Shown in pieces: positions 1 through 64,000 of a stretch of 64,000 bases of DNA (within the stretch, counting starts at the first letter, position 1; each line of letters begins with the position of its first letter). The stretch lies in assembly GCA_012719855.1 (NCBI GenBank), contig JAAXZN010000048.1:62001-126000 (forward strand), in the 5' to 3' direction. Made by a program: the position numbers and the translations under genes. This DNA comes from Serratia liquefaciens. GTDB lineage: Bacteria > Pseudomonadota > Gammaproteobacteria > Enterobacterales > Enterobacteriaceae. Below the pieces are notes generated by a model. It was given only the letters and a program-made list of their open reading frames with translations, made no database searches and had not been told where the DNA came from.

Positions 1-34
1 TCGCATTGCCGACGCGGTGAAATCTGCGGGCTAA
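1..34 (+). CDS. glmM: Phosphoglucosamine mutase, C-terminal tail (partial)
   Basis: Only the last ten codons and the stop are inside the window. They read RIADAVKSAG, which matches the C-terminus of enterobacterial GlmM, the enzyme that interconverts glucosamine-6-phosphate and glucosamine-1-phosphate for cell-wall precursor synthesis. The position directly upstream of secG is the usual enterobacterial arrangement. The gene body lies before base 1, so nothing more can be said about it. Confidence 0.75.
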   Translation, partial: RIADAVKSAG

Positions 35-286
35 CGCTTTTTTGATCGGTCCGGGGGCGGCCGCTGCCCTCGGAAATCACAGCCTGCGAATTTTATTGGT
101 GTTTTTTTCCGCAAACGCGCCGGTGGCTGCAAATTGCCCTTGCGCGGTTTGGCGCCTTTGGTTAGTATTCACACCCGCTTCAGTGGGCAGTTTGATATAA
201 CGCCTGCGACTTCTTAATAGAATTAGAAGCCTTTGGGGTGTGAAGCATTTGGCACGCGGTGAAGCCGCAAGGATACGGGTACAACT

Positions 287-622
287 ATGTACGAAGCTCT
301 TCTGGTAATTTTCCTGCTGATCTCAATCGGGCTGGTTGCTCTGATTATGCTGCAGCAAGGTAAAGGCGCTGATATGGGAGCCTCATTCGGAGCAGGTGCT
401 TCTGGCACATTGTTCGGTTCGAGCGGTTCCGGTAACTTCATGACCCGCATGACGGCTGTGTTGGCGACGTTGTTCTTCGTCATCAGTCTGATCCTGGGCA
501 ACCTGAGCACCAACCAGAGCAAAAAAGGCAGCGAGTGGGAAAACCTGGGTCAGCCAGTGAAATCTGAGCAGACTACCGCGCCGGCAGCACCAACCAAGCC
601 GAGCAGCGATATCCCGCAGTAA
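287..622 (+). CDS. secG: Preprotein translocase subunit SecG
   Basis: A 111-residue inner-membrane subunit of the SecYEG protein-export channel, which helps SecA-driven translocation. It has two hydrophobic segments (about residues 2-22 and 52-72) separated by the conserved glycine-rich loop GKGADMGASFGAG, with a soluble Pro/Ala-rich tail ending in SDIPQ. Length matches the 110-residue E. coli protein. It starts at ATG 287 and lies between glmM and tRNA-Leu, as in other enterobacteria. Confidence 0.97.
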   Translation: MYEALLVIFLLISIGLVALIMLQQGKGADMGASFGAGASGTLFGSSGSGNFMTRMTAVLATLFFVISLILGNLSTNQSKKGSEWENLGQPVKSEQTTAPAAPTKPSSDIPQ

Positions 623-706
623 GCAGCATGCAGCATGCAGTAACAGAGTTTGAAAACGGTTGTTGTTACCTCATTAAAATAACGGCCGTTAGCAGTAAGA
701 ATCAGT

Positions 707-793
707 ACCGAGGTGGTGGAATTGGTAGACACGCTACCTTGAGGTGGTAGTGCCCTAACGGGCTTGTGGGTTCGAGTCCCATCCTCGGTACCA
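707..793 (+). tRNA. leuU: tRNA-Leu (GAG)
   Basis: An 87-nt class II tRNA. The seven-base acceptor stem (accgagg with cctcggt) is perfect and the 3' CCA is encoded. The anticodon stem ctacc/ggtag encloses the loop ttgaggt, giving anticodon GAG. The long variable arm (gtgccctaacgggct) is typical of leucine tRNAs. The position after secG matches E. coli leuU. Confidence 0.96.
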
Positions 794-853
794 AATCCCA
801 GAGATAACTTGCAATTTTGCGATTATCGGCGTAATATTTGCCACGTTTTCGGA

Positions 854-930
<77 letters not shown>

Positions 931-1065
931 CTTTCCTTTAAGTGTTTATTTTCAAATACACTTTTCGATTGAATTCCGCTTTTCTCGATCAACATTTGAA
1001 AATGACACTTGTTAGAAAGTTGCACCGAAGCCGCTCAGCGGCAAACAGGGTCCAGTTGCATAAAG

Positions 1066-1087
1066 CCCCGAATTTTCGGGGTTTTTT
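1066..1087 (+). terminator. Intrinsic terminator downstream of metY
   Basis: A perfect seven-pair stem (ccccgaa/ttcgggg) with a two-base loop is followed by six T residues. It lies between metY and rimP and would partly stop transcripts leaving the tRNA. In E. coli the metY-nusA leader also carries terminators that modulate the operon. Confidence 0.8.
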
Positions 1088-1109
1088 GTTATTTGGCAAC
1101 AGAATCACT

Positions 1110-1130
1110 GGGCTATTAGGCCCTTTTTTT
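1110..1130 (+). terminator. Second terminator-like hairpin before rimP
   Basis: A short gggc/gccc stem with a six-base loop is followed by seven consecutive T residues, ending only about 17 bases before the rimP start. With the hairpin at 1066-1087 it forms a tandem attenuator-like arrangement in the leader. The stem is only four pairs, so its strength alone is doubtful. Confidence 0.6.
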
Positions 1131-1147
1131 ATGTCTTGGGGGTGGGC

Positions 1148-1600
1148 TTGTCCACATTAGAGCAAAAATTAACAGAGATGCTTTCGGCACCGGTAGAAGC
1201 GTTGGGCTTTGAACTTGTAGGCATCGAATTTATTCGTGCGCGCCAATCGACGCTCCGTATCTATATTGACAGTGAAAACGGCATCAATGTTGACGATTGC
1301 GCTGATGTCAGCCACCAGGTCAGCGCTGTATTGGACGTCGAAGAGCCAATCACTGTCGCTTACAACTTGGAAGTCTCCTCTCCTGGCCTTGATCGCCCGA
1401 TGTTCACCGCCGAACACTATACTCGTTTCCTCGGTGATGAAGTCAGCTTGGTCCTGCGTATGGCCGTACAGAACCGTCGCAAATGGCAGGGCATTATCAA
1501 GTCTGTCGATGGCGAGATGATCACGGTTACTGTGGAAGGGAAAGATGAAGTGTTCGCGCTGAGCAATATCCAGAAAGCGAACCTGGTACCCCACTTTTAA
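1148..1600 (+). CDS. rimP: Ribosome maturation factor RimP
   Basis: A 150-residue cytoplasmic protein needed for 30S subunit assembly. I chose the TTG codon at 1148 because it gives the N-terminus (L)[10 protein letters not shown] and the 150-residue length of the E. coli protein. An upstream TTG at 1136 would only add four residues. The conserved [11 protein letters not shown] motif is near the middle, and the C-terminus ends [11 protein letters not shown] as in E. coli. It begins the rimP-nusA-infB-rbfA-truB cluster and ends 21 bases before nusA. Confidence 0.95.
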
Positions 1601-1621
1601 AGTTTGGATGAGGCAACTAGG

Positions 1622-3130
1622 ATGAATAAAGAGATTCTGGCTGTTGTTGAAGCTGTTTCCAATGAAAAATCCCTTCCGCGTGAGAAGATTTTCGAAGCGC
1701 TGGAAACCGCATTAGCCACCGCCACCAAGAAAAAATACGAGCAGGAAATCGAAGTTCGCGTCAGCATTGACCGCAAAACTGGCGATTTCGACACCTTCCG
1801 CCGTTGGGTCGCCGTAGATGAAGTGACTCAGCCAACGCGTGAAATCACGCTGGAAGCTGCGCAGTATGAAGAGCCAGGCATCGAGCTGGGCGGTTATATC
1901 GAAGATCAGATTGAATCTGTGACCTTCGACCGTATCACCACTCAAACCGCGAAACAGGTTATCGTACAGAAAGTACGTGAAGCCGAGCGCGCTATGGTCG
2001 TTGATGCTTTCCGTCAGCACGAAGGTGAAATCGTCACCGGCGTGGTGAAGAAAGTTAACCGTGACAGCATTGCGCTGGATCTGGGCAGCAACGCCGAAGC
2101 GGTGATTGGCCGTGAAGACATGCTGCCACGCGAAAACTTCCGTCCAGGCGATCGTATCCGCGGCATCCTGTACGCCGTTCGTCCCGAAGCCCGTGGTGCT
2201 CAGCTGTTCGTCAGCCGCTCCAGCGCCGAGATGCTGAAAGAACTGTTCCGCATCGAAGTACCGGAAATCGGCGAAGAAGTGATTGAAATTAAAGCGGCAG
2301 CCCGCGATCCAGGCTCCCGTGCGAAAATTGCAGTGAAAACCAACGACAAACGCATCGACCCGGTCGGCGCTTGCGTAGGTATGCGCGGTGCGCGCGTTCA
2401 GGCCGTTTCGAGTGAGCTCGGCGGTGAACGTATCGACATCATCCTTTGGGATGATAACCCTGCGCAGTTCGTCATCAACGCCATGGCGCCGGCAGACGTT
2501 GCCTCGATCGTGGTTGATGAAGATAATTGCACTATGGATATCGCCGTTGAAGCCAGCAATCTGGCACAGGCGATCGGCCGTAACGGCCAAAACGTGCGTT
2601 TGGCATCCCAGCTGTTAAAACAACATCGTGACGATGACCGTTGGGAACTGAACGTGATGACGGCGGACGATCTGCAGGCCAAGCACCAGGCCGAAGCTCA
2701 TGCCGCCATTGATACCTTCACCAAGTATCTTGATATCGACGAAGATTTCGCCACCGTACTGGTTGAAGAAGGCTTCTCTACGCTGGAAGAATTGGCTTAC
2801 GTGCCAATCAAAGAGCTGCTGGAAATCGACGGTCTGGATGAAGATATGGTTGAAGCGTTGCGCGATCGCGCCAAAGCTGCATTGACCACGCTGGCCCTGG
2901 CTCAAGAAGAAAGCCTGGGCGACCAAAAACCTGCTGACGATTTGCTCAACCTTCCGGGTCTTGAGCGCAGCATGGCCTTTAAACTGGCCGCGCGTGGGGT
3001 TTGTACGCTGGAAGATCTTGCCGAGCAGGGTGTTGACGATCTGGCTGATATTGAAGGGCTTAGCGATGAGCAAGCCGGCGAGCTGATTATGGCCGCACGT
3101 AATATCTGTTGGTTTGGCGACAACGCGTAA
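1622..3130 (+). CDS. nusA: Transcription termination/antitermination factor NusA
   Basis: NusA binds RNA polymerase and modulates pausing, intrinsic termination and antitermination. The ATG at 1622 gives [16 protein letters not shown], the standard start. Visible modules are the polymerase-binding N-domain (1-130), S1 (about 135-200), two KH domains (about 230-350, with the second-KH motif [10 protein letters not shown]) and two acidic C-terminal repeats (about 365-502). The protein is 502 residues against 495 in E. coli. The difference lies at residues 332-340, where LKQHRDDDR replaces the two-residue S-G before WELNVM in KH2. Confidence 0.97.
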
Positions 3131-3154
3131 TAAACTGTAGCAGGAAGGAACAGC

Positions 3155-5842
3155 ATGACGACAGATGTAACCGTAAAATCGCTGGCAGCAGAGATTCAGA
3201 CTCCAGTTGATCGCCTGGTACAGCAGTTTGCTGATGCAGGGATTAACAAGTCTGAGACAGACTCTGTAACCCAACACGAGAAAGAAGCCTTACTGGCGCA
3301 CCTGAACCGTGAACACGGTAGCGCGCCTGGTAAGCTCACGTTGCAGCGCAAAACGCGCAGCACCTTGAATATTCCGAGCACCGGCGGTAAAAGTAAATCG
3401 GTGCAAATTGAGGTCCGCAAGAAACGCACTTATGTAAATCGCGATACGCCAGAAGCCCAACAGGCTGAAGCGGCAGAGCAGGCACAGCGTGAAGCGGAAG
3501 AGCAGGCACAGCGCGAAGCGGAAGAGCTAGCGAAACGCGAAGCAGAAGCGAAGCGCGCAGCCGAAGAGCAAGCCAAACGTGAGGCCGCGGAGATTGCTAA
3601 GCGTAATTCAGCGGAAAAAGAAAAAGTGACGAATCAACATACCGACGAAATGACCAAGCCAGCTCAGGCAGAAAAAGCACGCCGTGAAGCCGAAGCCGCC
3701 GAACTGAAACGTAAAGCGGAAGAGGAAGTACGCCGTAAGGTCGAAGAAGACGCCAAACGCGTTGCGGAAGAAGCTCGCCGCATGGCAGAAGAGAACGGTG
3801 AGAAGTGGGCCGAAGCTGAAGCAGCAAGCGCTGCGGTTGAAACAGCCGATTACCACGTGACCACCTCTCAGCATGCCCGTGCAGCTGAAGACGAAAACGA
3901 CGCCAAAGTTGAAGGCGAACGCCGTAGCCGCACTCGTGGCGGTAAAGCGACCAAGCAGAAGAAAGGCAACAAACTTTCCGAGTCTAAAGCAGACCGTGAA
4001 GAAGCGCGCGCCGTTACCCGTGGCGGTAAAGGCAAGCGTAAGCCAAGCACTCTGCAGCAGGGCTTCAACAAACCGGCTCAGGTGGTTAACCGTGACGTTG
4101 TGATCGGCGAAACCATCACCGTAGCCGAACTGGCTAACAAGATGGCGGTTAAAGGCTCTCAGGTCATCAAAGCGATGATGAAACTGGGCGCAATGGCCAC
4201 CATTAACCAGGTCATCGATCAGGAAACCGCACAGCTGGTTGCCGAAGAGATGGGCCACAAAGTTATCCTGCGTCGTGAGAACGAGCTGGAAGAAGCGCTG
4301 ATGAGCGACCGTGATACCGGTGCAGCGGCTGAGCCACGTGCGCCAGTCGTGACCATCATGGGCCACGTCGACCACGGTAAAACTTCTTTGCTGGACTACA
4401 TCCGCTCCACCAAGGTGGCAGCAGGCGAGGCCGGCGGTATTACCCAGCATATCGGTGCTTACCACGTAGAAACCGACAACGGCATGATCACCTTCCTGGA
4501 TACCCCAGGCCACGCAGCCTTTACTTCAATGCGTGCCCGTGGTGCTCAGGCGACTGACATCGTTGTTCTGGTTGTTGCTGCCGACGACGGCGTGATGCCG
4601 CAAACCATCGAAGCTATCCAGCATGCGAAAGCAGCGCAGGTGCCGTTGGTGGTTGCAGTGAACAAAATTGACAAGCCGGAAGCCGATCCGGATCGCGTTA
4701 AGCAAGAACTGTCCCAGTACGGCGTTATGCCGGAAGAGTGGGGCGGCGAAGCTCAGTTCGTTCACGTATCTGCGAAAGCCGGTACCGGTATCGACGAACT
4801 GTTGAACGCTATCCTGCTGCAGTCCGAAGTTCTCGAACTGAAAGCGGTACGCAGCGGCATGGCCAGCGGCGTAGTTATCGAATCCTTCCTGGATAAAGGT
4901 CGTGGTCCGGTTGCTACCGTACTGGTACAGGAAGGTACGCTGAACAAAGGCGATATCGTTCTGTGTGGCTTCGAATACGGCCGCGTACGTGCGATGCGTG
5001 ACGAGCTGGGTCGCGAAGTGACCTCTGCGGGTCCTTCTATTCCGGTTGAGATCCTGGGCCTGTCCAGCGTTCCTGCCGCCGGTGATGAAGCGACCGTGGT
5101 CCGTGACGAGAAGAAAGCGCGTGAAGTTGCGCTGTACCGTCAAGGCAAGTTCCGCGAAGTTAAACTGGCGCGTCAGCAGAAATCTAAACTGGAAAACATG
5201 TTTGCGAACATGACCGACGGTGAAGTTTCTGAGCTGAACATCGTACTGAAATCCGACGTACAGGGTTCTTGTGAAGCCATCATGGATTCACTGTTGAAAC
5301 TCTCTACCGACGAAGTGAAAGTGAAGATTGTTGGTTCTGGCGTCGGCGGTATCACTGAAACCGACGCAACGCTGGCAGCCGCTTCCAACGCCATCATCCT
5401 GGGCTTCAACGTCCGTGCCGACGCTTCTGCGCGCCGCGTGATTGAAGCAGAAAGTCTGGATCTGCGTTACTACTCCGTGATCTATAACCTGATCGACGAA
5501 GTGAAGCAGGCGATGAGCGGTATGTTGGCGCCTGAGTACAAGCAGCAGATCATCGGTCTGGCAGAAGTGCGTGACGTGTTCAAATCACCTAAGTTCGGTG
5601 CTATTGCCGGTTGTATGGTTACCGAAGGTAACATCAAGCGTCACAACCCAATCCGCGTTCTGCGCGACAACGTGGTTATCTATGAAGGCGAGCTGGAATC
5701 CCTGCGCCGCTTCAAAGATGACGTTAACGAAGTCCGTAACGGCATGGAATGTGGTATCGGCGTTAAGAACTACAACGACGTGCGCGTCGGCGACATGATC
5801 GAAGTCTTCGAAATCATCGAGATCCAACGTACCATCGCTTAA
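3155..5842 (+). CDS. infB: Translation initiation factor IF-2
   Basis: An 895-residue GTPase that delivers fMet-tRNA to the 30S subunit. The N-terminal IF2 domain is followed by a long charged Glu/Ala/Arg/Lys-rich helical region (about 105-230) of repeats such as REAEEQA. The G domain has GHVDHGKT at about 403, DTPGH near 449 and NKID near 503, followed by the C-terminal tRNA-binding domains. Internal starts are known for E. coli IF2 and are plausible here. It follows nusA by 24 bases in the same operon. Confidence 0.97.
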
Positions 5843-5910
5843 CGCTAGCACATCTGCTTAAGTCTTTTCTGGGGGGCCTTGTGCCCCCCGATTTGTCTGG
5901 AGAATCCAAA

Positions 5911-6321
5911 ATGGCAAAAGAATTCAGCCGCGGTCAGCGCGTGGCACAAGAAATGCAAAAAGAGATTGCTATCATTCTGCAGCGTGAAGTCAAAGATCCG
6001 CGTATCGGCATGGCTACCGTTTCTGGTGTAGAAGTTTCTCGTGATTTGGCCTACGCCAAAGTTTATGTCACCTTCCTGAACGTGTTGACCGAAAACGCCG
6101 ATCCGGAACTGGTGCCAAACGGTATCAAAGCGCTGCAAGACGCTTCTGGCTACATCCGTACGTTGCTGGGCAAAGCCATGCGCCTGCGTGTAGTTCCTGA
6201 GCTGACCTTCGCTTACGACAACTCCCTGGTTGAAGGCATGCGCATGTCCAACCTGGTGACCAACGTAGTGAAGAACGACGCCGAACGCCGTTCCGCATCA
6301 GGCGATGACGAGGAGGCTTAA
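5911..6321 (+). CDS. rbfA: Ribosome-binding factor A
   Basis: RbfA is a 136-residue KH-like protein that binds 30S particles and helps 16S rRNA 5'-end maturation and cold adaptation. The ATG at 5911 follows a GGAG motif and yields [20 protein letters not shown], the family start. A GC hairpin (ggggggc/gccccccg, about 5871-5889) without a T tract lies between infB and this gene. The stop overlaps the truB start by one base, so the two are probably translationally coupled. Confidence 0.95.
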
Positions 6322-7265
6322 TGAGTCGCCCTCGTCGCCGCGGCCGTGATATCCACGGCGTCCTGTTGCTGGACAAACCGCAGGGCCTGTCGTCTAACGA
6401 CGCCCTGCAAAAAGTAAAGCGTCTCTATAACGCCAACCGTGCGGGCCACACTGGCGCGCTCGACCCGCTGGCGACCGGCATGCTGCCGATTTGCCTCGGT
6501 GAGGCGACCAAGTTTTCCCAATTTCTGCTCGACTCCGACAAACGCTACCGCGTTATTGCCCGACTGGGTCAGCGCACCGATACCTCGGACGCCGATGGCC
6601 AGATCGTGCAGGAACGTCCGGTGAACTTCACCCAGGCGCAGCTCGATGTGGCGCTGGATAGCTTCCGCGGCGATATCAAGCAGGTGCCTTCGATGTATTC
6701 GGCGCTGAAGTACCAGGGCAAGAAACTCTATGAGTATGCTCGTCAGGGCATCGAAGTCCCACGCGAAGCACGCAGCATTACCGTTTACGACCTGCAGTTT
6801 ATCCGCTGGGAAGGGGACGAGCTGGAGCTGGAAATTCACTGTTCGAAAGGCACCTACATCCGGACCATTACCGACGACCTCGGTGAGCTGCTCGGGTGTG
6901 GCGCACACGTGATCTACCTGCGTCGCCTGCAGGTGGCGACCTATCCGACCGAACGTATGGTCACATTGGAACAACTGAACGAATTGCTGGAGCAGGCACA
7001 GGTGCAGGAAATCGCGCCGGCCGAGCTGCTCGATCCGCTGCTGATGCCGATGGACAGTCCGGTGGAGAACTACCCGGAAGTGAATTTGCTGCCGGTGGTT
7101 GCCGGATATGTCAAGCAGGGGCAGCCCGTACAGGTTGCCGGTGCACCGGCTTCGGGCATGGTGCGTATCACCGAAGGTGAAGAGCGTAAATTTATCGGCG
7201 TGGGCGATATTGCCGATGACGGTCGTGTGGCACCGCGCCGCCTGGTAGTCGAATATTTCGACTGA
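6321..7265 (+). CDS. truB: tRNA pseudouridine(55) synthase TruB
   Basis: A 314-residue enzyme that converts U55 in the T-loop of tRNAs to pseudouridine. The catalytic motif [12 protein letters not shown] is present, with Asp48 at the E. coli position. The C-terminal PUA-like region carries the usual [10 protein letters not shown] segment. Its ATG overlaps the rbfA stop (TAATG), continuing the operon; rpsO follows after a 123-base gap with its own leader. Confidence 0.96.
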
Positions 7266-7388
7266 GGGTAGAAAACGCACTGCCTTGCGATCGCACTGCG
7301 CTAAGGGTAGAATGGCGCAGCTTATGCATTGGGTTGCTGAATTAGAGATCGGCGCCTGTATTTATTATCTATAATCTGGAGTATTACA

Positions 7389-7658
7389 ATGTCTCTAAGT
7401 GTTGAAGCTAAAGCTAAAATCGTAGCTGATTTCGGTCGTGGTACTAACGACAGCGGTTCTTCCGAAGTTCAGGTTGCCCTGTTGACTGCGCAGATCAACC
7501 ATCTGCAAGGCCACTTCTCAGAGCACAAAAAAGATCACCACAGCCGTCGTGGTCTGCTGCGTATGGTTTCTCAGCGTCGTAAGCTGCTGGACTACCTGAA
7601 GCGTAAAGATGTAGCACGTTACACCAGCCTGATCGAGCGTCTGGGTCTGCGTCGCTAA
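7389..7658 (+). CDS. rpsO: 30S ribosomal protein S15
   Basis: An 89-residue primary 16S rRNA-binding protein. The conserved segments [11 protein letters not shown] and the [19 protein letters not shown] region match the family over its full length. It is preceded by an ATAATCTGGAGT ribosome-binding site and followed by a strong terminator, with pnp beyond it, as in E. coli, where S15 represses its own translation. Confidence 0.97.
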
Positions 7659-7676
7659 TCTAGCGAGTTTCAGCGG

Positions 7677-7702
7677 AAAGGGGCCTATTTGGGCCCCTTT
7701 CT
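7677..7702 (+). terminator. rpsO terminator
   Basis: The stem aaaggggcc/gggcccctttc with a short ATTT-type loop is followed by a T-rich stretch just after the rpsO stop. It matches the known rpsO-pnp intergenic terminator position in E. coli, where readthrough still feeds pnp. Confidence 0.85.
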
Positions 7703-7776
7703 TCTAGGAAGCATAAGCAAATCAGGTTAATGTATTACTGATGTTTCCAAACAGGATCTTCCATTACAGAGGTTCG

Positions 7777-7832
7777 CGCGGCTAATGAGAGGCTTTGTCT
7801 CAGGCTTGAGATAAGGATTGTCATTAGTCGCG
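7777..7832 (+). promoter_or_regulatory. pnp leader stem, probable RNase III processing site
   Basis: Two 12-base arms, cgcggctaatga (7777-7788) and tcattagtcgcg (7821-7832), pair along their whole length with one G-U pair, and the internal region can fold further. It lies about 80 bases before the pnp start. In E. coli a long leader stem at this place is cut by RNase III and PNPase then represses its own translation. The function here is inferred from position and structure. Confidence 0.75.
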
Positions 7833-7913
7833 AGGATGTAGTGAGAAGGCAAATCGAGTCACTGGCGTGTCGAGTCGTCAATACGATTGCGCGCCTAATC
7901 TAAGGATATAATT

Positions 7914-10031
7914 TTGCTGACACCGATCATTCGCAAATTCCAATATGGCCAGCATACCGTCACTATCGAGACCGGTATGATGGCTCGTCAAGCCACCGCC
8001 GCCGTGATGGTGAGCATGGATGACACCGCTGTATTCGTTACCGTAGTTGGCCAGAAAAAAGCCAAACCAGGCCAGAGCTTCTTCCCACTGACCGTTAACT
8101 ATCAGGAGCGTACCTACGCTGCTGGTCGTATCCCGGGCAGCTTCTTCCGTCGTGAAGGCCGTCCGAGCGAAGGTGAGACTCTGACCTCCCGTCTGATTGA
8201 CCGTCCGATCCGTCCACTGTTCCCGGACAGCTTCCTGAACGAAGTTCAGGTCATTGCGACCGTGGTTTCCGTTAACCCGCAGGTTAACCCGGACATCGTT
8301 GCGATGATCGGCGCTTCTGCAGCCCTGAGCCTGTCCGGTATTCCGTTCAATGGCCCAATCGGTTCTGCTCGCGTGGGTTACATCAACAACCAGTACGTGC
8401 TGAACCCGACTACCGACGAGCTGAAAGAAAGCAGCCTGGACTTGGTGGTTGCCGGTACCGCTGGCGCAGTACTGATGGTTGAATCCGAAGCTGACGTTCT
8501 GAGCGAAGACCAGATGCTGGGCGCGGTGGTATTTGGCCACGAGCAACAGCAGATCGTTATCGAGAACATCAATTCCCTGGTTGCCGAAGCCGGCAAGCCT
8601 AAGTGGGACTGGCAGGCACCTGCAGTCAACGAAGCGCTGCACGCACGCGTTGCAGAACTGGCAGAAGGCCGCTTGGGTGACGCTTATCACATCACCGAAA
8701 AACAAGAGCGTTACGCTCAGGTAGATGCGATCAAGAGCAGCGTTGTTGAAACCCTGCTGGCACAGGACGAAACCCTGGACGCGTCTGAAATTCAGGACAT
8801 CCTGGGCAGCGTTGAGAAAAACGTCGTTCGTAGCCGCGTGCTGCGTGGCGAGCCGCGTATCGACGGCCGCGAAAAAGACATGATCCGTGGTCTGGACGTG
8901 CGCACCGGCGTACTGCCGCGTACCCACGGTTCCGCACTGTTCACCCGTGGCGAGACTCAGGCTCTGGTCACTGCAACTCTGGGTACTGCCCGTGATGCGC
9001 AGAACCTGGATGAGCTGATGGGCGAGAAAACCGACAGCTTCCTGTTCCACTACAACTTCCCTCCGTACTCCGTTGGTGAGACCGGGATGGTAGGTTCGCC
9101 TAAACGTCGTGAAATTGGTCACGGTCGCCTGGCGAAACGCGGCGTATTGGCTATGATGCCTAAAGCAGAAGATTTCCCGTACACGGTGCGTGTGGTTTCC
9201 GAAATCACCGAATCCAACGGTTCTTCTTCCATGGCTTCAGTCTGTGGCGCTTCTCTGGCGCTGATGGACGCAGGTGTGCCAATCAAAGCCGCCGTTGCGG
9301 GTATCGCAATGGGCCTGGTGAAAGAACAAGATAACTTTGTGGTTCTGTCCGACATTCTGGGTGACGAAGATCACCTGGGCGACATGGACTTCAAAGTGGC
9401 CGGTAGCCGTGACGGTATCACCGCGCTGCAGATGGACATTAAAATTGAAGGCATCACCCGCGAAATCATGCAGGTAGCTCTGAACCAGGCCAAGGGCGCG
9501 CGTCTGCACATCCTGGGCGTAATGGAACAGGCTATCAGCACTCCGCGTGGCGATATCTCTCAGTTCGCACCACGTATTCACACTATCCGAATCAACCCGG
9601 ACAAGATCAAAGACGTGATTGGTAAAGGCGGTTCTGTCATCCGTGCGCTGACTGAAGAGACCGGTACTACCATCGAAATCGAAGATGATGGTACAGTTAA
9701 AATCGCTGCTACCGACGGTGAGAAAGCGAAATTCGCTATTCGCCGCATCGAAGAGATCACTGCCGAGATCGAAGTGGGCCGTATTTACCAGGGTAAAGTT
9801 ACCCGTATCGTTGATTTCGGCGCATTCGTGGCGATCGGCGGCGGTAAAGAAGGTCTGGTGCACATCTCTCAAATCGCTGACAAGCGCGTTGAGAAAGTGA
9901 CCGACTATCTGCAGATGGGTCAGGAAGTGCCGGTTAAGGTACTGGAAGTTGACCGTCAGGGCCGCGTGCGTCTGAGCATCAAAGAAGCGACCGCACCAGA
10001 AGCAGGTTCACCTGCGCCTGAAGCAGAATAA
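7914..10031 (+). CDS. pnp: Polyribonucleotide nucleotidyltransferase (PNPase)
   Basis: A 705-residue 3'-5' phosphorolytic exoribonuclease and degradosome component. The start codon is TTG at 7914, giving [21 protein letters not shown], with AAGGATAT upstream. Two RNase PH domains fill residues 1-545, followed by a KH domain (GKGG at about 570) and an S1 domain from about 622 ([17 protein letters not shown]). The C-terminal tail is short and acidic. Confidence 0.96.
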
Positions 10032-10048
10032 CTGTATAGATAGATTTA

Positions 10049-10076
10049 CAGCTCCCGGCCATGGGGTTGGGAGCTG
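10049..10076 (+). terminator. Hairpin after pnp
   Basis: An inverted repeat cagctccc/gggagctg with a 12-base loop lies 18 bases after the pnp stop. Only a weak T run (ttcg) follows, so it may act as an mRNA stabiliser or a weak terminator before nlpI. Confidence 0.5.
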
Positions 10077-10159
10077 TTCGTATCGCGCGGGTAGGATGCC
10101 TGCGTATTAGCAAACGGATGAAAGGATGTTCATCCAATGTTTGTCTTCGGGAGTGGGAA

Positions 10160-11044
10160 ATGAAGCCTTTCTTGCGCTGGTGTTACGTTGCGACAGCACT
10201 CATGCTGGCAGGATGCAGCAACCATGATTGGCGTAAAGACGAAGTTTTGGCGATCCCGTTGCAGCCAACTCTGCAGCAGGAAGTGATCCTGGCGCGCATG
10301 GAACAAATACTTGCCAGCCGGGCACTGACGGACGATGAGCGTGCGCAGCTTTTATATGAGCGCGGTGTGCTGTATGATAGCCTCGGGCTACGTGCACTGG
10401 CGCGCAATGATTTCTCGCAAGCGCTGGCGATACGTCCTGATATGCCAGAAGTTTTCAACTACCTGGGCATTTACTTAACGCAGGCAGGCAATTTTGATGC
10501 TGCCTATGAAGCGTTTGATTCTGTACTAGAGCTTGATCCAACTTACAATTACGCGCGTTTAAACCGGGGCATCGCACTGTATTATGGCGGCCGCTTCCCG
10601 TTGGCGCAGGATGATCTGCAGGCGTTTTATCAAGACGACCCAAACGATCCCTTCCGTTCGTTGTGGCTTTATCTGGTGGAAAGAGAAATCGATCCCAAGA
10701 AGGCTGACGTAGCGCTCCAGCAGCGTTATGACAAAGCGAACCGAGGGCAATGGGGATGGAATATTGTCGAATTCTACCTGGGCAACATCAGTGAAAAAAC
10801 GCTGATGGAAAGGCTCAAGGCAGATGCAACGGATAACACTTCGCTCGCTGAGCATCTCAGTGAAACTGACTTCTATTTAGGTAAACATTACCTAAGTCTG
10901 GGGGACAAGGACACCGCTTCGGCGCTGTTCAAACTGACGGTCGCTAACAACGTTCATAACTTCGTTGAGCACCGCTATGCATTGTTGGAATTGGCGCTGT
11001 TAGGCCAAGAACAAGACGACCTATCGGAATCGGACCAGCAATAG
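10160..11044 (+). CDS. nlpI: Lipoprotein NlpI, TPR adaptor
   Basis: A 294-residue outer-membrane lipoprotein with tetratricopeptide repeats. In E. coli it acts as an adaptor for peptidoglycan hydrolases and for the protease Prc. The ATG at 10160 gives a signal peptide ending in the lipobox LAGC, with Cys19 as the lipidated residue. TPR units are visible at about 60-160 ([26 protein letters not shown] and the next repeat). The upstream in-frame extension from 10061 was rejected because it would bury the signal peptide. The neighbour order pnp-nlpI-yrbN-deaD matches E. coli. Confidence 0.95.
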
Positions 11045-11160
11045 CTGACGAACAACTATCAGCCTGATATACATTGGTTTTTTGCCAAAGTTATCGTCTT
11101 AACGGGCGAGGGCTTTTTTGTTCGTTTTATAATCTAATTTGAGCCGGTTCACACTTTTCA

Positions 11161-11241
11161 ATGAAAATGACTGAAAATTTTCTCGACGAGTTATGTAGAC
11201 TGGCTGCCATTATTAATGAGGCACGTGTACATGACTACTGA
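11161..11241 (+). CDS. yrbN: Small protein YrbN, upstream of and overlapping deaD
   Basis: A 26-codon reading frame beginning [20 protein letters not shown] and ending ARVHDY. It matches my recollection of the small E. coli protein YrbN in the same place. Its TGA (11239-11241) overlaps the first codons of deaD, whose ATG is at 11231. The overlap suggests coupled translation or leader-peptide control of deaD. No function is established from the sequence. Confidence 0.85.
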
Positions 11242-13198
11242 GCTTGAAACCTCTTTTGCTGACCTGGGGCTGTCTGCTCCGATCATTTCTGCCCTGACCG
11301 ATCTGGGCTACGAAAAACCTTCACCGATCCAGGCTGAGTGTATTCCTCACCTGTTGAACGGCCGTGATGTGCTGGGCATGGCACAGACCGGTAGCGGCAA
11401 AACTGCGGCGTTCTCGCTGCCACTGCTGCACAACCTTGACGCTTCCCTGAAAGCACCTCAGATCCTGGTGCTGGCACCGACCCGCGAACTGGCGGTTCAG
11501 GTTGCTGAAGCGATGACCGATTTCTCCAAACACATGCATGGCGTTAACGTCGTGGCCCTGTACGGCGGCCAGCGTTATGACGTGCAGCTGCGCGCTCTGC
11601 GTCAGGGCCCGCAAATCGTAGTAGGGACTCCAGGCCGTCTGCTGGACCACCTGAAGCGTGGCACCCTGAACCTCTCTAACCTGAGCGGTCTGGTGCTGGA
11701 TGAAGCCGACGAAATGCTGCGCATGGGCTTTATCGAAGACGTAGAAACCATCATGGCAGAGATCCCGGCTGAACATCAGACCGCACTGTTCTCTGCAACC
11801 ATGCCGGAAGCGATCCGTCGCATTACCCGCCGCTTTATGAAAGAGCCGCAGGAAGTGCGCATTCAATCCAGCATCACTACCCGTCCGGACATCAGCCAGA
11901 GCTACTGGACTGTGCACGGCATGCGTAAAAACGAAGCGCTGGTGCGTTTCCTGGAAGCGGAAGACTTTGATGCGGCGATTATCTTCGTACGTACCAAAAA
12001 CGCGACCTTGGAAGTGGCTGAAGCGCTGGAGCGCAGCGGTTACAGCAGCGCCGCACTGAACGGCGACATGAACCAGGCGCTGCGTGAGCAGACCCTGGAG
12101 CGCCTGAAAGATGGTCGTCTGGACATCCTGATCGCAACCGACGTGGCTGCTCGTGGCCTGGACGTTGAGCGTATCAGCCTGGTGGTAAACTATGACATCC
12201 CTATGGATTCAGAGTCTTACGTTCACCGTATCGGCCGTACTGGCCGTGCAGGTCGTGCCGGCCGTGCGCTGCTGTTCGTAGAAAACCGCGAACGTCGCCT
12301 GCTGCGTAACATCGAACGCACCATGAAGCTGACCATTCCAGAAGTTGAACTGCCAAACGCAGAACTGCTGGGTGAGCGTCGTCTGGCCAAGTTCGCCGCT
12401 AAAGTACAGCAACAGCTGGAAAGCAGCGATCTGGACATGTACCGCGCACTGCTGGCTAAACTGCAGCCGGAAGAAGAGCTGGAAATGGAAACCCTGGCCG
12501 CGGCATTGCTGAAAATGGCACAGGGCGAACGTCCTCTGATCCTGCCACCGGATCCCGTGTTCAAACCACGTCAGCGTCGTGAATTCAACGACCGTGACGA
12601 CCGCGGTAACGACCGTCGTCGTGACGCACGTCCAGACAGCCGTGACGGTGGCGCAGATCGCCCACGTCGTGAGCGTCGTGACGTTGGCGAAATGCAGCTG
12701 TACCGCATTGAAGTGGGCCGTGATGACGGTGTTGAAGTTCGTCATATCGTTGGCGCGATCGCTAACGAAGGTGACATCAGCAGCCGTTACATCGGTAACA
12801 TCAAGCTGTTTGCTGGTCACTCCACCATCGAACTGCCAAAAGGCATGCCGGGCGAGATCCTGTCTCACTTCACCCGTACCCGCATTCTGAACAAACCGAT
12901 GAACATGCAACTGCTGGGCGATGCACAGCCGCATGAACGTCGTGAGCGTCGCGAAGGCGGTGCTGGCGCAGGTAACGGCGAGCGTCGTGGCGGTGGTCGT
13001 CCATTCAACGGCGAACGTCGTGAAGGGGCAAACCCAGGCCGTCGTTCTTTCGGCGAACGTCGTGAAGGCGGTGCTGCTGCTCCTGCCGGCAACGGTGGCG
13101 AACGTCGTGGCGGTAACTTCAACCGTGACGGCCAACGCGCTCCACGTCGTGATGATGCCGCTCCGGCTGCACCACGTCGCCGTTTCGGTGATGCATAA
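11231..13198 (+). CDS. deaD: Cold-shock DEAD-box RNA helicase DeaD (CsdA)
   Basis: A 655-residue ATP-dependent RNA helicase acting in 50S assembly and mRNA decay in the cold. Motifs are AQTGSGKT (Walker A), DEAD in [12 protein letters not shown] and [14 protein letters not shown] DbpA-type RNA-binding domain lies at about 485-565, followed by an Arg/Gly-rich tail with GERREG repeats. The ATG at 11231 ([14 protein letters not shown]) aligns with the family start and overlaps yrbN. Confidence 0.96.
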
Positions 13199-13234
13199 CA
13201 TCTGATTTGACCGCTTGCGGTTAATCGGACCAAG

Positions 13235-13260
13235 AAACCAGCCTTCGGGCTGGTTTTTTT
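13235..13260 (+). terminator. deaD terminator
   Basis: A strong stem aaccagcc/ggctggtt with a ttcg tetraloop is followed by a T run, 36 bases after the deaD stop. Confidence 0.9.
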
Positions 13261-13345
13261 ATGCCTGAAATTCACCGTTAAATGGCGGAAAATGGCGTAT
13301 CATTTATAAGGTTTTTTCTTATGGATACTACGCACGGGAGATGCC

Positions 13346-14560
13346 ATGAGTTGGCAGCAGTTCAAGTCTCAATACCTGGTGCGCTTTTGGGCGCCTTTAC
13401 CCGCGGTGATTGCCGCAGGGATCCTCTCCACCTACTACTTCGGTTTGACCGGTACCTTCTGGGCGGTAACCGGCGAATTTACCCGCTGGGGCGGCCACGT
13501 ATTGCAGTGGTTCGGTCTGCACCCCGAGCAATGGGGCTACTTCAAGGTTATCGGCCTTGAGGGCACGCCGCTGCAGCGCATCGACGGCAGAATGATCATC
13601 GGCATGTTCGCCGGCTGTATCGCCGCCGCGCTGTGGGCCAATAACATCAAGCTGCGTCAGCCACAGCATCGTATTCGCATTGTGCAGGCGCTGATGGGGG
13701 GCATTATCGCCGGCTTTGGTGCGCGCCTGGCGATGGGCTGTAATCTGGCCGCGTTCTTCACCGGTATACCGCAGTTCTCTCTGCATGCCTGGTTCTTTGC
13801 GCTGGCGACCGCGGCCGGCTCCTACTTTGGTGCCAAATTCACCCTGTTGCCGATGTTCCGTATCCCGGTGAAATTACAAAAGGTGAAGGCCGCGGCGCCG
13901 CTGACGCAAAAGCCTGAGCAGGCGCGTCGCCGCTTCCGTCTGGGCATGGTGATTTTTTTCCTGTCGGTAGCCTGGTCGCTTTGGACGCTGTTCGATGCGC
14001 CGAAGTTGGGGATCGCCATGCTGTTCGGCATAGGTTTTGGCCTGTTGATTGAGCGTGCGCAGATCTGCTTCACCTCGGCCTTCCGCGACTTATGGATCAC
14101 CGGCCGTACGCACATGGCGAAAGCGATCATTATCGGCATGGCGGTGAGCGCCATCGGCATTTTCAGCTATGTGCAGTTGGGTGTTGCGCCGAAAATCATG
14201 TGGGCCGGCCCCAATGCGGTGCTGGGCGGGCTGCTGTTTGGTTTTGGCATCGTGCTGGCCGGCGGTTGTGAAACCGGCTGGATGTACCGCGCGGTGGAAG
14301 GACAGGTGCACTATTGGTGGGTGGGGCTGGGTAACATCATCGGCGCGACCCTGCTGGCTTACTACTGGGATGACCTGGCCCCGGCGCTGGCCACAGATTA
14401 CGACAAGATCAACCTGCTGGACACTTTCGGGCCGATCGGCGGCCTGCTGGTGACTTACCTGCTGCTGGCGTTGGCGTTTGCCGCGATGCTGTGGTGGGAG
14501 AAACGCTTTTTCCGCGCCAAACCCGATGCGCAGGTGGTTAATTTGAGGAGTGTGTCATGA
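13346..14560 (+). CDS. yedE: YedE family inner-membrane transporter (sulfur/selenium)
   Basis: A 404-residue polytopic membrane protein of the YeeE/YedE family. The start MSWQQFKSQYLVRFWAP and the overall length match E. coli YedE rather than the shorter YeeE. Conserved half-repeat motifs GARLAMGCNLAAFFTGIPQ and GGCETGWMYRAVEGQ carry the cysteines typical of the family. The family includes a thiosulfate importer, and YedE has been linked to selenium metabolism, so the exact substrate is inference. It overlaps yedF by four bases and stands between deaD and yhbW, where K-12 has mtr. Confidence 0.92.
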   Translation: MSWQQFKSQYLVRFWAPLPAVIAAGILSTYYFGLTGTFWAVTGEFTRWGGHVLQWFGLHPEQWGYFKVIGLEGTPLQRIDGRMIIGMFAGCIAAALWANNIKLRQPQHRIRIVQALMGGIIAGFGARLAMGCNLAAFFTGIPQFSLHAWFFALATAAGSYFGAKFTLLPMFRIPVKLQKVKAAAPLTQKPEQARRRFRLGMVIFFLSVAWSLWTLFDAPKLGIAMLFGIGFGLLIERAQICFTSAFRDLWITGRTHMAKAIIIGMAVSAIGIFSYVQLGVAPKIMWAGPNAVLGGLLFGFGIVLAGGCETGWMYRAVEGQVHYWWVGLGNIIGATLLAYYWDDLAPALATDYDKINLLDTFGPIGGLLVTYLLLALAFAAMLWWEKRFFRAKPDAQVVNLRSVS

Positions 14561-14796
14561 AGCAAGCGGCGATAGTGCCAGATTATCGTTTGGATATGCT
14601 GGGGGAACCTTGTCCGTATCCGGCAGTGGCCACGCTGGAGGCGATGCCGCAGTTGAAGCCGGGCGAGATCCTGGAAGTGATCAGCGACTGCCCGCAGTCG
14701 ATCAACAACATCCCGCTCGACGCGCGGAATCACGGTTACAAAGTGCTGGATATTCAGCAGGATGGGCCAACCATCCGCTATCTTATCCAACGCTAA
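14557..14796 (+). CDS. yedF: TusA/SirA-like sulfur carrier protein YedF
   Basis: A 79-residue TusA-fold protein with the CPYP motif (LGEPCPYPAVATLEAMP), whose cysteine typically carries persulfide or selenium. A second conserved cysteine is in ISDCPQSINNIP. It closely resembles E. coli YedF. The ATGA overlap with yedE indicates a coupled two-gene unit in which YedE probably imports and YedF receives the chalcogen. Confidence 0.92.
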   Translation: MKQAAIVPDYRLDMLGEPCPYPAVATLEAMPQLKPGEILEVISDCPQSINNIPLDARNHGYKVLDIQQDGPTIRYLIQR

Positions 14797-14803
14797 CCTG
14801 CCA

Positions 14804-14829
14804 GGGGCAGCATTGCGCTGCCCCGTTTT
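14804..14829 (+). terminator. Terminator between yedF and yhbW
   Basis: The stem ggggcag/ctgcccc with a seven-base loop is followed by gtttt, eight bases after the yedF stop and between convergent genes. Confidence 0.75.
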
Positions 14830-14877
14830 GCACGGCGGGCGTGAAGGGAAATGATTGCCCTGCGGCCCGGCGTTGAC

Positions 14878-15891
14878 TTACCCTTTCGCCAGCGTGTCTT
14901 TTACTCCGGCGACAATCTCAAACGAACGTAACCGCGCCTGATGGTCGAAGATCTGGCCGTTAACCATGATCTCATCCGCACCGGTTTCGTTGAGCAACGT
15001 TTGCAGCCCGTGACGCACGGTATTTTCGTTACCTATGATCGACATGCGCAGTGCCTGATCAACCCCGTACTGTTCCCCGGCGGTCCACAGCGCGTGGATA
15101 TTGTCCACCGGCGCCGGCAATGGGCCCGGCGAGCCGCGGCGCAGGTTGATGAACTGCTGCTGCATCGACGTAAACAGGAAGCGCGCATCGGCATCGCTGT
15201 CGGCGGCCACCACGTTGACGCACACCATCGCATGCGGCTGCTGGCACTGCTCGGAAGCCTTGAAGTTGTCGCGGTACAGGTTCAGCGCTTGGAACAACAT
15301 CTCCGGCGCAAAGTGAGAAGCGAAGGCGAACGGCAGGCCGAGCTGTGCCGCCAGCTGTGCGCTGTACAGGCTGGAACCGAGCAGCCAGAGGGGAACGTGC
15401 AGCCCCTGGCCGGGAACCGCCTGGACCGGCTGACCCGGTTGCACATCGCAGAAATAATGTTGCAGTTCCTGCACGTCGCGCGGGAAGTTATCCACTTCGC
15501 TGGACAGATGGCGGCGTAGCGCCATCATGGTGCGCTGATCGGTACCGGGCGCGCGGCCAAGGCCCAGGTCGATGCGGCCGGGGTACAAGGACTCCAGCGT
15601 ACCGAACTGTTCGGCAATCACCAGCGGTGAATGGTTAGGCAGCATCACGCCGCCGGAACCGAGGCGAATATGCCGGGTGCCGGAAGCCAGATAGCCCAGC
15701 AATACCGACGTGGCGGCGCTGCCGATGCCGGTCATGTTGTGATGTTCCGCCAACCAATAGCGTTGATAACCCCATTTTTCGGCATGTTGTGCTAAATCTA
15801 AAGAGGCGTGAAACGCATCACGCGGCTTTGCCCCTTGGGGAATGGGGGATAAATCCAGTACCGACAGGGGTACCGCAGTTTTTTCAGTCAT
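14878..15891 (-). CDS. yhbW: LLM-class flavin-dependent oxidoreductase YhbW
   Basis: A 337-residue bacterial-luciferase-like monooxygenase fold protein. Segments such as [40 protein letters not shown] and [13 protein letters not shown] match YhbW closely. No physiological substrate is established. The start [14 protein letters not shown] at 15891 aligns with the homologue; starts at 15903 or TTG 15906 would add a few residues. It is divergent from the hlyD-like gene, with a 224-base shared upstream region, and is synteny-conserved with the ubi genes. Confidence 0.9.
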
Positions 15892-16115
15892 GGCATCGTC
15901 CATCAAAAGGTGATCGCTTAAAGGGCGATTGCAGAAGTCTGCAAACTACAAAGCTTAATGTGCTTTTAGTGTTAAAAGCATAATCCAATTTATGGTTATA
16001 AAAGAGGATATATGTGCTTGTGATATCCTCATGAGAAAAATGGTTTTTTTGGGAGTTTATTGAAATATGGACATGATGATTCCACCTGCCGCTTACTGCT
16101 CAGGGAGCTGAGAGA

Positions 16116-17087
16116 ATGAAAAAAAAGACGTTGTTTACCCTACTGTTGATGGTGGTGGCGATCGCCATGGCGATATTGTTCCGCGCGCATAATCAGGATT
16201 TGCTGTTGCAGGGCGAAGTGGATGCGCCTGAGGTGATTGTGGCGTCCAAGGCTAAGGGACGAGTGATTGAACGTCTGGTGGAGCGTGGTGACGACGTGCA
16301 GGCAGGGCAAGTGATGATTCATCTCGACAGCCCGGAACTGATGGCGCAACTGCGTTCCGCGCAGGCGACGCGCGATGAGGCCAAGGCGCAGCTCGACCAG
16401 TCGCTGCACGGCACGCGTGAAGAAAGCATCCGCAACCTGCGCGCCAATCTGGCGCAATCCGAAGCCCAATATCGCAACGCGCAGAACGACTACAACCGTA
16501 ACCTGAGCGTGGCTGGCAAAGGCTATATTTCGAAGTCTGAACTGGACAGTTCGCGCCGCGCGCGCGATACCGCTTTCCAGCAGGTGCAGGCGGCCAAGGC
16601 CAACCTGGACGAAGGGATTAACGGCGACCGTGTCGAATTACGCCAGCAGTACGCTGCGGCACTGCGAGCAGCGGAAGAAAACTTGCTGCAGGTGAAAGCC
16701 CAGACGGACGACCTGCAGGTTTTAGCCCCGGTGACCGGCGAAGTCGGGCCAATACCGGCAGAGGTGGGGGAGTTGCTGAATGCGGGCAGCCCGTTACTGA
16801 CGCTGATCCGCATACCGGACGCTTATTTCGTGTTTAACCTGCGTGAAGATATTTTGGCCCATGTCCGCAAGGGCGACAAAGTCCAGATGCGGGTACCGGC
16901 ATTGAAGGACAAAATGATCGAGGCGGAAGTGCGCTATATCGCCCCTCTCGGCGACTACGCTACCAAACGTGCCACCCGAGCTACCGGGGACTTCGATCTG
17001 AAAACGTTTGAAGTGCGCCTGTATCCGTCACAGCCGGTAGACGGCCTGCGCCCAGGGATGAGCAGCTTATGGCTATGGAAAGAGTAA
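16116..17087 (+). CDS. HlyD-family membrane-fusion (periplasmic adaptor) protein
   Basis: A 323-residue adaptor with one N-terminal transmembrane anchor (about residues 5-22). A split biotinyl-lipoyl-like domain follows (GRVIERLVERGDDVQAGQVMIHLDSPEL and LAPVTGEVGPIPAEVGELL), with a long coiled-coil hairpin between (about 68-190). It resembles YhiI-type proteins. Such adaptors couple an inner-membrane pump to an outer-membrane channel. It overlaps the next permease gene by 19 bases, so the three genes form one operon. The substrate is unknown. Confidence 0.88.
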   Translation: MKKKTLFTLLLMVVAIAMAILFRAHNQDLLLQGEVDAPEVIVASKAKGRVIERLVERGDDVQAGQVMIHLDSPELMAQLRSAQATRDEAKAQLDQSLHGTREESIRNLRANLAQSEAQYRNAQNDYNRNLSVAGKGYISKSELDSSRRARDTAFQQVQAAKANLDEGINGDRVELRQQYAAALRAAEENLLQVKAQTDDLQVLAPVTGEVGPIPAEVGELLNAGSPLLTLIRIPDAYFVFNLREDILAHVRKGDKVQMRVPALKDKMIEAEVRYIAPLGDYATKRATRATGDFDLKTFEVRLYPSQPVDGLRPGMSSLWLWKE

Positions 17088-18223
17088 GGGCCGGCTGGCG
17101 CTGCTTCAGTCACGCGTTTGGCAACGAGTGCCGGGTTGCCTTTCGCAGCCCGGTAGTGCACTGGCTGAGCTGGATCTTCCCGCTGATCCTGTTTGGTCTG
17201 ATCAGCAGTAACTTTTCGGAAGGGACCTTGCTCGATCTGCCGGTGTCGGTGGTGGACAGCGATCACAGCCCGTTATCCAAATCGCTGACGCGCCGTCTGG
17301 ATGCCGGTTCGCACGCCCACGTCGAGGCTTACCCCGGTGGGCTGCAGGAATCGCTGCATCGCCTGCGTAGCGCGCAGGATTATGCGCTGCTGTACGTGCC
17401 GCCGGATTTTGAGGCCAACGCGCTGGCTGGCAAACAGCCGAGCGTGGTGATGTACTACAATGCGCTGTTTTACGGCGCCGGGCTGTATTCCACCCAGGAC
17501 TTCAGCGGCCTGATGACCGAAATCAACGCCAGCTACCGCAGCATCATCGCCGGCGAAATGGGCAAAACCTTGCCGCCCCTGGCAGACGTGACGCTCTCCT
17601 ACGGCAGCTTATTCAACGCCAGCGGCAGCTACATCTATTATCAACAGTTTGCCGCCACCATCCACCTGCTGCAGCTGTTCGTGGTGACCTGCATGATCTA
17701 CGTGCTGGCGCGCAGCAAATCCTTGCTGAAGGCTCGGCCGTTCAGCCTGGCGCTGCTCGGCAAGCTGGCGCCGTATACTTTATGTTTCACCAGCTTGCTG
17801 ATGGTTGAAATTGCCGCATTGGTGGGCATTTTTGACGCCCGCGTCAGCGGCAATCCGCTGTTTATGCTGATGATTGGCTTCTTCTACGTGATGGCGGCGC
17901 AGAGCATTGGCCTGCTGCTGTTTACCTTTACCAGTAGCACCATCACCGCCTACAGCCTGATCGCCATTTTGGTGAGTATTGCGCTGACCTTTTCGGGCAT
18001 GGCGGTGCCGGAACTGTCGATGCCGCTGCCGGCGCGCATTATCTCCAATATTGAGCCGTTAACTCATGCGTTGTACGCCATGTTCGACGTATTCCTGCGG
18101 CAAGTCCCTGCCAGCGCCATCTTCAGCGTCTGTGCGTTGCTGTCTATTTATCCGCTGGTGACAGCACTGCTGGTGCGTAACCGGCTGTTGGCGCGGCTGT
18201 TGAAAGAAGGGGGAGCAGGATGA
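17069..18223 (+). CDS. ABC-2 type transporter permease, first of two
   Basis: A 384-residue inner-membrane protein of the ABC2_membrane_3 type. It has one N-terminal transmembrane helix (about 25-45), a large periplasmic domain (LPVSVVDSDHSPLSKSLTRRLD and following) and five or six C-terminal helices from about 205 on. It starts inside the 3' end of the adaptor gene (ATG 17069, or ATG 17075) and overlaps the next permease by four bases. It would need an ATPase partner, and none is encoded in this cluster. Confidence 0.87.
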   Translation: MAMERVRAGWRCFSHAFGNECRVAFRSPVVHWLSWIFPLILFGLISSNFSEGTLLDLPVSVVDSDHSPLSKSLTRRLDAGSHAHVEAYPGGLQESLHRLRSAQDYALLYVPPDFEANALAGKQPSVVMYYNALFYGAGLYSTQDFSGLMTEINASYRSIIAGEMGKTLPPLADVTLSYGSLFNASGSYIYYQQFAATIHLLQLFVVTCMIYVLARSKSLLKARPFSLALLGKLAPYTLCFTSLLMVEIAALVGIFDARVSGNPLFMLMIGFFYVMAAQSIGLLLFTFTSSTITAYSLIAILVSIALTFSGMAVPELSMPLPARIISNIEPLTHALYAMFDVFLRQVPASAIFSVCALLSIYPLVTALLVRNRLLARLLKEGGAG

Positions 18224-19362
18224 AACTTTATTGGCAAACCTTCGTCCGGGTGCTGCTCGGGATGCTGGAGCGGCCTATGTGGCTGATGTTGATCCTGTCG
18301 TTGTGCGTCATGAGCATGGTCTATGCCAACCGCACGGTATGGGACCTGCCGGTGGGCGTCATCGATCAGGACCACAGCACCGCCAGTCGCCAGCTGATCC
18401 GTCAGTTGGACGCCACCTCCAAAATCGCCATTGAAACTTATGACAGCCTGGAGCAGGCACAGCGGGATCTTGGCTGGCGTAAGCTGTTTGCGGTGATCAT
18501 CATGCCGGTGGATCTGGAGAAGAAGATCCTGAGCGGTCAGAATATCGTGGTGCCGGTGTATGGCGATGCGACCAACCGCCTGGCCAACGGGCAGATCCAG
18601 CAGGATGTGGTGGCGGCTTATCAGCAGTTACTGACCCAGTACAACAACGGGTTGCTGCTACGCAGCGGTTTCAGCGAGCGCCAGGCGCAGGTGATCCTGA
18701 CGCCGATCGTCGGGCAGACGTTGGATGTGTTCAACCCGGGCATCAGCTTTGCGGCGATCATCTTTCCCGGCCTGCTGGTGATGCTGCTGCAGCACTCGCT
18801 GTTGATTGCCTGCGTGCGCGTCAGCATTGCCATGAAGAGTATGCCCGGTGGCAAAGCACCGTTGGCGGCGCATCTGGGGGGGCTGACGGCGTTGCTGCCG
18901 ATCTGGCTGTTCCTGTCAATCGTGCTGTTTGTACTGTGGCCGTGGGTGCTGGGCTACCGGCAAACGGCGGGCATTGCGGAAATTCTGCTGCTGACCTTCC
19001 CGTTCTTGCTGGCGGTGTTGGGCTTGGGCAAGCTGGTGACCGAGTGCCTGCGCAGCGTCGAAATGATCTACCTGACGCTGGCGTTTATTACGACGCCGAT
19101 ATTTTATCTTTCGGGCACCATCTGGCCGCTGCAGGCGATGCCGGGCTGGGTGCGGGCGATTTCCTACAGCATTCCCTCCACCTGGGCGACCAAGGCCGTT
19201 GCGGGGGTTAACCAGATGGGGTTGTCGCTGAACGAAGTGTGGGGAGACGTGGCGATGCTGCTGGTGTTGGGGGTTATTTACACCCTGTTGGGCTTCGGCG
19301 TGGGTTTCGTACGCAACAGCGTCGCGCTGCGCAGTATGTTCCGCAAACGGCAGGTTAATTAG
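18220..19362 (+). CDS. ABC-2 type transporter permease, second of two
   Basis: A 380-residue paralogue of the preceding gene, with the same layout: an N-terminal helix, a periplasmic domain beginning LPVGVIDQDHSTASRQLIRQLD, and a hydrophobic C-terminal half with FLSGTIWPLQAMP-type motifs typical of YhhJ/YbhR permeases. The ATG overlaps the previous stop (ATGA). The two permeases probably form a heterodimer served by the HlyD-like adaptor. The substrate cannot be told from sequence. Confidence 0.87.
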   Translation: MKLYWQTFVRVLLGMLERPMWLMLILSLCVMSMVYANRTVWDLPVGVIDQDHSTASRQLIRQLDATSKIAIETYDSLEQAQRDLGWRKLFAVIIMPVDLEKKILSGQNIVVPVYGDATNRLANGQIQQDVVAAYQQLLTQYNNGLLLRSGFSERQAQVILTPIVGQTLDVFNPGISFAAIIFPGLLVMLLQHSLLIACVRVSIAMKSMPGGKAPLAAHLGGLTALLPIWLFLSIVLFVLWPWVLGYRQTAGIAEILLLTFPFLLAVLGLGKLVTECLRSVEMIYLTLAFITTPIFYLSGTIWPLQAMPGWVRAISYSIPSTWATKAVAGVNQMGLSLNEVWGDVAMLLVLGVIYTLLGFGVGFVRNSVALRSMFRKRQVN

Positions 19363-19466
19363 CGTTCCAGCTAGAGAGCCCCACCATTTCCTTGACCCTT
19401 AACAAGGTAGACAAACGCGCCGTCTCGCATAATCACGCCCGTGAATTTTCTTACTGGTGTGATTGT

Positions 19467-20588
19467 ATGGCTTACCAACTGAACCTGAACTGGCCCGAGT
19501 TTTTAGAGAAATACTGGCAGAAAAAACCTGTTGTTTTGAAAAATGCCTTCCCGAACTTTGTCGATCCTATCACGCCAGACGAACTGGCGGGGCTGGCGAT
19601 GGAGCCTGAAGTTGACAGCCGTCTGGTGAGTAACACTGAGGGAAAATGGCAGGCCAGCAACGGTCCGTTTGAACATTTCGATGACCTCGGTGAAACGGGG
19701 TGGTCCCTGCTGGCGCAGGCGGTTAACCACTGGCATGCGCCCTCAGCCGAGCTGGTGCGCCCGTTTCGCGCCTTGCCGGACTGGCGCCTGGATGATCTGA
19801 TGATCTCCTTCTCGGTGCCGGGAGGCGGTGTGGGGCCGCATATCGACAACTACGATGTGTTCATCATTCAGGGGATGGGCCGCCGTCGCTGGCGCGTAGG
19901 CGATGCCTTACCGATGCGCCAGTTCTGCCCGCATCCGGCGCTGCTGCACGTTGATCCGTTTGAGCCGATCATTGATGAGGACCTGGAACCGGGCGACATT
20001 CTGTACATCCCGCCAGGCTTTCCACATGACGGCTTTACCCACGAAACGGCGTTCAACTATTCAGTGGGTTTCCGTGGGCCAAACGGCCGCGACTTGATCA
20101 GCAGCTTTGCTGATTACGCGCTGGAAAACGATCTGGGTGGCGCGCATTACAGCGATCCTGATTTAACCCTGCGTGAACATCCGGGCCGGGTCGAAGAATA
20201 TGAGCTTGAGCGCCTGCGCTCAATGATGTTTGAAATGATCGCCCAACCGGAAGACTTTAAGCAGTGGTTTGGCCGTTTTGCCACTACGCCACGTCATGAG
20301 CTGGATATCGCTATGGCGGAACCCCGTTATGAAGCGGAAGAGGTATTGAATGCGCTGATGAGCGGTGAAACCCTGACTCGCCTGAGCGGCCTGCGTGTGC
20401 TGCACATCGGCGACAGCTTCTTCATCAACAGCGAGCGTCTGGATGCCGTGGACGATCGTGCGGCCGATGCGCTGTGTCGCTATACCGAGCTGGGCCAGCC
20501 GGAGTTGGGTGATGCGTTGCAAAATCCGGCCTTTGTGGCCGAGCTGACAGAGCTGATAAATCAGGGATACTGGTTCTTCAAAGAGTAG
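19467..20588 (+). CDS. roxA: 50S ribosomal protein L16 3-hydroxylase (cupin/JmjC oxygenase)
   Basis: A 373-residue 2-oxoglutarate/Fe(II) oxygenase of the YcfD/RoxA family, which hydroxylates an arginine of ribosomal protein L16. The iron site His125-x-Asp127 is in GGVGPHIDNYD, and the third ligand is expected near residue 187 in the GFPHDGF segment. I chose ATG 19467 (MAYQLNLNWPEFLEKYWQK), which gives the exact E. coli length; the upstream in-frame extension from 19392 has no support. In E. coli the gene is near phoPQ, so its place here beside the ubi genes is a rearrangement. Confidence 0.93.
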   Translation: MAYQLNLNWPEFLEKYWQKKPVVLKNAFPNFVDPITPDELAGLAMEPEVDSRLVSNTEGKWQASNGPFEHFDDLGETGWSLLAQAVNHWHAPSAELVRPFRALPDWRLDDLMISFSVPGGGVGPHIDNYDVFIIQGMGRRRWRVGDALPMRQFCPHPALLHVDPFEPIIDEDLEPGDILYIPPGFPHDGFTHETAFNYSVGFRGPNGRDLISSFADYALENDLGGAHYSDPDLTLREHPGRVEEYELERLRSMMFEMIAQPEDFKQWFGRFATTPRHELDIAMAEPRYEAEEVLNALMSGETLTRLSGLRVLHIGDSFFINSERLDAVDDRAADALCRYTELGQPELGDALQNPAFVAELTELINQGYWFFKE

Positions 20589-20607
20589 TTGTCGCTGTTG
20601 GCTGACT

Positions 20608-20637
20608 TGCCGGGGGGCGCTATGCCTGCCCGGCAAC
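20608..20637. terminator. Bidirectional terminator-like hairpin, roxA/ubiV
   Basis: An eight-pair stem ttgccggg/cccggcaa with a 14-base loop is followed by a T-rich run on the plus strand. It lies between the convergent stops of roxA and ubiV. Confidence 0.65.
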
Positions 20638-20656
20638 TTTGTGTTTTCTTAACGGA

Positions 20657-21535
20657 TCAAGACACCAATTCCAGCCCCGCGACCCGGCGCCAGTAGCCGT
20701 TACAGTCGGCTTTATCGGCCAGGGCCAGCGGCTGCGCCCCTTGCTCGTTGGCACGAAAACGGTCGACAAGCGTGAGCGTTTCCTCACTCTGCGGCGACAG
20801 GCGCACGATGTCTACCAACCCCTGCATACTGCTCAATTCGTTACCCAGGTTGTAACAGTAGCCGCTCATGGTCTGGATACCGTTGAGCACGAACACCTGC
20901 TGCTGTTCTTGCGAACGCATCATGCGGCCTTGCGGGTATTTAATGCAGCAGGTTTCGCATTCGTCCTTGGCGCGGTCTTCAGAGCGTGCGGTGAAGCAGC
21001 GTGCTGAATAGGCCAGCGGCAGGTGACCGTAGCTGAGCACCTCCACCTCAAACTGCTGGCGGAAGCCCAGTTCTTCGCACTGCGCCAACAGTTTGGCCAG
21101 CCAGTCGCGTGACAGCTCGACCGGCATACACCAGCGGGTCATGCCCTGGCGGTGCAGCAGGCGCAGGGTATAGGCGTTGTAGCAATTCAGCGCGTGACCG
21201 GCGACGAACGGCAGGCCACGTTCCGCGGCCATGTTCACCGTGCCCAGATCGTTGGCTTCGATCAGGAATTCGCCGTTTTCCACATAACGCTTCAGTTCGT
21301 TCAGTTCGGACGGCGCCTGTAACAGGGCCAGGGTAGAGATCACCACCTGCTTGCCGCTGCGGGCTATCTCTTGTGCCAGCGTCAGCCAGTCGCCCACCTT
21401 CATTTCACGCCGCTTGGTGCAGACACTTTCACCGAGATAAATAATCTCCGCGCTGCTCTCCACCGCCTGCTGATAAAAACTTTCGATCTCGGTTTTTGGC
21501 CAGTAGTACAGCACCGGGCCTAATGCGTATTTCAT
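20657..21535 (-). CDS. ubiV: Anaerobic ubiquinone biosynthesis protein UbiV
   Basis: A 292-residue U32-peptidase-family protein (YhbV). UbiU and UbiV form a 4Fe-4S complex needed for O2-independent hydroxylation steps of ubiquinone synthesis. The cysteine-rich segment SARCFTARSEDRAKDECETCCIKYP carries the cluster-binding cysteines. ATG 21535 follows a strong GGAGG and gives MKYALGPVLYYWPK and the E. coli length. It lies 11 bases after ubiU in the same operon. Confidence 0.94.
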   Translation of the reverse strand: MKYALGPVLYYWPKTEIESFYQQAVESSAEIIYLGESVCTKRREMKVGDWLTLAQEIARSGKQVVISTLALLQAPSELNELKRYVENGEFLIEANDLGTVNMAAERGLPFVAGHALNCYNAYTLRLLHRQGMTRWCMPVELSRDWLAKLLAQCEELGFRQQFEVEVLSYGHLPLAYSARCFTARSEDRAKDECETCCIKYPQGRMMRSQEQQQVFVLNGIQTMSGYCYNLGNELSSMQGLVDIVRLSPQSEETLTLVDRFRANEQGAQPLALADKADCNGYWRRVAGLELVS

Positions 21536-21546
21536 GCGTCCTCCTG

Positions 21547-22542
21547 CTACTGCCATTTGCGATGATAGGCGCCGAGGGTGGTCTGGGTACCTTCGGACAT
21601 CGAGCCGAGCGCCTCCATCCAGCCGGCCTCGGCCTGATAAGCGGCCGGATCGGCCTGGCAGCGGTCGATAGCCTGGCGCCACACGCGGGCAACCTGACTG
21701 ACATAGGCCGGGCTGCGCTGGCGGCCTTCAATCTTCACCGAAGCGATATTGGCGGCCAACAGCTCCGGCAGCAGTTCCAGCGTATTGAGGCTGGTGGGCT
21801 CTTCCAGCGCGTGGTAGCGCACGTCATCCACCAGATAGCGGCCCTTGCACAGCGTTGGGTAGCCGGCATTTTCATCGTCCCGGTAGCGGTCGATCAGCAC
21901 CCCGTTCAGGCGCGACTCCATACCCTGAGCCGTTTGCTGCCAGCGCACGTAGCGTGCCGGCGAACAGGCACCGACGGTGTTGGGGGATTCGCCGGTCAGA
22001 TAAGAGGAGAGGTAGCAACGCCCCTCGGCCATGATGCACAGGCTGCCGAAGGCGAAGACCTCCAGCGGCACTGGGCTGGTACGCGCCAGCTGTTTAACCT
22101 GGTGCATCGACAGCACGCGCGGCAGCACCACCCGACCAACGTCGAAATGGCGTTGGTAGAAGCGAATTGCCTCTTCGTTAGTGGCAGAAGCCTGCACCGA
22201 CACGTGGCGCTCCAACTGCGGGTAACGTTCGGCGGCGTATTCCAGCATCGCCAAATCGGCGAGGATCAGCACGTCGGCACCCAGTTGAGCCGCCATATCC
22301 ACCGCCCGCTGCCAGCGGGCGTAGCCGTCCGGGTGGGCAAAGGTATTGATGGCGATGTGCAGCTTGCGGTTGTGGCGATGGACGTACTCGACCGCCTCCT
22401 GCAGCTTTTTCTCGGTAAAGTTGAGGCCGGCAAAGTGGCGCGCGTTGGTATCATCTTTCAGGCCGATGTACACGGCGTCAGCGCCGTTATCCACCGCAGC
22501 CTTCAGGGCCGGCAGGTTACCGGCGGGACAAAGCAGCTCCAT
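21547..22542 (-). CDS. ubiU: Anaerobic ubiquinone biosynthesis protein UbiU
   Basis: A 331-residue U32-family protein (YhbU), partner of UbiV. Family motifs are MELLCPAGNLPALKAAV at the start, GSLCIMAEGRCYLSSYLTGE, and CKGRYLVDD; the cysteines in these segments fit the known cluster ligands. The start at 22542 aligns with E. coli; an upstream in-frame codon at 22590 would only add residues lacking family support. The operon ubiU-ubiV runs divergently from ubiT. Confidence 0.94.
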   Translation of the reverse strand: MELLCPAGNLPALKAAVDNGADAVYIGLKDDTNARHFAGLNFTEKKLQEAVEYVHRHNRKLHIAINTFAHPDGYARWQRAVDMAAQLGADVLILADLAMLEYAAERYPQLERHVSVQASATNEEAIRFYQRHFDVGRVVLPRVLSMHQVKQLARTSPVPLEVFAFGSLCIMAEGRCYLSSYLTGESPNTVGACSPARYVRWQQTAQGMESRLNGVLIDRYRDDENAGYPTLCKGRYLVDDVRYHALEEPTSLNTLELLPELLAANIASVKIEGRQRSPAYVSQVARVWRQAIDRCQADPAAYQAEAGWMEALGSMSEGTQTTLGAYHRKWQ

Positions 22543-22712
22543 AGATTTATCCTGACTCAGCATGCACCCATGGCGGATGCGGGCTGTCACAATGTTTACC
22601 GGTGACCGTTTTTAACCGGCAAACGCTAATCGGGAGGCAATTTTAGTGAAAGCGTGCTGAACAGGCTTTGATTTGAGGCAGCTTCTGGCGTATTGATAAA
22701 GCTGACGGCAAA

Positions 22713-22772
22713 ATGCACTATTTGTTGATATAGAGCGCTTCTGCCGTGCGCCACTGTGGCAAAATAGTGCAT
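22713..22772. repeat. 11-bp inverted repeat in the ubiU-ubiT divergent region
   Basis: Perfect arms atgcactattt (22713-22723) and aaatagtgcat (22762-22772) are separated by 38 bases, just upstream of the ubiT ribosome-binding site. It could be an operator pair or the foot of a stem-loop in the ubiT leader. No known regulator consensus fits clearly. Confidence 0.6.
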
Positions 22773-22796
22773 CTGTGTTGAAAGGAGTGAACGACA

Positions 22797-23318
22797 GTGT
22801 TGGAACAATTACGAGCGCGCATTGTGCGCCAGGGGCCGTCGCTGCTGCGAGTACCGCTAAAATTCACGCCGTTTGCTTTGCAGCGCCAGCTTCTGGAACA
22901 GGTGCTGGGCTGGCAGTTCCGCCAGGCGTTGGCGGATGGCGATTTGGAATTTCTCGAATCGCGCTGGTTAAAGATCGAAGTCCGCGATCTGGCGCTACAC
23001 TGGTTTATGACGGTAGAAAACGGCAAGCTGGTTGTCAGCCAACACGCCGAGGCTGATGTCAGCTTCAGCGGCGACGCCAACGATCTGATTCTTATCGCAG
23101 CGCGTAAGCAAGATCCCGATACGCTGTTCTTTCAGCGTCGGCTGCAGATTGAAGGGGACACCGAATTGGGCCTGTATGTAAAAAATCTGATGGATGCCAT
23201 CGAGCTGGAAGCCATGCCTGCGCCGTTGCGCCTGGGCCTGCTGCAATTGGCTGAATTTGTCGAAGCAGGGCTGCAGGAGGGCACGGCGCAAGCTTCCCGT
23301 GTGCCGGTATCATGCTAA
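22797..23318 (+). CDS. ubiT: Anaerobic ubiquinone biosynthesis accessory factor UbiT (SCP2 domain)
   Basis: A 173-residue SCP2-type lipid-binding protein (YhbT) that works with UbiU/UbiV in O2-independent ubiquinone synthesis. Conserved segments are LLEQVLGWQFRQAL, ADVSFSGDANDLILIAARKQDPDTLFFQRRL and EGDTELGLYVKNLMDAIE. The start is GTG 22797 after AAAGGAG. Its 3' end overlaps yhbS by seven bases. Confidence 0.93.
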   Translation: MLEQLRARIVRQGPSLLRVPLKFTPFALQRQLLEQVLGWQFRQALADGDLEFLESRWLKIEVRDLALHWFMTVENGKLVVSQHAEADVSFSGDANDLILIAARKQDPDTLFFQRRLQIEGDTELGLYVKNLMDAIELEAMPAPLRLGLLQLAEFVEAGLQEGTAQASRVPVSC

Positions 23319-23815
23319 TCCGCGTAGAAATTCCGGTAGATGCCGCAGGGATCGACGCGCTGTTGCGTCGTGCCTTCGGGCGTGACGACGAGGCCGATCT
23401 GGTGCAGCAACTGCGCGAAGATGGCCTGTTGACGCTGGGCATTGTTGCCACTGACGACGAAGGCGGCGTGGTAGGCTATGCGGCGTTCAGTCCGGTGGAT
23501 GTGGCCGGAGAGGATCGCCAATGGGTCGGTCTGGCACCGCTGGCGGTGGACGAAAGCCTGCGTCGGCAGGGGCTGGGAGAAAAGCTGATCTACGAAGGGT
23601 TGGATTCGCTCAATGAGTTCAGCTATGCCGCAGTGGTGGTGCTGGGCGATCCCGCTTATTACGGCCGCTTCGGCTTTAAACCGGCTGCCGCCTACGGGCT
23701 GCAATGCCGTTGGCCGGGCAGCGAAGCCGCCTTCCAGGTGTATCCGCTGGCGGAAAATGCTCTGGATGATGTGCGCGGGGCGGTGGAGTTTTCCGAGCCG
23801 TTTAACCGGTTTTAA
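23312..23815 (+). CDS. yhbS: GNAT-family N-acetyltransferase YhbS
   Basis: A 167-residue acetyltransferase fold protein with the acetyl-CoA loop RRQGLGEKLI and the downstream VVVLGDPAYYGRFGF segment. Length and sequence match E. coli YhbS. The substrate is not established from sequence. It overlaps ubiT and converges on yhbQ across a terminator hairpin. Confidence 0.9.
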   Translation: MLIRVEIPVDAAGIDALLRRAFGRDDEADLVQQLREDGLLTLGIVATDDEGGVVGYAAFSPVDVAGEDRQWVGLAPLAVDESLRRQGLGEKLIYEGLDSLNEFSYAAVVVLGDPAYYGRFGFKPAAAYGLQCRWPGSEAAFQVYPLAENALDDVRGAVEFSEPFNRF

Positions 23816-23847
23816 TCTCAGCTTCCGGCAGTAAATGATCCAACGAA

Positions 23848-23877
23848 AGAGGCGGGTGATTCACCAGCCTCTCTTTT
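23848..23877. terminator. Terminator between convergent yhbS and yhbQ
   Basis: The stem agaggc-g-ggtga / tcacc-a-gcctct has 11 pairs with one mismatch and a one- or two-base apex, followed on the plus strand by ctttt. Its right arm overlaps the last codons of yhbQ, exactly where that gene's reading frame appears shifted. Confidence 0.75.
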
Positions 23878-24109
23878 GCGTTTTGCTCAGCTGCTTCACC
23901 CGGTATTCCAACCTTAGCGCTTTAGAACGATCCCCCGCCAGGCAGTGAAACGCCAACACCAGCTCGCCTTTGCCCCGCAGTGCCTTTGCACCTTTGCCGG
24001 CCTGATGCTGCGCCAGACGTCGTTCGACGTCGGTAGTAATGCCGGTATACAGCATGCCGTTAGGCAGACGCAGCATGTAAAGGTGCCAGGGGGAGAGGGT
24101 ATCGGTCAT
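23861..24109 (-). CDS. yhbQ: GIY-YIG nuclease superfamily protein YhbQ, C-terminally frameshifted
   Basis: An 82-residue GIY-YIG domain protein ([29 protein letters not shown] ... ALRGKGEL) starting at ATG 24109. E. coli YhbQ has about 100 residues. The frame ends early with KTQKRGW. Adding one base near 23870-23876 restores [18 protein letters not shown] and continues to a TAA at 23802-23804, giving about 102 residues with the expected QKERLV motif. So the present frame looks shortened by a one-base deletion, or the read has an error there. The nuclease core is intact. Confidence 0.82.
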
Positions 24110-24199
24110 TAATAAGCAGCAACTTCGGTGGCCAGGGTGGGAATATGATGGCATGTTCGCCGTCGTAATCCCACCCTGGCCGCTAGTGGATGACTACCG

Positions 24200-25516
24200 T
24201 CAGCCTTTTTTGCCCGCGATTTCGAAGCGAGGTGAAACGAGGCCGTACAGCGTCCAGCCGAGGAAAGTGGCGATGGCACCCCACATCATGGCTTCTTCAC
24301 CGGAACTGTAGAGCGCATAGAAGCTGTAAAGCGCGCCAATGCCGGCGATGATGTTGGCGATGCGCGCTTTTTTCTCCGGCACTTTCGCCACCTTTTGAAT
24401 AATGATCAGCGCCGCCATCGACAAGATGTAGGGGATAATATTGGTCACCACGGCCAGATTAACCAGCACGTTGAACTGCTTGTTCAGCGATGGGCTGATG
24501 GTCATCAGCGACAGCACGCTCTGGATAACGACAATGGTCAGCATGCCTTTGACCGGGGCGTCCGCCTTGCTGAGTTTCGAGAAGATTTTCGGGAAGAAAC
24601 CGCTGTCGGCGGAAGATTTGAACACCTGGGCGATGGTGAACTGCCAGCCCAGCAGCGAACCGACGCAGGACATGATCATCAGTGCCATGATGATCTTGCC
24701 GACCGTTGGGTTGAACATATGGGAAAACGCCAGTCCAAACGGCGCGGTGGAATTGGCCAGATCCATATTCGGTACTATGCCGGCGATCACGTTGGTCGAA
24801 ACGATATAGATCACTGCGGCGCTAAGGGTGCCGCCCAGTACGGCGATCGGGACATTGCGCTCCGGGTTCTCCACCACGTCGGTATTGGCACAGGCGGATT
24901 CGAGGCCGAGGAAAGCCCATAGGGTCATGGAAATCGAAGCGCCAATGGCTTCAAAAGTCGGTACCTGATGCGGGTTCCAAGCGGCGACGTATGCGCTGCC
25001 GCTGAACCAGTGCCAGCCGATGATCGAAATCCCGACCACCGGAATGATGACGCCCCAGACGGTGATGCCGCTGATCCTGCCGGTAATGCGAGCACCGCCG
25101 AAGTTGGCGACCGTGGCCAACCACAGCACACCGATGGTGGCGATGCAGATCCCCAATGGGCTCAGGTTGGCGCCAAACAGTTCGGTACCGTAACCTACAG
25201 CGGAAATGGCGATGGCGATATTGGCGATCAGTAATGAAACGCCGTAGGTATAGTTCGCCATAAAGTTGCCCGATTTCCCGAAGGCATATTCAGCATATCC
25301 CCCCATGCCGCCGGATTTACGGCTGAACATCCCGCATTTGGCGAAGGCATAGGCGAGCGCCATTGAACCAATGGCGGTGACCAACCAGGACACGATCGAA
25401 ATTGTTCCCACTTCGGCCAGCTTGGTCGGCAGCATAATTATGCCGGAGCCCATCATATTGACGGCCGTCAGGATCGTTAACTGCACGACCCCCATTTTAT
25501 TATTGGACTTACTCAT
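24200..25516 (-). CDS. potE: Putrescine/ornithine antiporter PotE
   Basis: A 438-residue APC-family transporter with about 12 hydrophobic segments. It exchanges external ornithine for internal putrescine, completing the proton-consuming ornithine decarboxylase system. The start at 25516 (MSKSNNKMGVVQLTILTAVN) aligns with E. coli PotE. Conserved motifs include MMGSGIIMLPTKLAEVG and WAFLGLESACANTDVVENPERNVP. It lies 63 bases downstream of speF in the same operon and should be induced with it under acid plus ornithine. Confidence 0.95.
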   Translation of the reverse strand: MSKSNNKMGVVQLTILTAVNMMGSGIIMLPTKLAEVGTISIVSWLVTAIGSMALAYAFAKCGMFSRKSGGMGGYAEYAFGKSGNFMANYTYGVSLLIANIAIAISAVGYGTELFGANLSPLGICIATIGVLWLATVANFGGARITGRISGITVWGVIIPVVGISIIGWHWFSGSAYVAAWNPHQVPTFEAIGASISMTLWAFLGLESACANTDVVENPERNVPIAVLGGTLSAAVIYIVSTNVIAGIVPNMDLANSTAPFGLAFSHMFNPTVGKIIMALMIMSCVGSLLGWQFTIAQVFKSSADSGFFPKIFSKLSKADAPVKGMLTIVVIQSVLSLMTISPSLNKQFNVLVNLAVVTNIIPYILSMAALIIIQKVAKVPEKKARIANIIAGIGALYSFYALYSSGEEAMMWGAIATFLGWTLYGLVSPRFEIAGKKG

Positions 25517-25579
25517 GATCATTCTCTCTTTTATGATGCGATCTGGGCGGTGAATAATATTCACCGCCTTGTAAGGTCG

Positions 25580-27742
25580 TTAATGACTCATGACGTAACC
25601 GTAAGCACGGTTCCAGCCGTCTTCATCTTTCTGGATATAAACACCCTGCAGTTCTGGTGCAAAACCAGGAAGTAAATTAATGCCCTCTTCCAGTGCCAGG
25701 AAATAACGCTGTGCCGCACCGCCCCATATTTCCCCGGGGACCACACATAAAACTCCCGGTGGATAAGGTAATGCTCCTTCGGCCGCAATACGGCCTTCCG
25801 CTTTGGCCAAAGAAACCAGTTCAATATTACCGCGGACAAATTCCGTGTTGGCATCTTGTGGATTCATGGCAATGCGAGGGAAATAATTTTTACGGAACAT
25901 CTCTTTTTGCAGTTCTTTAACGTCGTAACTGACATAAAGATCGTGCATCTCCTGGCAAAGTTGACGCAGGGTATAATTCTTGTAGCGTTGCTCATTGCTT
26001 TTATATACCGCGGGCAGGACTTCACTGAGTAATGAATCCTGTTCGATGTGTTTTTCAAAGCGGGCAATCAGCGCCACCAGATGCTGCATCTTGGCGATGT
26101 CTTCGGCCGGCGTAAGCAGGAACAGGATCGAGTTGAGATCGCATTTTTCCGGTACGATGCCGTTTTCGCGCAGATAGTTGGCCAAAATGGTCGCTGGAAT
26201 GCCGAAGTCGCTGTAGTTGCCGCTCGCCGTGTCTATGCCCGGCGTGGTGAGCAACAGCTTGCACGGGTCGACAAAATACTGCGATTCCGCATAGCCTTCA
26301 AAGGCATGCCATTTCTCGCCTGGCACAAAGTTGAAGAAGCGCAAATCGTTGGCCATCGTTTCGGTGTCATAAGACTGCCAGGGCTTGCCGTCGATCTGGT
26401 CTGGAACAAAGGGTTTGATTAACTGGCAGGTTTCCAACAGCATCTTGCGAGCCTCAATCCCTACGCGAACGCACTCCTTCCACAGGCGCTGGCCGCTTTT
26501 CCCTTCGTGCATTTTGGCATTGACGTCCAGGGCAGCAAACAGCGGATAGAACGGGCTGGTGGAAGCATGCAACATAAAAGCGTTATTGAAGCGCTTATGG
26601 TTGCAATAGCGACTTTGCCCTTTGATATGTTTGTCTTTTTTATGGATTTGCGAGGTTTGCGAGAAGCCGGCCTGCTGTTTGTGAACGGACTGGGTAACAA
26701 TGATCCCCGGGTCGTTTTCATTCAGGTCGAGCAGTAAAGGCGAACAATCTTTCATCATTGGGATGAATTGTTCATAGCCCACCCAGGCGGAGTCAAACAG
26801 GATGTAATCGCACAGGTGCCCAATCTTGTCGACCACCTGGCGAGCGTTGTAAATGGTGCCGTCGTAGGTGCCTAACTGGATGATTGCCAAACGGAAAGGT
26901 CGGGCTTCATTGGCGCGTTCCGGCGCCACTTCGCGGATTTGCTGACGCAAGTAACGTTCATCGAAGCAGTGGGCATCAATACCGCCGATAAAGCCAAATG
27001 GATTGCGGGCGGTCTCCAGATAGATCGGCGTTGCGCCAGCCTGAATCAATGCGCCGTGGTGATTGGATTTATGGTTATTGCGGTCGAACAACACCAAATC
27101 GCCGCGGGTGAGCAGGGCATTGGTCGCGACTTTATTTGATGCAGAGGTCCCATTCAGCACGAAATAGGTCTTATCGGCGTTAAACACCTTGGCTGCGTGT
27201 TGCTGCGCGGCACAGGGAGCCCCCTCGTGGATCAATAAATCGCCCAGTTTGACGTCCGCGTTGCACATATCGGAACGGAACAGCGTCTCGCCATAGAAAT
27301 CAAAGAACTGACGTCCGGCCGGATGTTTACGGAAGAATTCACCGCCCTGATGGCCCGGGCAGGCAAAGGTAGCGTTGCCCATTTCGACATACTGCGTCAG
27401 CGTGTTAAAGAACGGTGGCAGCAGATCTTTTTCATATTTTACCGCCGCGGCCTCCAACTGCTTGCCGTAGAACTGGGTGTTTTTCCCGCAGAGTTCAAAT
27501 ACCCCGTGCAGCGCCGGCAATACGGCGTTGTCCAACTCTTCTTCGCAGCAAACCGCCACAAACAGCGGGATGCTCAACCCGATCTCTTCGAGATGCGTCA
27601 CCATGCCCTGTGCAACGTCGTCAACGGACAGCACAATGGCGGCGACATCGTTGAAATCGCTCTGGTGTACATCAACAATTTCACGTTCAGTTTCAAAACA
27701 GCCCAGTGTTTTTTCATTAGCGGCAATTTTAAGCTTTTTCAT
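25580..27742 (-). CDS. speF: Inducible ornithine decarboxylase SpeF
   Basis: A PLP-dependent group III decarboxylase of 720 residues that converts ornithine to putrescine and CO2. A wing domain (1-about 110) precedes the catalytic core, with the PLP lysine in SVHKQQAGFSQTSQ and upstream motifs CPGHQGGEFFRKHPAG and LNGTSASNKV. The C-terminus is somewhat shorter than the 732-residue E. coli enzyme. Start chosen as ATG 27742 (MKKLKIAAN), aligning with E. coli; ATG 27751 is the alternative. It is preceded by the speFL leader. Confidence 0.94.
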   Translation of the reverse strand: MKKLKIAANEKTLGCFETEREIVDVHQSDFNDVAAIVLSVDDVAQGMVTHLEEIGLSIPLFVAVCCEEELDNAVLPALHGVFELCGKNTQFYGKQLEAAAVKYEKDLLPPFFNTLTQYVEMGNATFACPGHQGGEFFRKHPAGRQFFDFYGETLFRSDMCNADVKLGDLLIHEGAPCAAQQHAAKVFNADKTYFVLNGTSASNKVATNALLTRGDLVLFDRNNHKSNHHGALIQAGATPIYLETARNPFGFIGGIDAHCFDERYLRQQIREVAPERANEARPFRLAIIQLGTYDGTIYNARQVVDKIGHLCDYILFDSAWVGYEQFIPMMKDCSPLLLDLNENDPGIIVTQSVHKQQAGFSQTSQIHKKDKHIKGQSRYCNHKRFNNAFMLHASTSPFYPLFAALDVNAKMHEGKSGQRLWKECVRVGIEARKMLLETCQLIKPFVPDQIDGKPWQSYDTETMANDLRFFNFVPGEKWHAFEGYAESQYFVDPCKLLLTTPGIDTASGNYSDFGIPATILANYLRENGIVPEKCDLNSILFLLTPAEDIAKMQHLVALIARFEKHIEQDSLLSEVLPAVYKSNEQRYKNYTLRQLCQEMHDLYVSYDVKELQKEMFRKNYFPRIAMNPQDANTEFVRGNIELVSLAKAEGRIAAEGALPYPPGVLCVVPGEIWGGAAQRYFLALEEGINLLPGFAPELQGVYIQKDEDGWNRAYGYVMSH

Positions 27743-28011
27743 TTTTCTCATTCTTCAGGCAAAGATATTCCATCAGCAAATAATAAAATTTGCCGTTAAT
27801 ACCTTATGAAAATAAAGGTGTGCGAGAACCTGGCATGCCGAAAGGCATTCCTGAGTTCACTCTATTATTTGGGGCGACGTTCTTATCCAATAAAGATGAA
27901 TTACGGTATTTTCCCTTGCGTAAGCAACAGAAATTTATCTCTGTTGATCAGAGTGAAAAATAAATCGTAATAATGTCTTGCGTTCGGAATAAGGACGAAC
28001 GAGGAGGGAGG
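27743..28011 (-). promoter_or_regulatory. speFL-speF intervening leader
   Basis: 269 bases without a plausible gene separate the speFL stop from speF. In E. coli and Salmonella this segment is where ribosome arrest on speFL controls Rho-dependent termination and mRNA processing. I see no strong intrinsic terminator. Assignment rests on position and the conserved leader peptide. Confidence 0.6.
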
Positions 28012-28116
28012 TTATCTGAAGTTAAAGAAGGCGAAGCTAAAGCAGCTACGATGAGCCATCATCATAATATGGGTAGTGCGCCTGATATGCGCCATTTTTC
28101 GGTTGTTGTTTTCCAT
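28012..28116 (-). CDS. speFL: Ornithine-sensing leader peptide SpeFL
   Basis: A 34-residue leader peptide beginning MENNNRKMAHIRRTTHIM and ending SFAFFNFR. From memory the E. coli peptide starts MENNSRTMPHIRRTTHIM and ends FDFHFFNAR, so the N-terminal ornithine-binding part is nearly identical. In E. coli the nascent peptide captures ornithine, stalls the ribosome and thereby turns on speF-potE. The stop codon follows the last Arg directly. A GGTGGATTAGAA stretch precedes the ATG. Its place upstream of speF-potE supports the assignment. Confidence 0.9.
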   Translation of the reverse strand: MENNNRKMAHIRRTTHIMMMAHRSCFSFAFFNFR

Positions 28117-28547
28117 TTCTAATCCACCTTGGTGCGTGAAAAGATGGCGCTATTTTAACGCAGGCTTGGCCAAAATATGTGATGCGTGTCACGCATATGC
28201 AGCTTTAAGTAAATAATTATTCACTGGTTATGCATTGAAGTGAATAAAAATACCGCGAAAGAGTTATTACGTATGTAAATAGATTGATAACAAACAGCCC
28301 ATTTGGTGACCTGATTTTCCCTGGCCTGGAGAAAGGGCAAAAAAATTGCGTTTAAGAAGGGCATATACAGTGCAATTGAAGTGAGTTTGTTTTTATTATG
28401 TTATAAGTCCATATATTGATATTTTGTATATAAATTCACTTTATTTGGGTGTTTATTCTTTTTTCATTTTTGCCGGCATTGTTGTTATTTGTGACCCGCC
28501 TCAACAACACGGGTTAAGATGAAGCAAGCTAAAGGGGAGAATTCACA
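28117..28547. other. Gene-free AT-rich region, probable speFL and yhbP promoters
   Basis: About 430 AT-rich bases lie between the divergent speFL and yhbP genes. I found no coding frame, RNA gene or strong hairpin. It is presumed to hold both promoters; no specific box could be assigned. Confidence 0.5.
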
Positions 28548-28982
28548 GTGATTATGACCGACGAGCATCAACCTATAGTGCACTTCCTCAGCAAGCAGCA
28601 CGTACTGACGCTGTGCGCGGGAAACGGTATGGACATGTGGTGCGCCAACTGTTTCTACGTGTTTGATGCCGAGCGTATGGCGCTGTGGGTGATGACCGAA
28701 ACCCACACACGTCACGGCGAGCTGATGCTGCAAAACGCCAGCGTGGTGGGCACCATAGCGCCGAAACCGAAGACCATCGCCTTGATCCGCGGCATTCAGT
28801 CTCGGGCGCAAGCGACGGTGCTGAATGGTGAGCAGGAGGCGCTGGCACGGGCACGTTACTGTAAGCGTTTCCCGATAGCCAAGATGATGAAGGCGCCGGT
28901 CTGGCAGTTGGATCTGCAGGAGGTGAAGATGACGGACAACACCCTCGGTTTCGGTAAAAAGCTTCACTGGGCGCGGGTCTGA
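28548..28982 (+). CDS. yhbP: UPF0306 family protein YhbP
   Basis: A 144-residue protein of the pyridoxamine-phosphate-oxidase-like fold family, similar to E. coli YhbP. Conserved parts are [35 protein letters not shown] and the C-terminal [15 protein letters not shown]. No enzymatic role is established. The start is GTG 28548 after AAGGGGAG, or ATG 28554. In K-12 it is next to yhbQ; here potE-speF separates them. Confidence 0.88.
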
Positions 28983-29029
28983 ATACGACAAACTATACTT
29001 TTCAGTATCATCAACCGGCGGGAGGGCAT

Positions 29030-29668
29030 ATGGCACGGGTATTTATTGTAGGGGCAACTGGGTTGGTGGGTAATGCACTGTTGCATCTGCTGCAGCGTGA
29101 TCCGCAGGTCACGGCGATCGTGGCGCCAACGCGCAAGCCATTGCCGCCGCACGAAAAATTAGACAACCCCGTGGGTGATGATTTGTTCGCGCTGCTGACC
29201 GGTTGTGAACAGCCGGTCGATAGGGTGTTTTGCTGCCTGGGGACGACCCGCCGCGAGGCCGGTAGCGACGCTAATTTCCATTATGTCGATTACACCCTGG
29301 TGGTGGAAAGTGCGCTGACTGGCCGTCGGTTAGGGGCGCAGCATTGTCTGGCCGTCAGTGCATTAGGCGCGAACAGGCGCTCTACGTTCCTCTATAACCG
29401 CACCAAAGGGGAAATGGAGCAGGCGCTGCGTGAACAGAGTTGGCCGCGCCTGACGCTGGTGCGGCCATCCATGCTACTGGGGTCACGGCCCTCGCCGCGT
29501 TTGCTGGAGCGCCTCACCGCGCCGCTGTTCAAATTGCTGCCCGGCAAATGGCGAGCGGTGAGTGCCGAAGACGTGGCACAAACCCTGCTGGAACAGGCGT
29601 TCAGCCCTGGCAACGGCGTTAGGGTGCTGGAATCCGATCGGCTGCATTGTTACCGCAGTGCACGCTGA
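29030..29668 (+). CDS. yraR: NAD(P)-binding oxidoreductase YraR
   Basis: A 212-residue atypical short-chain dehydrogenase/NAD(P)H-binding Rossmann protein. The N-terminal nucleotide motif is GATGLVGNALL, and VFCCLGTTRREAGS, DYTLVVESALTGRRLGAQH and YNRTKGEME match E. coli YraR. The substrate is unknown. Its last 50 bases overlap the convergent phnP gene, which marks the join where the phosphonate operon entered this locus. Confidence 0.88.
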   Translation: MARVFIVGATGLVGNALLHLLQRDPQVTAIVAPTRKPLPPHEKLDNPVGDDLFALLTGCEQPVDRVFCCLGTTRREAGSDANFHYVDYTLVVESALTGRRLGAQHCLAVSALGANRRSTFLYNRTKGEMEQALREQSWPRLTLVRPSMLLGSRPSPRLLERLTAPLFKLLPGKWRAVSAEDVAQTLLEQAFSPGNGVRVLESDRLHCYRSAR

Positions 29669-30401
29669 GATTATCGAACGCCAGCTCCAGGCCAGGCGGC
29701 AGTTCATTGTCCGTCAGCCACAAGTCGAGATGATGGCTGATGTGCGTCAGCAGCGTACGGCCTGGCTGTAAGCGTTGCTGAATTTCTTGCGCACGGGTCA
29801 AGTCGTTGTGGTTGCGCGGTGCCTGCGGCTGAGGGGGCAGGCTGCAATCGAGCACCAGCAAATCCAACGGCACTCCGCGCAGAAAAGCGTCGGTATCGGG
29901 CGGCAGGCCGACGGTATCGGTCAGGTAGGCCAGCGATGCTCCTGCGGCCTGTATCAGATAGCCCAGCGTGATTTTTGAATGCTGCAGCGGCAACGGGGTG
30001 ATGCACAACCCGCCCAGTTCAAGGAGTTCGAAGGGGGTTAATGGCGGTTGAAACGCCAGAATGCCGGGATGTTTGAACAGGTCATCGCAGCCCTGTTCGT
30101 CCGCCGGACCATAGACGGGAATAAAATTTCCGCATCCCCAACGCAAAGGAAATAACCCCTGCACGTGATCCATGTGGTAATGTGTCAGTAAAAAACGTTG
30201 AATTTCCCCCGCCGAAAAACGCCGTTCCAACGACGGTAATCCCGCATCCAGCAAGGTCGTTTCCCCCTGAAATTTGAGCATGGCGCTGCACGGTCGTCGC
30301 CGAAACGCCGGCTCGCGCCTCGCCCGCTGACAGACCAGACAATCACAGCCAAACACCGGGATCTGTTGCGCGCCACCGGTGCCGAGAAACGTCAGTTGCA
30401 T
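29619..30401 (-). CDS. phnP: Phosphoribosyl 1,2-cyclic phosphate phosphodiesterase PhnP
   Basis: A 260-residue metallo-beta-lactamase-fold enzyme that opens the cyclic phosphate produced by C-P lyase. The metal-binding THYHMDH motif is at about residue 73-79, and further ligands are in LTHISHH near the C-terminus. A Cys-rich N-terminal part (GCDCLVCQRAR) matches PhnP. It is the last gene of the phn operon, 14 bases after the hexapeptide transferase gene, and runs antisense into the 3' end of yraR. Confidence 0.93.
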   Translation of the reverse strand: MQLTFLGTGGAQQIPVFGCDCLVCQRARREPAFRRRPCSAMLKFQGETTLLDAGLPSLERRFSAGEIQRFLLTHYHMDHVQGLFPLRWGCGNFIPVYGPADEQGCDDLFKHPGILAFQPPLTPFELLELGGLCITPLPLQHSKITLGYLIQAAGASLAYLTDTVGLPPDTDAFLRGVPLDLLVLDCSLPPQPQAPRNHNDLTRAQEIQQRLQPGRTLLTHISHHLDLWLTDNELPPGLELAFDNLSVHCGNNAADRIPAP

Positions 30402-30415
30402 GTCGTCACTCCCGA

Positions 30416-31018
30416 TTATAAATACTTCTCCGCGAAGGCATGGATATCACGGAAATCCGCCAACCGTTGTTGCAGCGTCTGGTGGTCCCAGTGCCACCAC
30501 TGGCTGCGCTCAATGCGTTCGATCAGGGCGTCGTCGAAACGCATGCCGATCTTTTTGGCCGCTACGCCGGCGACAATCTCATAGGGGGCGACATCTTTGG
30601 TGACGACCGCTGCGCTGCCGATAACGGCACCGTTGCCGATGCTGACGCCGGGCATGACGATGGCGTTATGACCGATCCAGACGTCGTGGCCGATAGTCAC
30701 ATGCTGTTCGCGCCGCCAGTCGAAGAACGCTTCGTCATCTTCTCCCAGGTCATAGTCTGAAGCGCGGTAGGTGAAATGGTGTTGGGCGATACGCTGGTAA
30801 GTGGGGTGATTGCCAGGATTGATGCGTGCATAAGAGGCAATCGACACGAATTTGCCGAGGGTGGCGTAAAAAATCTGGTTGTGTCCGGCGGTGTAGGAGT
30901 AATCACCCATTTCCACCTCCTCCAAGATCGCATCGTCGGCCAGATGCACATACTGGCCTAAGCGGGTGCGGTTAAGCGTCACGTTGTTACCGATTTTCGG
31001 CTGTGCGGCATCGTTCAT
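30416..31018 (-). CDS. Phosphonate-operon hexapeptide-repeat acetyltransferase
   Basis: A 200-residue left-handed beta-helix transferase (DapH/LpxA-like). Hexapeptide periodicity is visible in [37 protein letters not shown], with the likely catalytic His in GHNAIV. It resembles the family of transferases found in C-P lyase operons that lack phnO. The acceptor is unknown; an acetylation role on aminoalkylphosphonates is only inference. It overlaps phnN by four bases. Confidence 0.85.
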
Positions 31019-31593
31019 GGCACGGCATCCTGTGGTTGTTTTGTCATAGAGGGCAGCAGCGCCAACAGCGCCAACAGCGCCGCCAGCGTGTCATCAAGGT
31101 TGCCGTCGTTATCCAAGCGTCGGCAACCGGCAGGGAGCTTTTCCTGGTACTCTGCCGCACGCGCCAATCGTTGTTCGATCTGCTCGGCATTTTCGCGTGC
31201 GCGATTTTGCAGCCGCTGGCGGAGAATATGCGTACTGACCTGCAGGCAAACCGGCAGCAGCTGTGCGCCATAACGCTGCTGCGCCTGTAAAAGGTGAGCG
31301 CGCGAGCCATTGACCACCACATCGATCCCCTGCAGCAACCAAAGATCCACTTCGATCCCAAAAGCGTAATGATGCTGGTGCGCGTGCCAGTCGAGGGCAA
31401 ACAGGCCTTTGGCGCGGCGGCGCAAGAATTCGGGTTCACTGAGCGCAATGTGGTTCTCGCAGCCGGCGTCTGCCGGCCGGGTGATATAACGGTGCGCCAC
31501 CAGCGGCGCACTGTCGGCGTGGGCGCGCAGGGCGGCCAGCAGGCTGTCTTTCCCGGCCCCGGAAGGCCCCATCAGATAGATAAGCTGCGCCAT
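31015..31593 (-). CDS. phnN: Ribose 1,5-bisphosphate phosphokinase PhnN
   Basis: A 192-residue guanylate-kinase-like enzyme that makes PRPP from ribose 1,5-bisphosphate. The P-loop GPSGAGKDS is at about residues 9-17, and RYITRPA matches the family. The ATG at 31593 overlaps the phnM stop (ATGA), so the upstream extension to 31620 is unnecessary. The 3' end overlaps the hexapeptide transferase gene. Confidence 0.92.
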
Positions 31594-32729
31594 CAGAACA
31601 CCTGCTTGCCCTGGCGCCACACGTTCTGCACGTAGATATGCTCGCCGTGCGGTCGCGCCAACACCAAATCTGCCCGTAATCCTTCGGCGATGGTCCCGCG
31701 ATCCTGCAAGTCCAGCGCTTTTGCCGGGTTGCGGGTGATCATCTGCACCGCCTGCGGCAAGCCGTAGCCGTTGCGCTCGTCGGCCGCGATACGAAATGCC
31801 GCATCCAGCAGGCTGGCCGGGTAATAATCGGAAGACAGAATATCCAACACCCCCAACGCCGCCAGATGGTGCGCTGCCACGTTGCCGGAGTGGGAACCGC
31901 CGCGCACGATATTCGGCGCCCCCATCAGCACCTGTAATCCTTGCTGATGCGAGGCCAGGGCTGCGGCTTCGGTGGTGGGGAATTCGGCAATGGCACTGCC
32001 CAGCGCACAGGACTCGGTCACGTGTTCGGCGGTCGCGTCGTCGTGGCTGGCAAGAGAGATCTTGCGTGCCCGGCAGTGAGCGGCGATCGCTTCGCGGTTT
32101 GGCGTGGCCCAGCGGGCGGAAAGCCCGATTTGCTGCTCCTCAAAGTCGCTCATCTGCTGGTCATTGAGGTTGTATTTGCCCTGATAGTATTCGCGGTATT
32201 TTTCACGCGAAGCGAACTGTCGCTGGCCCGGCGAATGGTCCATCAATGACACCAGGGACACGCCCGGTTTATCCATCAGCTGTTCGAACAGCGGCAGGGT
32301 GCTGTCGTGCGGCAGTTCGCAGCGCAGGTGCAACCGGTGTTCGGCGCGGTTCACCCCCGCACGCTGGCTGTGGATCACCGCGTCGATCATTTTTTGCAGG
32401 TTCTCCAACCGGTGACCGCCGTCGCGTACGTCGCCAATGGCTACCGCGTCCAGCACGGTGGTGATGCCATTGGCCACCATCAATGCATCATGGCTGCTCA
32501 TGGCCGAATGGGCCGGCCAGTCGACGTTGGGGCGCGGGGTGAAAAACTTGTCCAGGTTGTCGGTGTGCAATTCGATCAGGCCAGGCAGCAACCAGCCGCC
32601 TTCACCGTTCAGTGCCTGGGGTAACTGGCTCGGGGTATCGGCAAAACTGCGGATCGTGCCGTCGCTGATCTCCAGTGATCCTTCGACAACCTGATCTTCC
32701 AGCACCAGCTTCACGTTATTGATGATCAT
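31593..32729 (-). CDS. phnM: Alpha-D-ribose 1-methylphosphonate 5-triphosphate diphosphatase PhnM
   Basis: A 378-residue amidohydrolase-fold enzyme that removes pyrophosphate from the triphosphate intermediate before C-P cleavage. Metal-site motifs include [17 protein letters not shown] and [13 protein letters not shown]. The C-terminal part reads [13 protein letters not shown]. It overlaps phnL upstream and phnN downstream by single ATGA junctions, showing tight coupling. Confidence 0.94.
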
Positions 32730-33433
32730 CAGAGGATCTCCAGCGCCTGTGGCGCCTGCATGTCATATAACCGGTCGGCGACCTGCTGACGGACGCCCTC
32801 ATCATGAAAAATGCCGACGATAGCCGCGCCGCGCCGTTTGGCCTGTTCGATCAAGGCGACCACCGCCGCACTGTTGCGGCTGTCAAGTGATGCCGTGGGT
32901 TCGTCCAGCAGCAAAATCGGATAATCGACAATAAAGCCGCGCGCAATGTTCACCCGCTGTTGCTCACCGCCGGAGAAGGTCGAAGGCGCCAACTGCCAAA
33001 GACGCTGCGGCACATTGAGCTGATTTAGCAAGGTTTCGGCGCGTTCACGGCATTCGGTACGATCGGCACCCTGTTCCAGTAACGGCTGCATGACGACGTC
33101 CAGCGCGCTGATACGAGGGATCACTCGCAGGAACTGGCTGACCCAGCCAAGGGTATGACGGCGAACCGCCAGAATTTGGCGCGCTTCGGCCTGCACCATG
33201 TCCAGCCATTCCCCTTGATGGTTGACCCAGATATGGCCGCTGTCGGGCAGATAGTTGGCATACAGCGAGCGCAGCAGGGTTGATTTTCCGCTACCGGAAT
33301 GGCCGTGCAGTACCACGCACTCGCCGCTGCTGACCGTCATGTTGGCGTCGTGCAACACCGGCAGCCGCGTGCCGTGCTGCTGGTGGAGCACAAAGGTTTT
33401 GCTGAGGTGTTCAACCCGGATTTGAATAGTCAT
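32729..33433 (-). CDS. phnL: C-P lyase operon ABC-type ATPase PhnL
   Basis: A 234-residue ABC ATPase required for ribosylation of phosphonates with PhnG/H/I. Walker A is GHSGSGKST, the signature is [14 protein letters not shown], and Walker B is [13 protein letters not shown]. Despite the fold it is not thought to be a transporter component. It lies 16 bases after phnK. Confidence 0.93.
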
Positions 33434-33449
33434 CTGTTATTACCTTGTG

Positions 33450-34238
33450 TTACGACAGCACCGAAGAAACCAGCAGTTGGGTATAAGGATGGTGCGGATC
33501 GTCCAGCACCCGGTCGGTCAGGCCGCTTTCCACCACCTCGCCCTGTTTCATCACCAGCAAGCGGTGCGCCAGCAGGCGCGCCACGCCGAGATCGTGGGTG
33601 ACAATCACCGCCGCCAACTGCATTTCCACCACCAGGGTGCGCAGCAGATCGAGCAGCCGCGCCTGCACCGAAACGTCCAGCCCACCGGTGGGTTCGTCCA
33701 TAAACACCAGCTTCGGGTGGGTCACCAGATTGCGGGCGATCTGCAAGCGTTGCTGCATACCGCCGGAAAAGGTGGTCGGCAGATCGTCAAGGCGCGACAG
33801 CGGGATCTCGACGTCTTCCAGCCACTGTCCGGCCTGACGGCGGATGTCGCCATAGTGACGCTGGCCGATAGCCATCAGCCGTTCGCCGATGTTGCCGCCG
33901 GCGGAAACCTTGGGCCGCAGCCCGTCGAGCGGGTGCTGATGCACCACGCCCCAGTCGGTGCGCAGCAGGCGGCGGCGATCGCTCTCCGCCATCGCATATA
34001 AATCATGCTGTTGTCCGGCCTGCGGACGGTAGAGGATCTGCCCTTGCTGCGGCGCCAGTCGCGCAGAGATCGACTTCAGCAGGGTGGTTTTGCCGGAGCC
34101 GGATTCGCCGACGATACCCAGCACTTCACCGGGGTAGATATCGAAAGACACGTCGCTAAAGCCTTTGCCCGGCGCGTACAGGTGGGTCAGGTTAGCCACC
34201 GACAGCAGCGGCGTGGTGCTCAGAGGGGTGGAAGTCAT
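33450..34238 (-). CDS. phnK: C-P lyase complex ATPase PhnK
   Basis: A 262-residue ABC ATPase that docks on the PhnGHIJ core complex. Walker A is GESGSGKTT, the signature FSGGMQQRLQIARN, and Walker B LVFMDEPTGGLD. The start ATG (34236-34238) overlaps the phnJ stop. It is slightly longer than the 252-residue E. coli protein, owing to a Ser/Thr-rich N-terminus. Confidence 0.93.
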   Translation of the reverse strand: MTSTPLSTTPLLSVANLTHLYAPGKGFSDVSFDIYPGEVLGIVGESGSGKTTLLKSISARLAPQQGQILYRPQAGQQHDLYAMAESDRRRLLRTDWGVVHQHPLDGLRPKVSAGGNIGERLMAIGQRHYGDIRRQAGQWLEDVEIPLSRLDDLPTTFSGGMQQRLQIARNLVTHPKLVFMDEPTGGLDVSVQARLLDLLRTLVVEMQLAAVIVTHDLGVARLLAHRLLVMKQGEVVESGLTDRVLDDPHHPYTQLLVSSVLS

Positions 34239-35098
34239 CAGTGCTGCGCCTCTTGCGAAGGTTGCGCCAGTTGCTGCTGGCAGAAATCGGTATCGGAGCA
34301 GACGAACATGCGGTTGCCCTGGTCATCGAGCACCACTTCGTCCAGATAACTGTGGCGCGAGCCGCACAGCGCACAGGGCTCGTCCCACTGCTGTACGCTG
34401 AAAGGATGATCGTCGAAGTCCAGGCTCTCCACTTTGGTAAAGGGCGGCAGGGCATAGATGCGTTTCTCGCGTCCGGCACCGAACAGCTGCAGCGCCGGCA
34501 TCATGTGCATTTTCGGGTTATCGAATTTGGGGATCGGCGACGGATCCATCACGTAGCGGTCATTGACCTTCACCGGATAGGCGTAGGTAGTGGCGATGTG
34601 GCCGTAGCGCGCGATGTCTTCATACAGCTTCACCTGCATCACGCCATACTCTTCCAGCGCATGCATTTTACGGGTCTCGGTTTCTCGCGGTTCGATAAAG
34701 CGCAGCGGCTCAGGGATCGGTACCTGATAAATCAGGATCTGGTCTTCGCGCAGCGCGGTTTCCGGAATGCGGTGGCGGGTCTGGATCAGCGTGGCCTCGG
34801 GCGTGCGCTCGGTGGTGGCGACCCCGGCGACGCGCTGGAAGAAGCGGCGAATCGACACGGCGTTGGTGGTGTCGTCGGCGCCCTGGTCAATCACCTTCAG
34901 CACGTCAGCACGGCCAATCACGCTGGCGGTCAACTGAATGCCGCCGGTGCCCCAGCCGTAGGGCATCGGCATTTCGCGGCCGCCGAACGGCACCTGATAA
35001 CCGGGGATGGCGATGGCCTTCAAAATGGCGCGACGGATCATGCGTTTGGTTTGCTCGTCCAGATAACCCAGGTTATAGCCGGTTAATACTTCACTCAT
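34238..35098 (-). CDS. phnJ: C-P lyase radical SAM enzyme PhnJ
   Basis: A 286-residue radical SAM enzyme that breaks the carbon-phosphorus bond. The four-cysteine region reads CALCGSRHSYLDEVVLDDQ followed by GNRMFVCSDTDFC near the C-terminus, as in E. coli PhnJ. The ATG at 35098 (MSEVLTGYNLGYLDEQTKRM) aligns with the family and overlaps the phnI stop by eight bases; the long upstream extension of this frame is antisense-type shadow within phnI. Confidence 0.95.
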   Translation of the reverse strand: MSEVLTGYNLGYLDEQTKRMIRRAILKAIAIPGYQVPFGGREMPMPYGWGTGGIQLTASVIGRADVLKVIDQGADDTTNAVSIRRFFQRVAGVATTERTPEATLIQTRHRIPETALREDQILIYQVPIPEPLRFIEPRETETRKMHALEEYGVMQVKLYEDIARYGHIATTYAYPVKVNDRYVMDPSPIPKFDNPKMHMMPALQLFGAGREKRIYALPPFTKVESLDFDDHPFSVQQWDEPCALCGSRHSYLDEVVLDDQGNRMFVCSDTDFCQQQLAQPSQEAQH

Positions 35099-36182
35099 CG
35101 CGGGCCTCCTGACGCTCGCTAAATTCCTGGCGCAGACGCTTGAGCAGTTCCAGCTCGGCCTGGAAATCGACGTAGTGCGGCAGTTTAAGGTGGGAAACAA
35201 AGCCGGCGGCTTCGACGTTATCGGCATGGGCCAGCACGAACTCTTCGTCCTGCGCCGGGCTGGCGATGCCTTCGTCGTACTCGGGGCTTTGCAGTGCACG
35301 GTCTACCAGTGCCATTGCCATCGCCTTGCGTTCGGCGCGGCCAAATACCAGACCATAGCCGCGGGTGAAATGCGGCGGCTGGTCAACCGGATCGATAAAG
35401 CCGTTAACCATTTCGCATTCGGTTAGCAGGATCTCGCCGATATCAATGGTGAAACCCAGCTCTTCTGGCGTGATCTCCGCTGAAACATAGCCAGTGCGGA
35501 TCTCACCGGCGAACGGGTGGGTACGGCCATAGCCACGTTGGGTGGAGTAGCTCAGCGCCAGTAAAAAGCCTTCGTCACCGCGCACCAATTGCTGCAGGCG
35601 GGCTGAGCGCGAGCAGGGGTAAACCGGAGGATTACGGGTGATATCGTCCGGAATGCTGCCGTCGTCCCGCTCCGCCAATGCCAGCTGTTGTTGACTGAGC
35701 AGATCAAAGACGTGGGCACAGTTTTCCGGCAAAGGTTCGTCGGCCTGCGGTGCGCGGGGGGCTTCGCCTTCTGCCAGCAACGCGAAATCCAACAGCCGGT
35801 GGGTGTAATCGTAGGTTGGCCCCAGCACCTGTCCGCCGGGCAAGTCCTTGTAAACCGCCGAGATACGACGCTCCAGGCGCATGTTTTCTGTCGCCAGCGG
35901 TTCGCCGATCGCCAGGCGCGGCAGGGTGGTACGGTAGGCGCGCAGCAGAAAAATGGCCTCGACCAGATCGCCGCTCGCCTGCTTGATGGCCAACGCCGCC
36001 AGCTCGGGATCGTAGATACCGCCCTCGGTCATGACCCGATCCACGGCCAGCCCCAGCTGTTGCTCAATCTGCAGTGTGCCAAGCTCCGGCACGCTGTCGT
36101 CGCCGCGCCGCAGCTGTTCTTGTAACTGATGGGCGGCCTCAATGGCTTTTTCGCCCCCTTTAACGGCAACGTACATCAGCAC
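35091..36182 (-). CDS. phnI: C-P lyase core complex subunit PhnI
   Basis: A 363-residue core-complex subunit with the purine-nucleosidase-like role of coupling the phosphonate to ribose. Recognisable parts are MYVAVKGGEKAIEAAH at the start, GGIYDPELAALAIKQASGDLVEAIFLLRAYRTTLPR, and the C-terminal FVSHLKLPHYVDFQAELELL. It overlaps phnH by seven bases and phnJ by eight. Confidence 0.94.
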   Translation of the reverse strand: MLMYVAVKGGEKAIEAAHQLQEQLRRGDDSVPELGTLQIEQQLGLAVDRVMTEGGIYDPELAALAIKQASGDLVEAIFLLRAYRTTLPRLAIGEPLATENMRLERRISAVYKDLPGGQVLGPTYDYTHRLLDFALLAEGEAPRAPQADEPLPENCAHVFDLLSQQQLALAERDDGSIPDDITRNPPVYPCSRSARLQQLVRGDEGFLLALSYSTQRGYGRTHPFAGEIRTGYVSAEITPEELGFTIDIGEILLTECEMVNGFIDPVDQPPHFTRGYGLVFGRAERKAMAMALVDRALQSPEYDEGIASPAQDEEFVLAHADNVEAAGFVSHLKLPHYVDFQAELELLKRLRQEFSERQEARDE

Positions 36183-36757
36183 ACCTCCACGTGGGTGGTT
36201 CGCGGTAACGCCAACAGGCGCTCGCCGCAGGTCAGCAGGAAATCCAGCCCCAGCGGGAAGCGCTGCGGGCGGTTAAGCAGGTAATCCAGCAGCGCCGGCG
36301 GAAGCTGCGGTGCAATAATCCGTTGATGCTCGATGCCAGGCCCGGTCAGGCGCAGTGGCGTGCCTTGTTCCAGGCTCGCCAACTGCACAATCACCGTAGC
36401 GCTGAACTCGGGAGAAATTTCACTGCCGTACGGCAGCCTCTGTAAATCCGCCGCCTGCAGTTGCGTATCGAACAGCGCGAAACACACCTCTTCGGCGCGG
36501 TCGGCCAGGGGGGCTCCGCTGTGGAAACGAATGTTTGTTAGCGCTTGCTCACTTTCTAGCTCCGGACTCAGCTGGATCGGGGTTTCCTGATCCGCCAGGG
36601 TCAGCAAGGCGGCGGTGCTGGCGGCATTCAGCCTGTCCCAAGTCGGGCTACCTTGCAGGGTGACCAGATGTCCAGGTTCGCTTAACGCCTTAAGAATCAA
36701 ACGAAAAGTCTGCTGAGATTGGTCGATTGGCTGGGTAAAACCTGTCAGTAGGCTCAT
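36176..36757 (-). CDS. phnH: C-P lyase core complex subunit PhnH
   Basis: A 193-residue subunit of the PhnGHIJ complex. The N-terminus (LLTGFTQPIDQSQQTFRLILKALSEPG) and the C-terminal PLGLDFLLTCGERLLALPRTT are typical of PhnH. It follows phnG by two bases and overlaps phnI. Confidence 0.93.
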   Translation of the reverse strand: MSLLTGFTQPIDQSQQTFRLILKALSEPGHLVTLQGSPTWDRLNAASTAALLTLADQETPIQLSPELESEQALTNIRFHSGAPLADRAEEVCFALFDTQLQAADLQRLPYGSEISPEFSATVIVQLASLEQGTPLRLTGPGIEHQRIIAPQLPPALLDYLLNRPQRFPLGLDFLLTCGERLLALPRTTHVEVC

Positions 36758-36759
36758 GA

Positions 36760-37203
36760 TTAATCCCCTCGCACCAGCGTAAAGAAGTCCACCCGGCTGG
36801 AGGCGACGGCCCGGGCACGTAGCTGGCGTTGCTCGTGTTGCAGCGCGGCCAGCGGCTCTATCAGCTGTTGTTGCAGCAATTCGGCCTGTTCCGGCAGTTG
36901 CAGCAGGGCATCCAGCAGCGCGCAGAGTTCGGCATGCGCCTTGTCGCGCCCGGCGATATAGCTGTAGCCATAGCCGCCGCTTTCGAGCTGTACCACTGCA
37001 CGGGTGACGGTCATGTCGCCCAAGACGAAGCGGCGGCCGGTGGCGCCCATGCGCCCCTGCAACTGCGCCAGGCCAATTTCCGGTGCGCGGATGCTCTGGT
37101 AACGCGGGTTGATATTCAGCGCCTGCCAGTGGCTGCGCAACTGGGCCGGCTGGCTGTGCGCCAGTACCGACATCCAGCGTTGTCTCGGCTGTAAGGCTTG
37201 CAT
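36760..37203 (-). CDS. phnG: C-P lyase core complex subunit PhnG
   Basis: A 147-residue subunit of the C-P lyase core. It carries the family segment RGAPEIGLAQLQGRMGATG-like (here IRAPEIGLAQLQGRMGATG) and GDMTVTRAVVQL. The ATG is directly adjacent to the phnF stop (TAAATG), so regulator and enzyme genes are one transcription unit. Confidence 0.93.
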   Translation of the reverse strand: MQALQPRQRWMSVLAHSQPAQLRSHWQALNINPRYQSIRAPEIGLAQLQGRMGATGRRFVLGDMTVTRAVVQLESGGYGYSYIAGRDKAHAELCALLDALLQLPEQAELLQQQLIEPLAALQHEQRQLRARAVASSRVDFFTLVRGD

Positions 37204-37932
37204 TTAGTGCTCCATCGTCAGTTCAATCATGTCGGCGCGCGCCAGGCTGACGGAGTATTCCGCCACGTTGTCGCTGCCGGTGCAGACGTTCAGGGTGCGC
37301 ACGCACAGCAGCGGCGCCTGAGTGGCAATTTCCAGCATCCGGCTCTCTTTGGCCTGAGCACGGCGCGCACTGATGCGTGTCTGGCTGCGGGTCAGCGGCT
37401 GGTGGATGTTTGATTCGATAAATTCGTGCAGCGAACCGCTGTGAAACTGCTGGAGCGCCGGCCACCAGTCCAGATCGGGCAGATAGTGGTCGATCAGGCT
37501 CATCGGTACGCCGTTGACCCGGCGCAAAGTGCGAAGGTGGATCACCGTTTCGCCTTCTTCCCGCGACAAGGCGCTGGCAACATGCCCATTGCATGGGCGT
37601 AGCACAGCGAGTAAGCGCTCACTGGTGGGGTGACTTCCCTGCTCGAACAGGTTCTGACTGAAGCGGGTATTGGCATGCAACGGGTAGTCGTAGGGGCGCA
37701 TCAACACCAGAATGCCGATCCCGTGCCGGCGTTGCAGCCAGCCGCGCTCCACCAATTGATCGACTGCACGACGCAGGGTATGGCGATTGACCTGATAGCG
37801 TTCCGCCAATTGCTGCTCGGAAGGCAGGTAGTCGCCACAGCGGTATTGGGTGCGCAGCTCTTGTTCCAGCTGTGCGGCGATTTGCTGGTAGCGGGTGGGG
37901 TAACTGGTCAGATGTCTAGATAAGTCCATCAT
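37204..37932 (-). CDS. phnF: GntR/HutC-family regulator PhnF
   Basis: A transcription regulator of about 242 residues heading the phn operon. A winged HTH at about 15-80 (TSYPTRYQQIAAQLEQEL ... YQVNRHTLRRAVDQLVERGWL) is followed by a UTRA ligand-binding domain (RTLRRVNGVPMSLIDHYLPDL). ATG 37932 or 37929 fits the E. coli start (MxLSxHxTSYP); the longer frame from 38001 is unlikely. It probably represses this operon in response to a phosphonate-linked signal. Confidence 0.9.
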   Translation of the reverse strand: MMDLSRHLTSYPTRYQQIAAQLEQELRTQYRCGDYLPSEQQLAERYQVNRHTLRRAVDQLVERGWLQRRHGIGILVLMRPYDYPLHANTRFSQNLFEQGSHPTSERLLAVLRPCNGHVASALSREEGETVIHLRTLRRVNGVPMSLIDHYLPDLDWWPALQQFHSGSLHEFIESNIHQPLTRSQTRISARRAQAKESRMLEIATQAPLLCVRTLNVCTGSDNVAEYSVSLARADMIELTMEH

Positions 37933-38189
37933 AATAAAAAACCTCGGTGGCCATAACGACATAAAAAAATGCGGTTTATCGGCGTGTCTTACGGTGCTCA
38001 CCCTGCGGCTTGGAAGACGACGGGCAGGTCCCGTGGTGAAGTTGGCATCATCTTGCAGGCATCAGATGACAATCGCGTTACGCGTCGGTGGCGAACAGAT
38101 GAACTATTTTGGACAGGCAGATGATGCGCAGGGAGCCGCAGCGCGCTAAGCTGACGCTATTGATGATTGAATCGAGTTAACCTGATCCC

Positions 38190-39248
38190 ATGCCACATCC
38201 CCTGACTGCAACTGAACACCGCGCGCGCCCTTGGCCGTGGTGGAAACCGGCGCTGTTTCTGCTGGTGGTGGCCATCGGCCTTTACTACGTCAAATGGCAG
38301 CCTTACTACGGCAAGGCCTTTCTGGCGGCGGACACGCATTCCATCGGCAAATCGATACTGGTCAACGACGACAGCAGCCCGTGGCTGGCGGCCTGGCACT
38401 ACGCGCTGGTCTATTTCACGGCGGTGTGGAAGGCGGCGGTGCTTGGCGTACTGCTGGGTTCGCTGGTGCAGGTGCTGATCCCACGCGACTGGTTGATGCG
38501 CACGCTCGGCCATCCGCGTTTTTCCGGCACTTTGCTGGGTGCGGTGATCGCACTGCCGGGCATGATGTGCACCTGCTGCGCTGCGCCGGTAGCCGCCGGA
38601 TTACGGCGTCAGTCGGTGTCCAGCGGTGCGGCGATGGCGTTCTGGTTGAGTAACCCGGTGCTGAATCCGGCGACGCTGATTTTCATGGGCTTTGTGCTCG
38701 GCTGGCAGTTTGCCGCAATCCGGCTGGTGGCTGGGGTGATCATGGTGCTGGGCATCGCCTGGCTGGTGCAGCGGGCCACTGCCAGGGATCCGCAACCGGC
38801 GGCTTTGCAAACGCCGCTGCTGCCGCTGGATAAAGCTGACGAAAGGCCGTTTTTCGGCCGCTGGCTCAGGGCGCTGTGGTCGCTGTTCTGGTCAACCATA
38901 CCTGTCTACATTCTGGCGGTGCTGGCGCTCGGAGCCGCGCGCGTTTGGCTGTTCCCGCATGCCGATGGGGCGATAGATAATAGTTTGCTGTGGATTATTG
39001 GCCTGGCGATCGCCGGTTGCCTGTTCGTGATCCCGACGGCGGCGGAAATCCCGATTGTGCAGACCCTGATGCTGGCGGGCATGGGCACTGGCCCGGCGCT
39101 GGCGCTGTTGATGACCCTGCCGGCGGTCAGCCTGCCTTCTTTGCTGATGCTGAACAAGGCCTTCTCTGCCAAGGCACTGTGCCTGACGGCGCTGTTGGTT
39201 GCGCTGTGTGGGATCGTCACGGGCGTGGTAGGAATGGGGTTGGTATAA
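38190..39248 (+). CDS. yraQ: YraQ-family permease
   Basis: A 352-residue multi-spanning membrane protein of the DUF318/ArsP-like permease family. The membrane CTCCAAPVAAGLRRQ motif, AFWLSNPVLNPATLIFMGFVLGW and FVIPTAAEIPIVQTLMLAGMG match E. coli YraQ over the full length. The substrate is not established; related proteins export organoarsenicals. In K-12 it adjoins yraR; here the phn operon has come between them. Confidence 0.9.
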   Translation: MPHPLTATEHRARPWPWWKPALFLLVVAIGLYYVKWQPYYGKAFLAADTHSIGKSILVNDDSSPWLAAWHYALVYFTAVWKAAVLGVLLGSLVQVLIPRDWLMRTLGHPRFSGTLLGAVIALPGMMCTCCAAPVAAGLRRQSVSSGAAMAFWLSNPVLNPATLIFMGFVLGWQFAAIRLVAGVIMVLGIAWLVQRATARDPQPAALQTPLLPLDKADERPFFGRWLRALWSLFWSTIPVYILAVLALGAARVWLFPHADGAIDNSLLWIIGLAIAGCLFVIPTAAEIPIVQTLMLAGMGTGPALALLMTLPAVSLPSLLMLNKAFSAKALCLTALLVALCGIVTGVVGMGLV

Positions 39249-39276
39249 ATTGTTTAATAAATAGTCTTTCATTCGT

Positions 39277-39294
39277 ATTTGTGTTGTCACAAAT
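39277..39294. promoter_or_regulatory. Palindromic operator upstream of the toxin-antitoxin pair
   Basis: The 18-bp palindrome atttgtgttgtcacaaat (seven-base arms, four-base centre) lies 58 bases before the antitoxin start. Antitoxins of this class autoregulate by binding such palindromes. The link is inferred from position. Confidence 0.55.
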
Positions 39295-39352
39295 GTGCTA
39301 ACGTTGACGGGTTTTCAGTTGTTAATTATTGAGCGAATGCAGGAGTATCAAG

Positions 39353-39640
39353 ATGGAAAGCCGTATCCAGTTTCGCATTGAGGATGAGACTAAACGTTTG
39401 GCGCAGAAAGCCGCAGAAGCCAAGGGGATCACTTTGAGTGAGGCATGTAGACGTTTGGCTGAGCAAATGGCAGATGAGCAACGGGCAACTGAGCAACATG
39501 AGAATTGGTTGAAAGAAAAGGTTGATGCCGCTTTTGCCCGTTTGCATGAAGGAAGCGCGGTCTATCTTGACCAACAACAGGTTGATGAAAGCATGGATGC
39601 CTTTAAGGCAAAAGTCCGAGCGAAATACGACCGAAAATAA
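39353..39640 (+). CDS. RelB/DinJ-type antitoxin
   Basis: A 95-residue protein with an N-terminal ribbon-helix-helix-like segment (MESRIQFRIEDETKRLAQKAAEAKGITLSEACRRLAEQM) and a charged C-terminal tail of the kind that wraps the toxin. The ATG at 39353 follows AGGAG. It is eight bases upstream of the toxin gene, in the standard antitoxin-first order. The exact family name is uncertain. Confidence 0.8.
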   Translation: MESRIQFRIEDETKRLAQKAAEAKGITLSEACRRLAEQMADEQRATEQHENWLKEKVDAAFARLHEGSAVYLDQQQVDESMDAFKAKVRAKYDRK

Positions 39641-39648
39641 GGATCGTT

Positions 39649-39927
39649 ATGCGTGTCGAATGGGATGAAGAAGCGCTACGGGACAGGGAACGTATTTTTG
39701 ATTTTCTCTATCCTTTTAATCCGCAGGCTGCTGAGCAGGCTGATGCTGAGATTGATAAGGCAGTGAGGCGCCTGTTGGATTACCCTGAACTCGGTAAAAT
39801 TTGGTACAGACAGGCGCGTAAGTTATTGGTCAGCCAGGCTTCATTATTAGTTTTATACGTTGTTGTTGACGACGTGATTAAGGTTTTAGCCGTTGCTCAT
39901 CAACGAGAGAAATTCCCTGACATATAG
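39649..39927 (+). CDS. RelE/ParE-superfamily toxin
   Basis: A 92-residue protein with the RelE/ParE layout: an N-terminal helical pair (WDEEALRDRERIFDFL ... AAEQADAEIDKAVRRLLDYPELGK) and a C-terminal beta-sheet ending VLYVVVDDVIKVLAVAHQREKFP. The PELG motif and the final HxR-type segment are typical of plasmid-stabilisation toxins. Whether it cuts mRNA or blocks gyrase cannot be decided. It ends two bases from the convergent nrdG stop. Confidence 0.82.
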   Translation: MRVEWDEEALRDRERIFDFLYPFNPQAAEQADAEIDKAVRRLLDYPELGKIWYRQARKLLVSQASLLVLYVVVDDVIKVLAVAHQREKFPDI

Positions 39928-39929
39928 AA

Positions 39930-40394
39930 CTAACGCAACTTATGCACCACCTGATTAGCGCTGCCGCGCCAAATCAGCGCCGGATCCTTTAAGTCCTGCA
40001 CAAACTTGCCGTCAATCAACACGTTAATCCTGTCCACTATCTGCATTTGCTGCGCATCCAGCTCCGCCAGCCGGTAGCCGGTCCACAGCCAGATATCCTT
40101 GCCGGGGCATTCTGCGCGTACCCGTTTCACCAGTTGCAGCACCGCCGCGACGTTGGCGGGGTGCAGGGGATCGCCACCGGACAGCGACAGCCCCTGGCGT
40201 GGAATGCGCTTATCGTTCAGGTCGGCAATCAATTGGTCTTCCATCGCCTGGGTAAAAGGCTGGCCGGAGTTAAGCCGCCAGGTGCTTTTGTTGTAGCAGC
40301 CGGGACACTGGTGCACGCAGCCGGCAACAAACAGCGTGCAGCGGGTACCGGGGCCGTTGACGACATCGATGGGGTAGTACTGGTGATAATTCAT
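39930..40394 (-). CDS. nrdG: Anaerobic ribonucleotide reductase activating protein NrdG
   Basis: A 154-residue radical SAM enzyme that installs the glycyl radical on NrdD. The iron-sulfur motif is CVHQCPGC, followed by YNKSTW, with the SAM-binding GGDPLHPANV segment. It lies 87 bases downstream of nrdD, as in E. coli, with a palindromic repeat in the gap. Confidence 0.96.
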   Translation of the reverse strand: MNYHQYYPIDVVNGPGTRCTLFVAGCVHQCPGCYNKSTWRLNSGQPFTQAMEDQLIADLNDKRIPRQGLSLSGGDPLHPANVAAVLQLVKRVRAECPGKDIWLWTGYRLAELDAQQMQIVDRINVLIDGKFVQDLKDPALIWRGSANQVVHKLR

Positions 40395-40414
40395 CTTTCG
40401 CTTTCTGAAGGTAG

Positions 40415-40434
40415 GGGCTCAGCACGCTGAGCCC
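40415..40434. repeat. REP-like palindrome between nrdD and nrdG
   Basis: The perfect 20-bp element gggctcagcacgctgagccc, preceded by gtag, matches the terminal unit of the tandem array at 59.9-60.0 kb and is related to the palindrome at 46.16 kb. It may be a dispersed intergenic repeat that stabilises the nrdD transcript. Confidence 0.7.
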
Positions 40435-40481
40435 GGATAGCAGGCGCGGTTGGCCGCGCCCCGACCGACAGCAGTCCGGCG

Positions 40482-42620
40482 TCAGCCGATCTGCCCGTTC
40501 CCCAGGTGTTTCACCCGGCGTTTCACCTCTTCTTGCTTGCCGGCATTGAACGGCCTGGCGTCCGGGCTGCCGAGATAACCGCACACCCGGCGGGTAACGG
40601 AGACCTTGGACGGCTCGTGGTTACCGCATTTCGGGCAGGTGAAGCCCTTGCTGGTGCAGGAAAATTCTCCGGTAAAACCGCACTCGTAGCATTCGTCGAT
40701 GGGCGTGTTGGTGCCGTAATAGGGCACGCGGCTGTAGCTGTAATCCCACACGTCTTCGAGCGCTTTCAGGTTGTGCTGCAGGTTCGGGTATTCGCCGTAA
40801 CAGATGAAACCGCCGTTGGCCAATGGCGGATAGGGAGCCTCAAAATCCAGCTTGTCGTAAGGATTGACCTTTTTCTCTACGTCGAGGTGGAAGCTGTTGG
40901 TGTAATAGCCTTTGTCGGTCACGCCCGGCACCACGCCGAAATCGGCGGTATCGAGCCGGCAGAAGCGATCGCACAGGTTTTCGCTTGGCGTGCTGTACAG
41001 GCTAAAGCCGTAACCGGTCTCTGCCTTCCAACTTTCCGTGGCGGCCCGCAGGTGCGCAACGATAGCGATCGCTTTGGCGCGCAGCGTTTCATCGTCGTAT
41101 ACGTGTTGTTCGTTGCCGAACAGGGCGTTGATGGTTTCATGCAGGCCGATATAGCCCAGCGAGATCGACGCGCGGCCATTTTTGAAGATCTCGGCAATGT
41201 TGTCGTCTGCCTTCAGGCGTACGCCGCAGGCACCTTCCATATACAAAATAGGGGCCACGCGCGCCTTGATACCTTCCAGCCGGGCGATGCGCGTCATCAG
41301 CGCTTTTTTCGCCAGCAGCAAGCGCTGATCCAGCAGATCCCAGAAGCGGGTTTCATCCCCCATGGCTTCCAGCGCAATGCGCGGCAGGTTCAGGCTGATC
41401 ACGCCGATATTGTTGCGGCCATCGTGTACCAGCTCGCCCTCTTCTTCGTAAGTGCCGAGGAAACTGCGGCAGCCCATCGGCGTTTTGAACGATCCGGTGA
41501 CTTTCACCACCTGATCGTAATTGAGAATGTCTGGGTACATGCGCTTGCTGGCGCATTCCAGCGCCAACTGCTTGATGTCGTAGTTCGGATCGCCGTACTG
41601 ATGATTCAGGCCGTCGCGGATGGCGAACACCAGTTTAGGGAACACCGCCGTCTTACGGTTTTTGCCCAGCCCGGCAATGCGGTTACTCAGGATAGAACGT
41701 TGGATCAATCGTGATTCCCAGGAGGTCCCCAGCCCGAAACCAAAGGTGACGAACGGCGTCTGACCATTGGCGGTGTGCAGGGTGTTGACCTCGTATTCCA
41801 GCGACTGGAAGGCGTCGTAACACTCTTTTTCGGTGCGCGCCATGGCATAACCTTGCGCATCCGGGATCTGCCACTGTTCGGCGACCTGCTGGTGTTTGTT
41901 AAAGCTTTCGGTGACGAACGGCGCCAGGATCTCGTCGATACGGTTAATGGTGGTACCGCCATAAATATGGCTGGCTACCTGCGCGATGATTTGCGCGGTC
42001 ACTGCGGTAGCGGTGGAGATCGACTTCGGGGGTTCAATCTCGGCGTTACCCATCTTGAAGCCGTTGGTCAGCATGCCCTTCAGGTCGATCAGCATGCAGT
42101 TGAACATCGGGAAGAACGGCGAGTAGTCGAGATCGTGGTAGTGGATCTCGCCTCGCTCATGGGCCAGCACCACGTCACGCGGCAGGATATGCTGCTTGGC
42201 ATAGTGCTTGGCGACGATCCCGGCCAGCAGATCGCGCTGGGTGGGGATCACCTTGCTGTCTTTATTGGCGTTTTCATTGAGCAGCGCCACGTTGCTTTGC
42301 TCTACCAGGCCGCGGATCTCCTGGTTCAGCCGTCCACGCAGTTCGCGCGCGACGTCGCGATCGTGACGATACTCAATATAGGCCCGCGCCAGCTGCTTGT
42401 ACTCGCCGGCCATTAGCTGGTTTTCTACCGCCCGCTGGATTTCATGGATATCGACGCGCGGCTGCTGTGATATCTGCTGAGCGACTACGCGGGCGACGGT
42501 TGCGCAGTAGTCCGCATCGACGATCCCCACGGCCAGCGCGGCCCGCTCGATGGCTTGCCCAATACGTGCCTCGTCAAAAGGTACCTGACAACCGTCCCGT
42601 TTAATCACTACTGGTTTCAC
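40482..42620 (-). CDS. nrdD: Anaerobic ribonucleoside-triphosphate reductase NrdD
   Basis: A 712-residue class III reductase that makes dNTPs without oxygen. An N-terminal ATP-cone (MKPVVIKRDGCQVPFDEARI) precedes the ten-stranded barrel. The C-terminal zinc site has CYECG and CPKCG, and the radical glycine is in RRVCGYLG at about residue 680. It is operonic with nrdG, with two NrdR boxes upstream. Confidence 0.97.
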   Translation of the reverse strand: MKPVVIKRDGCQVPFDEARIGQAIERAALAVGIVDADYCATVARVVAQQISQQPRVDIHEIQRAVENQLMAGEYKQLARAYIEYRHDRDVARELRGRLNQEIRGLVEQSNVALLNENANKDSKVIPTQRDLLAGIVAKHYAKQHILPRDVVLAHERGEIHYHDLDYSPFFPMFNCMLIDLKGMLTNGFKMGNAEIEPPKSISTATAVTAQIIAQVASHIYGGTTINRIDEILAPFVTESFNKHQQVAEQWQIPDAQGYAMARTEKECYDAFQSLEYEVNTLHTANGQTPFVTFGFGLGTSWESRLIQRSILSNRIAGLGKNRKTAVFPKLVFAIRDGLNHQYGDPNYDIKQLALECASKRMYPDILNYDQVVKVTGSFKTPMGCRSFLGTYEEEGELVHDGRNNIGVISLNLPRIALEAMGDETRFWDLLDQRLLLAKKALMTRIARLEGIKARVAPILYMEGACGVRLKADDNIAEIFKNGRASISLGYIGLHETINALFGNEQHVYDDETLRAKAIAIVAHLRAATESWKAETGYGFSLYSTPSENLCDRFCRLDTADFGVVPGVTDKGYYTNSFHLDVEKKVNPYDKLDFEAPYPPLANGGFICYGEYPNLQHNLKALEDVWDYSYSRVPYYGTNTPIDECYECGFTGEFSCTSKGFTCPKCGNHEPSKVSVTRRVCGYLGSPDARPFNAGKQEEVKRRVKHLGNGQIG

Positions 42621-42774
42621 GTTGTTACTCCTTGTTCCCCGAGGGAGCGTTGATGCCCTGCCTTGCAGATTTCAGCCTGAAAGCTATCGGGTATCGGTAT
42701 GATTTCAGCTTATCCACAGGGCAATGCCGCAGCACGCAAGGGCTGAGACGACGTGTGGATGTTTTTGTGGATAA

Positions 42775-42790
42775 CTACTATATATAGGTG
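42775..42790 (-). promoter_or_regulatory. NrdR box, distal
   Basis: The core ctatatatag (42778-42787) within ctactatatataggtg fits the NrdR consensus (acaCwAtATaTwGtgt). It is paired with the box at 42806 at a centre-to-centre spacing of 31 bases, about three helical turns, as usual for NrdR-repressed nrd promoters. Confidence 0.8.
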
Positions 42791-42805
42791 CTGTCGTTTC
42801 TTAAT

Positions 42806-42821
42806 GCACTATATATAGATG
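42806..42821 (-). promoter_or_regulatory. NrdR box, second
   Basis: The core ctatatatag (42809-42818) in gcactatatatagatg repeats the first box exactly in its ten-base centre. With its partner it should bind the dATP/ATP-responsive repressor NrdR upstream of nrdD. Confidence 0.8.
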
Positions 42822-42903
42822 TTGATGGAGTTCTTTTGACGTAGGACAAAGAAAATGAAAGAGCGCGCGTAAGCTGTACAGACGTTAATTTCGGCCTGAA
42901 TGC

Positions 42904-43812
42904 TCAGGCCGGACGAGAGTGGAAATGCTCGAGCAGGAACTCCACCCAGACGCGCACTCGCGGGGGCAGATCGGCGGAGGCGTAGTACAACCACAGTTGG
43001 GTGGGCTGCGGCCAGTATTCCGCCAGCACCGGCAGTAGAGTGCCCTGCGCAAAGTGATGCTCCGCATACCAACGCGCCAGACAGACGATGCCCAACCCGG
43101 CCAGCGCCGCATCCAGTAACATCTCCGGCCGACTGGCCACCAGCCGACCATGCAGTTCCAGCGTTTTGGCTTCGCCATGCCTGTGCAACGGCCATTTTAC
43201 GCTGCGGCCGGTAGCCGGGTTACGGTGCAGCAGGCAATTATGTTGCAGCAGATCGTCAGGATCCTGCGGCGTGCCGTGCTGCGCAAGATAGCCGGGCGAG
43301 GCCGCCACTACCATCTGCATCGGATACAGTGGCCGCGCCACCAACCGACTGTCGGGATCGACCCGGCTGCCGATGCCGACGTCAAACCCTTCGCCCACCA
43401 GATTGACCACGCGGGCATCCAGTGAGAGATCGAGATCGATCTGCGGATAATGTTCCAGGAATTGCGGGATCAACGGCATCAGGATCTGGCGGCCGAAGCC
43501 GGGGATCATGCTGACGCGCACCGTGCCGGAAGGTGCCTGCTGCGCGCTGCCGGCAGTTTCCAGCGTGGCAGACAGCGCCTGCCACAGCGGCGCCACATGC
43601 TGCAACAGCGCCTTGCCTTCGTCGGTGAGCACCACGTTGTGGGTATTACGCTGGAACAACCGCAGCGCCAGCTTTTCTTCCAGCACGCGGATATTTTTAC
43701 TGACTGCCGCCGGGGTGACGCCCAGTTGGCGCGCGGCGGCGGAGAAATTCTGCGCCTGGGCGGCCGCGAGGAAGGCCGGCAGCAGGCGGTGCACGTCAAA
43801 GGGCAGCGACAT
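42904..43812 (-). CDS. LysR-family transcriptional regulator
   Basis: A 302-residue LysR regulator. An N-terminal winged HTH (LPAFLAAAQAQNFSAAARQLGVTPAAVSKNIRVLEEKL) is followed by an effector-binding domain. The ATG at 43812 starts MSLPFDVHRLLPAF; the upstream extension of the frame is not credible. It is divergent from the quinone-reductase-like gene across 104 bases, so it probably controls that gene. The inducer is unknown. Confidence 0.88.
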   Translation of the reverse strand: MSLPFDVHRLLPAFLAAAQAQNFSAAARQLGVTPAAVSKNIRVLEEKLALRLFQRNTHNVVLTDEGKALLQHVAPLWQALSATLETAGSAQQAPSGTVRVSMIPGFGRQILMPLIPQFLEHYPQIDLDLSLDARVVNLVGEGFDVGIGSRVDPDSRLVARPLYPMQMVVAASPGYLAQHGTPQDPDDLLQHNCLLHRNPATGRSVKWPLHRHGEAKTLELHGRLVASRPEMLLDAALAGLGIVCLARWYAEHHFAQGTLLPVLAEYWPQPTQLWLYYASADLPPRVRVWVEFLLEHFHSRPA

Positions 43813-43916
43813 AGTGGTTGATACTTTCAGTTGAAATTGAAGTGACCATTCACAGCCTACACCCGCGGCGCTGGAAATGGAAAAATGCGTTATCAAATCT
43901 TAATCAAGGATCCTTT

Positions 43917-44453
43917 ATGTCGCGTATTTTAGTGTTGACCGCCCACCGTTTTCCCGACGAATCACGCATCAACAAAGCGTTGATCGAAGCGCTTCGTCCT
44001 TTGCCGGACGTCACTGTCCACGAACTGATGCGTGCCTACCCGGACTATCAAATCGACGTGGCGCGTGAGCAAGAGCTGCTGCAAAACCATGATGCGGTGG
44101 TGATGCTGTTCCCGTTCTACTGGTACAGCTCACCGGCCATTCTCAGCGAATGGCAGGATGCGGTATTAACCCACGGTTTCGCTTACGGCAGTGAAGGCAC
44201 CCAGTTGCACGGCAAGCCCTTGCAACTGGTGGTTACCACCGGCGGCAATCAGCAGGCCTATACGGCGGAAGGGTATAACCGCTATCCGGTCGAGGATTTG
44301 CTGCGCCCGTTCCATGCGATGGCCAACCTGACCGGCATGGATTATCTGCCGCCGCATCTGGTGCAGGGCGTCTTTGACATGAGCGATGAGCGTCTGGCGC
44401 AAGAGGCCGCTGGGGTGGTGGCTCTGTTGAAAAAAGGGCAGGGCGCAGCCTGA
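43917..44453 (+). CDS. NAD(P)H dehydrogenase (quinone)-like flavodoxin-fold protein
   Basis: A 178-residue protein of the KefF/MdaB/NQO1 flavodoxin-like family. The N-terminal FMN/FAD-binding segment is ILVLTAHRFPDESRINKALIEAL, and VMLFPFYWYSSPAILSEWQDAVLTHGFAYG is the characteristic family motif. ATG 43917 follows AAGGATCC. The divergent LysR gene probably regulates it. The natural electron acceptor cannot be named. It converges on treC with a 16-base gap. Confidence 0.85.
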   Translation: MSRILVLTAHRFPDESRINKALIEALRPLPDVTVHELMRAYPDYQIDVAREQELLQNHDAVVMLFPFYWYSSPAILSEWQDAVLTHGFAYGSEGTQLHGKPLQLVVTTGGNQQAYTAEGYNRYPVEDLLRPFHAMANLTGMDYLPPHLVQGVFDMSDERLAQEAAGVVALLKKGQGAA

Positions 44454-44469
44454 GACCACGCCCTGGGGG

Positions 44470-46134
44470 TTAGTCCTCTAACAGCCACCACACCGCTTCG
44501 AACGGTCGCAGGGTGATGGCCTGCGGCTGCGTAGGCGCATCGGCGTAATTGCTCATCAGCGGACGCCACAACGCTGAAGGTTCCACGCCTTCCGCCTGCC
44601 AGGCCAGCGGTTCGCGGCTGAGGTTGGCCGCCACCAGCAGACGTTGGCCGTTCCAGCGGCGCTGGTAGCACCACAGCGCCGGATGGTTGGGCGCCAGATC
44701 CTGATAGTCGCCGTGGGTCAACAGCGGATACTGCTTGCGCAGGGTGATTAACTGTCGGTAGGCGTAAAACACCGAGTCCAGATCGGCCAGTGCCGCTTCA
44801 GCATTGATTTGCGGGTAGTTTTCCGCACAGCCAATCCACGGGGTTCCCTGGGTAAATCCGGCGTTGGGCGCGGCACTCCACTGCATTGGCGTGCGGCCGT
44901 TATCGCGCGATTTAGTGGCCAGGATCGCCAGCAGATCGGCGTCACTTTTGCCCTGTGCGCTATGTTCGGCGTACATGTTCAGGCTTTCCACATCGCGGTA
45001 CTGCCCGATGGTGCTAAAGCCGGGATTGGTCATGCCGATCTCTTCGCCCTGATAAATATAAGGCGTGCCCTGCATGCCGTGCAGCACCATCGCCAGCATT
45101 TTGGCGGCCGGTACTCGCAGTTCGCCTTCATCGCCGAAGCGCGAAACAATGCGCGGCTGATCGTGGTTACACCAGAACAGCGCATTCCAGGCCTGGTTGT
45201 GCATGCCCTGCTGCCAGTGGCGGAAAATCTGTTTGAGTTCAACGTAATCCGGCGCCGCCAGCGTCCATTTCTCGCCGCCGGCATAGTCCACTTTCAGATG
45301 GTGGAAGTTGAAGGTCATCGACAACTCTTCACCGCTTTGCGCAGCGTACTGCCGGCAATGCTCCAGGGTGGTGGAGGACATTTCGCCCACGGTCATCAAG
45401 CCGCGCGGCTGGAACACGTCTCGGCTCATCTCCTGCAGGAACTCATGAATGCGCGGCCCGTCGGTATAGAAACGGCGGCCGTCACCCTGGGGATCGGACG
45501 GAAAATCCTGCTGCTTGGAAACCAGATTAATCACGTCGAGACGCAGGCCGTCGACACCTTTGTCGGCCCAGAACTGGCACACTTTCTTCAACTCTTCGCG
45601 GACCGGCGGGTGTTCCCAGTTGAGATCGGCCTGCTCGGTGGCAAACAGATGCAGGTAATACTGGCCGCTGTCGGCATGCCACTGCCAGGCATTACCGCCA
45701 AATTTGGAACGCCAGTTGTTCGGCGGCGCGTCACCTTCGCCATCGCGCCAGACGTAGAATTGGCGGAAGGGGCTGTTCAGTTCTTGCGAGGCTTTGAACC
45801 AGGGGTGTTCGGTTGAGGTGTGGTTAAACACCATGTCCATCACGATGCGGATGCTGCGCTGGTGGGCGGCGGCAATCAGTCGGTCGAAATCCTCCATGGT
45901 GCCGTAGGCCGGATCGATGGCGCAGTAGTCCGCCACGTCATAACCGTTATCCACCTGTGGGGAGACATACACCGGCGTCAGCCAGATCGCATCGACGCCC
46001 AGCTCTTGCAGATAGTCCAGCCGCTGGGTCACACCGGCCAGATCGCCGTAGCCGTTACCGGTGCTGTCCTGAAAACTCTTCGGGTAGATTTGGTAGATGA
46101 CGCCGTTTTGCCACCAGGGGATTGGATTGCTCAT
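44470..46134 (-). CDS. treC: Alpha,alpha-phosphotrehalase TreC
   Basis: A 554-residue GH13 enzyme that hydrolyses trehalose-6-phosphate to glucose and glucose-6-phosphate. GH13 regions are visible: DMVFNHTS, GLRLDVINLVS (nucleophile Asp), TVGEMSS (acid Glu) and FWCNHDQPR. The ATG at 46134 (MSNPIPWWQNGVIYQIYPK) has AAGG seven bases upstream, whereas ATG 46140 has no proper spacing. It follows treB in the trehalose operon. Confidence 0.96.
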   Translation of the reverse strand: MSNPIPWWQNGVIYQIYPKSFQDSTGNGYGDLAGVTQRLDYLQELGVDAIWLTPVYVSPQVDNGYDVADYCAIDPAYGTMEDFDRLIAAAHQRSIRIVMDMVFNHTSTEHPWFKASQELNSPFRQFYVWRDGEGDAPPNNWRSKFGGNAWQWHADSGQYYLHLFATEQADLNWEHPPVREELKKVCQFWADKGVDGLRLDVINLVSKQQDFPSDPQGDGRRFYTDGPRIHEFLQEMSRDVFQPRGLMTVGEMSSTTLEHCRQYAAQSGEELSMTFNFHHLKVDYAGGEKWTLAAPDYVELKQIFRHWQQGMHNQAWNALFWCNHDQPRIVSRFGDEGELRVPAAKMLAMVLHGMQGTPYIYQGEEIGMTNPGFSTIGQYRDVESLNMYAEHSAQGKSDADLLAILATKSRDNGRTPMQWSAAPNAGFTQGTPWIGCAENYPQINAEAALADLDSVFYAYRQLITLRKQYPLLTHGDYQDLAPNHPALWCYQRRWNGQRLLVAANLSREPLAWQAEGVEPSALWRPLMSNYADAPTQPQAITLRPFEAVWWLLED

Positions 46135-46159
46135 AGTCATACCTTTAAATCGTGACAAC

Positions 46160-46179
46160 GGGCCCGGCATGCCGGGCCC
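46160..46179. repeat. Palindrome between treB and treC
   Basis: The perfect 20-bp palindrome gggcccggcatgccgggccc followed by cctac mirrors the gtagg-flanked repeats at 40.4 and 60.0 kb, so it looks like another member of the same dispersed family. It may form a stem between treB and treC in the mRNA. Confidence 0.65.
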
Positions 46180-46190
46180 CTACATTTTAA

Positions 46191-47606
46191 TCAGACCGGC
46201 AGCTCACCGCGGCTGGCTTTGCGTTTGTAAACCATGATGGTCAGCACCAGCGGGATAATGACCGCCACCAGGATCGCCACCGTGTAAATCATCCAGAACT
46301 GCGGTTTGATCGACAGGATGCCTGGCAAACCGCCGACGCCGATGCCGTTGGCCATCACGCCGTCCAGGCCGCAGATCAGCCCGGCGAAAGCGGAGCCGAT
46401 CATCGCGCACAGCATAGGGAAACGGTATTTCAGGTTGATCCCGTACATTGCCGGCTCGGTGACGCCAAGGTAGGCGGAGATGGCCGCCGGGACCGAGATT
46501 TCACGTTCGTTGGCCTTGCGGCTGACGATGATGATACCCAGCACCGCAGATGCCTGAGCAATGTTGGACAGAGCAATCAGTGGCCAAACCGGCGTGCCGC
46601 CCATGCTCTGGATCATCTGCATATCGATGGCCAGCGTGGTCTGATGCACGCCGGTGATCACCAGCGGGGCATACAGGAAACCAAACAGTGCGGCCCCAAT
46701 CGGCGCGAAGCTGCCGGTCATGACGGCTTTCACCGCCCAGGCTACGCCATCGCCAATCATGCGGCCGAACGGGCCGATAAAGGCGTGCGCCAGGAACACC
46801 GCCAGCAGCAGAGAAACGACCGGCACCACCACCAGATACAGGTAATCCGGCACGATCTTTTTCAAGCGGGTTTCAATCCAGCCCAGTGCCATACCGGCCA
46901 GCATGGACGGGATCACCTGTGCCTGATAACCGACTTTCTGGATGGTAAACCAGCCGAAGTTCCACACTTCGGGGATCTGCTGGCCGAGTTGATAGGAGTT
47001 CATCAACTGTGGAGACACCAGCGTGACGCCCAGCACGATGCCAAGCACCGGCGTGCCGCCCATTTTTTTCACCGTTGACCAACAGATGGCGACCGGCAGG
47101 AACATGAAGATGGCTTCACCGAGCAGCCACAGGAAGTCGTAAATGGTTTTCCACGCCGGGTGCATTTGCGCCAGCGTTTGGCCGCCGGACATCGGGATGT
47201 CGCCGATCACGTTGCGGAAGCCGAGGATTAAACCGCCGCTGATCAGCGCCGGCAGCAGCGGGAAGAAGATTTCGGCGAAGTGGGAGATAGCACGCTCGCT
47301 CCAGGTCATGTTCTGGCGCGCCGCCACCTTGGCCTGTTCTTTATCGGCCTCGTTGACGCCGGTGGTGGCAATTAACGCCTGATAATAATCACCGACCTCC
47401 GGGCCAATCACTACCTGAAACTGACCGGCATTGGTGAAGCAGCCTTTGACCATTGGCAGCTCTTCGATTTCTTTTGGTTTGGCCAGACTTGGGTCGTTGA
47501 GAACGAAACGCAGCCTGGTAATGCAATGGCTGACGGTGGCGATATTCTCGCGCCCGCCGACCAGCACAATCAGGCGATCGATATCCTGCTGTTTTACTTT
47601 GCCCAT
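46191..47606 (-). CDS. treB: PTS trehalose-specific IIBC component TreB
   Basis: A 471-residue inner-membrane permease that imports trehalose as trehalose-6-phosphate. The N-terminal IIB domain carries the phosphorylated Cys28 in VSHCITRLRFVLND. The IIC domain (from about 105) has some ten hydrophobic segments and the GVHQTTLAIDMQM motif. It depends on the glucose IIA protein, encoded elsewhere. A TreR-type operator lies about 90 bases upstream. Confidence 0.96.
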   Translation of the reverse strand: MGKVKQQDIDRLIVLVGGRENIATVSHCITRLRFVLNDPSLAKPKEIEELPMVKGCFTNAGQFQVVIGPEVGDYYQALIATTGVNEADKEQAKVAARQNMTWSERAISHFAEIFFPLLPALISGGLILGFRNVIGDIPMSGGQTLAQMHPAWKTIYDFLWLLGEAIFMFLPVAICWSTVKKMGGTPVLGIVLGVTLVSPQLMNSYQLGQQIPEVWNFGWFTIQKVGYQAQVIPSMLAGMALGWIETRLKKIVPDYLYLVVVPVVSLLLAVFLAHAFIGPFGRMIGDGVAWAVKAVMTGSFAPIGAALFGFLYAPLVITGVHQTTLAIDMQMIQSMGGTPVWPLIALSNIAQASAVLGIIIVSRKANEREISVPAAISAYLGVTEPAMYGINLKYRFPMLCAMIGSAFAGLICGLDGVMANGIGVGGLPGILSIKPQFWMIYTVAILVAVIIPLVLTIMVYKRKASRGELPV

Positions 47607-47695
47607 TATTAGATACCTTTCTTGGGATGAGACTGCCGCAGAGGTGTTGTTCGAGTGATGATCAAAGCTTAGTCACTTCGCTTTTTTTATGGAAT

Positions 47696-47707
47696 GGGAA
47701 CGTTCCC
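47696..47707. promoter_or_regulatory. TreR operator upstream of treB
   Basis: The perfect palindrome gggaacgttccc has the central CG symmetry of LacI/GalR-family operators and lies 90 bases before treB. The repressor gene treR is 5.6 kb away, beyond the bacteriocin locus. Confidence 0.75.
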
Positions 47708-47937
47708 GGTTTGGGGTGAGGATCACAAAACGATAAAAAAATGACCACTTGTTGAACAGGGGATATTTGAGCGCGAGCCGAAACATTTCGTAATATTATC
47801 TTGAACTGGCGCAATGGTGGCTATACTGTCAGCCTTAACAATCAACAAGTTGATTGAAATCAGTGGCACTCACGCCTGTATTTTTAAAACCAATACGCTC
47901 TACGAGTGCTATTACCACGCACTTTTTTCAAGGAAGA

Positions 47938-48354
47938 ATGATGACTTTGACATTGCCTCGACTGCTTATTGTCTTTACCGCGCTGCTCCTGAGCGCCTGT
48001 ACCAGTCAAAAAAGTAGCCCGGAACGCCACGCCAAACATGCGGTTTATCAGTTGGCACGTGAAGATTTCTCCCCCGAAATGCGAACCCAAATCCCAGACT
48101 CGATAAAAGCGTCCATTCCGTTCTTCGACCAGTTCTACAAAATGGGGAAAGCCGATCGGGCCAAGGGCCTAACGCAGCAGCAGGCACAGCAGCAGGAAGC
48201 CTATTTCCGCAGCCCAGAATTCCTCAGTGACATGGGGAAGAAAGGACGATTTATCAATCAGCAATATTCAGTGGATAACCCACACAAACAACGCCAGATC
48301 TTGCTGGATTCCGCCGTTGCCACCTACTGGGATGGTTACGAAGGGCGGCCTTGA
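47938..48354 (+). CDS. Small lipoprotein, possibly Exc2 family
   Basis: A 138-residue lipoprotein. The signal peptide LPRLLIVFTALLLSAC ends in a good lipobox (LSAC), with Cys at about 22. The mature part has ERHAKHAVYQLAREDFSPEM and a Gln-rich segment. It resembles the Exc2-type lipoproteins associated with colicin plasmids, but I rate that name as tentative. ATG 47938 follows AAGGAAG. It is the only plus-strand gene of the treB-treR insertion and converges on the bacteriocin cassettes. Confidence 0.75.
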   Translation: MMTLTLPRLLIVFTALLLSACTSQKSSPERHAKHAVYQLAREDFSPEMRTQIPDSIKASIPFFDQFYKMGKADRAKGLTQQQAQQQEAYFRSPEFLSDMGKKGRFINQQYSVDNPHKQRQILLDSAVATYWDGYEGRP

Positions 48355-48444
48355 GGGGGATAAATAAGCTACTCATGAAAGTGCCCGATAAACTAGAGCT
48401 TATTGGGCATTGTTTCAATTATTTTATTCGGAAATTGGTGAGGG

Positions 48445-48708
48445 TTAAAGTAGATTGAATTTCTCTAGGGTCGCTTTGACTTCTTTTCTCAATCCAGACT
48501 CATCCAGTTCATAATCAGCGCGATCTGAATCTGGATTATAAATCTCAGCCACCATAAATAGTTCCTCTCCACAGTTCAAAACATTCTTGTCCTGATCAAT
48601 TCCATATAATTTACGTCTTTCAATACATATTTCCTCAGAGAATTTAAGTGCATTAACTTTTGAGTTCAAAAAATCCCTGGCTAATTCAATTATCGCCATT
48701 TTGTTCAT
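48445..48708 (-). CDS. Colicin D-type immunity protein (orphan cassette)
   Basis: An 87-residue protein strongly resembling colicin D immunity protein: it begins [17 protein letters not shown] and has [32 protein letters not shown] and the tail [10 protein letters not shown]. Such proteins block the tRNA-Arg-cleaving domain of colicin D-like toxins. The ATG overlaps the stop of the partial toxin (ATGA). It is about half identical by eye to the immunity protein at 49449, with the C-termini most alike. Confidence 0.88.
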
Positions 48709-49385
48709 CAGTCACCTGTCTCTAAATAAATTAGACCATTATCCGCATCGGGGTTTATTTTCCATCCGGAGAGAAAATCGCCATTGGCTTTGATGATTAC
48801 AACCCTCATATTTTTGGGGTTGAAGTAAACTTTAGATTCCTTTTTCCGTCGATAAGTTCCTTTTTTCACAGTATTTTTGTCCTTCAAGTGTGCTTCAATT
48901 GCGTCGCGATATTGAGTCAACGTTACTCTATTTTTTTTCGTGTCGGCAATACCAAAATCACTAGCATGCTTAAATTTCTTGTCCAATTGTTTACGCGTAA
49001 AACGCCCAGAGTCAAGTGGATCATTGACCATTACATAGAGAGCTTCAACGCCTGTTTCAGTCGCATCCGGCTGCCACAAGATAAAATCCTGCAAGTCCTG
49101 GACGACATCAGCAGGGAAGGTCGTAACAACAATGCTGTCTGCCTGCCTGACATTGGTGCCGGTATGCACCGGCGTCTTGGGGACCGATGAACCATTGCCT
49201 GTGTGTGGCGGTGCCGCAGGGCCAGTCGGTACCGGATTGATCAGTATGGTCTGGGCAGGTATGCCGCCCATTGCTGGCAGCGTGATTTTATCCAGCCCGG
49301 TTGCCTCATCACGAGTTATCTCTTCAGAGCAGAGGGGTAAAAATAGGATAAGTAAGTAGGGTAAAAATATTTTATTAATGAACAA
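48708..49385 (-). pseudogene. Orphan bacteriocin C-terminal cassette without a proper start
   Basis: This frame encodes the S-pyocin-type linker domain and colicin D-like nuclease domain of the full bacteriocin at 49712 but lacks its first about 490 residues. From the shared junction (49313) the two are nearly identical through the KKFKHASDFGIADTKKN motif, then diverge in the last 50 residues. The only upstream start is TTG 49385, inside a terminator hairpin, and the 24 residues it adds are unrelated. It keeps an overlapping immunity gene. It is best read as a silent donor cassette; expression as a toxin is unproven. Confidence 0.75.
48847..49313. repeat. 467-bp direct repeat, copy A
   Basis: Nearly identical to 49854-50320 at a constant offset of 1007 bases, with only scattered substitutions and no indel seen. 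It covers the linker and first part of the nuclease domain of the orphan cassette. Its left edge marks where the bacteriocin's unique N-terminal coding region is missing. Confidence 0.9.
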
Positions 49386-49416
49386 AGCCCAACAAAGTTT
49401 CGTTTGTTGGGCTTTG
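49383..49416. terminator. Strong hairpin between the two toxin-immunity cassettes
   Basis: The 14-bp perfect stem caaagcccaacaaa/tttgttgggctttg with a six-base loop (gtttcg) lies 33 bases after the functional immunity gene. It should end the bacteriocin operon before the orphan cassette. Confidence 0.85.
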
Positions 49417-49448
49417 TTTAATACATAAACATAAGGCCATTCGATAGA

Positions 49449-49715
49449 TTAAAGAAGATTGAATTTCTCCAGGGTCGCTTTGACTTCTTTCTTTAATTCT
49501 GATTCATCCAATTCATAACTGTCACGGTCCGAATCAGGGTTAAAACAATCTGCCAAAATAAACAGATCACCACCACACATATCTATAGATTTATTCGGTT
49601 CTTCTATGCCATATAGCTCACGTCTTGAAGTCACTATTTCTTCTGCGAAAGTTTCGGCGCTGATTTTATTTTCTATAAATTTCTTACCAATTTCTACTAG
49701 TTTAATTCTACTCAT
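49449..49715 (-). CDS. Colicin D-type immunity protein of the bacteriocin operon
   Basis: An 88-residue immunity protein starting MSRIKLVEIGKKFIENK at ATG 49715, which overlaps the bacteriocin stop (ATGA). Motifs RRELYGI, CGGDLFILADC and NPDSDRDSYELDE match the colicin D immunity family. The N-terminal half differs strongly from the orphan immunity protein at 48445, while the tails [12 protein letters not shown] are identical. It should protect the producer against the 49712-51802 toxin. Confidence 0.88.
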   Translation of the reverse strand: MSRIKLVEIGKKFIENKISAETFAEEIVTSRRELYGIEEPNKSIDMCGGDLFILADCFNPDSDRDSYELDESELKKEVKATLEKFNLL

Positions 49716-51802
49716 AACACCCCCGATTCTAAATATATCCTGCCGTTCTCTTCCGTTGGGTCTATTTTCCATGCTGACAAGAAACTCCGATCAGCCTTAA
49801 GAATAACGACATTCATTGATTTCGGATTAAAATACACAGTTGAGCTCGCGTTTCGTCGATATGTTCCTTTTTTCACAGTATCTCTGTCCTTCAAGTGTGC
49901 TTCAATTGCGTCGCGATATTGAGTCAACGTTACGCTATTTTTTTTCGTGTCGGCAATACCAAAGTCACTAGCATGCTTAAATTTCTTGTCCAATTGTTTA
50001 CGCGTAAAACGCCCAGAGTCAAGTGGTTCACTGACCATAACATAGAGAGCTTCAACGCCTGTTTCAGTCGCATCCGGCTGCCACAAGATAAAATCCTGTA
50101 AATCCTGGACGACGTCAGCAGGGAAGGTCGTAACAACAATGCTGTCTGCTTGCCTGACATCCGTGCCGGTATGTACTGGTGATTTGGGTGCCGATGAACC
50201 ATTGCCTGTATGTGACGGTGCCGCAGGGCCTGTCGGTACAGGATTGATCAGTATGGTCTGGGCAGGTATGCCGCCCATTGCCGGCAGCGTGATTTTATCC
50301 AGCCCGGTTGCCTCATCACGGACAGGCCTAAACACCGGCACGCTGGCAGATACCCCACCAACCCCCGTTCTGACAAAGTTTACACTTTGTTTTCCGTCCT
50401 TGTCCGTCGATATAAATCCACGTACCGGCATATCTACCGAAGTCATCCCTGGCCGGATTGCGGTTTCACCGACGGCGGCCAGACTTGCCTGGAAGGCAAA
50501 CATATTGATGTCACGACCGGGAACCTGGTCACTTCCCGTTCCGGCTGCTGCCGGGATGAATCCAACAGCAAGAGCCCCCAGTACCGACCCTGCGGCGACA
50601 GCGGTACCGGCACGTATGCTGCCGACTTCCGTTGCGCCACGCCACAACACCCCCGCTACGGAACCAGCCAGTTCACTGGAGGTTGTCATAACGCCCTGTG
50701 CTGCCGTCGACATCTGCAGCATGGCGGGCGTACGGTTGAGTACCATTGTTCCTGCGGTAGCCAATGCAGTATTGGCTGCGTTCAGCTTTTCGGGCGTGTA
50801 TACCGGTGCGTCCAAAATACCGGCTTTGGCAAACAGCGCCTTCCTCGCCGCTTCAACTTTCCGGGCCTCCTCGGCCTTGCGGGCTTCCTCGGCCTTGCGG
50901 GCTTCCTCGGCCTTGCGGGCTTCTTCGGCCCTGCGGGCTTCTTCGGCCCTGCGGGCTTCTTCGGCCCTGCGGGCTTCTTCGGCCTTGCGGGCTTCTTCGG
51001 CCTTGCGGGCTTCCTCGGTCTTGCGGGCTTCTTCGGCCCTGCGGGCTTCCTCGGCCCTGCGGGCCTCATCCGCGATTTCGCTCAATATTTTCTTATATTG
51101 AAGGTACGCACTTGTGAGAGAGGGCACCTCTACGTTGCTTTTTCTGTAGCCCGTTTTGTCATCGCCCTTGCCGCCACCGTTAATATTGTATTCCGTGGTC
51201 ACCTGGGTCATGACCTTTTCATTATCGAGCCAAAAACCAGGTGGTATCTCGCCCTGTAATACTGCGGAATATGCTCCCAGCGTTACTTTGTTTTCTGCCG
51301 CTGCATCCGCATCATTATTGTTACCATTCGGCGAGCGTTGAAAATTTTCGAGTTTATGCCCCGTTGCGACGGTGCCGAAAACCCACGTATCCACACTGGA
51401 GGATACAGATGTCACTGGCTCGTTCTTTATTGCTGGTTTTACCGAATTAAATGCATCCGTTACAGTATCAACTTGCTCACGACGTATCCCCGAGACCGAG
51501 ATACTTAACACACCGTCTTTATCCAATTTCGTCAGAGATACCTTTGCCAACGAGTTAATATAACCGGATTTTTTTAGCAAATCAGTCAACATGTTTTTGA
51601 TCGCCTGATCATTTCTGATCGCATTCATTTGACGCTGATAGGCGGCCGTGTGGGAATTGCCATTACCGTTGTCGTGATCCCCTGCATTTCCGTGAGAGTT
51701 CCCGCCGGGCGTGGAATTATCCGGCCGTTCATTAAGATTAGCGCCTGTACCACCCATGCTTTCACCTGCGGTGGGGCCATGGCCATTTAGTTCTTGTGGC
51801 AT
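49712..51802 (-). CDS. S-type pyocin/colicin D-like bacteriocin (tRNase type)
   Basis: A 696-residue secreted toxin. Residues 1-50 are Gly/Asn/His-rich and disordered, like colicin N-termini that hold Tol-binding sequences. Residues 51-240 are unassigned. A charged coiled coil of six-residue EEARxA-type repeats fills about 244-315. An Ala/Gly-rich hydrophobic region (about 330-490) leads to an S-pyocin-type domain (about 494-595) with ALYVMVSEPLD. The C-terminal 100 residues look like the colicin D nuclease: KKFKHASDFG, KKGTY and VYFNP. ATG 51802 has AGGAG upstream. It is preceded by the fibre gene and coupled to its immunity gene. The target as tRNA-Arg is inferred. Confidence 0.9.
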   Translation of the reverse strand: MPQELNGHGPTAGESMGGTGANLNERPDNSTPGGNSHGNAGDHDNGNGNSHTAAYQRQMNAIRNDQAIKNMLTDLLKKSGYINSLAKVSLTKLDKDGVLSISVSGIRREQVDTVTDAFNSVKPAIKNEPVTSVSSSVDTWVFGTVATGHKLENFQRSPNGNNNDADAAAENKVTLGAYSAVLQGEIPPGFWLDNEKVMTQVTTEYNINGGGKGDDKTGYRKSNVEVPSLTSAYLQYKKILSEIADEARRAEEARRAEEARKTEEARKAEEARKAEEARRAEEARRAEEARRAEEARKAEEARKAEEARKAEEARKVEAARKALFAKAGILDAPVYTPEKLNAANTALATAGTMVLNRTPAMLQMSTAAQGVMTTSSELAGSVAGVLWRGATEVGSIRAGTAVAAGSVLGALAVGFIPAAAGTGSDQVPGRDINMFAFQASLAAVGETAIRPGMTSVDMPVRGFISTDKDGKQSVNFVRTGVGGVSASVPVFRPVRDEATGLDKITLPAMGGIPAQTILINPVPTGPAAPSHTGNGSSAPKSPVHTGTDVRQADSIVVTTFPADVVQDLQDFILWQPDATETGVEALYVMVSEPLDSGRFTRKQLDKKFKHASDFGIADTKKNSVTLTQYRDAIEAHLKDRDTVKKGTYRRNASSTVYFNPKSMNVVILKADRSFLSAWKIDPTEENGRIYLESGVL
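49854..50320. repeat. 467-bp direct repeat, copy B
   Basis: The functional-bacteriocin copy of the repeat at 48847-49313. Its right end (50320) is the point where the toxin sequence becomes unique toward the N-terminus, and its left end lies in the nuclease domain where the two toxins diverge. Confidence 0.9.
50861..51068. repeat. 18-bp tandem repeat encoding the coiled-coil region
   Basis: About eleven to twelve copies of an 18-bp unit (core gcgggcttcttcggcctt on the plus strand) encode the repeated six-residue EEARKA pattern of the bacteriocin. Units differ at a few positions (cct/ctt, tcc/ttc). Such arrays change copy number by slippage. Confidence 0.9.
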
Positions 51803-51842
51803 GTTATATACTCCTGAATGTCCTTTTACGAGCAATGGGCTA

Positions 51843-52976
51843 TCAGCTGTGTTTACCGGAAATAGCCTTTTCCAGCACCGTCAACCGAGTTTCCAGTGCA
51901 CGTCTGGCCTCACGTTCTTCCTTTAACGCTTCGACCAGAAGGGCGACCACGCCATTGATATTAATTCCACGGGCATCTTTCAAAACGCTGCCGTCATTTA
52001 ATTTCAATTCGGTGGTGGTGACTGATTGAGGTAATACGCTTTCCACTTCCTGGGCTATTACTCCGGCTTCCGGGACGCCCTGTTTCAGGTAGGTATAACC
52101 GCTTATTTTTCCCAGCTTCTCCAGCGCACCGTCAATTTTCTCGATATCGGTTTTCATACGGGCATCGGAGCTGCTGTGCCAGGCACCGTTTGCGTAGGCG
52201 TTGCCGTTATTGCGGAATTCGTACCAGCCGTTCCCGCCTCCATTGCCAACATGAACGCCCATAAAATGATGTTGACCGATTCGTTCATAGTGATAGAGGT
52301 TGGTAAAAAGGTCGCCAGCTCCCTGTAAATGCAGCCCGTTAGTCACCCGCGTTGCATCACTTTCATTCCTGTTACCACCTGCCCAGAACCATCCGTCGGG
52401 ATTGCGCTTGGTCAGTTGTCCCGCTGACAGCTCAGCGTTGGCTCTGACCTGAAGTTCATTCCAGTTTCCCTGCCAGTCGCGGTAAGAAATTAACCCAAAA
52501 TTATCCTTGCCAGCGATAACCCGAGTTCCCATCACCATGGTCGTAGTTACGTTACCGCTCGTGAAATCGCTATGCACAGGCGCAGAATTATAGATTTGTC
52601 CGTTGATAAGAGGTGCTGGACCGCTGGTCACGGCACTGATACCTGCATTGTGCGACACCATTGCGCCACCTGAAATATCAACGCCGTTACTCAGAGACAC
52701 CCTGCCGGTAGAAAGGCTAAAAGCAAAGGGGCGTAATGTATTCCACTGTCCGTCTTGCGCCTGACCGGCCGGTGTGGTCAGAGCATAAAAGGCTTGGCCG
52801 TCATTACGAAAAAGTACGCCGGTATTGCCGTTTGCCAGGCGAAAACCGTTTGCTGCCTTAGTTACAATCTCACCGTCACTGATGATGCGTTTACGCAGTG
52901 TGGTCAGGGATTTCAGCTCTGTCACATCGTCATTAACGCCGTTAGTCACCTGAGCATTTTTCTTTTCTTCAGCCAT
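51843..52976 (-). CDS. Phage tail-fibre-like protein with C-terminal S74 chaperone domain
   Basis: A 377-residue protein (384 from ATG 52997). The middle is a glycine/asparagine-rich fibre-like region. The C-terminal 110 residues form an intramolecular chaperone of the peptidase S74 type: SSSDARMKTDIEKID, GVIAQEVESVLPQSV and a terminal coiled coil EALKEEREARRALETRLTVLEKAI. These domains trimerise fibres and cut themselves off at the conserved serine. The gene ends 40 bases before the bacteriocin start with no terminator between, and a LexA box lies upstream. No other phage gene is nearby. Both start codons have fair ribosome-binding sites. Confidence 0.88.
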   Translation of the reverse strand: MAEEKKNAQVTNGVNDDVTELKSLTTLRKRIISDGEIVTKAANGFRLANGNTGVLFRNDGQAFYALTTPAGQAQDGQWNTLRPFAFSLSTGRVSLSNGVDISGGAMVSHNAGISAVTSGPAPLINGQIYNSAPVHSDFTSGNVTTTMVMGTRVIAGKDNFGLISYRDWQGNWNELQVRANAELSAGQLTKRNPDGWFWAGGNRNESDATRVTNGLHLQGAGDLFTNLYHYERIGQHHFMGVHVGNGGGNGWYEFRNNGNAYANGAWHSSSDARMKTDIEKIDGALEKLGKISGYTYLKQGVPEAGVIAQEVESVLPQSVTTTELKLNDGSVLKDARGININGVVALLVEALKEEREARRALETRLTVLEKAISGKHS

Positions 52977-53106
52977 GATTATCTTCCTTTTCGACATTCT
53001 GTTTCCTGATGGTTAACAGCGTCCGGTATCCTCCGTTGCTCCTGACTGGCAGGTCTGGGGAGGTACACATTCCGTGTGCTGAAAAACCGCTAAAACACAC
53101 AGCGAT

Positions 53107-53126
53107 AACTGTATGTATGAACAGTA
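53107..53126 (-). promoter_or_regulatory. LexA (SOS) box upstream of the fibre-bacteriocin operon
   Basis: The sequence aactgtatgtatgaacagta has the CTG-N10-CAG core with an AT-rich centre expected of LexA sites. It lies about 110-130 bases upstream of the fibre gene. Colicin and S-pyocin operons are typically SOS-induced. No other coding gene lies in the 278-base region between treR and the fibre gene. Confidence 0.75.
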
Positions 53127-53275
53127 ATTTACTTTGATGGGTGAAGGCGGTCGATTACCGGTTGTTGTGTGGTGGCGGAGACAAAAAATAGCGATGAAGT
53201 GACGCTCACTGGGTGTGAGCATCAACAGGGGATTTCAGGCTGGGGAATTTATGCGGGTAAACAACCCACCCCCCG

Positions 53276-54223
53276 TCAGGCGAGTTTGCTTGGCACGATG
53301 ATCTGGCGGAGGCCTTGTTCGCCACTGAGCTGGCCCAGTAGCTGTTGAGCAGCCTGCAGTCCGGCGCTGCCGTAGCCGAGATCGACCGAGAACGTTTCGG
53401 GGAACAAGAAGTTAAGCAACGGCGTGTTACCGATGCCGCACACCTGCAGCGGCGCAATCTGCTGCTGTTGCAGGTATTTGATGGCGCCGAGGGCGATGGT
53501 GTCGGAGGCGCACACCAGCGCGGTGGTCTGCGGTTCGATGGCCGAGGCAGCCAGTTGGAAGCCGCTCTGATAACTCAATTCACCCAAGGCCACATGGGGG
53601 GAAATACCCCGTTGGCGGCAGGCGTCCAGATAGGCCTGGTGACGGCGCAAACCGGTGGTGGCATCCGACAATTGCACCCCCAAATAACTGATATGGCGGT
53701 GGCCCTGCTGTTGCAGGCGTTCCATCAACAGCCGTACGGCACCGTCGTCGTCGTAGCACACCGAAGAAAACCCGTCGTATTCCCGCGCCAGCACCACCAT
53801 ATTTTCTTGCCATGGGCTGAGCATGGCCGCCGTCAGGCCGGTGAAGCCAAACAGGATCACCCCGTCGACGTTGCGCTGTTGAAGGACATGCAGATGCTCT
53901 TCCACCAGCCGGGTTTCAAACTGGCTTTCCATCACGATAGGGTCGAAACCGTGCTGGTACAGCAGCGGCAGCATGGTACGTACCGCCTGGTTTTCTGACG
54001 GCGAATCGAGACGGGAAACGATGATGCCGACCACTTTGTCACTCTGGCCGCGCATGGCGCGCGCCGATTTGGATGGGGTAAATCCCTGCTGACGGATCAC
54101 CGCTTCCACCCGTTCGCGGGTTTGCGGGCTCACGCTGCCTTCGTTGTTCAGCACGCGTGATACGGTGGATTTACCTACGCCGCTCAGGCGTGCGATGTCC
54201 TTGATGGTCAGCCGGTTTTGCAT
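53276..54223 (-). CDS. treR: Trehalose operon repressor TreR (LacI family)
   Basis: A 315-residue LacI-type repressor, the same length as in E. coli. The HTH (LTIKDIARLSGVGKSTVSRVLNNEG) matches E. coli TreR almost exactly, and the effector domain contains QSDKVVGIIVSRLDS and CASDTIALGAIKYLQ. It binds trehalose-6-phosphate and represses treBC. Here it is separated from treB by the bacteriocin locus, though still on the same strand, so it should act in trans at the 47696 operator. Confidence 0.95.
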   Translation of the reverse strand: MQNRLTIKDIARLSGVGKSTVSRVLNNEGSVSPQTRERVEAVIRQQGFTPSKSARAMRGQSDKVVGIIVSRLDSPSENQAVRTMLPLLYQHGFDPIVMESQFETRLVEEHLHVLQQRNVDGVILFGFTGLTAAMLSPWQENMVVLAREYDGFSSVCYDDDGAVRLLMERLQQQGHRHISYLGVQLSDATTGLRRHQAYLDACRQRGISPHVALGELSYQSGFQLAASAIEPQTTALVCASDTIALGAIKYLQQQQIAPLQVCGIGNTPLLNFLFPETFSVDLGYGSAGLQAAQQLLGQLSGEQGLRQIIVPSKLA

Positions 54224-54240
54224 GGTTTACTTTTCGTTGA
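54224..54240 (+). promoter_or_regulatory. Possible PhoP box for mgtA
   Basis: The direct repeat ggttta-N5-cgttga resembles the PhoP half-sites (GGTTTA twice with a 5-base gap); the second half matches in four of six positions. A tagact hexamer follows after 12 bases, the usual PhoP-to-minus-10 spacing. PhoP activates mgtA in low magnesium. The match is imperfect. Confidence 0.35.
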
Positions 54241-54394
54241 GGTTAAAAGGCGTAGACTGGCGGCCTACGCTGAATGCCCGTCAGCATAGCTTATTTTCCG
54301 CAACGGATCTTGACGCTATGCAGGGATTTACGCACTGCGCTGAACGGCCGCTCTTGTCGTTCGATCTTTTCATTTACCGGAGGTTATCACCCGT

Positions 54395-54442
54395 ATGGAT
54401 CCCGATCCGACCCCGTTAGACACCCACTCGGTGATCCGGTAA
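54395..54442 (+). CDS. mgtL: MgtL-like proline-rich leader peptide
   Basis: A 15-residue frame MDPDPTPLDTHSVIR with GGAGG ten bases upstream. From memory E. coli MgtL begins MEPDPTPLPRRR, so the proline/acid-rich start is conserved while the tail differs. In E. coli and Salmonella, poor translation of this peptide in low magnesium or low proline lets transcription reach mgtA. It lies 199 bases before mgtA. Confidence 0.85.
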   Translation: MDPDPTPLDTHSVIR

Positions 54443-54641
54443 AACCTGCTCGCTTTGCGCTGCTGTTTTACCGGTGAAGTAAACGGTAACCGGTAGCGCG
54501 CGCTCGTCGTTCGCTCCAGCTGCTTTTAAAAAAACCAGGATCTGCCCCGGCAGAGGCTTTTTGGCGCATCCAAAAGCCCGGCAGGGAGCAATCCCGCGTT
54601 CACCCGCTGCCGGGAGGCAATGGGCGACGAGGTGCAAAATA
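54443..54641 (+). promoter_or_regulatory. mgtA leader RNA
   Basis: The leader between mgtL and mgtA holds several stems: ggctttt/aaaagcc (54555-54578) inside ctgcc/ggcag, followed by a tcccg/cggga stem close to the mgtA ribosome-binding site. This fits the alternative-structure attenuator known for mgtA. I cannot fold it here, so the exact switch is not assigned. Confidence 0.55.
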
Positions 54642-57350
54642 ATGAAACTGAAAAATATTCCCCGTCAGCTGTTGGGCATGCTCAGCCGCAATTTACCGCG
54701 CCGTTTGGTGCACCGCGATAGCCTGTTGGACAGCCTTGGCGGCAAAGCGCAAGGGTTGCCCGCCGGTTTGGCTCAGCAGCGCATGGAATGCGCCGCTGCC
54801 GACGTCACCGATCTGTATCTGCGTTTTCACAGCCACCCGGAAGGCATCACTGCCCATGAGGCTGAACGGGCACGGGAGCGCTGTGGTGAGAACGTCATCG
54901 ACGATCAGCAAAAAGAAGCCTGGTGGCAGCACCTGTGGCACTGCTATCGCAACCCATTCAACCTGCTGCTGACCGCACTTGGCATGATCTCTTACGCGAC
55001 GGAAGATCTGACTGGCGCGCTGGTGATCGCACTGATGGTGGTGATCTCCACGTTGCTGAACTTCATTCAGGAAGCGCGATCCAATCGGGCGGCGGACGCG
55101 CTGAAGGCGATGGTCAGCAACACCGCCACGGTGATCCGCAGCGACGCATTGTCCGGTAAAAGCGAACACCTTGAACTGCCGATCTCTCAACTGGTGCCGG
55201 GTGACATCATCAAACTGGCCGCAGGGGACATGATCCCGGCGGATCTGCGCGTGTTGTCGGCCAAGGATCTGTTTATCAGCCAGGCGGCGTTGACCGGCGA
55301 GTCTCTGCCGGTAGAGAAAACCGCCGAGCAGCGTGAACAGGCAGAAGATCCGCTGGAGTGCCAAAACCTGTGCTTTATGGGCACCAACGTGGTTAGCGGT
55401 ACCGCGCTGGCGATGGTGATCGGTACCGGCGGCGGCACCTACTTCGGCCAATTGGCACAGCGGGTTATTAGCCAGGATGAGCAACCGAACGCCTTCCAGA
55501 CCGGCATCAGCAGGGTCAGCTGGCTGCTGATCCGCTTTATGCTGGTGATGACGCCGATCGTTTTGTTGATCAACGGCTACACCAAGGGGGATTGGTGGGA
55601 AGCGGCGCTGTTCGCGTTGTCGGTGGCGGTGGGGCTGACTCCGGAAATGCTGCCGATGATCGTCACTTCGACGCTGGCCAAAGGGGCGGTGAAACTCTCC
55701 AGGCAGAAAGTGATCGTCAAACGACTGGATGCAATCCAAAACTTTGGCGCCATGGACGTTTTGTGTACCGATAAAACCGGTACCCTGACCCAGGATAAAA
55801 TCGTGCTGGAGCGTCACACCGACGTGTTCGGTGCCGCCAGCGATCGGGTGCTGCATTACGCCTGGCTGAACAGCTTCTACCAGACCGGATTGAAAAACCT
55901 GCTCGACGTGGCGGTGCTGAGCTGCGCGGAGCAGAACCAACAGCCGGATGCGCTGCAGCATTACCGTAAGGTGGATGAGATCCCGTTTGATTTTGAACGG
56001 CGTCGTATGTCGGTGGTGGTGGCCAAAGACGCGCAATATCACGAGCTGATCTGCAAGGGCGCGCTGGAGGAGATGCTGGCAATTTGCAGCCATGTGCGGC
56101 AGGAAGATGAGGTGATCCCGCTCAGCGCGGCGCTGTTGGCGCGCATTCGGCGCATCACCGACGATCTCAACCAGCAAGGGCTGCGCGTAGTGGCGGTGGC
56201 CAACAAGATCTTGCCGGCGCAGGCTCATGAATACAGCGTGGCCGACGAGTCGGATTTGATCCTCGAGGGCTACGTGGCCTTCCTCGATCCGCCTAAAGAG
56301 AGCACGGCGCCGGCGTTGGCGGCGCTGAAAAACAGCGGTGTCACGGTGAAGATCCTCACCGGTGACAATGAGTTGGTGGCGGCCAAAGTGTGCAAAGACG
56401 TCGGGCTGGCGGCGGATCATATATTGCGCGGCAGCGAAATCGAACAGATGAACGACGAACAGTTGGCGCAGGCCGCGGCGCGTACCACGGTGTTCGCCAA
56501 GCTGACGCCGCTGCATAAGGAACGCATCGTCAAGCTATTGCGCCAGCAGGGCCACGTGGTCGGCTTTATGGGGGACGGCATCAACGATGCGCCCGCTCTG
56601 CGTGCGGCAGATATCGGTATTTCGGTGGATTCCGCCGTGGATATCGCCAAGGAAGCAGCGGACATCATCCTGCTGGAAAAAAGCCTGATGGTGCTGGAGC
56701 AGGGGGTTATCGAGGGGCGCCGTACTTTTGCCAATATGCTCAAATATATCAAGATGACTGCCAGCTCCAATTTCGGCAACGTCTTCAGTGTGTTGATCGC
56801 CAGCGCCTTTTTGCCTTTCCTGCCGATGTTGCCGCTGCACCTGTTGATCCAGAACCTGATGTATGACATTTCACAGATCGCCATTCCGTTCGACAACGTC
56901 GACGACGATCAGATTACTCAGCCGCAACGTTGGAACTCCGGCGATATTGGGCGCTTTATGGTGTTCTTCGGGCCGATCAGCTCGATCTTCGACGTGCTGA
57001 CCTTCAGCCTGATGTGGTGGGTTTTCAAGGCCAATACGCCTGAAATGCAGACGCTGTTCCAGTCCGGCTGGTTCGTGGAAGGGCTGCTGTCGCAAACGCT
57101 GATTGTGCATATGATCCGCACGCGCAAAATTCCGTTTATCCAGAGCCGTCCTTCATGGCCGCTGTGCATGATGACCCTGCTGGTCATCGTTACCGGCATC
57201 GGCCTGACCTTCTCGCCGTTGGCCGGTTTCCTGCAGCTGCAGGCATTGCCGCCCGGCTATTTCCCTTGGCTGGTGTTGATCCTGACTGGCTATATGGTGC
57301 TGACCCAGTGCGTGAAAGGCTGGTTTGTGCGCCGTTACGGCTGGCAGTAA
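54642..57350 (+). CDS. mgtA: Magnesium-translocating P-type ATPase MgtA
   Basis: A 902-residue P3B-type ATPase that imports Mg2+ across the inner membrane. The phosphorylated aspartate is D377 in CTDKTGTLTQ. The actuator motif is ALTGESLPVEK, the hinge GFMGDGINDAPALRAADIG, and about ten transmembrane helices flank these. ATG 54642 (MKLKNIPRQLLGMLSRN) is chosen; the frame extends upstream to 54561 but into the leader. It is probably controlled by PhoPQ and the mgtL leader. Confidence 0.95.
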   Translation: MKLKNIPRQLLGMLSRNLPRRLVHRDSLLDSLGGKAQGLPAGLAQQRMECAAADVTDLYLRFHSHPEGITAHEAERARERCGENVIDDQQKEAWWQHLWHCYRNPFNLLLTALGMISYATEDLTGALVIALMVVISTLLNFIQEARSNRAADALKAMVSNTATVIRSDALSGKSEHLELPISQLVPGDIIKLAAGDMIPADLRVLSAKDLFISQAALTGESLPVEKTAEQREQAEDPLECQNLCFMGTNVVSGTALAMVIGTGGGTYFGQLAQRVISQDEQPNAFQTGISRVSWLLIRFMLVMTPIVLLINGYTKGDWWEAALFALSVAVGLTPEMLPMIVTSTLAKGAVKLSRQKVIVKRLDAIQNFGAMDVLCTDKTGTLTQDKIVLERHTDVFGAASDRVLHYAWLNSFYQTGLKNLLDVAVLSCAEQNQQPDALQHYRKVDEIPFDFERRRMSVVVAKDAQYHELICKGALEEMLAICSHVRQEDEVIPLSAALLARIRRITDDLNQQGLRVVAVANKILPAQAHEYSVADESDLILEGYVAFLDPPKESTAPALAALKNSGVTVKILTGDNELVAAKVCKDVGLAADHILRGSEIEQMNDEQLAQAAARTTVFAKLTPLHKERIVKLLRQQGHVVGFMGDGINDAPALRAADIGISVDSAVDIAKEAADIILLEKSLMVLEQGVIEGRRTFANMLKYIKMTASSNFGNVFSVLIASAFLPFLPMLPLHLLIQNLMYDISQIAIPFDNVDDDQITQPQRWNSGDIGRFMVFFGPISSIFDVLTFSLMWWVFKANTPEMQTLFQSGWFVEGLLSQTLIVHMIRTRKIPFIQSRPSWPLCMMTLLVIVTGIGLTFSPLAGFLQLQALPPGYFPWLVLILTGYMVLTQCVKGWFVRRYGWQ

Positions 57351-57358
57351 CCGCTGCG

Positions 57359-57382
57359 CCCCTCTTTCGTCCGGAAGAGGGG
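57359..57382 (+). terminator. Hairpin after mgtA
   Basis: An eight-pair stem cccctctt/aagagggg with an eight-base loop starts eight bases after the mgtA stop. No T tract follows, so its termination strength is uncertain. Confidence 0.5.
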
Positions 57383-57495
57383 CATCTGTGATCCAACCCG
57401 GCTTTTCACCTTCGCCGTTGGACATCTGTCCTGTGCTCAGTCTTTATTTACAGCTTCGCTGTTTTTATTGATTTTTTTCCTCTGAGGAATTTCTG

Positions 57496-59889
57496 ATGCA
57501 CAGACCCCTGCGTTATACGCTACTGGCTTCATCGTTATTGCTTTCACTGGGCGCCCTGGCGCAGCCGGCCGGCGATCTGCCGCTGATGCCCTGGCCGCAG
57601 CAGGTTGAACTGACTCAGCCGGCGGGCAAGCTGGTGCTGGATCACGGTTTGTCGATTAGCCTGCAGGGCGACGACCTGGGCGATGCCTTGCAGCGCTGGC
57701 GCCAACGTATTGAGCTGCAAACCGGCTGGACCCTGTCGCCACAGGCAGAAAAAGCCACGGGCTTGGTCATTAAGGTGAATATCAAAGATAAGGTGGCGGC
57801 GCAGCCGCTGCCGGGGAGCGATGAAAGCTATAAATTGGCGGTGACGCCGCAGGGGGTAGCGCTGACAGCCAATACCCGTTTCGGCGCGTTGCGCGGCATG
57901 GAAACCCTGCTGCAATTGGTGCAGACCGACGGGCAGAACACTTTCCTGCCGTTGGTGAGCATTACCGACGTACCGCGTTTCCCGTGGCGCGGCGTGCTGC
58001 TGGATTCGGCACGTCATTTCCTGCCATTGGCGGATATTCTGCGTCAGCTCGACGGCATGGCGGCGGCCAAACTCAACGTGTTTCACTGGCACCTGACCGA
58101 CGATCAGGGCTGGCGCTTTGCTTCTGAGCGCTATCCTAAACTGCAGCAGCAGGCCAGCGACGGCCAGTTCTACACCCGCGAGCAGATGCAACAGGTCGTG
58201 GCCTATGCCACCGCGCGCGGTATTCGTGTGGTGCCGGAAATCGATCTGCCTGGGCATGCTTCCAGCATCGCCGTGGCCTACCCGGAGTTGATGAGCGCGC
58301 CTGGTCCGTATTCGATGGAGCGTAAATGGGGCGTGCACCTGCCGACGCTGGATCCGACCCGCGATGAAGTTTATCGGTTTGTTGACGCTATCATCGGTGA
58401 ACTGGCAGCAATCTTCCCCGATCCCTATTTGCATATCGGTGGTGATGAGGTTGATGCCAGCCAGTGGAAGCAATCCAAAACCATTCAGGCCTTTATGCAG
58501 CAGCACTCGTTGGCGGACACCCATGCTCTGCAGGCCTATTTCAATCAGAAGCTGGAGAAAATCCTCGAGCAGCACCAGCGCCAGATGGTGGGGTGGGACG
58601 AGATCTATCATCCGTCACTGCCGCGCAGCATTGTCATCCAGTCATGGCAAGGGCAGGACTCGCTCGGCGCCAGCGCGCAGGACGGGTACCAGGGCATTTT
58701 GTCTACCGGCTTTTACCTCGATCAACCGGAAAGCGCCGCCTACCACTATCGCAATGAGATCCTGCCGCAGCCGCTGGGCGTCGACACTGAGGTGCAGCCG
58801 GATGAAAAGGCACAGAGCTGGCAGTTCAGCATGCCACGGCTGAAGGGCAGCGCGGTAGAAGGCAGTTTTACCCTGATTGAAGGCAAGCAGGGCTGGCGGG
58901 GTTTTATCGATTTCAACGGCAAATCTCGCCGTGCGCTGCACGATATTGTTTGGCGTTCCCCGCAGCAGGTGAGCTTCCGGCTCGACAGCTGGATGGGGGA
59001 CACCCGCCCGGTGTTCACCCTGAACCAGGACCAGCTCAGCGGCTATACGCTGGTGGGCAACGTGCGTTACCCGACCACCGGCAGCAAGCTTACGGCGATC
59101 CCGGTGGGCAAGATGCCGGTGGTGCCGGAGACCAAACAGCAGGCCAATATTCTCGGCGGTGAGGCGGCACTGTGGGCGGAAAATATCAGGGCGCCGATCC
59201 TCGATCTCAAACTCTGGCCGCGTGGGTTCGCGGTGGCGGAGCGCTTGTGGTCGGCGCAGGACGTGACCGATGAAAATAATATGTACCGCAGGCTGGCGGC
59301 AGTCGACGCCTGGTCGGTGGTATCGGTGGGGTTGCAACAGCATGCGGAAACCGCACGCGAGTTCACCCGGTTGGCAAACGGCGTGACGATAGCACCGCTG
59401 CAAATCCTGGCCGAAGCGGTGGAGCCCGGACAGTACTACACCCGACAGCATCTGAAATTCAAAGCCGGTAACTATCACCAGTTCGAACCGCTGAACCGTT
59501 TTGCCGACGCACTGCCGGCGGAAAGCAACGCGGTGCGCGAGATGGGTATGCAGGTTGCGGCCTTGGTGAAGGACCGTAACGACCGGGCGGCAGCACAGGC
59601 GCTGCGCGAGCGTTTACAACGCTGGCAGCTCAATACCGCGCCGGTAAAAACGGTGATTGCCGGTAACCGGGTGATGCAGGATCTGGCACCGGTGGCGCAG
59701 GATGTCGGCGCGCTCTCCACGCTGGGACTGATGCTGCTGGAGCGTTATCAACAGGGCAAACCGCTGAGCAAGCCAGAAGCGGCGCAAATACAGCAGCAAC
59801 TGGACGCGGCGGCGCAGATAAGGGACGAAGTGGTGATTGCGGCAGTCTATCCGCTGGAAGCGCTTCTGCGCGCCAGCGCTATCGAGTGA
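57496..59889 (+). CDS. Exported beta-N-acetylhexosaminidase (GH20)
   Basis: A 797-residue glycoside hydrolase family 20 enzyme that removes terminal N-acetylhexosamine from chito-oligosaccharides or glycans. The N-terminal signal peptide (about 1-22, ending ALA) predicts export. A GH20b-like domain precedes the barrel, which begins near FPWRGVLLDSARHF; the catalytic pair is D317-E318 in HIGGDEVD. A substrate-binding WHLTDDQGWR motif and a C-terminal helical region are also present. Chitin use is common in Serratia, so a role in chitobiose breakdown is plausible. Monocistronic in appearance. Confidence 0.92.
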   Translation: MHRPLRYTLLASSLLLSLGALAQPAGDLPLMPWPQQVELTQPAGKLVLDHGLSISLQGDDLGDALQRWRQRIELQTGWTLSPQAEKATGLVIKVNIKDKVAAQPLPGSDESYKLAVTPQGVALTANTRFGALRGMETLLQLVQTDGQNTFLPLVSITDVPRFPWRGVLLDSARHFLPLADILRQLDGMAAAKLNVFHWHLTDDQGWRFASERYPKLQQQASDGQFYTREQMQQVVAYATARGIRVVPEIDLPGHASSIAVAYPELMSAPGPYSMERKWGVHLPTLDPTRDEVYRFVDAIIGELAAIFPDPYLHIGGDEVDASQWKQSKTIQAFMQQHSLADTHALQAYFNQKLEKILEQHQRQMVGWDEIYHPSLPRSIVIQSWQGQDSLGASAQDGYQGILSTGFYLDQPESAAYHYRNEILPQPLGVDTEVQPDEKAQSWQFSMPRLKGSAVEGSFTLIEGKQGWRGFIDFNGKSRRALHDIVWRSPQQVSFRLDSWMGDTRPVFTLNQDQLSGYTLVGNVRYPTTGSKLTAIPVGKMPVVPETKQQANILGGEAALWAENIRAPILDLKLWPRGFAVAERLWSAQDVTDENNMYRRLAAVDAWSVVSVGLQQHAETAREFTRLANGVTIAPLQILAEAVEPGQYYTRQHLKFKAGNYHQFEPLNRFADALPAESNAVREMGMQVAALVKDRNDRAAAQALRERLQRWQLNTAPVKTVIAGNRVMQDLAPVAQDVGALSTLGLMLLERYQQGKPLSKPEAAQIQQQLDAAAQIRDEVVIAAVYPLEALLRASAIE

Positions 59890-59898
59890 GGTAAGTCA

Positions 59899-60029
59899 GC
59901 ATGTATGGGGTTCTGCACGCGTAGGGGCTCTGCATGTATGGGGTTCTGCACGCGTAGGGGTTCTGCATGTGTAGGGGTTCTGCATGTGTAGGGGCTCAGC
60001 ATATGTAGGGGCTCAGCATGCTGAGCCCT
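59899..60029. repeat. Degenerate 16-17-bp tandem array ending in a REP-like palindrome
   Basis: About seven units of the form gcatgtgtaggggttct (16-17 bp, with variants gcacgcgtaggggctct and gcatatgtaggggctca) end in the palindrome gggctcagcatgctgagccc. The last unit matches the dispersed repeats at 40.4 and 46.2 kb. It fills the space between the convergent hexosaminidase and Anbu genes. There are no unique spacers, so it is not a CRISPR array. Confidence 0.85.
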
Positions 60030-60035
60030 CAAAAC

Positions 60036-60764
60036 CTACAGTTGCAACGGCGGCAACTGTTTGAAAATACTGCCCAGCCCTTCGCCCCAGCCTTTACGGA
60101 TGGCGCTAAAATGCGGGTGATCTTCGGTGATGCGGTACTGCTGCGCACTGCTAAAGCTGTCGCGTGGGTAGATCATCACGTCCAGCGGCAGGCCGACCGA
60201 CAGGTTACTGCGCAGCGTAGAATCCAGAGAGATCAGCGCGCACTGCATCGCCTGTTCCAGCGGGGTGTCGTAGGTCAGTACCCGATCGATAATCGGTTTG
60301 CCGTATTTGCTTTCGCCAATCTGGAAATAGGGCGTATCGCGGGTGGCCTCGATAAAATTGCCCTGCGGGTAAATATGGAATAGCCGCATCTCTTCACCGC
60401 AGATCTGGCCGCCGAGCAGCAGGCTGCAGCTGAAGTCGGTCGTACTGCCGCTTTGCTGGGCTTCGCTGTCGCGTTGGATCACTTCCCGCACCGTTTCGCC
60501 CACCAGCGTGGCGGCTTCGTACATGCTCGGGGCGTTCAGCAGGTTCATGCGTTCGGGATCTTTGCTGCGGCGCTGCAACAGGCTGATGATGCTCTGGGTG
60601 GTCGCCAGGTTACCGGCGCTTTGCAACACCAGCATGCGCTCGCCGTCCTGCTGAAACACATGCAGTTTGCGGAAGGTGGAAATATGATCCACGCCGGCAT
60701 TGGTGCGCGAATCTGAAGCAAAGACCAGCCCGGAAGACAAGCGCATGGCCACACAATAGGTCAT
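60036..60764 (-). CDS. Anbu-type proteasome-related protein
   Basis: A 242-residue member of the Anbu family, bacterial relatives of proteasome beta subunits. ATG 60764 gives MTYCVAMRLSSGLVFASDSRTNAG; removal of Met would expose Thr as the N-terminal nucleophile. Upstream in-frame TTG 60779 would abolish that, so it is rejected. Anbu particles are known to form helical or ring assemblies with unclear substrates. It is the last gene of a four-gene cluster, 75 bases after the transglutaminase-like gene. Confidence 0.9.
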   Translation of the reverse strand: MTYCVAMRLSSGLVFASDSRTNAGVDHISTFRKLHVFQQDGERMLVLQSAGNLATTQSIISLLQRRSKDPERMNLLNAPSMYEAATLVGETVREVIQRDSEAQQSGSTTDFSCSLLLGGQICGEEMRLFHIYPQGNFIEATRDTPYFQIGESKYGKPIIDRVLTYDTPLEQAMQCALISLDSTLRSNLSVGLPLDVMIYPRDSFSSAQQYRITEDHPHFSAIRKGWGEGLGSIFKQLPPLQL

Positions 60765-60839
60765 ACCACAATCCCTCAAAACGATACTGGCACGCCGCCA
60801 ACCGCCAGCGTGCCGTAAACCCTGGTTTTCGGCAAGAGG

Positions 60840-61634
60840 CTACTGGCCGGTTGGCATCATCTGCACTTCGGCAATGGTCTGCATGTTCTCGCAGCCGCCG
60901 CCGAGCCGCATCCCGCGTACCGGGCAGGCGTCGAGATAGTCGATGCCCACCGCCAGCTTAAGGTGTTGATTCGGCAGGCGGGTATTGTTGGTGACGTCAA
61001 AGCTGTGCCAGCGGTCGTCGACCCAGGCTTCGGCCCAGGCGTGGGTGGCGACGTGGGCGGAGTCCTCGCTGTAAAGATAGCCGCTGACATAGCGCGCCGG
61101 AATGTTCAGGCTGCGGCAACAGGCCAAAAATACGTGGGTATGATCCTGACAGACGCCGGTGCCGGTCGCGAATGCCTGGGCCGCGCTGTCGGTGACGCTG
61201 GTCGAGCCCGGGGTGTACGGCATTTTGAGCAACAGCTCGCCCATCAGATTTTCCAGCCCGTCCAGCACCGCCTGCGGTTGGTAGTAGCGCAGGGCGAAGG
61301 CCTGGATCGCGCTGTCGGGTTGGGTCAGCGGGCTGTGGCGCAGGAACACCAGCGGCGACAAGTGCCCCATCACCTGATCCTCTGCGCCATCTTCAATCTC
61401 CACCACGCCGTGGGCCTGAATGGTGATGGCCTGATGCGGGTGATCCAGCGTCAGCACGTGCAGCACGTTGCCGAAGGCATCGGTGGTACACACCGCATCT
61501 TCCGGCAGCGTCAACTGCCATGAAATGATGCGCTGGTGTTCCGAATCCTGCGGCGTCAGGCGCAGGTACTGAGTGCTGCGCTGCACCTGCTGGGCATAGG
61601 TGTAGTGGGTGTTGTGCTCAATGTTCAGTTTCAT
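60840..61634 (-). CDS. Transglutaminase-like cysteine protease-fold protein
   Basis: A 264-residue protein with an N-terminal bacterial transglutaminase-like beta domain (MKLNIEHNTHYTYAQQVQRSTQYLRLTPQ). The catalytic core has Cys at about 160 in GVCQDHTHVFLACCRSLNIPARYVSGY, His in THAWAEAW and Asp in SFDVTNN. The fold is a papain-like triad that may act as amidase, protease or transamidase. Its start overlaps the alpha-E gene stop by four bases. It belongs to the conserved Anbu cluster. Confidence 0.9.
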   Translation of the reverse strand: MKLNIEHNTHYTYAQQVQRSTQYLRLTPQDSEHQRIISWQLTLPEDAVCTTDAFGNVLHVLTLDHPHQAITIQAHGVVEIEDGAEDQVMGHLSPLVFLRHSPLTQPDSAIQAFALRYYQPQAVLDGLENLMGELLLKMPYTPGSTSVTDSAAQAFATGTGVCQDHTHVFLACCRSLNIPARYVSGYLYSEDSAHVATHAWAEAWVDDRWHSFDVTNNTRLPNQHLKLAVGIDYLDACPVRGMRLGGGCENMQTIAEVQMMPTGQ

Positions 61635-62560
61635 TGCGCCTCCAGATAAGTGTGATGGATGCTCTCCGCGATGCCGCCAATCTGGCCGAGAAACGCGTCC
61701 AGCCAGTCGTTCAGCCCGACCTTGTTCAGGTCTTTCATGCTGCTAAAGCGCAGCTCGGCGTGCAGCGTATGCGCCAGCCGGCGCGGCTGATTGGCACTGT
61801 TGCCGCCAATTTGCTCCAGTTGCTGCACCATATCGCCGACGCAGGCCAGTAGGGAGCGGGGGATTTCATTACGCAGGATCATCAGTTCGGCAATGGTGTC
61901 CCGACTGAGCTGCTGCTTGTAGATGCTGTGGTAGGCTTCGCGTGCGCTCACTGCCCGCAACAGCGTGTCCATGCGGTAATACTCGCGCACCGGATCGCCG
62001 TCGCTGTCCATCAGCGAGTTCTTGACCCCTAACAGACGGGCAGTGCCGTCAGCACGCTCCAGCAGGGTGCCGAGGCGGATAAAGCACATGGCGTCGCTGC
62101 GCAGCAAGGTGCCGAACATCGCGCCGCGAAACAGGTGAGAACGTTCCTTCACCCAGTCGAAAAAGCCATCCGCGCCCACCGACCCTATGCCCTGACGGCG
62201 GATCAGCTTCATTTCGATCCAGGTGGCGTTGATGCATTCCCAGACCTCGGAAGACAGGCTGCCGCGCACCGCATGTGCGTTGTTCCAGCCCATCTGCAGA
62301 CAGCTGTAAATACTGCTGTGGTTGCGGCTGTCGAGCGCAAAAAAGCTCACCAGATTGGCCATCGTCAGGTCGGGGTAGGCGGCGGCATACAGCTGCCCGG
62401 TACTGGTCAGATTGAGCGGTACCTGCAGATCCTGATCCTCGCTGTCGCGGATCGGCATCATCGACAGCTTGTTGGTGACATCGAGCACCCGGGCGATGCT
62501 TTCCGCCCGCTCCAGGTAGCGGGCCATCCAATAGAGTTCACTGGCAGTTCGGCTCAGCAT
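61631..62560 (-). CDS. Alpha-E domain-containing protein (DUF403)
   Basis: A 309-residue all-helical protein of the alpha-E family. The start MLSRTASELYWMARYLERAESIARVLDVTN and the motif RLGTLLERADGTARLLGVKN are characteristic. Alpha-E proteins always occur beside a circularly permuted ATP-grasp protein. No catalytic residue is visible; a partner role in the ligase complex is inferred. It overlaps both neighbours by a few bases. Confidence 0.9.
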   Translation of the reverse strand: MLSRTASELYWMARYLERAESIARVLDVTNKLSMMPIRDSEDQDLQVPLNLTSTGQLYAAAYPDLTMANLVSFFALDSRNHSSIYSCLQMGWNNAHAVRGSLSSEVWECINATWIEMKLIRRQGIGSVGADGFFDWVKERSHLFRGAMFGTLLRSDAMCFIRLGTLLERADGTARLLGVKNSLMDSDGDPVREYYRMDTLLRAVSAREAYHSIYKQQLSRDTIAELMILRNEIPRSLLACVGDMVQQLEQIGGNSANQPRRLAHTLHAELRFSSMKDLNKVGLNDWLDAFLGQIGGIAESIHHTYLEAQ

Positions 62561-63993
62561 GCGTCGTCCTCCAACACCCAGGTATCCTTGGTTCCCCCGC
62601 CTTGCGACGAGTTGACCACCAGCGAGCCTTGCGCCAGCGCCACGCGCGTCAGGCCGCCGGGCACCAGGCGGATTTCCGCGCCGCTGAGGGCGAACGGCCG
62701 CAAATCGATATGTCGCGGCGCCAGGCCGTCGTTGACGAAGGTCGGGCAGGTCGACAGAGCCAGCGTGTTTTGCGCAATGTAGTTATGCGGCTTGGCCAGC
62801 AGCAGGCTGCGGAAGTGAGCGATTTGGTCCTTGGTCGCCGCCGGGCCGATCAGCATGCCGTAGCCGCCGGCGCCGTGCACCTCCTTCACCACCATCTGTT
62901 CCAGGTTCGCCAGCACGTACGACAGTTCATTCTTGTGGCGGCATTGCCAGGTAGGCACGTTATTAAGGATCGGCTCTTCCTGCAGGTAGAAACGCACCAT
63001 GTCCGGCACGTACGGATAAATTGACTTGTCGTCGGCCACGCCGGTGCCGATGGCGTTGGCCAGCACCACGTTGCCGGCGCGGTATACCGACAGCAGGCCC
63101 GGCACGCCGAGCATCGAATCCGGGCGGAACGCCAGCGGATCGAGGAAGGCGTCGTCCACCCGGCGGTAGATCACATCCACCTTGCAAGGCCCAGCGGTGG
63201 TGCGCATAAAGACCGCCCCGTCCTTGACGAACAGATCGGCGCTTTCCACCAGTTCAACCCCCATCTGCTGCGCCAGGAAGCTGTGTTCGAAGTAGGCGCT
63301 GTTGAAGCGGCCCGGCGTCAGCACCACCACGGTGGGATCGTTAATCGGCGAGCTTTCACGCAGGGTTTGCAGCAGGTGCGACGGGTAGCGCTCCACCGGA
63401 GCGATGCGTTGCTGAGCGAACAGCTCCGGGTACAGGCGCATCATCATTTTGCGGTTTTCCAGCATATAGGAAACGCCGGACGGGGTGCGCAGGTTGTCTT
63501 CCAGCACGTAATACTGGCCATCACCGTTGCGCACCATATCCACGCCGACAATGTGCGCGTAAATATTGCGGTGCAGATCGACCCCTTGCATGCAGGGTTG
63601 ATATTGGTCGTTGGCCAGCACCTGCTCCGCCGGAATGATCCCGGCTTTCAGAATGTGTTGTTGATGGTAAATATCGTGCAGAAAGGCGTTAAGCGCCTGG
63701 ACACGCTGGCGGATACCGCGATCGAGCATCGCCCATTCGCCGGCAGGTATGATCCGCGGTACGCTGTCGAACGGAATCAAACGCTCAGCGCCGTCATCCT
63801 CGCCGTAAACGTTAAAGGTAATTCCCACCCGGTGAAACAGCAGTGCAGCCTCTTCCCTCTTGCGTTGAACGGCCTTTTGGTCAGCCTGTTGCAGCCAATG
63901 CCAGTAAGCCTCGTAGTGACCCCGGTGCTTACCCTCAGCCAGAAGCATCTCATCAAAAAACGGTGAAGCAGACAGATCGATATTTAGCATCAT
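62554..63993 (-). CDS. Circularly permuted ATP-grasp ligase-like protein
   Basis: A protein of about 479 residues of the circularly permuted ATP-grasp type 2 family (DUF404/DUF407). Segments include FNVYGEDDGAERLIPFDSVPRIIP, VGVDMVRNGDGQYYVLEDNLRTPSGVSYMLENR and VVKEVHGAGGYGMLIGPAA, consistent with an ATP-dependent carboxylate-amine ligase fold. It leads the four-gene Anbu cluster. Start ATG 63993 or 63990 follows GAGG at the window edge, so upstream sequence cannot be checked. Confidence 0.9.
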   Translation of the reverse strand: MMLNIDLSASPFFDEMLLAEGKHRGHYEAYWHWLQQADQKAVQRKREEAALLFHRVGITFNVYGEDDGAERLIPFDSVPRIIPAGEWAMLDRGIRQRVQALNAFLHDIYHQQHILKAGIIPAEQVLANDQYQPCMQGVDLHRNIYAHIVGVDMVRNGDGQYYVLEDNLRTPSGVSYMLENRKMMMRLYPELFAQQRIAPVERYPSHLLQTLRESSPINDPTVVVLTPGRFNSAYFEHSFLAQQMGVELVESADLFVKDGAVFMRTTAGPCKVDVIYRRVDDAFLDPLAFRPDSMLGVPGLLSVYRAGNVVLANAIGTGVADDKSIYPYVPDMVRFYLQEEPILNNVPTWQCRHKNELSYVLANLEQMVVKEVHGAGGYGMLIGPAATKDQIAHFRSLLLAKPHNYIAQNTLALSTCPTFVNDGLAPRHIDLRPFALSGAEIRLVPGGLTRVALAQGSLVVNSSQGGGTKDTWVLEDDAC

Positions 63994-64000
63994 CACCTCG

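Follow-up and report, generated by a model that had tools for sequence, protein, structure and literature searches.

The fibre-bacteriocin locus of the window (the whole 64-kb stretch of Serratia DNA analyzed here) is probably a chromosomal phage-associated klebicin of the SOS type (klebicin C/D), in which the fibre would serve as an accessory adhesin induced together with the toxin. Membership in the klebicin C/D family is shown by sequence, and the role of the fibre is what we infer. The arrangement by which the family was recognized, a tail-fibre-like gene directly 5' of Pyocin_S-type activity and immunity genes on one strand, was found in the window.

Layout and control of the locus

The order along the minus strand is a LexA-type box, a tail-fibre-like gene, a 40-nt gap, a colicin D-type bacteriocin gene, and an overlapping immunity gene. 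The features were located as follows.

53109–53124, minus strand: LexA-type operator (CTGTN8ACAG) 5' of the fibre gene; such a box occurs at 33 of the 37 fibre loci
51843–52976, minus strand: tail-fibre-like gene (kdp/kcp-type), 377 aa; Pfam Gp34_trimer and Peptidase_S74, tail-fibre PHROGs
52203–52391, minus strand: variable fibre tip, residues 196–258, from mean pairwise identity; within the stretch exchanged in the same species
51921–52181, minus strand: S74 chaperone region, residues about 266–352, with SSSDARMKT motif (Pfam Peptidase_S74)
51803–51842, unstranded: gap of 40 nt with ribosome-binding site, without terminator-like site
49712–51802, minus strand: bacteriocin gene, 696 aa; Pfam, and PDB sequence matches 5znm, 1v74, 3few, and 9hn1
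49449–49715, minus strand: colicin D-type immunity gene, 88 aa (Pfam Colicin_immun, 1.2e-14)
49381–49418, minus strand: 16-bp hairpin 3' of the immunity gene, possible operon end; absent from the terminator-scan list
48445–49385, minus strand: orphan cassette, a truncated toxin with its own immunity gene; from Pfam and DNA identity to the main cassette

The fibre ORF spans 51843–52997; the conserved start is at 52976, although translation might also begin from the in-frame ATG at 52997. The toxin ATG is located at 51802, 40 nt past the fibre stop codon and preceded by AGGAG, and the immunity gene overlaps the end of the toxin gene by 4 nt. The terminator scan found nothing terminator-like in the gap (51803–51842), the local fold of which was −5.8 kcal/mol. 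The single-strand layout with a terminator-free 40-base gap, as described in the initial annotation, was borne out by the ORFs, Pfam, and the terminator scan. Its remark that no other phage genes lie nearby also held, the identified neighbours (a LacI-type regulator, PTS EIIBC, and an Exc2-family lipoprotein) being non-phage. The span of 51802–53126 that it gave for the operon covers just the fibre gene with its box; the bacteriocin sits outside, at 49449–51802.

For comparison, 37 fibre loci were collected: the window, 17 genome-contig loci, 8 further Serratia loci, 2 from the family search, and 9 on plasmids. Two more family-search copies were left out, as they were on the same contig as L036 and L042. 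The plasmids (H21–H29; 69–82% fibre identity) were picked from 419 matching records for high coverage and identity.

The box, CTGTTCATACATACAG, is the sole CTGTN8ACAG in 64 kb. The chance expectation in a stretch of this length is 0.58 and at least one occurrence was found in 35 of 100 shuffles, so the window box alone was rejected as proof of a LexA site. It is convincing because the box is conserved across fibre loci, the in-window statistics proving nothing. Within 260 nt 5' of the fibre, CTGTN8ACAG was present in 22 of the 37 homologous loci and CTGGN8ACAG (one fixed mismatch) in 11 further ones; neither form was found within that distance in four (L037, L045, L048, and L055). The earlier claim of a LexA-type box ahead of the fibre gene is upheld, and a putative SOS-type operon of fibre, bacteriocin, and immunity genes is supported. 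At the LexA box, no sigma-70-like site was picked up on the minus strand by a simple promoter scan.

The fibre and toxin proteins

The fibre had Pfam matches to Gp34_trimer (5.1e-14) and Peptidase_S74 (1.3e-13) and matched tail-fibre PHROGs. The conserved SSSDxRMK motif of the S74 domain (S269, S270, D271, R273, M274, K275) was invariant in 17 of 17 fibres, which agrees with the initial description of a tail-fibre-like gene with an S74 chaperone domain. By its family, the fibre would be of the S74 self-cleaving type and a putative trimer. Identity to the aligned homologues was 67–84% for 31 of 32 and 48% for L089, the fibre of which retains the anchor but differs in its distal part, where the S74 motif is absent. 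With L089 left out, the mean pairwise identity among 32 aligned fibres was 0.80 for residues 1–125, 0.65 for 126–195, 0.54 for 196–258, and 0.83 for 259–355. The tip (196–258), which lies between the conserved anchor and the chaperone, is the most variable part of the folded region, and the short C-terminal tail (361–377) is likewise variable. Distant relatives of the fibre were found in 1264 phage records, every one below 60% identity; the tip alone gave no matches at 1e-5 against 50,697 phage records.

The toxin comprises a colicin S4-like start, a region at residues 60–230, a long coiled coil, a Pyocin_S domain (1.6e-35), and a colicin D tRNase domain (Colicin_D, 3e-13). Residues 314–695 align to colicin D 5znm at 9e-116, and a KFKHASDFG-type motif, the His of which we take to be catalytic, is aligned to colicin D. 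The toxin can be assigned to the colicin D-type tRNase bacteriocins, as the initial annotation had proposed, tRNA cutting being predicted from the family. Residues 1–51 resemble colicin S4, GPTAGESMGGTGANLN being identical in both, and parts of residues 1–230 recur in pore-forming bacteriocins, with the fibre absent from the stretches fetched around those. The klebicin G structure 9hn1 was among the PDB sequence matches of the toxin; the paper on it was not found in the literature search. The AlphaFold models were poor (mean pLDDT 44.7 for the toxin and 41.5 for the fibre) and therefore gave no structural support.

The orphan cassette, which sits past the hairpin and beyond the main immunity gene, consists of a toxin part with the Pyocin_S end and colicin D domain (48708–49385) and an immunity gene (48445–48708), and is 80.7% identical in DNA to 49449–50320 over 880 nt. 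Additional partial mid-domain copies were found downstream in five genomes (G007, G005, G002, G008, and G014), and in G007 a different nuclease is joined to an almost identical toxin front. The orphan cassette, the partial copies, and the nuclease swap fit exchange of toxin ends by recombination, which these sequences would record. Interchangeable toxic domains in Serratia are noted in the part of PMC5536347 available.

Known relatives and distribution of the pairing

The fibre is 74% identical to a protein annotated as 'klebicin C phage associated protein' (H27/L001). The founding paper on klebicin C/D is reportedly that of Chavan et al. 2005, and AY578793 and AY578792 are presumably the original klebicin C/D records. 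In the available text of PMC10269471, the klebicin C and D clusters are given as a phage-associated gene, an activity gene, and an immunity gene, in that order, and the phage-associated proteins are said to be similar to the C-terminal portion of tail fibres and are likened to receptor-binding domains. Klebicin D is described as phage-associated and tRNase-type in the accessible part of PMC3120645. In S. marcescens WW4 (SMWW4_v1c20330-20390), a gene like that of the 'klebicin C phage-associated protein' adjoins a klebicin D-like gene, and the region also holds further pyocin/immunity genes, according to the text available of PMC3717176. Since the klebicin C/D clusters and the S. marcescens WW4 report have the same order, the arrangement is known already, this genus included, as far as these sources go. 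The initial remark that no exactly fitting precedent was known has to be withdrawn accordingly, the receptor-binding idea for the fibre also being in print.

Klebicin D (kdp-kda-kdi, Klebsiella oxytoca), compared by its partly available description, shares with the window the gene order, the colicin D-type activity gene, and the tRNase class, whereas the window locus is chromosomal in Serratia and has a colicin S4-like toxin start and the extra orphan toxin/immunity cassette. Klebicin C (kcp-kca-kci) has the same gene order, a homologous fibre, and the Pyocin_S mid-domain (via L048); however, it is an rRNase, the window toxin a tRNase, and its N-terminal TolC-binding hairpin is missing from the window toxin. 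S. marcescens WW4, also compared by the description available, is of the same genus and has a fibre-type gene beside a klebicin D-like gene, but DNase-type toxins are described there. Colicin D of E. coli is homologous to window residues 314–695 and has the tRNase domain and the immunity family in common with the window, while its fetched plasmid stretch has a lysis gene and no fibre gene, and its N-terminus is unlike that of the window toxin.

Searching other genomes for the fibre-bacteriocin pair, a check suggested initially, showed that the pairing is conserved: a same-strand downstream Pyocin_S-type toxin was found in 34 of the 37 loci (Serratia, Klebsiella, Enterobacter, and Erwinia), plasmids included. 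The exceptions were L047, with a truncated fibre, and L054 and L055, with a transposase or IS nearby. Pyocin_S was detected in all 33 paired toxins scanned. For 30 of the 34 pairs, the fibre and the toxin are separated by −4 to 196 nt; the distance is 382 to 725 nt in L049, L061, L089, and L002, and in L049 and L002 it is long because the toxin frame is split. Most of the 37 loci have an intact fibre frame; it is broken or truncated in L047, L053, and L061, and the fibre start in L055 is displaced by an insertion. A fibre match of any kind (1e-3) was obtained in 20 of 30 Serratia genomes, and 17 high-identity fibre loci were found in 15 genomes; the fibre is split at one of these loci, L061.

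The full mid-domain of the toxin was found in the 30 Serratia genomes 17 times at fibre loci (61–100% identity) and five times elsewhere (44–49%); this search recovered all 17 high-identity fibre loci, and the fibre was absent from the stretches fetched around the other five. Roughly 590 plasmid records carry the mid-domain. In a mid-domain tree of 28 paired and 8 fibre-free rows, seven of the fibre-free rows fell into one clade (100/100) apart from the paired ones, and the eighth, klebicin B, formed a very long branch. The fibre would go with one lineage of toxin mid-domain, judging from these sequences.

Most flanking and coding DNA is 93–100% identical between the window and G007, a genome of the same species. 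Identity was 64–83% over 52151–52900 of the fibre, 99.6% in the chaperone region, and about 48% in the toxin nuclease and immunity region. The main exchanged stretches are the fibre middle/tip and the toxin nuclease with immunity, the fibre chaperone and the toxin entry region being unchanged. A smaller dip, to 82%, was seen at 51101–51250.

Module correlations were calculated for 29 pairs in 21 comparisons, uncorrected for kinship or multiple tests. Both the fibre anchor (r 0.36, p 0.0005) and the toxin N-terminus (r 0.63, p 0.0005) track the toxin mid-domain, and their correlation with each other was r 0.17 (p 0.014). Values for the fibre tip were r 0.23 (p 0.019) with the fibre middle and r 0.09 (p 0.18) with the toxin mid-domain; no correlation was seen in the 29 pairs with the toxin N- or C-terminus. 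Joint tuning of the fibre tip and the toxin N-terminus to one target was rejected (r 0.01, p 0.41), and the conserved fibre-toxin pairing could be plain genetic linkage. The fibre nevertheless looks used, given its variable tip, the same-species exchange of its middle/tip, and its apparent tie to one toxin mid-domain lineage; the variable, exchanged tip favours a possible accessory role in target choice.

Toxin entry and the role of the fibre

In 33 of 34 loci, all but the split L002, the common mid-domain of the paired toxins is preceded by 200–436 residues. About 12 types of toxin N-terminal region were distinguished in the 29 intact pairs (the threshold is arbitrary), beside one shared fibre family. 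The N-terminus of the L050 toxin is colicin B-like (7.6e-74), that of L048 klebicin C-like (7.7e-94) with the MVSLG TonB box included, and two paired toxins have a colicin A N-terminal domain. A KlebC-E9 hybrid purified without a fibre kills Klebsiella and E. coli through TolC and TonB, TolC being both receptor and translocator, as reported in the available text of PMC8324772; therefore, a relative is self-sufficient. The KlebC toxin N-terminus is not homologous to that of the window toxin. The main text of PMC8324772 contains neither 'phage' nor 'tail', and a literature search that reached few subscription papers found no published test of fibre function.

The initial proposal of a two-component bacteriocin, in which the fibre makes up for an absent receptor-binding part, is not supported, given that the paired toxins have their own entry regions and that fibre-free killing is described in the accessible text on KlebC. 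Full toxin activity without the fibre, which was said at the outset to count against the proposal, is on record there for a relative and not for the window toxin. A true two-component bacteriocin, in which the fibre binds the toxin and is needed for target recognition, is considered very unlikely. It would agree with the conserved adjacency (34 of 37 loci), the tracking of the mid-domain by the fibre anchor and of one mid-domain lineage by fibre presence, and the receptor-binding role proposed for kcp/kdp in the text seen of PMC10269471. However, KlebC works fibre-free (PMC8324772, as available), paired toxins retain entry regions resembling those of colicin B, KlebC, or colicin S4, 12 N-terminal types are combined with one fibre family, and colicin D and the five Serratia toxins with related mid-domains lack the fibre in the fetched stretch.

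That KlebC needs no fibre, according to the same partly available source, is also what would be seen if the fibre played no role in killing, being either a phage gene picked up along with an SOS promoter or a protein with another purpose, such as blocking phage receptors, and were retained through its linkage to the promoter. The lack of correlation between the tip and either toxin terminus and the broken fibres or toxins at L061, L053, L049, and L002 point the same way, but most of the 37 loci have an unbroken fibre frame, the chaperone motif is conserved, the tip is exchanged, and the fibre is retained in one toxin lineage; this explanation is regarded as doubtful. A tailocin or prophage remnant, the fibre of which belongs to a particle encoded elsewhere, is extremely improbable: the tail-fibre families match and distant relatives, none reaching 60% identity, occur in the 1264 phage records, yet the fibre, at 377 aa, is short, has a toxin next to it in 34 of 37 loci, some of them on plasmids, and has non-phage identified neighbours.

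In the preferred reading, a phage-associated klebicin with an accessory adhesin, DNA damage would relieve LexA, and a single transcript would yield the fibre, toxin, and immunity protein, as the anatomy of the locus suggests. The toxin would enter the target by its own N-terminal region, and its colicin D domain would cut tRNA, as known for the family, with the immunity protein presumably shielding the producer. The fibre may fold as a gp34-like trimer, from which the S74 chaperone cuts itself off as in its family, and the exchangeable tip would adjust which cells or surface the mixture binds; the fibre would not be the sole receptor-binding part of the toxin.

Tentatively, the fibre might act in trans as an exchangeable subunit for aiming: a phage-type trimer, processed by itself, would sit on a target surface glycan and also be held by the conserved mid-domain of the toxin. 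If so, it would lend first-contact specificity to toxins whose subsequent entry depends on their various N-terminal regions, and about twelve kinds of entry region would share a single fibre family. New here are the evidence that the fibre belongs to one toxin mid-domain lineage and a clean two-genome, one-species comparison, in which the fibre middle/tip and toxin nuclease are exchanged and the fibre chaperone and toxin entry region are constant. Together with the fibre-free killing by the KlebC hybrid, as described in the text available, the question of what purpose the klebicin phage gene serves is made open to simple experiments.

Fibre variants and putative fibre-free bacteriocins

The fibre at locus L089 retains the conserved N-terminal anchor, and its distal part is different and without the S74 motif. 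In other Serratia genomes (loci L025, L026, and L018), stretches matching fibre residues about 198-278 at 49-61% identity were embedded in larger frames of 593-640 aa, which may be prophage fibres. The candidate bacteriocins at four Serratia loci, L091 to L094, have stretches in common with the window toxin in their N-terminal regions, and no fibre was found near them within the DNA stretches examined around each. A colicin pore-forming domain was detected in the L093 bacteriocin (Pfam), and the bacteriocin label is putative for the other three.

L089 1046-2278, variant fibre
L091 2200-3549 (minus strand), candidate bacteriocin
L092 2749-4098, candidate bacteriocin
L093 1688-3409, bacteriocin with pore-forming domain
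L094 1862-3604, candidate bacteriocin

Toxin repeats and orphan cassettes

The EARKAEEARRAEE coiled coil of the window toxin is encoded by internal DNA repeats, the length of which may vary from strain to strain. At L058, in the same-species genome G007, the toxin front was 96-97% identical to that of the window toxin, the nuclease was different, and several orphan mid-domain fragments lie behind the toxin.

Window 50838-51073, internal DNA repeats
L058 134-2931, orphan mid-domain fragments
Window 48445-49385, orphan toxin end and immunity gene
Window 47938-48351, Exc2-family lipoprotein

The lipoprotein gene (NCBIfam, 173.8 bits) adjoins the bacteriocin cassettes; the name Exc2 is associated with plasmid entry exclusion. 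The orphan cassette, located downstream of the hairpin and sharing 80.7% DNA identity with the main cassette, is a possible reservoir for the exchange of toxin ends.
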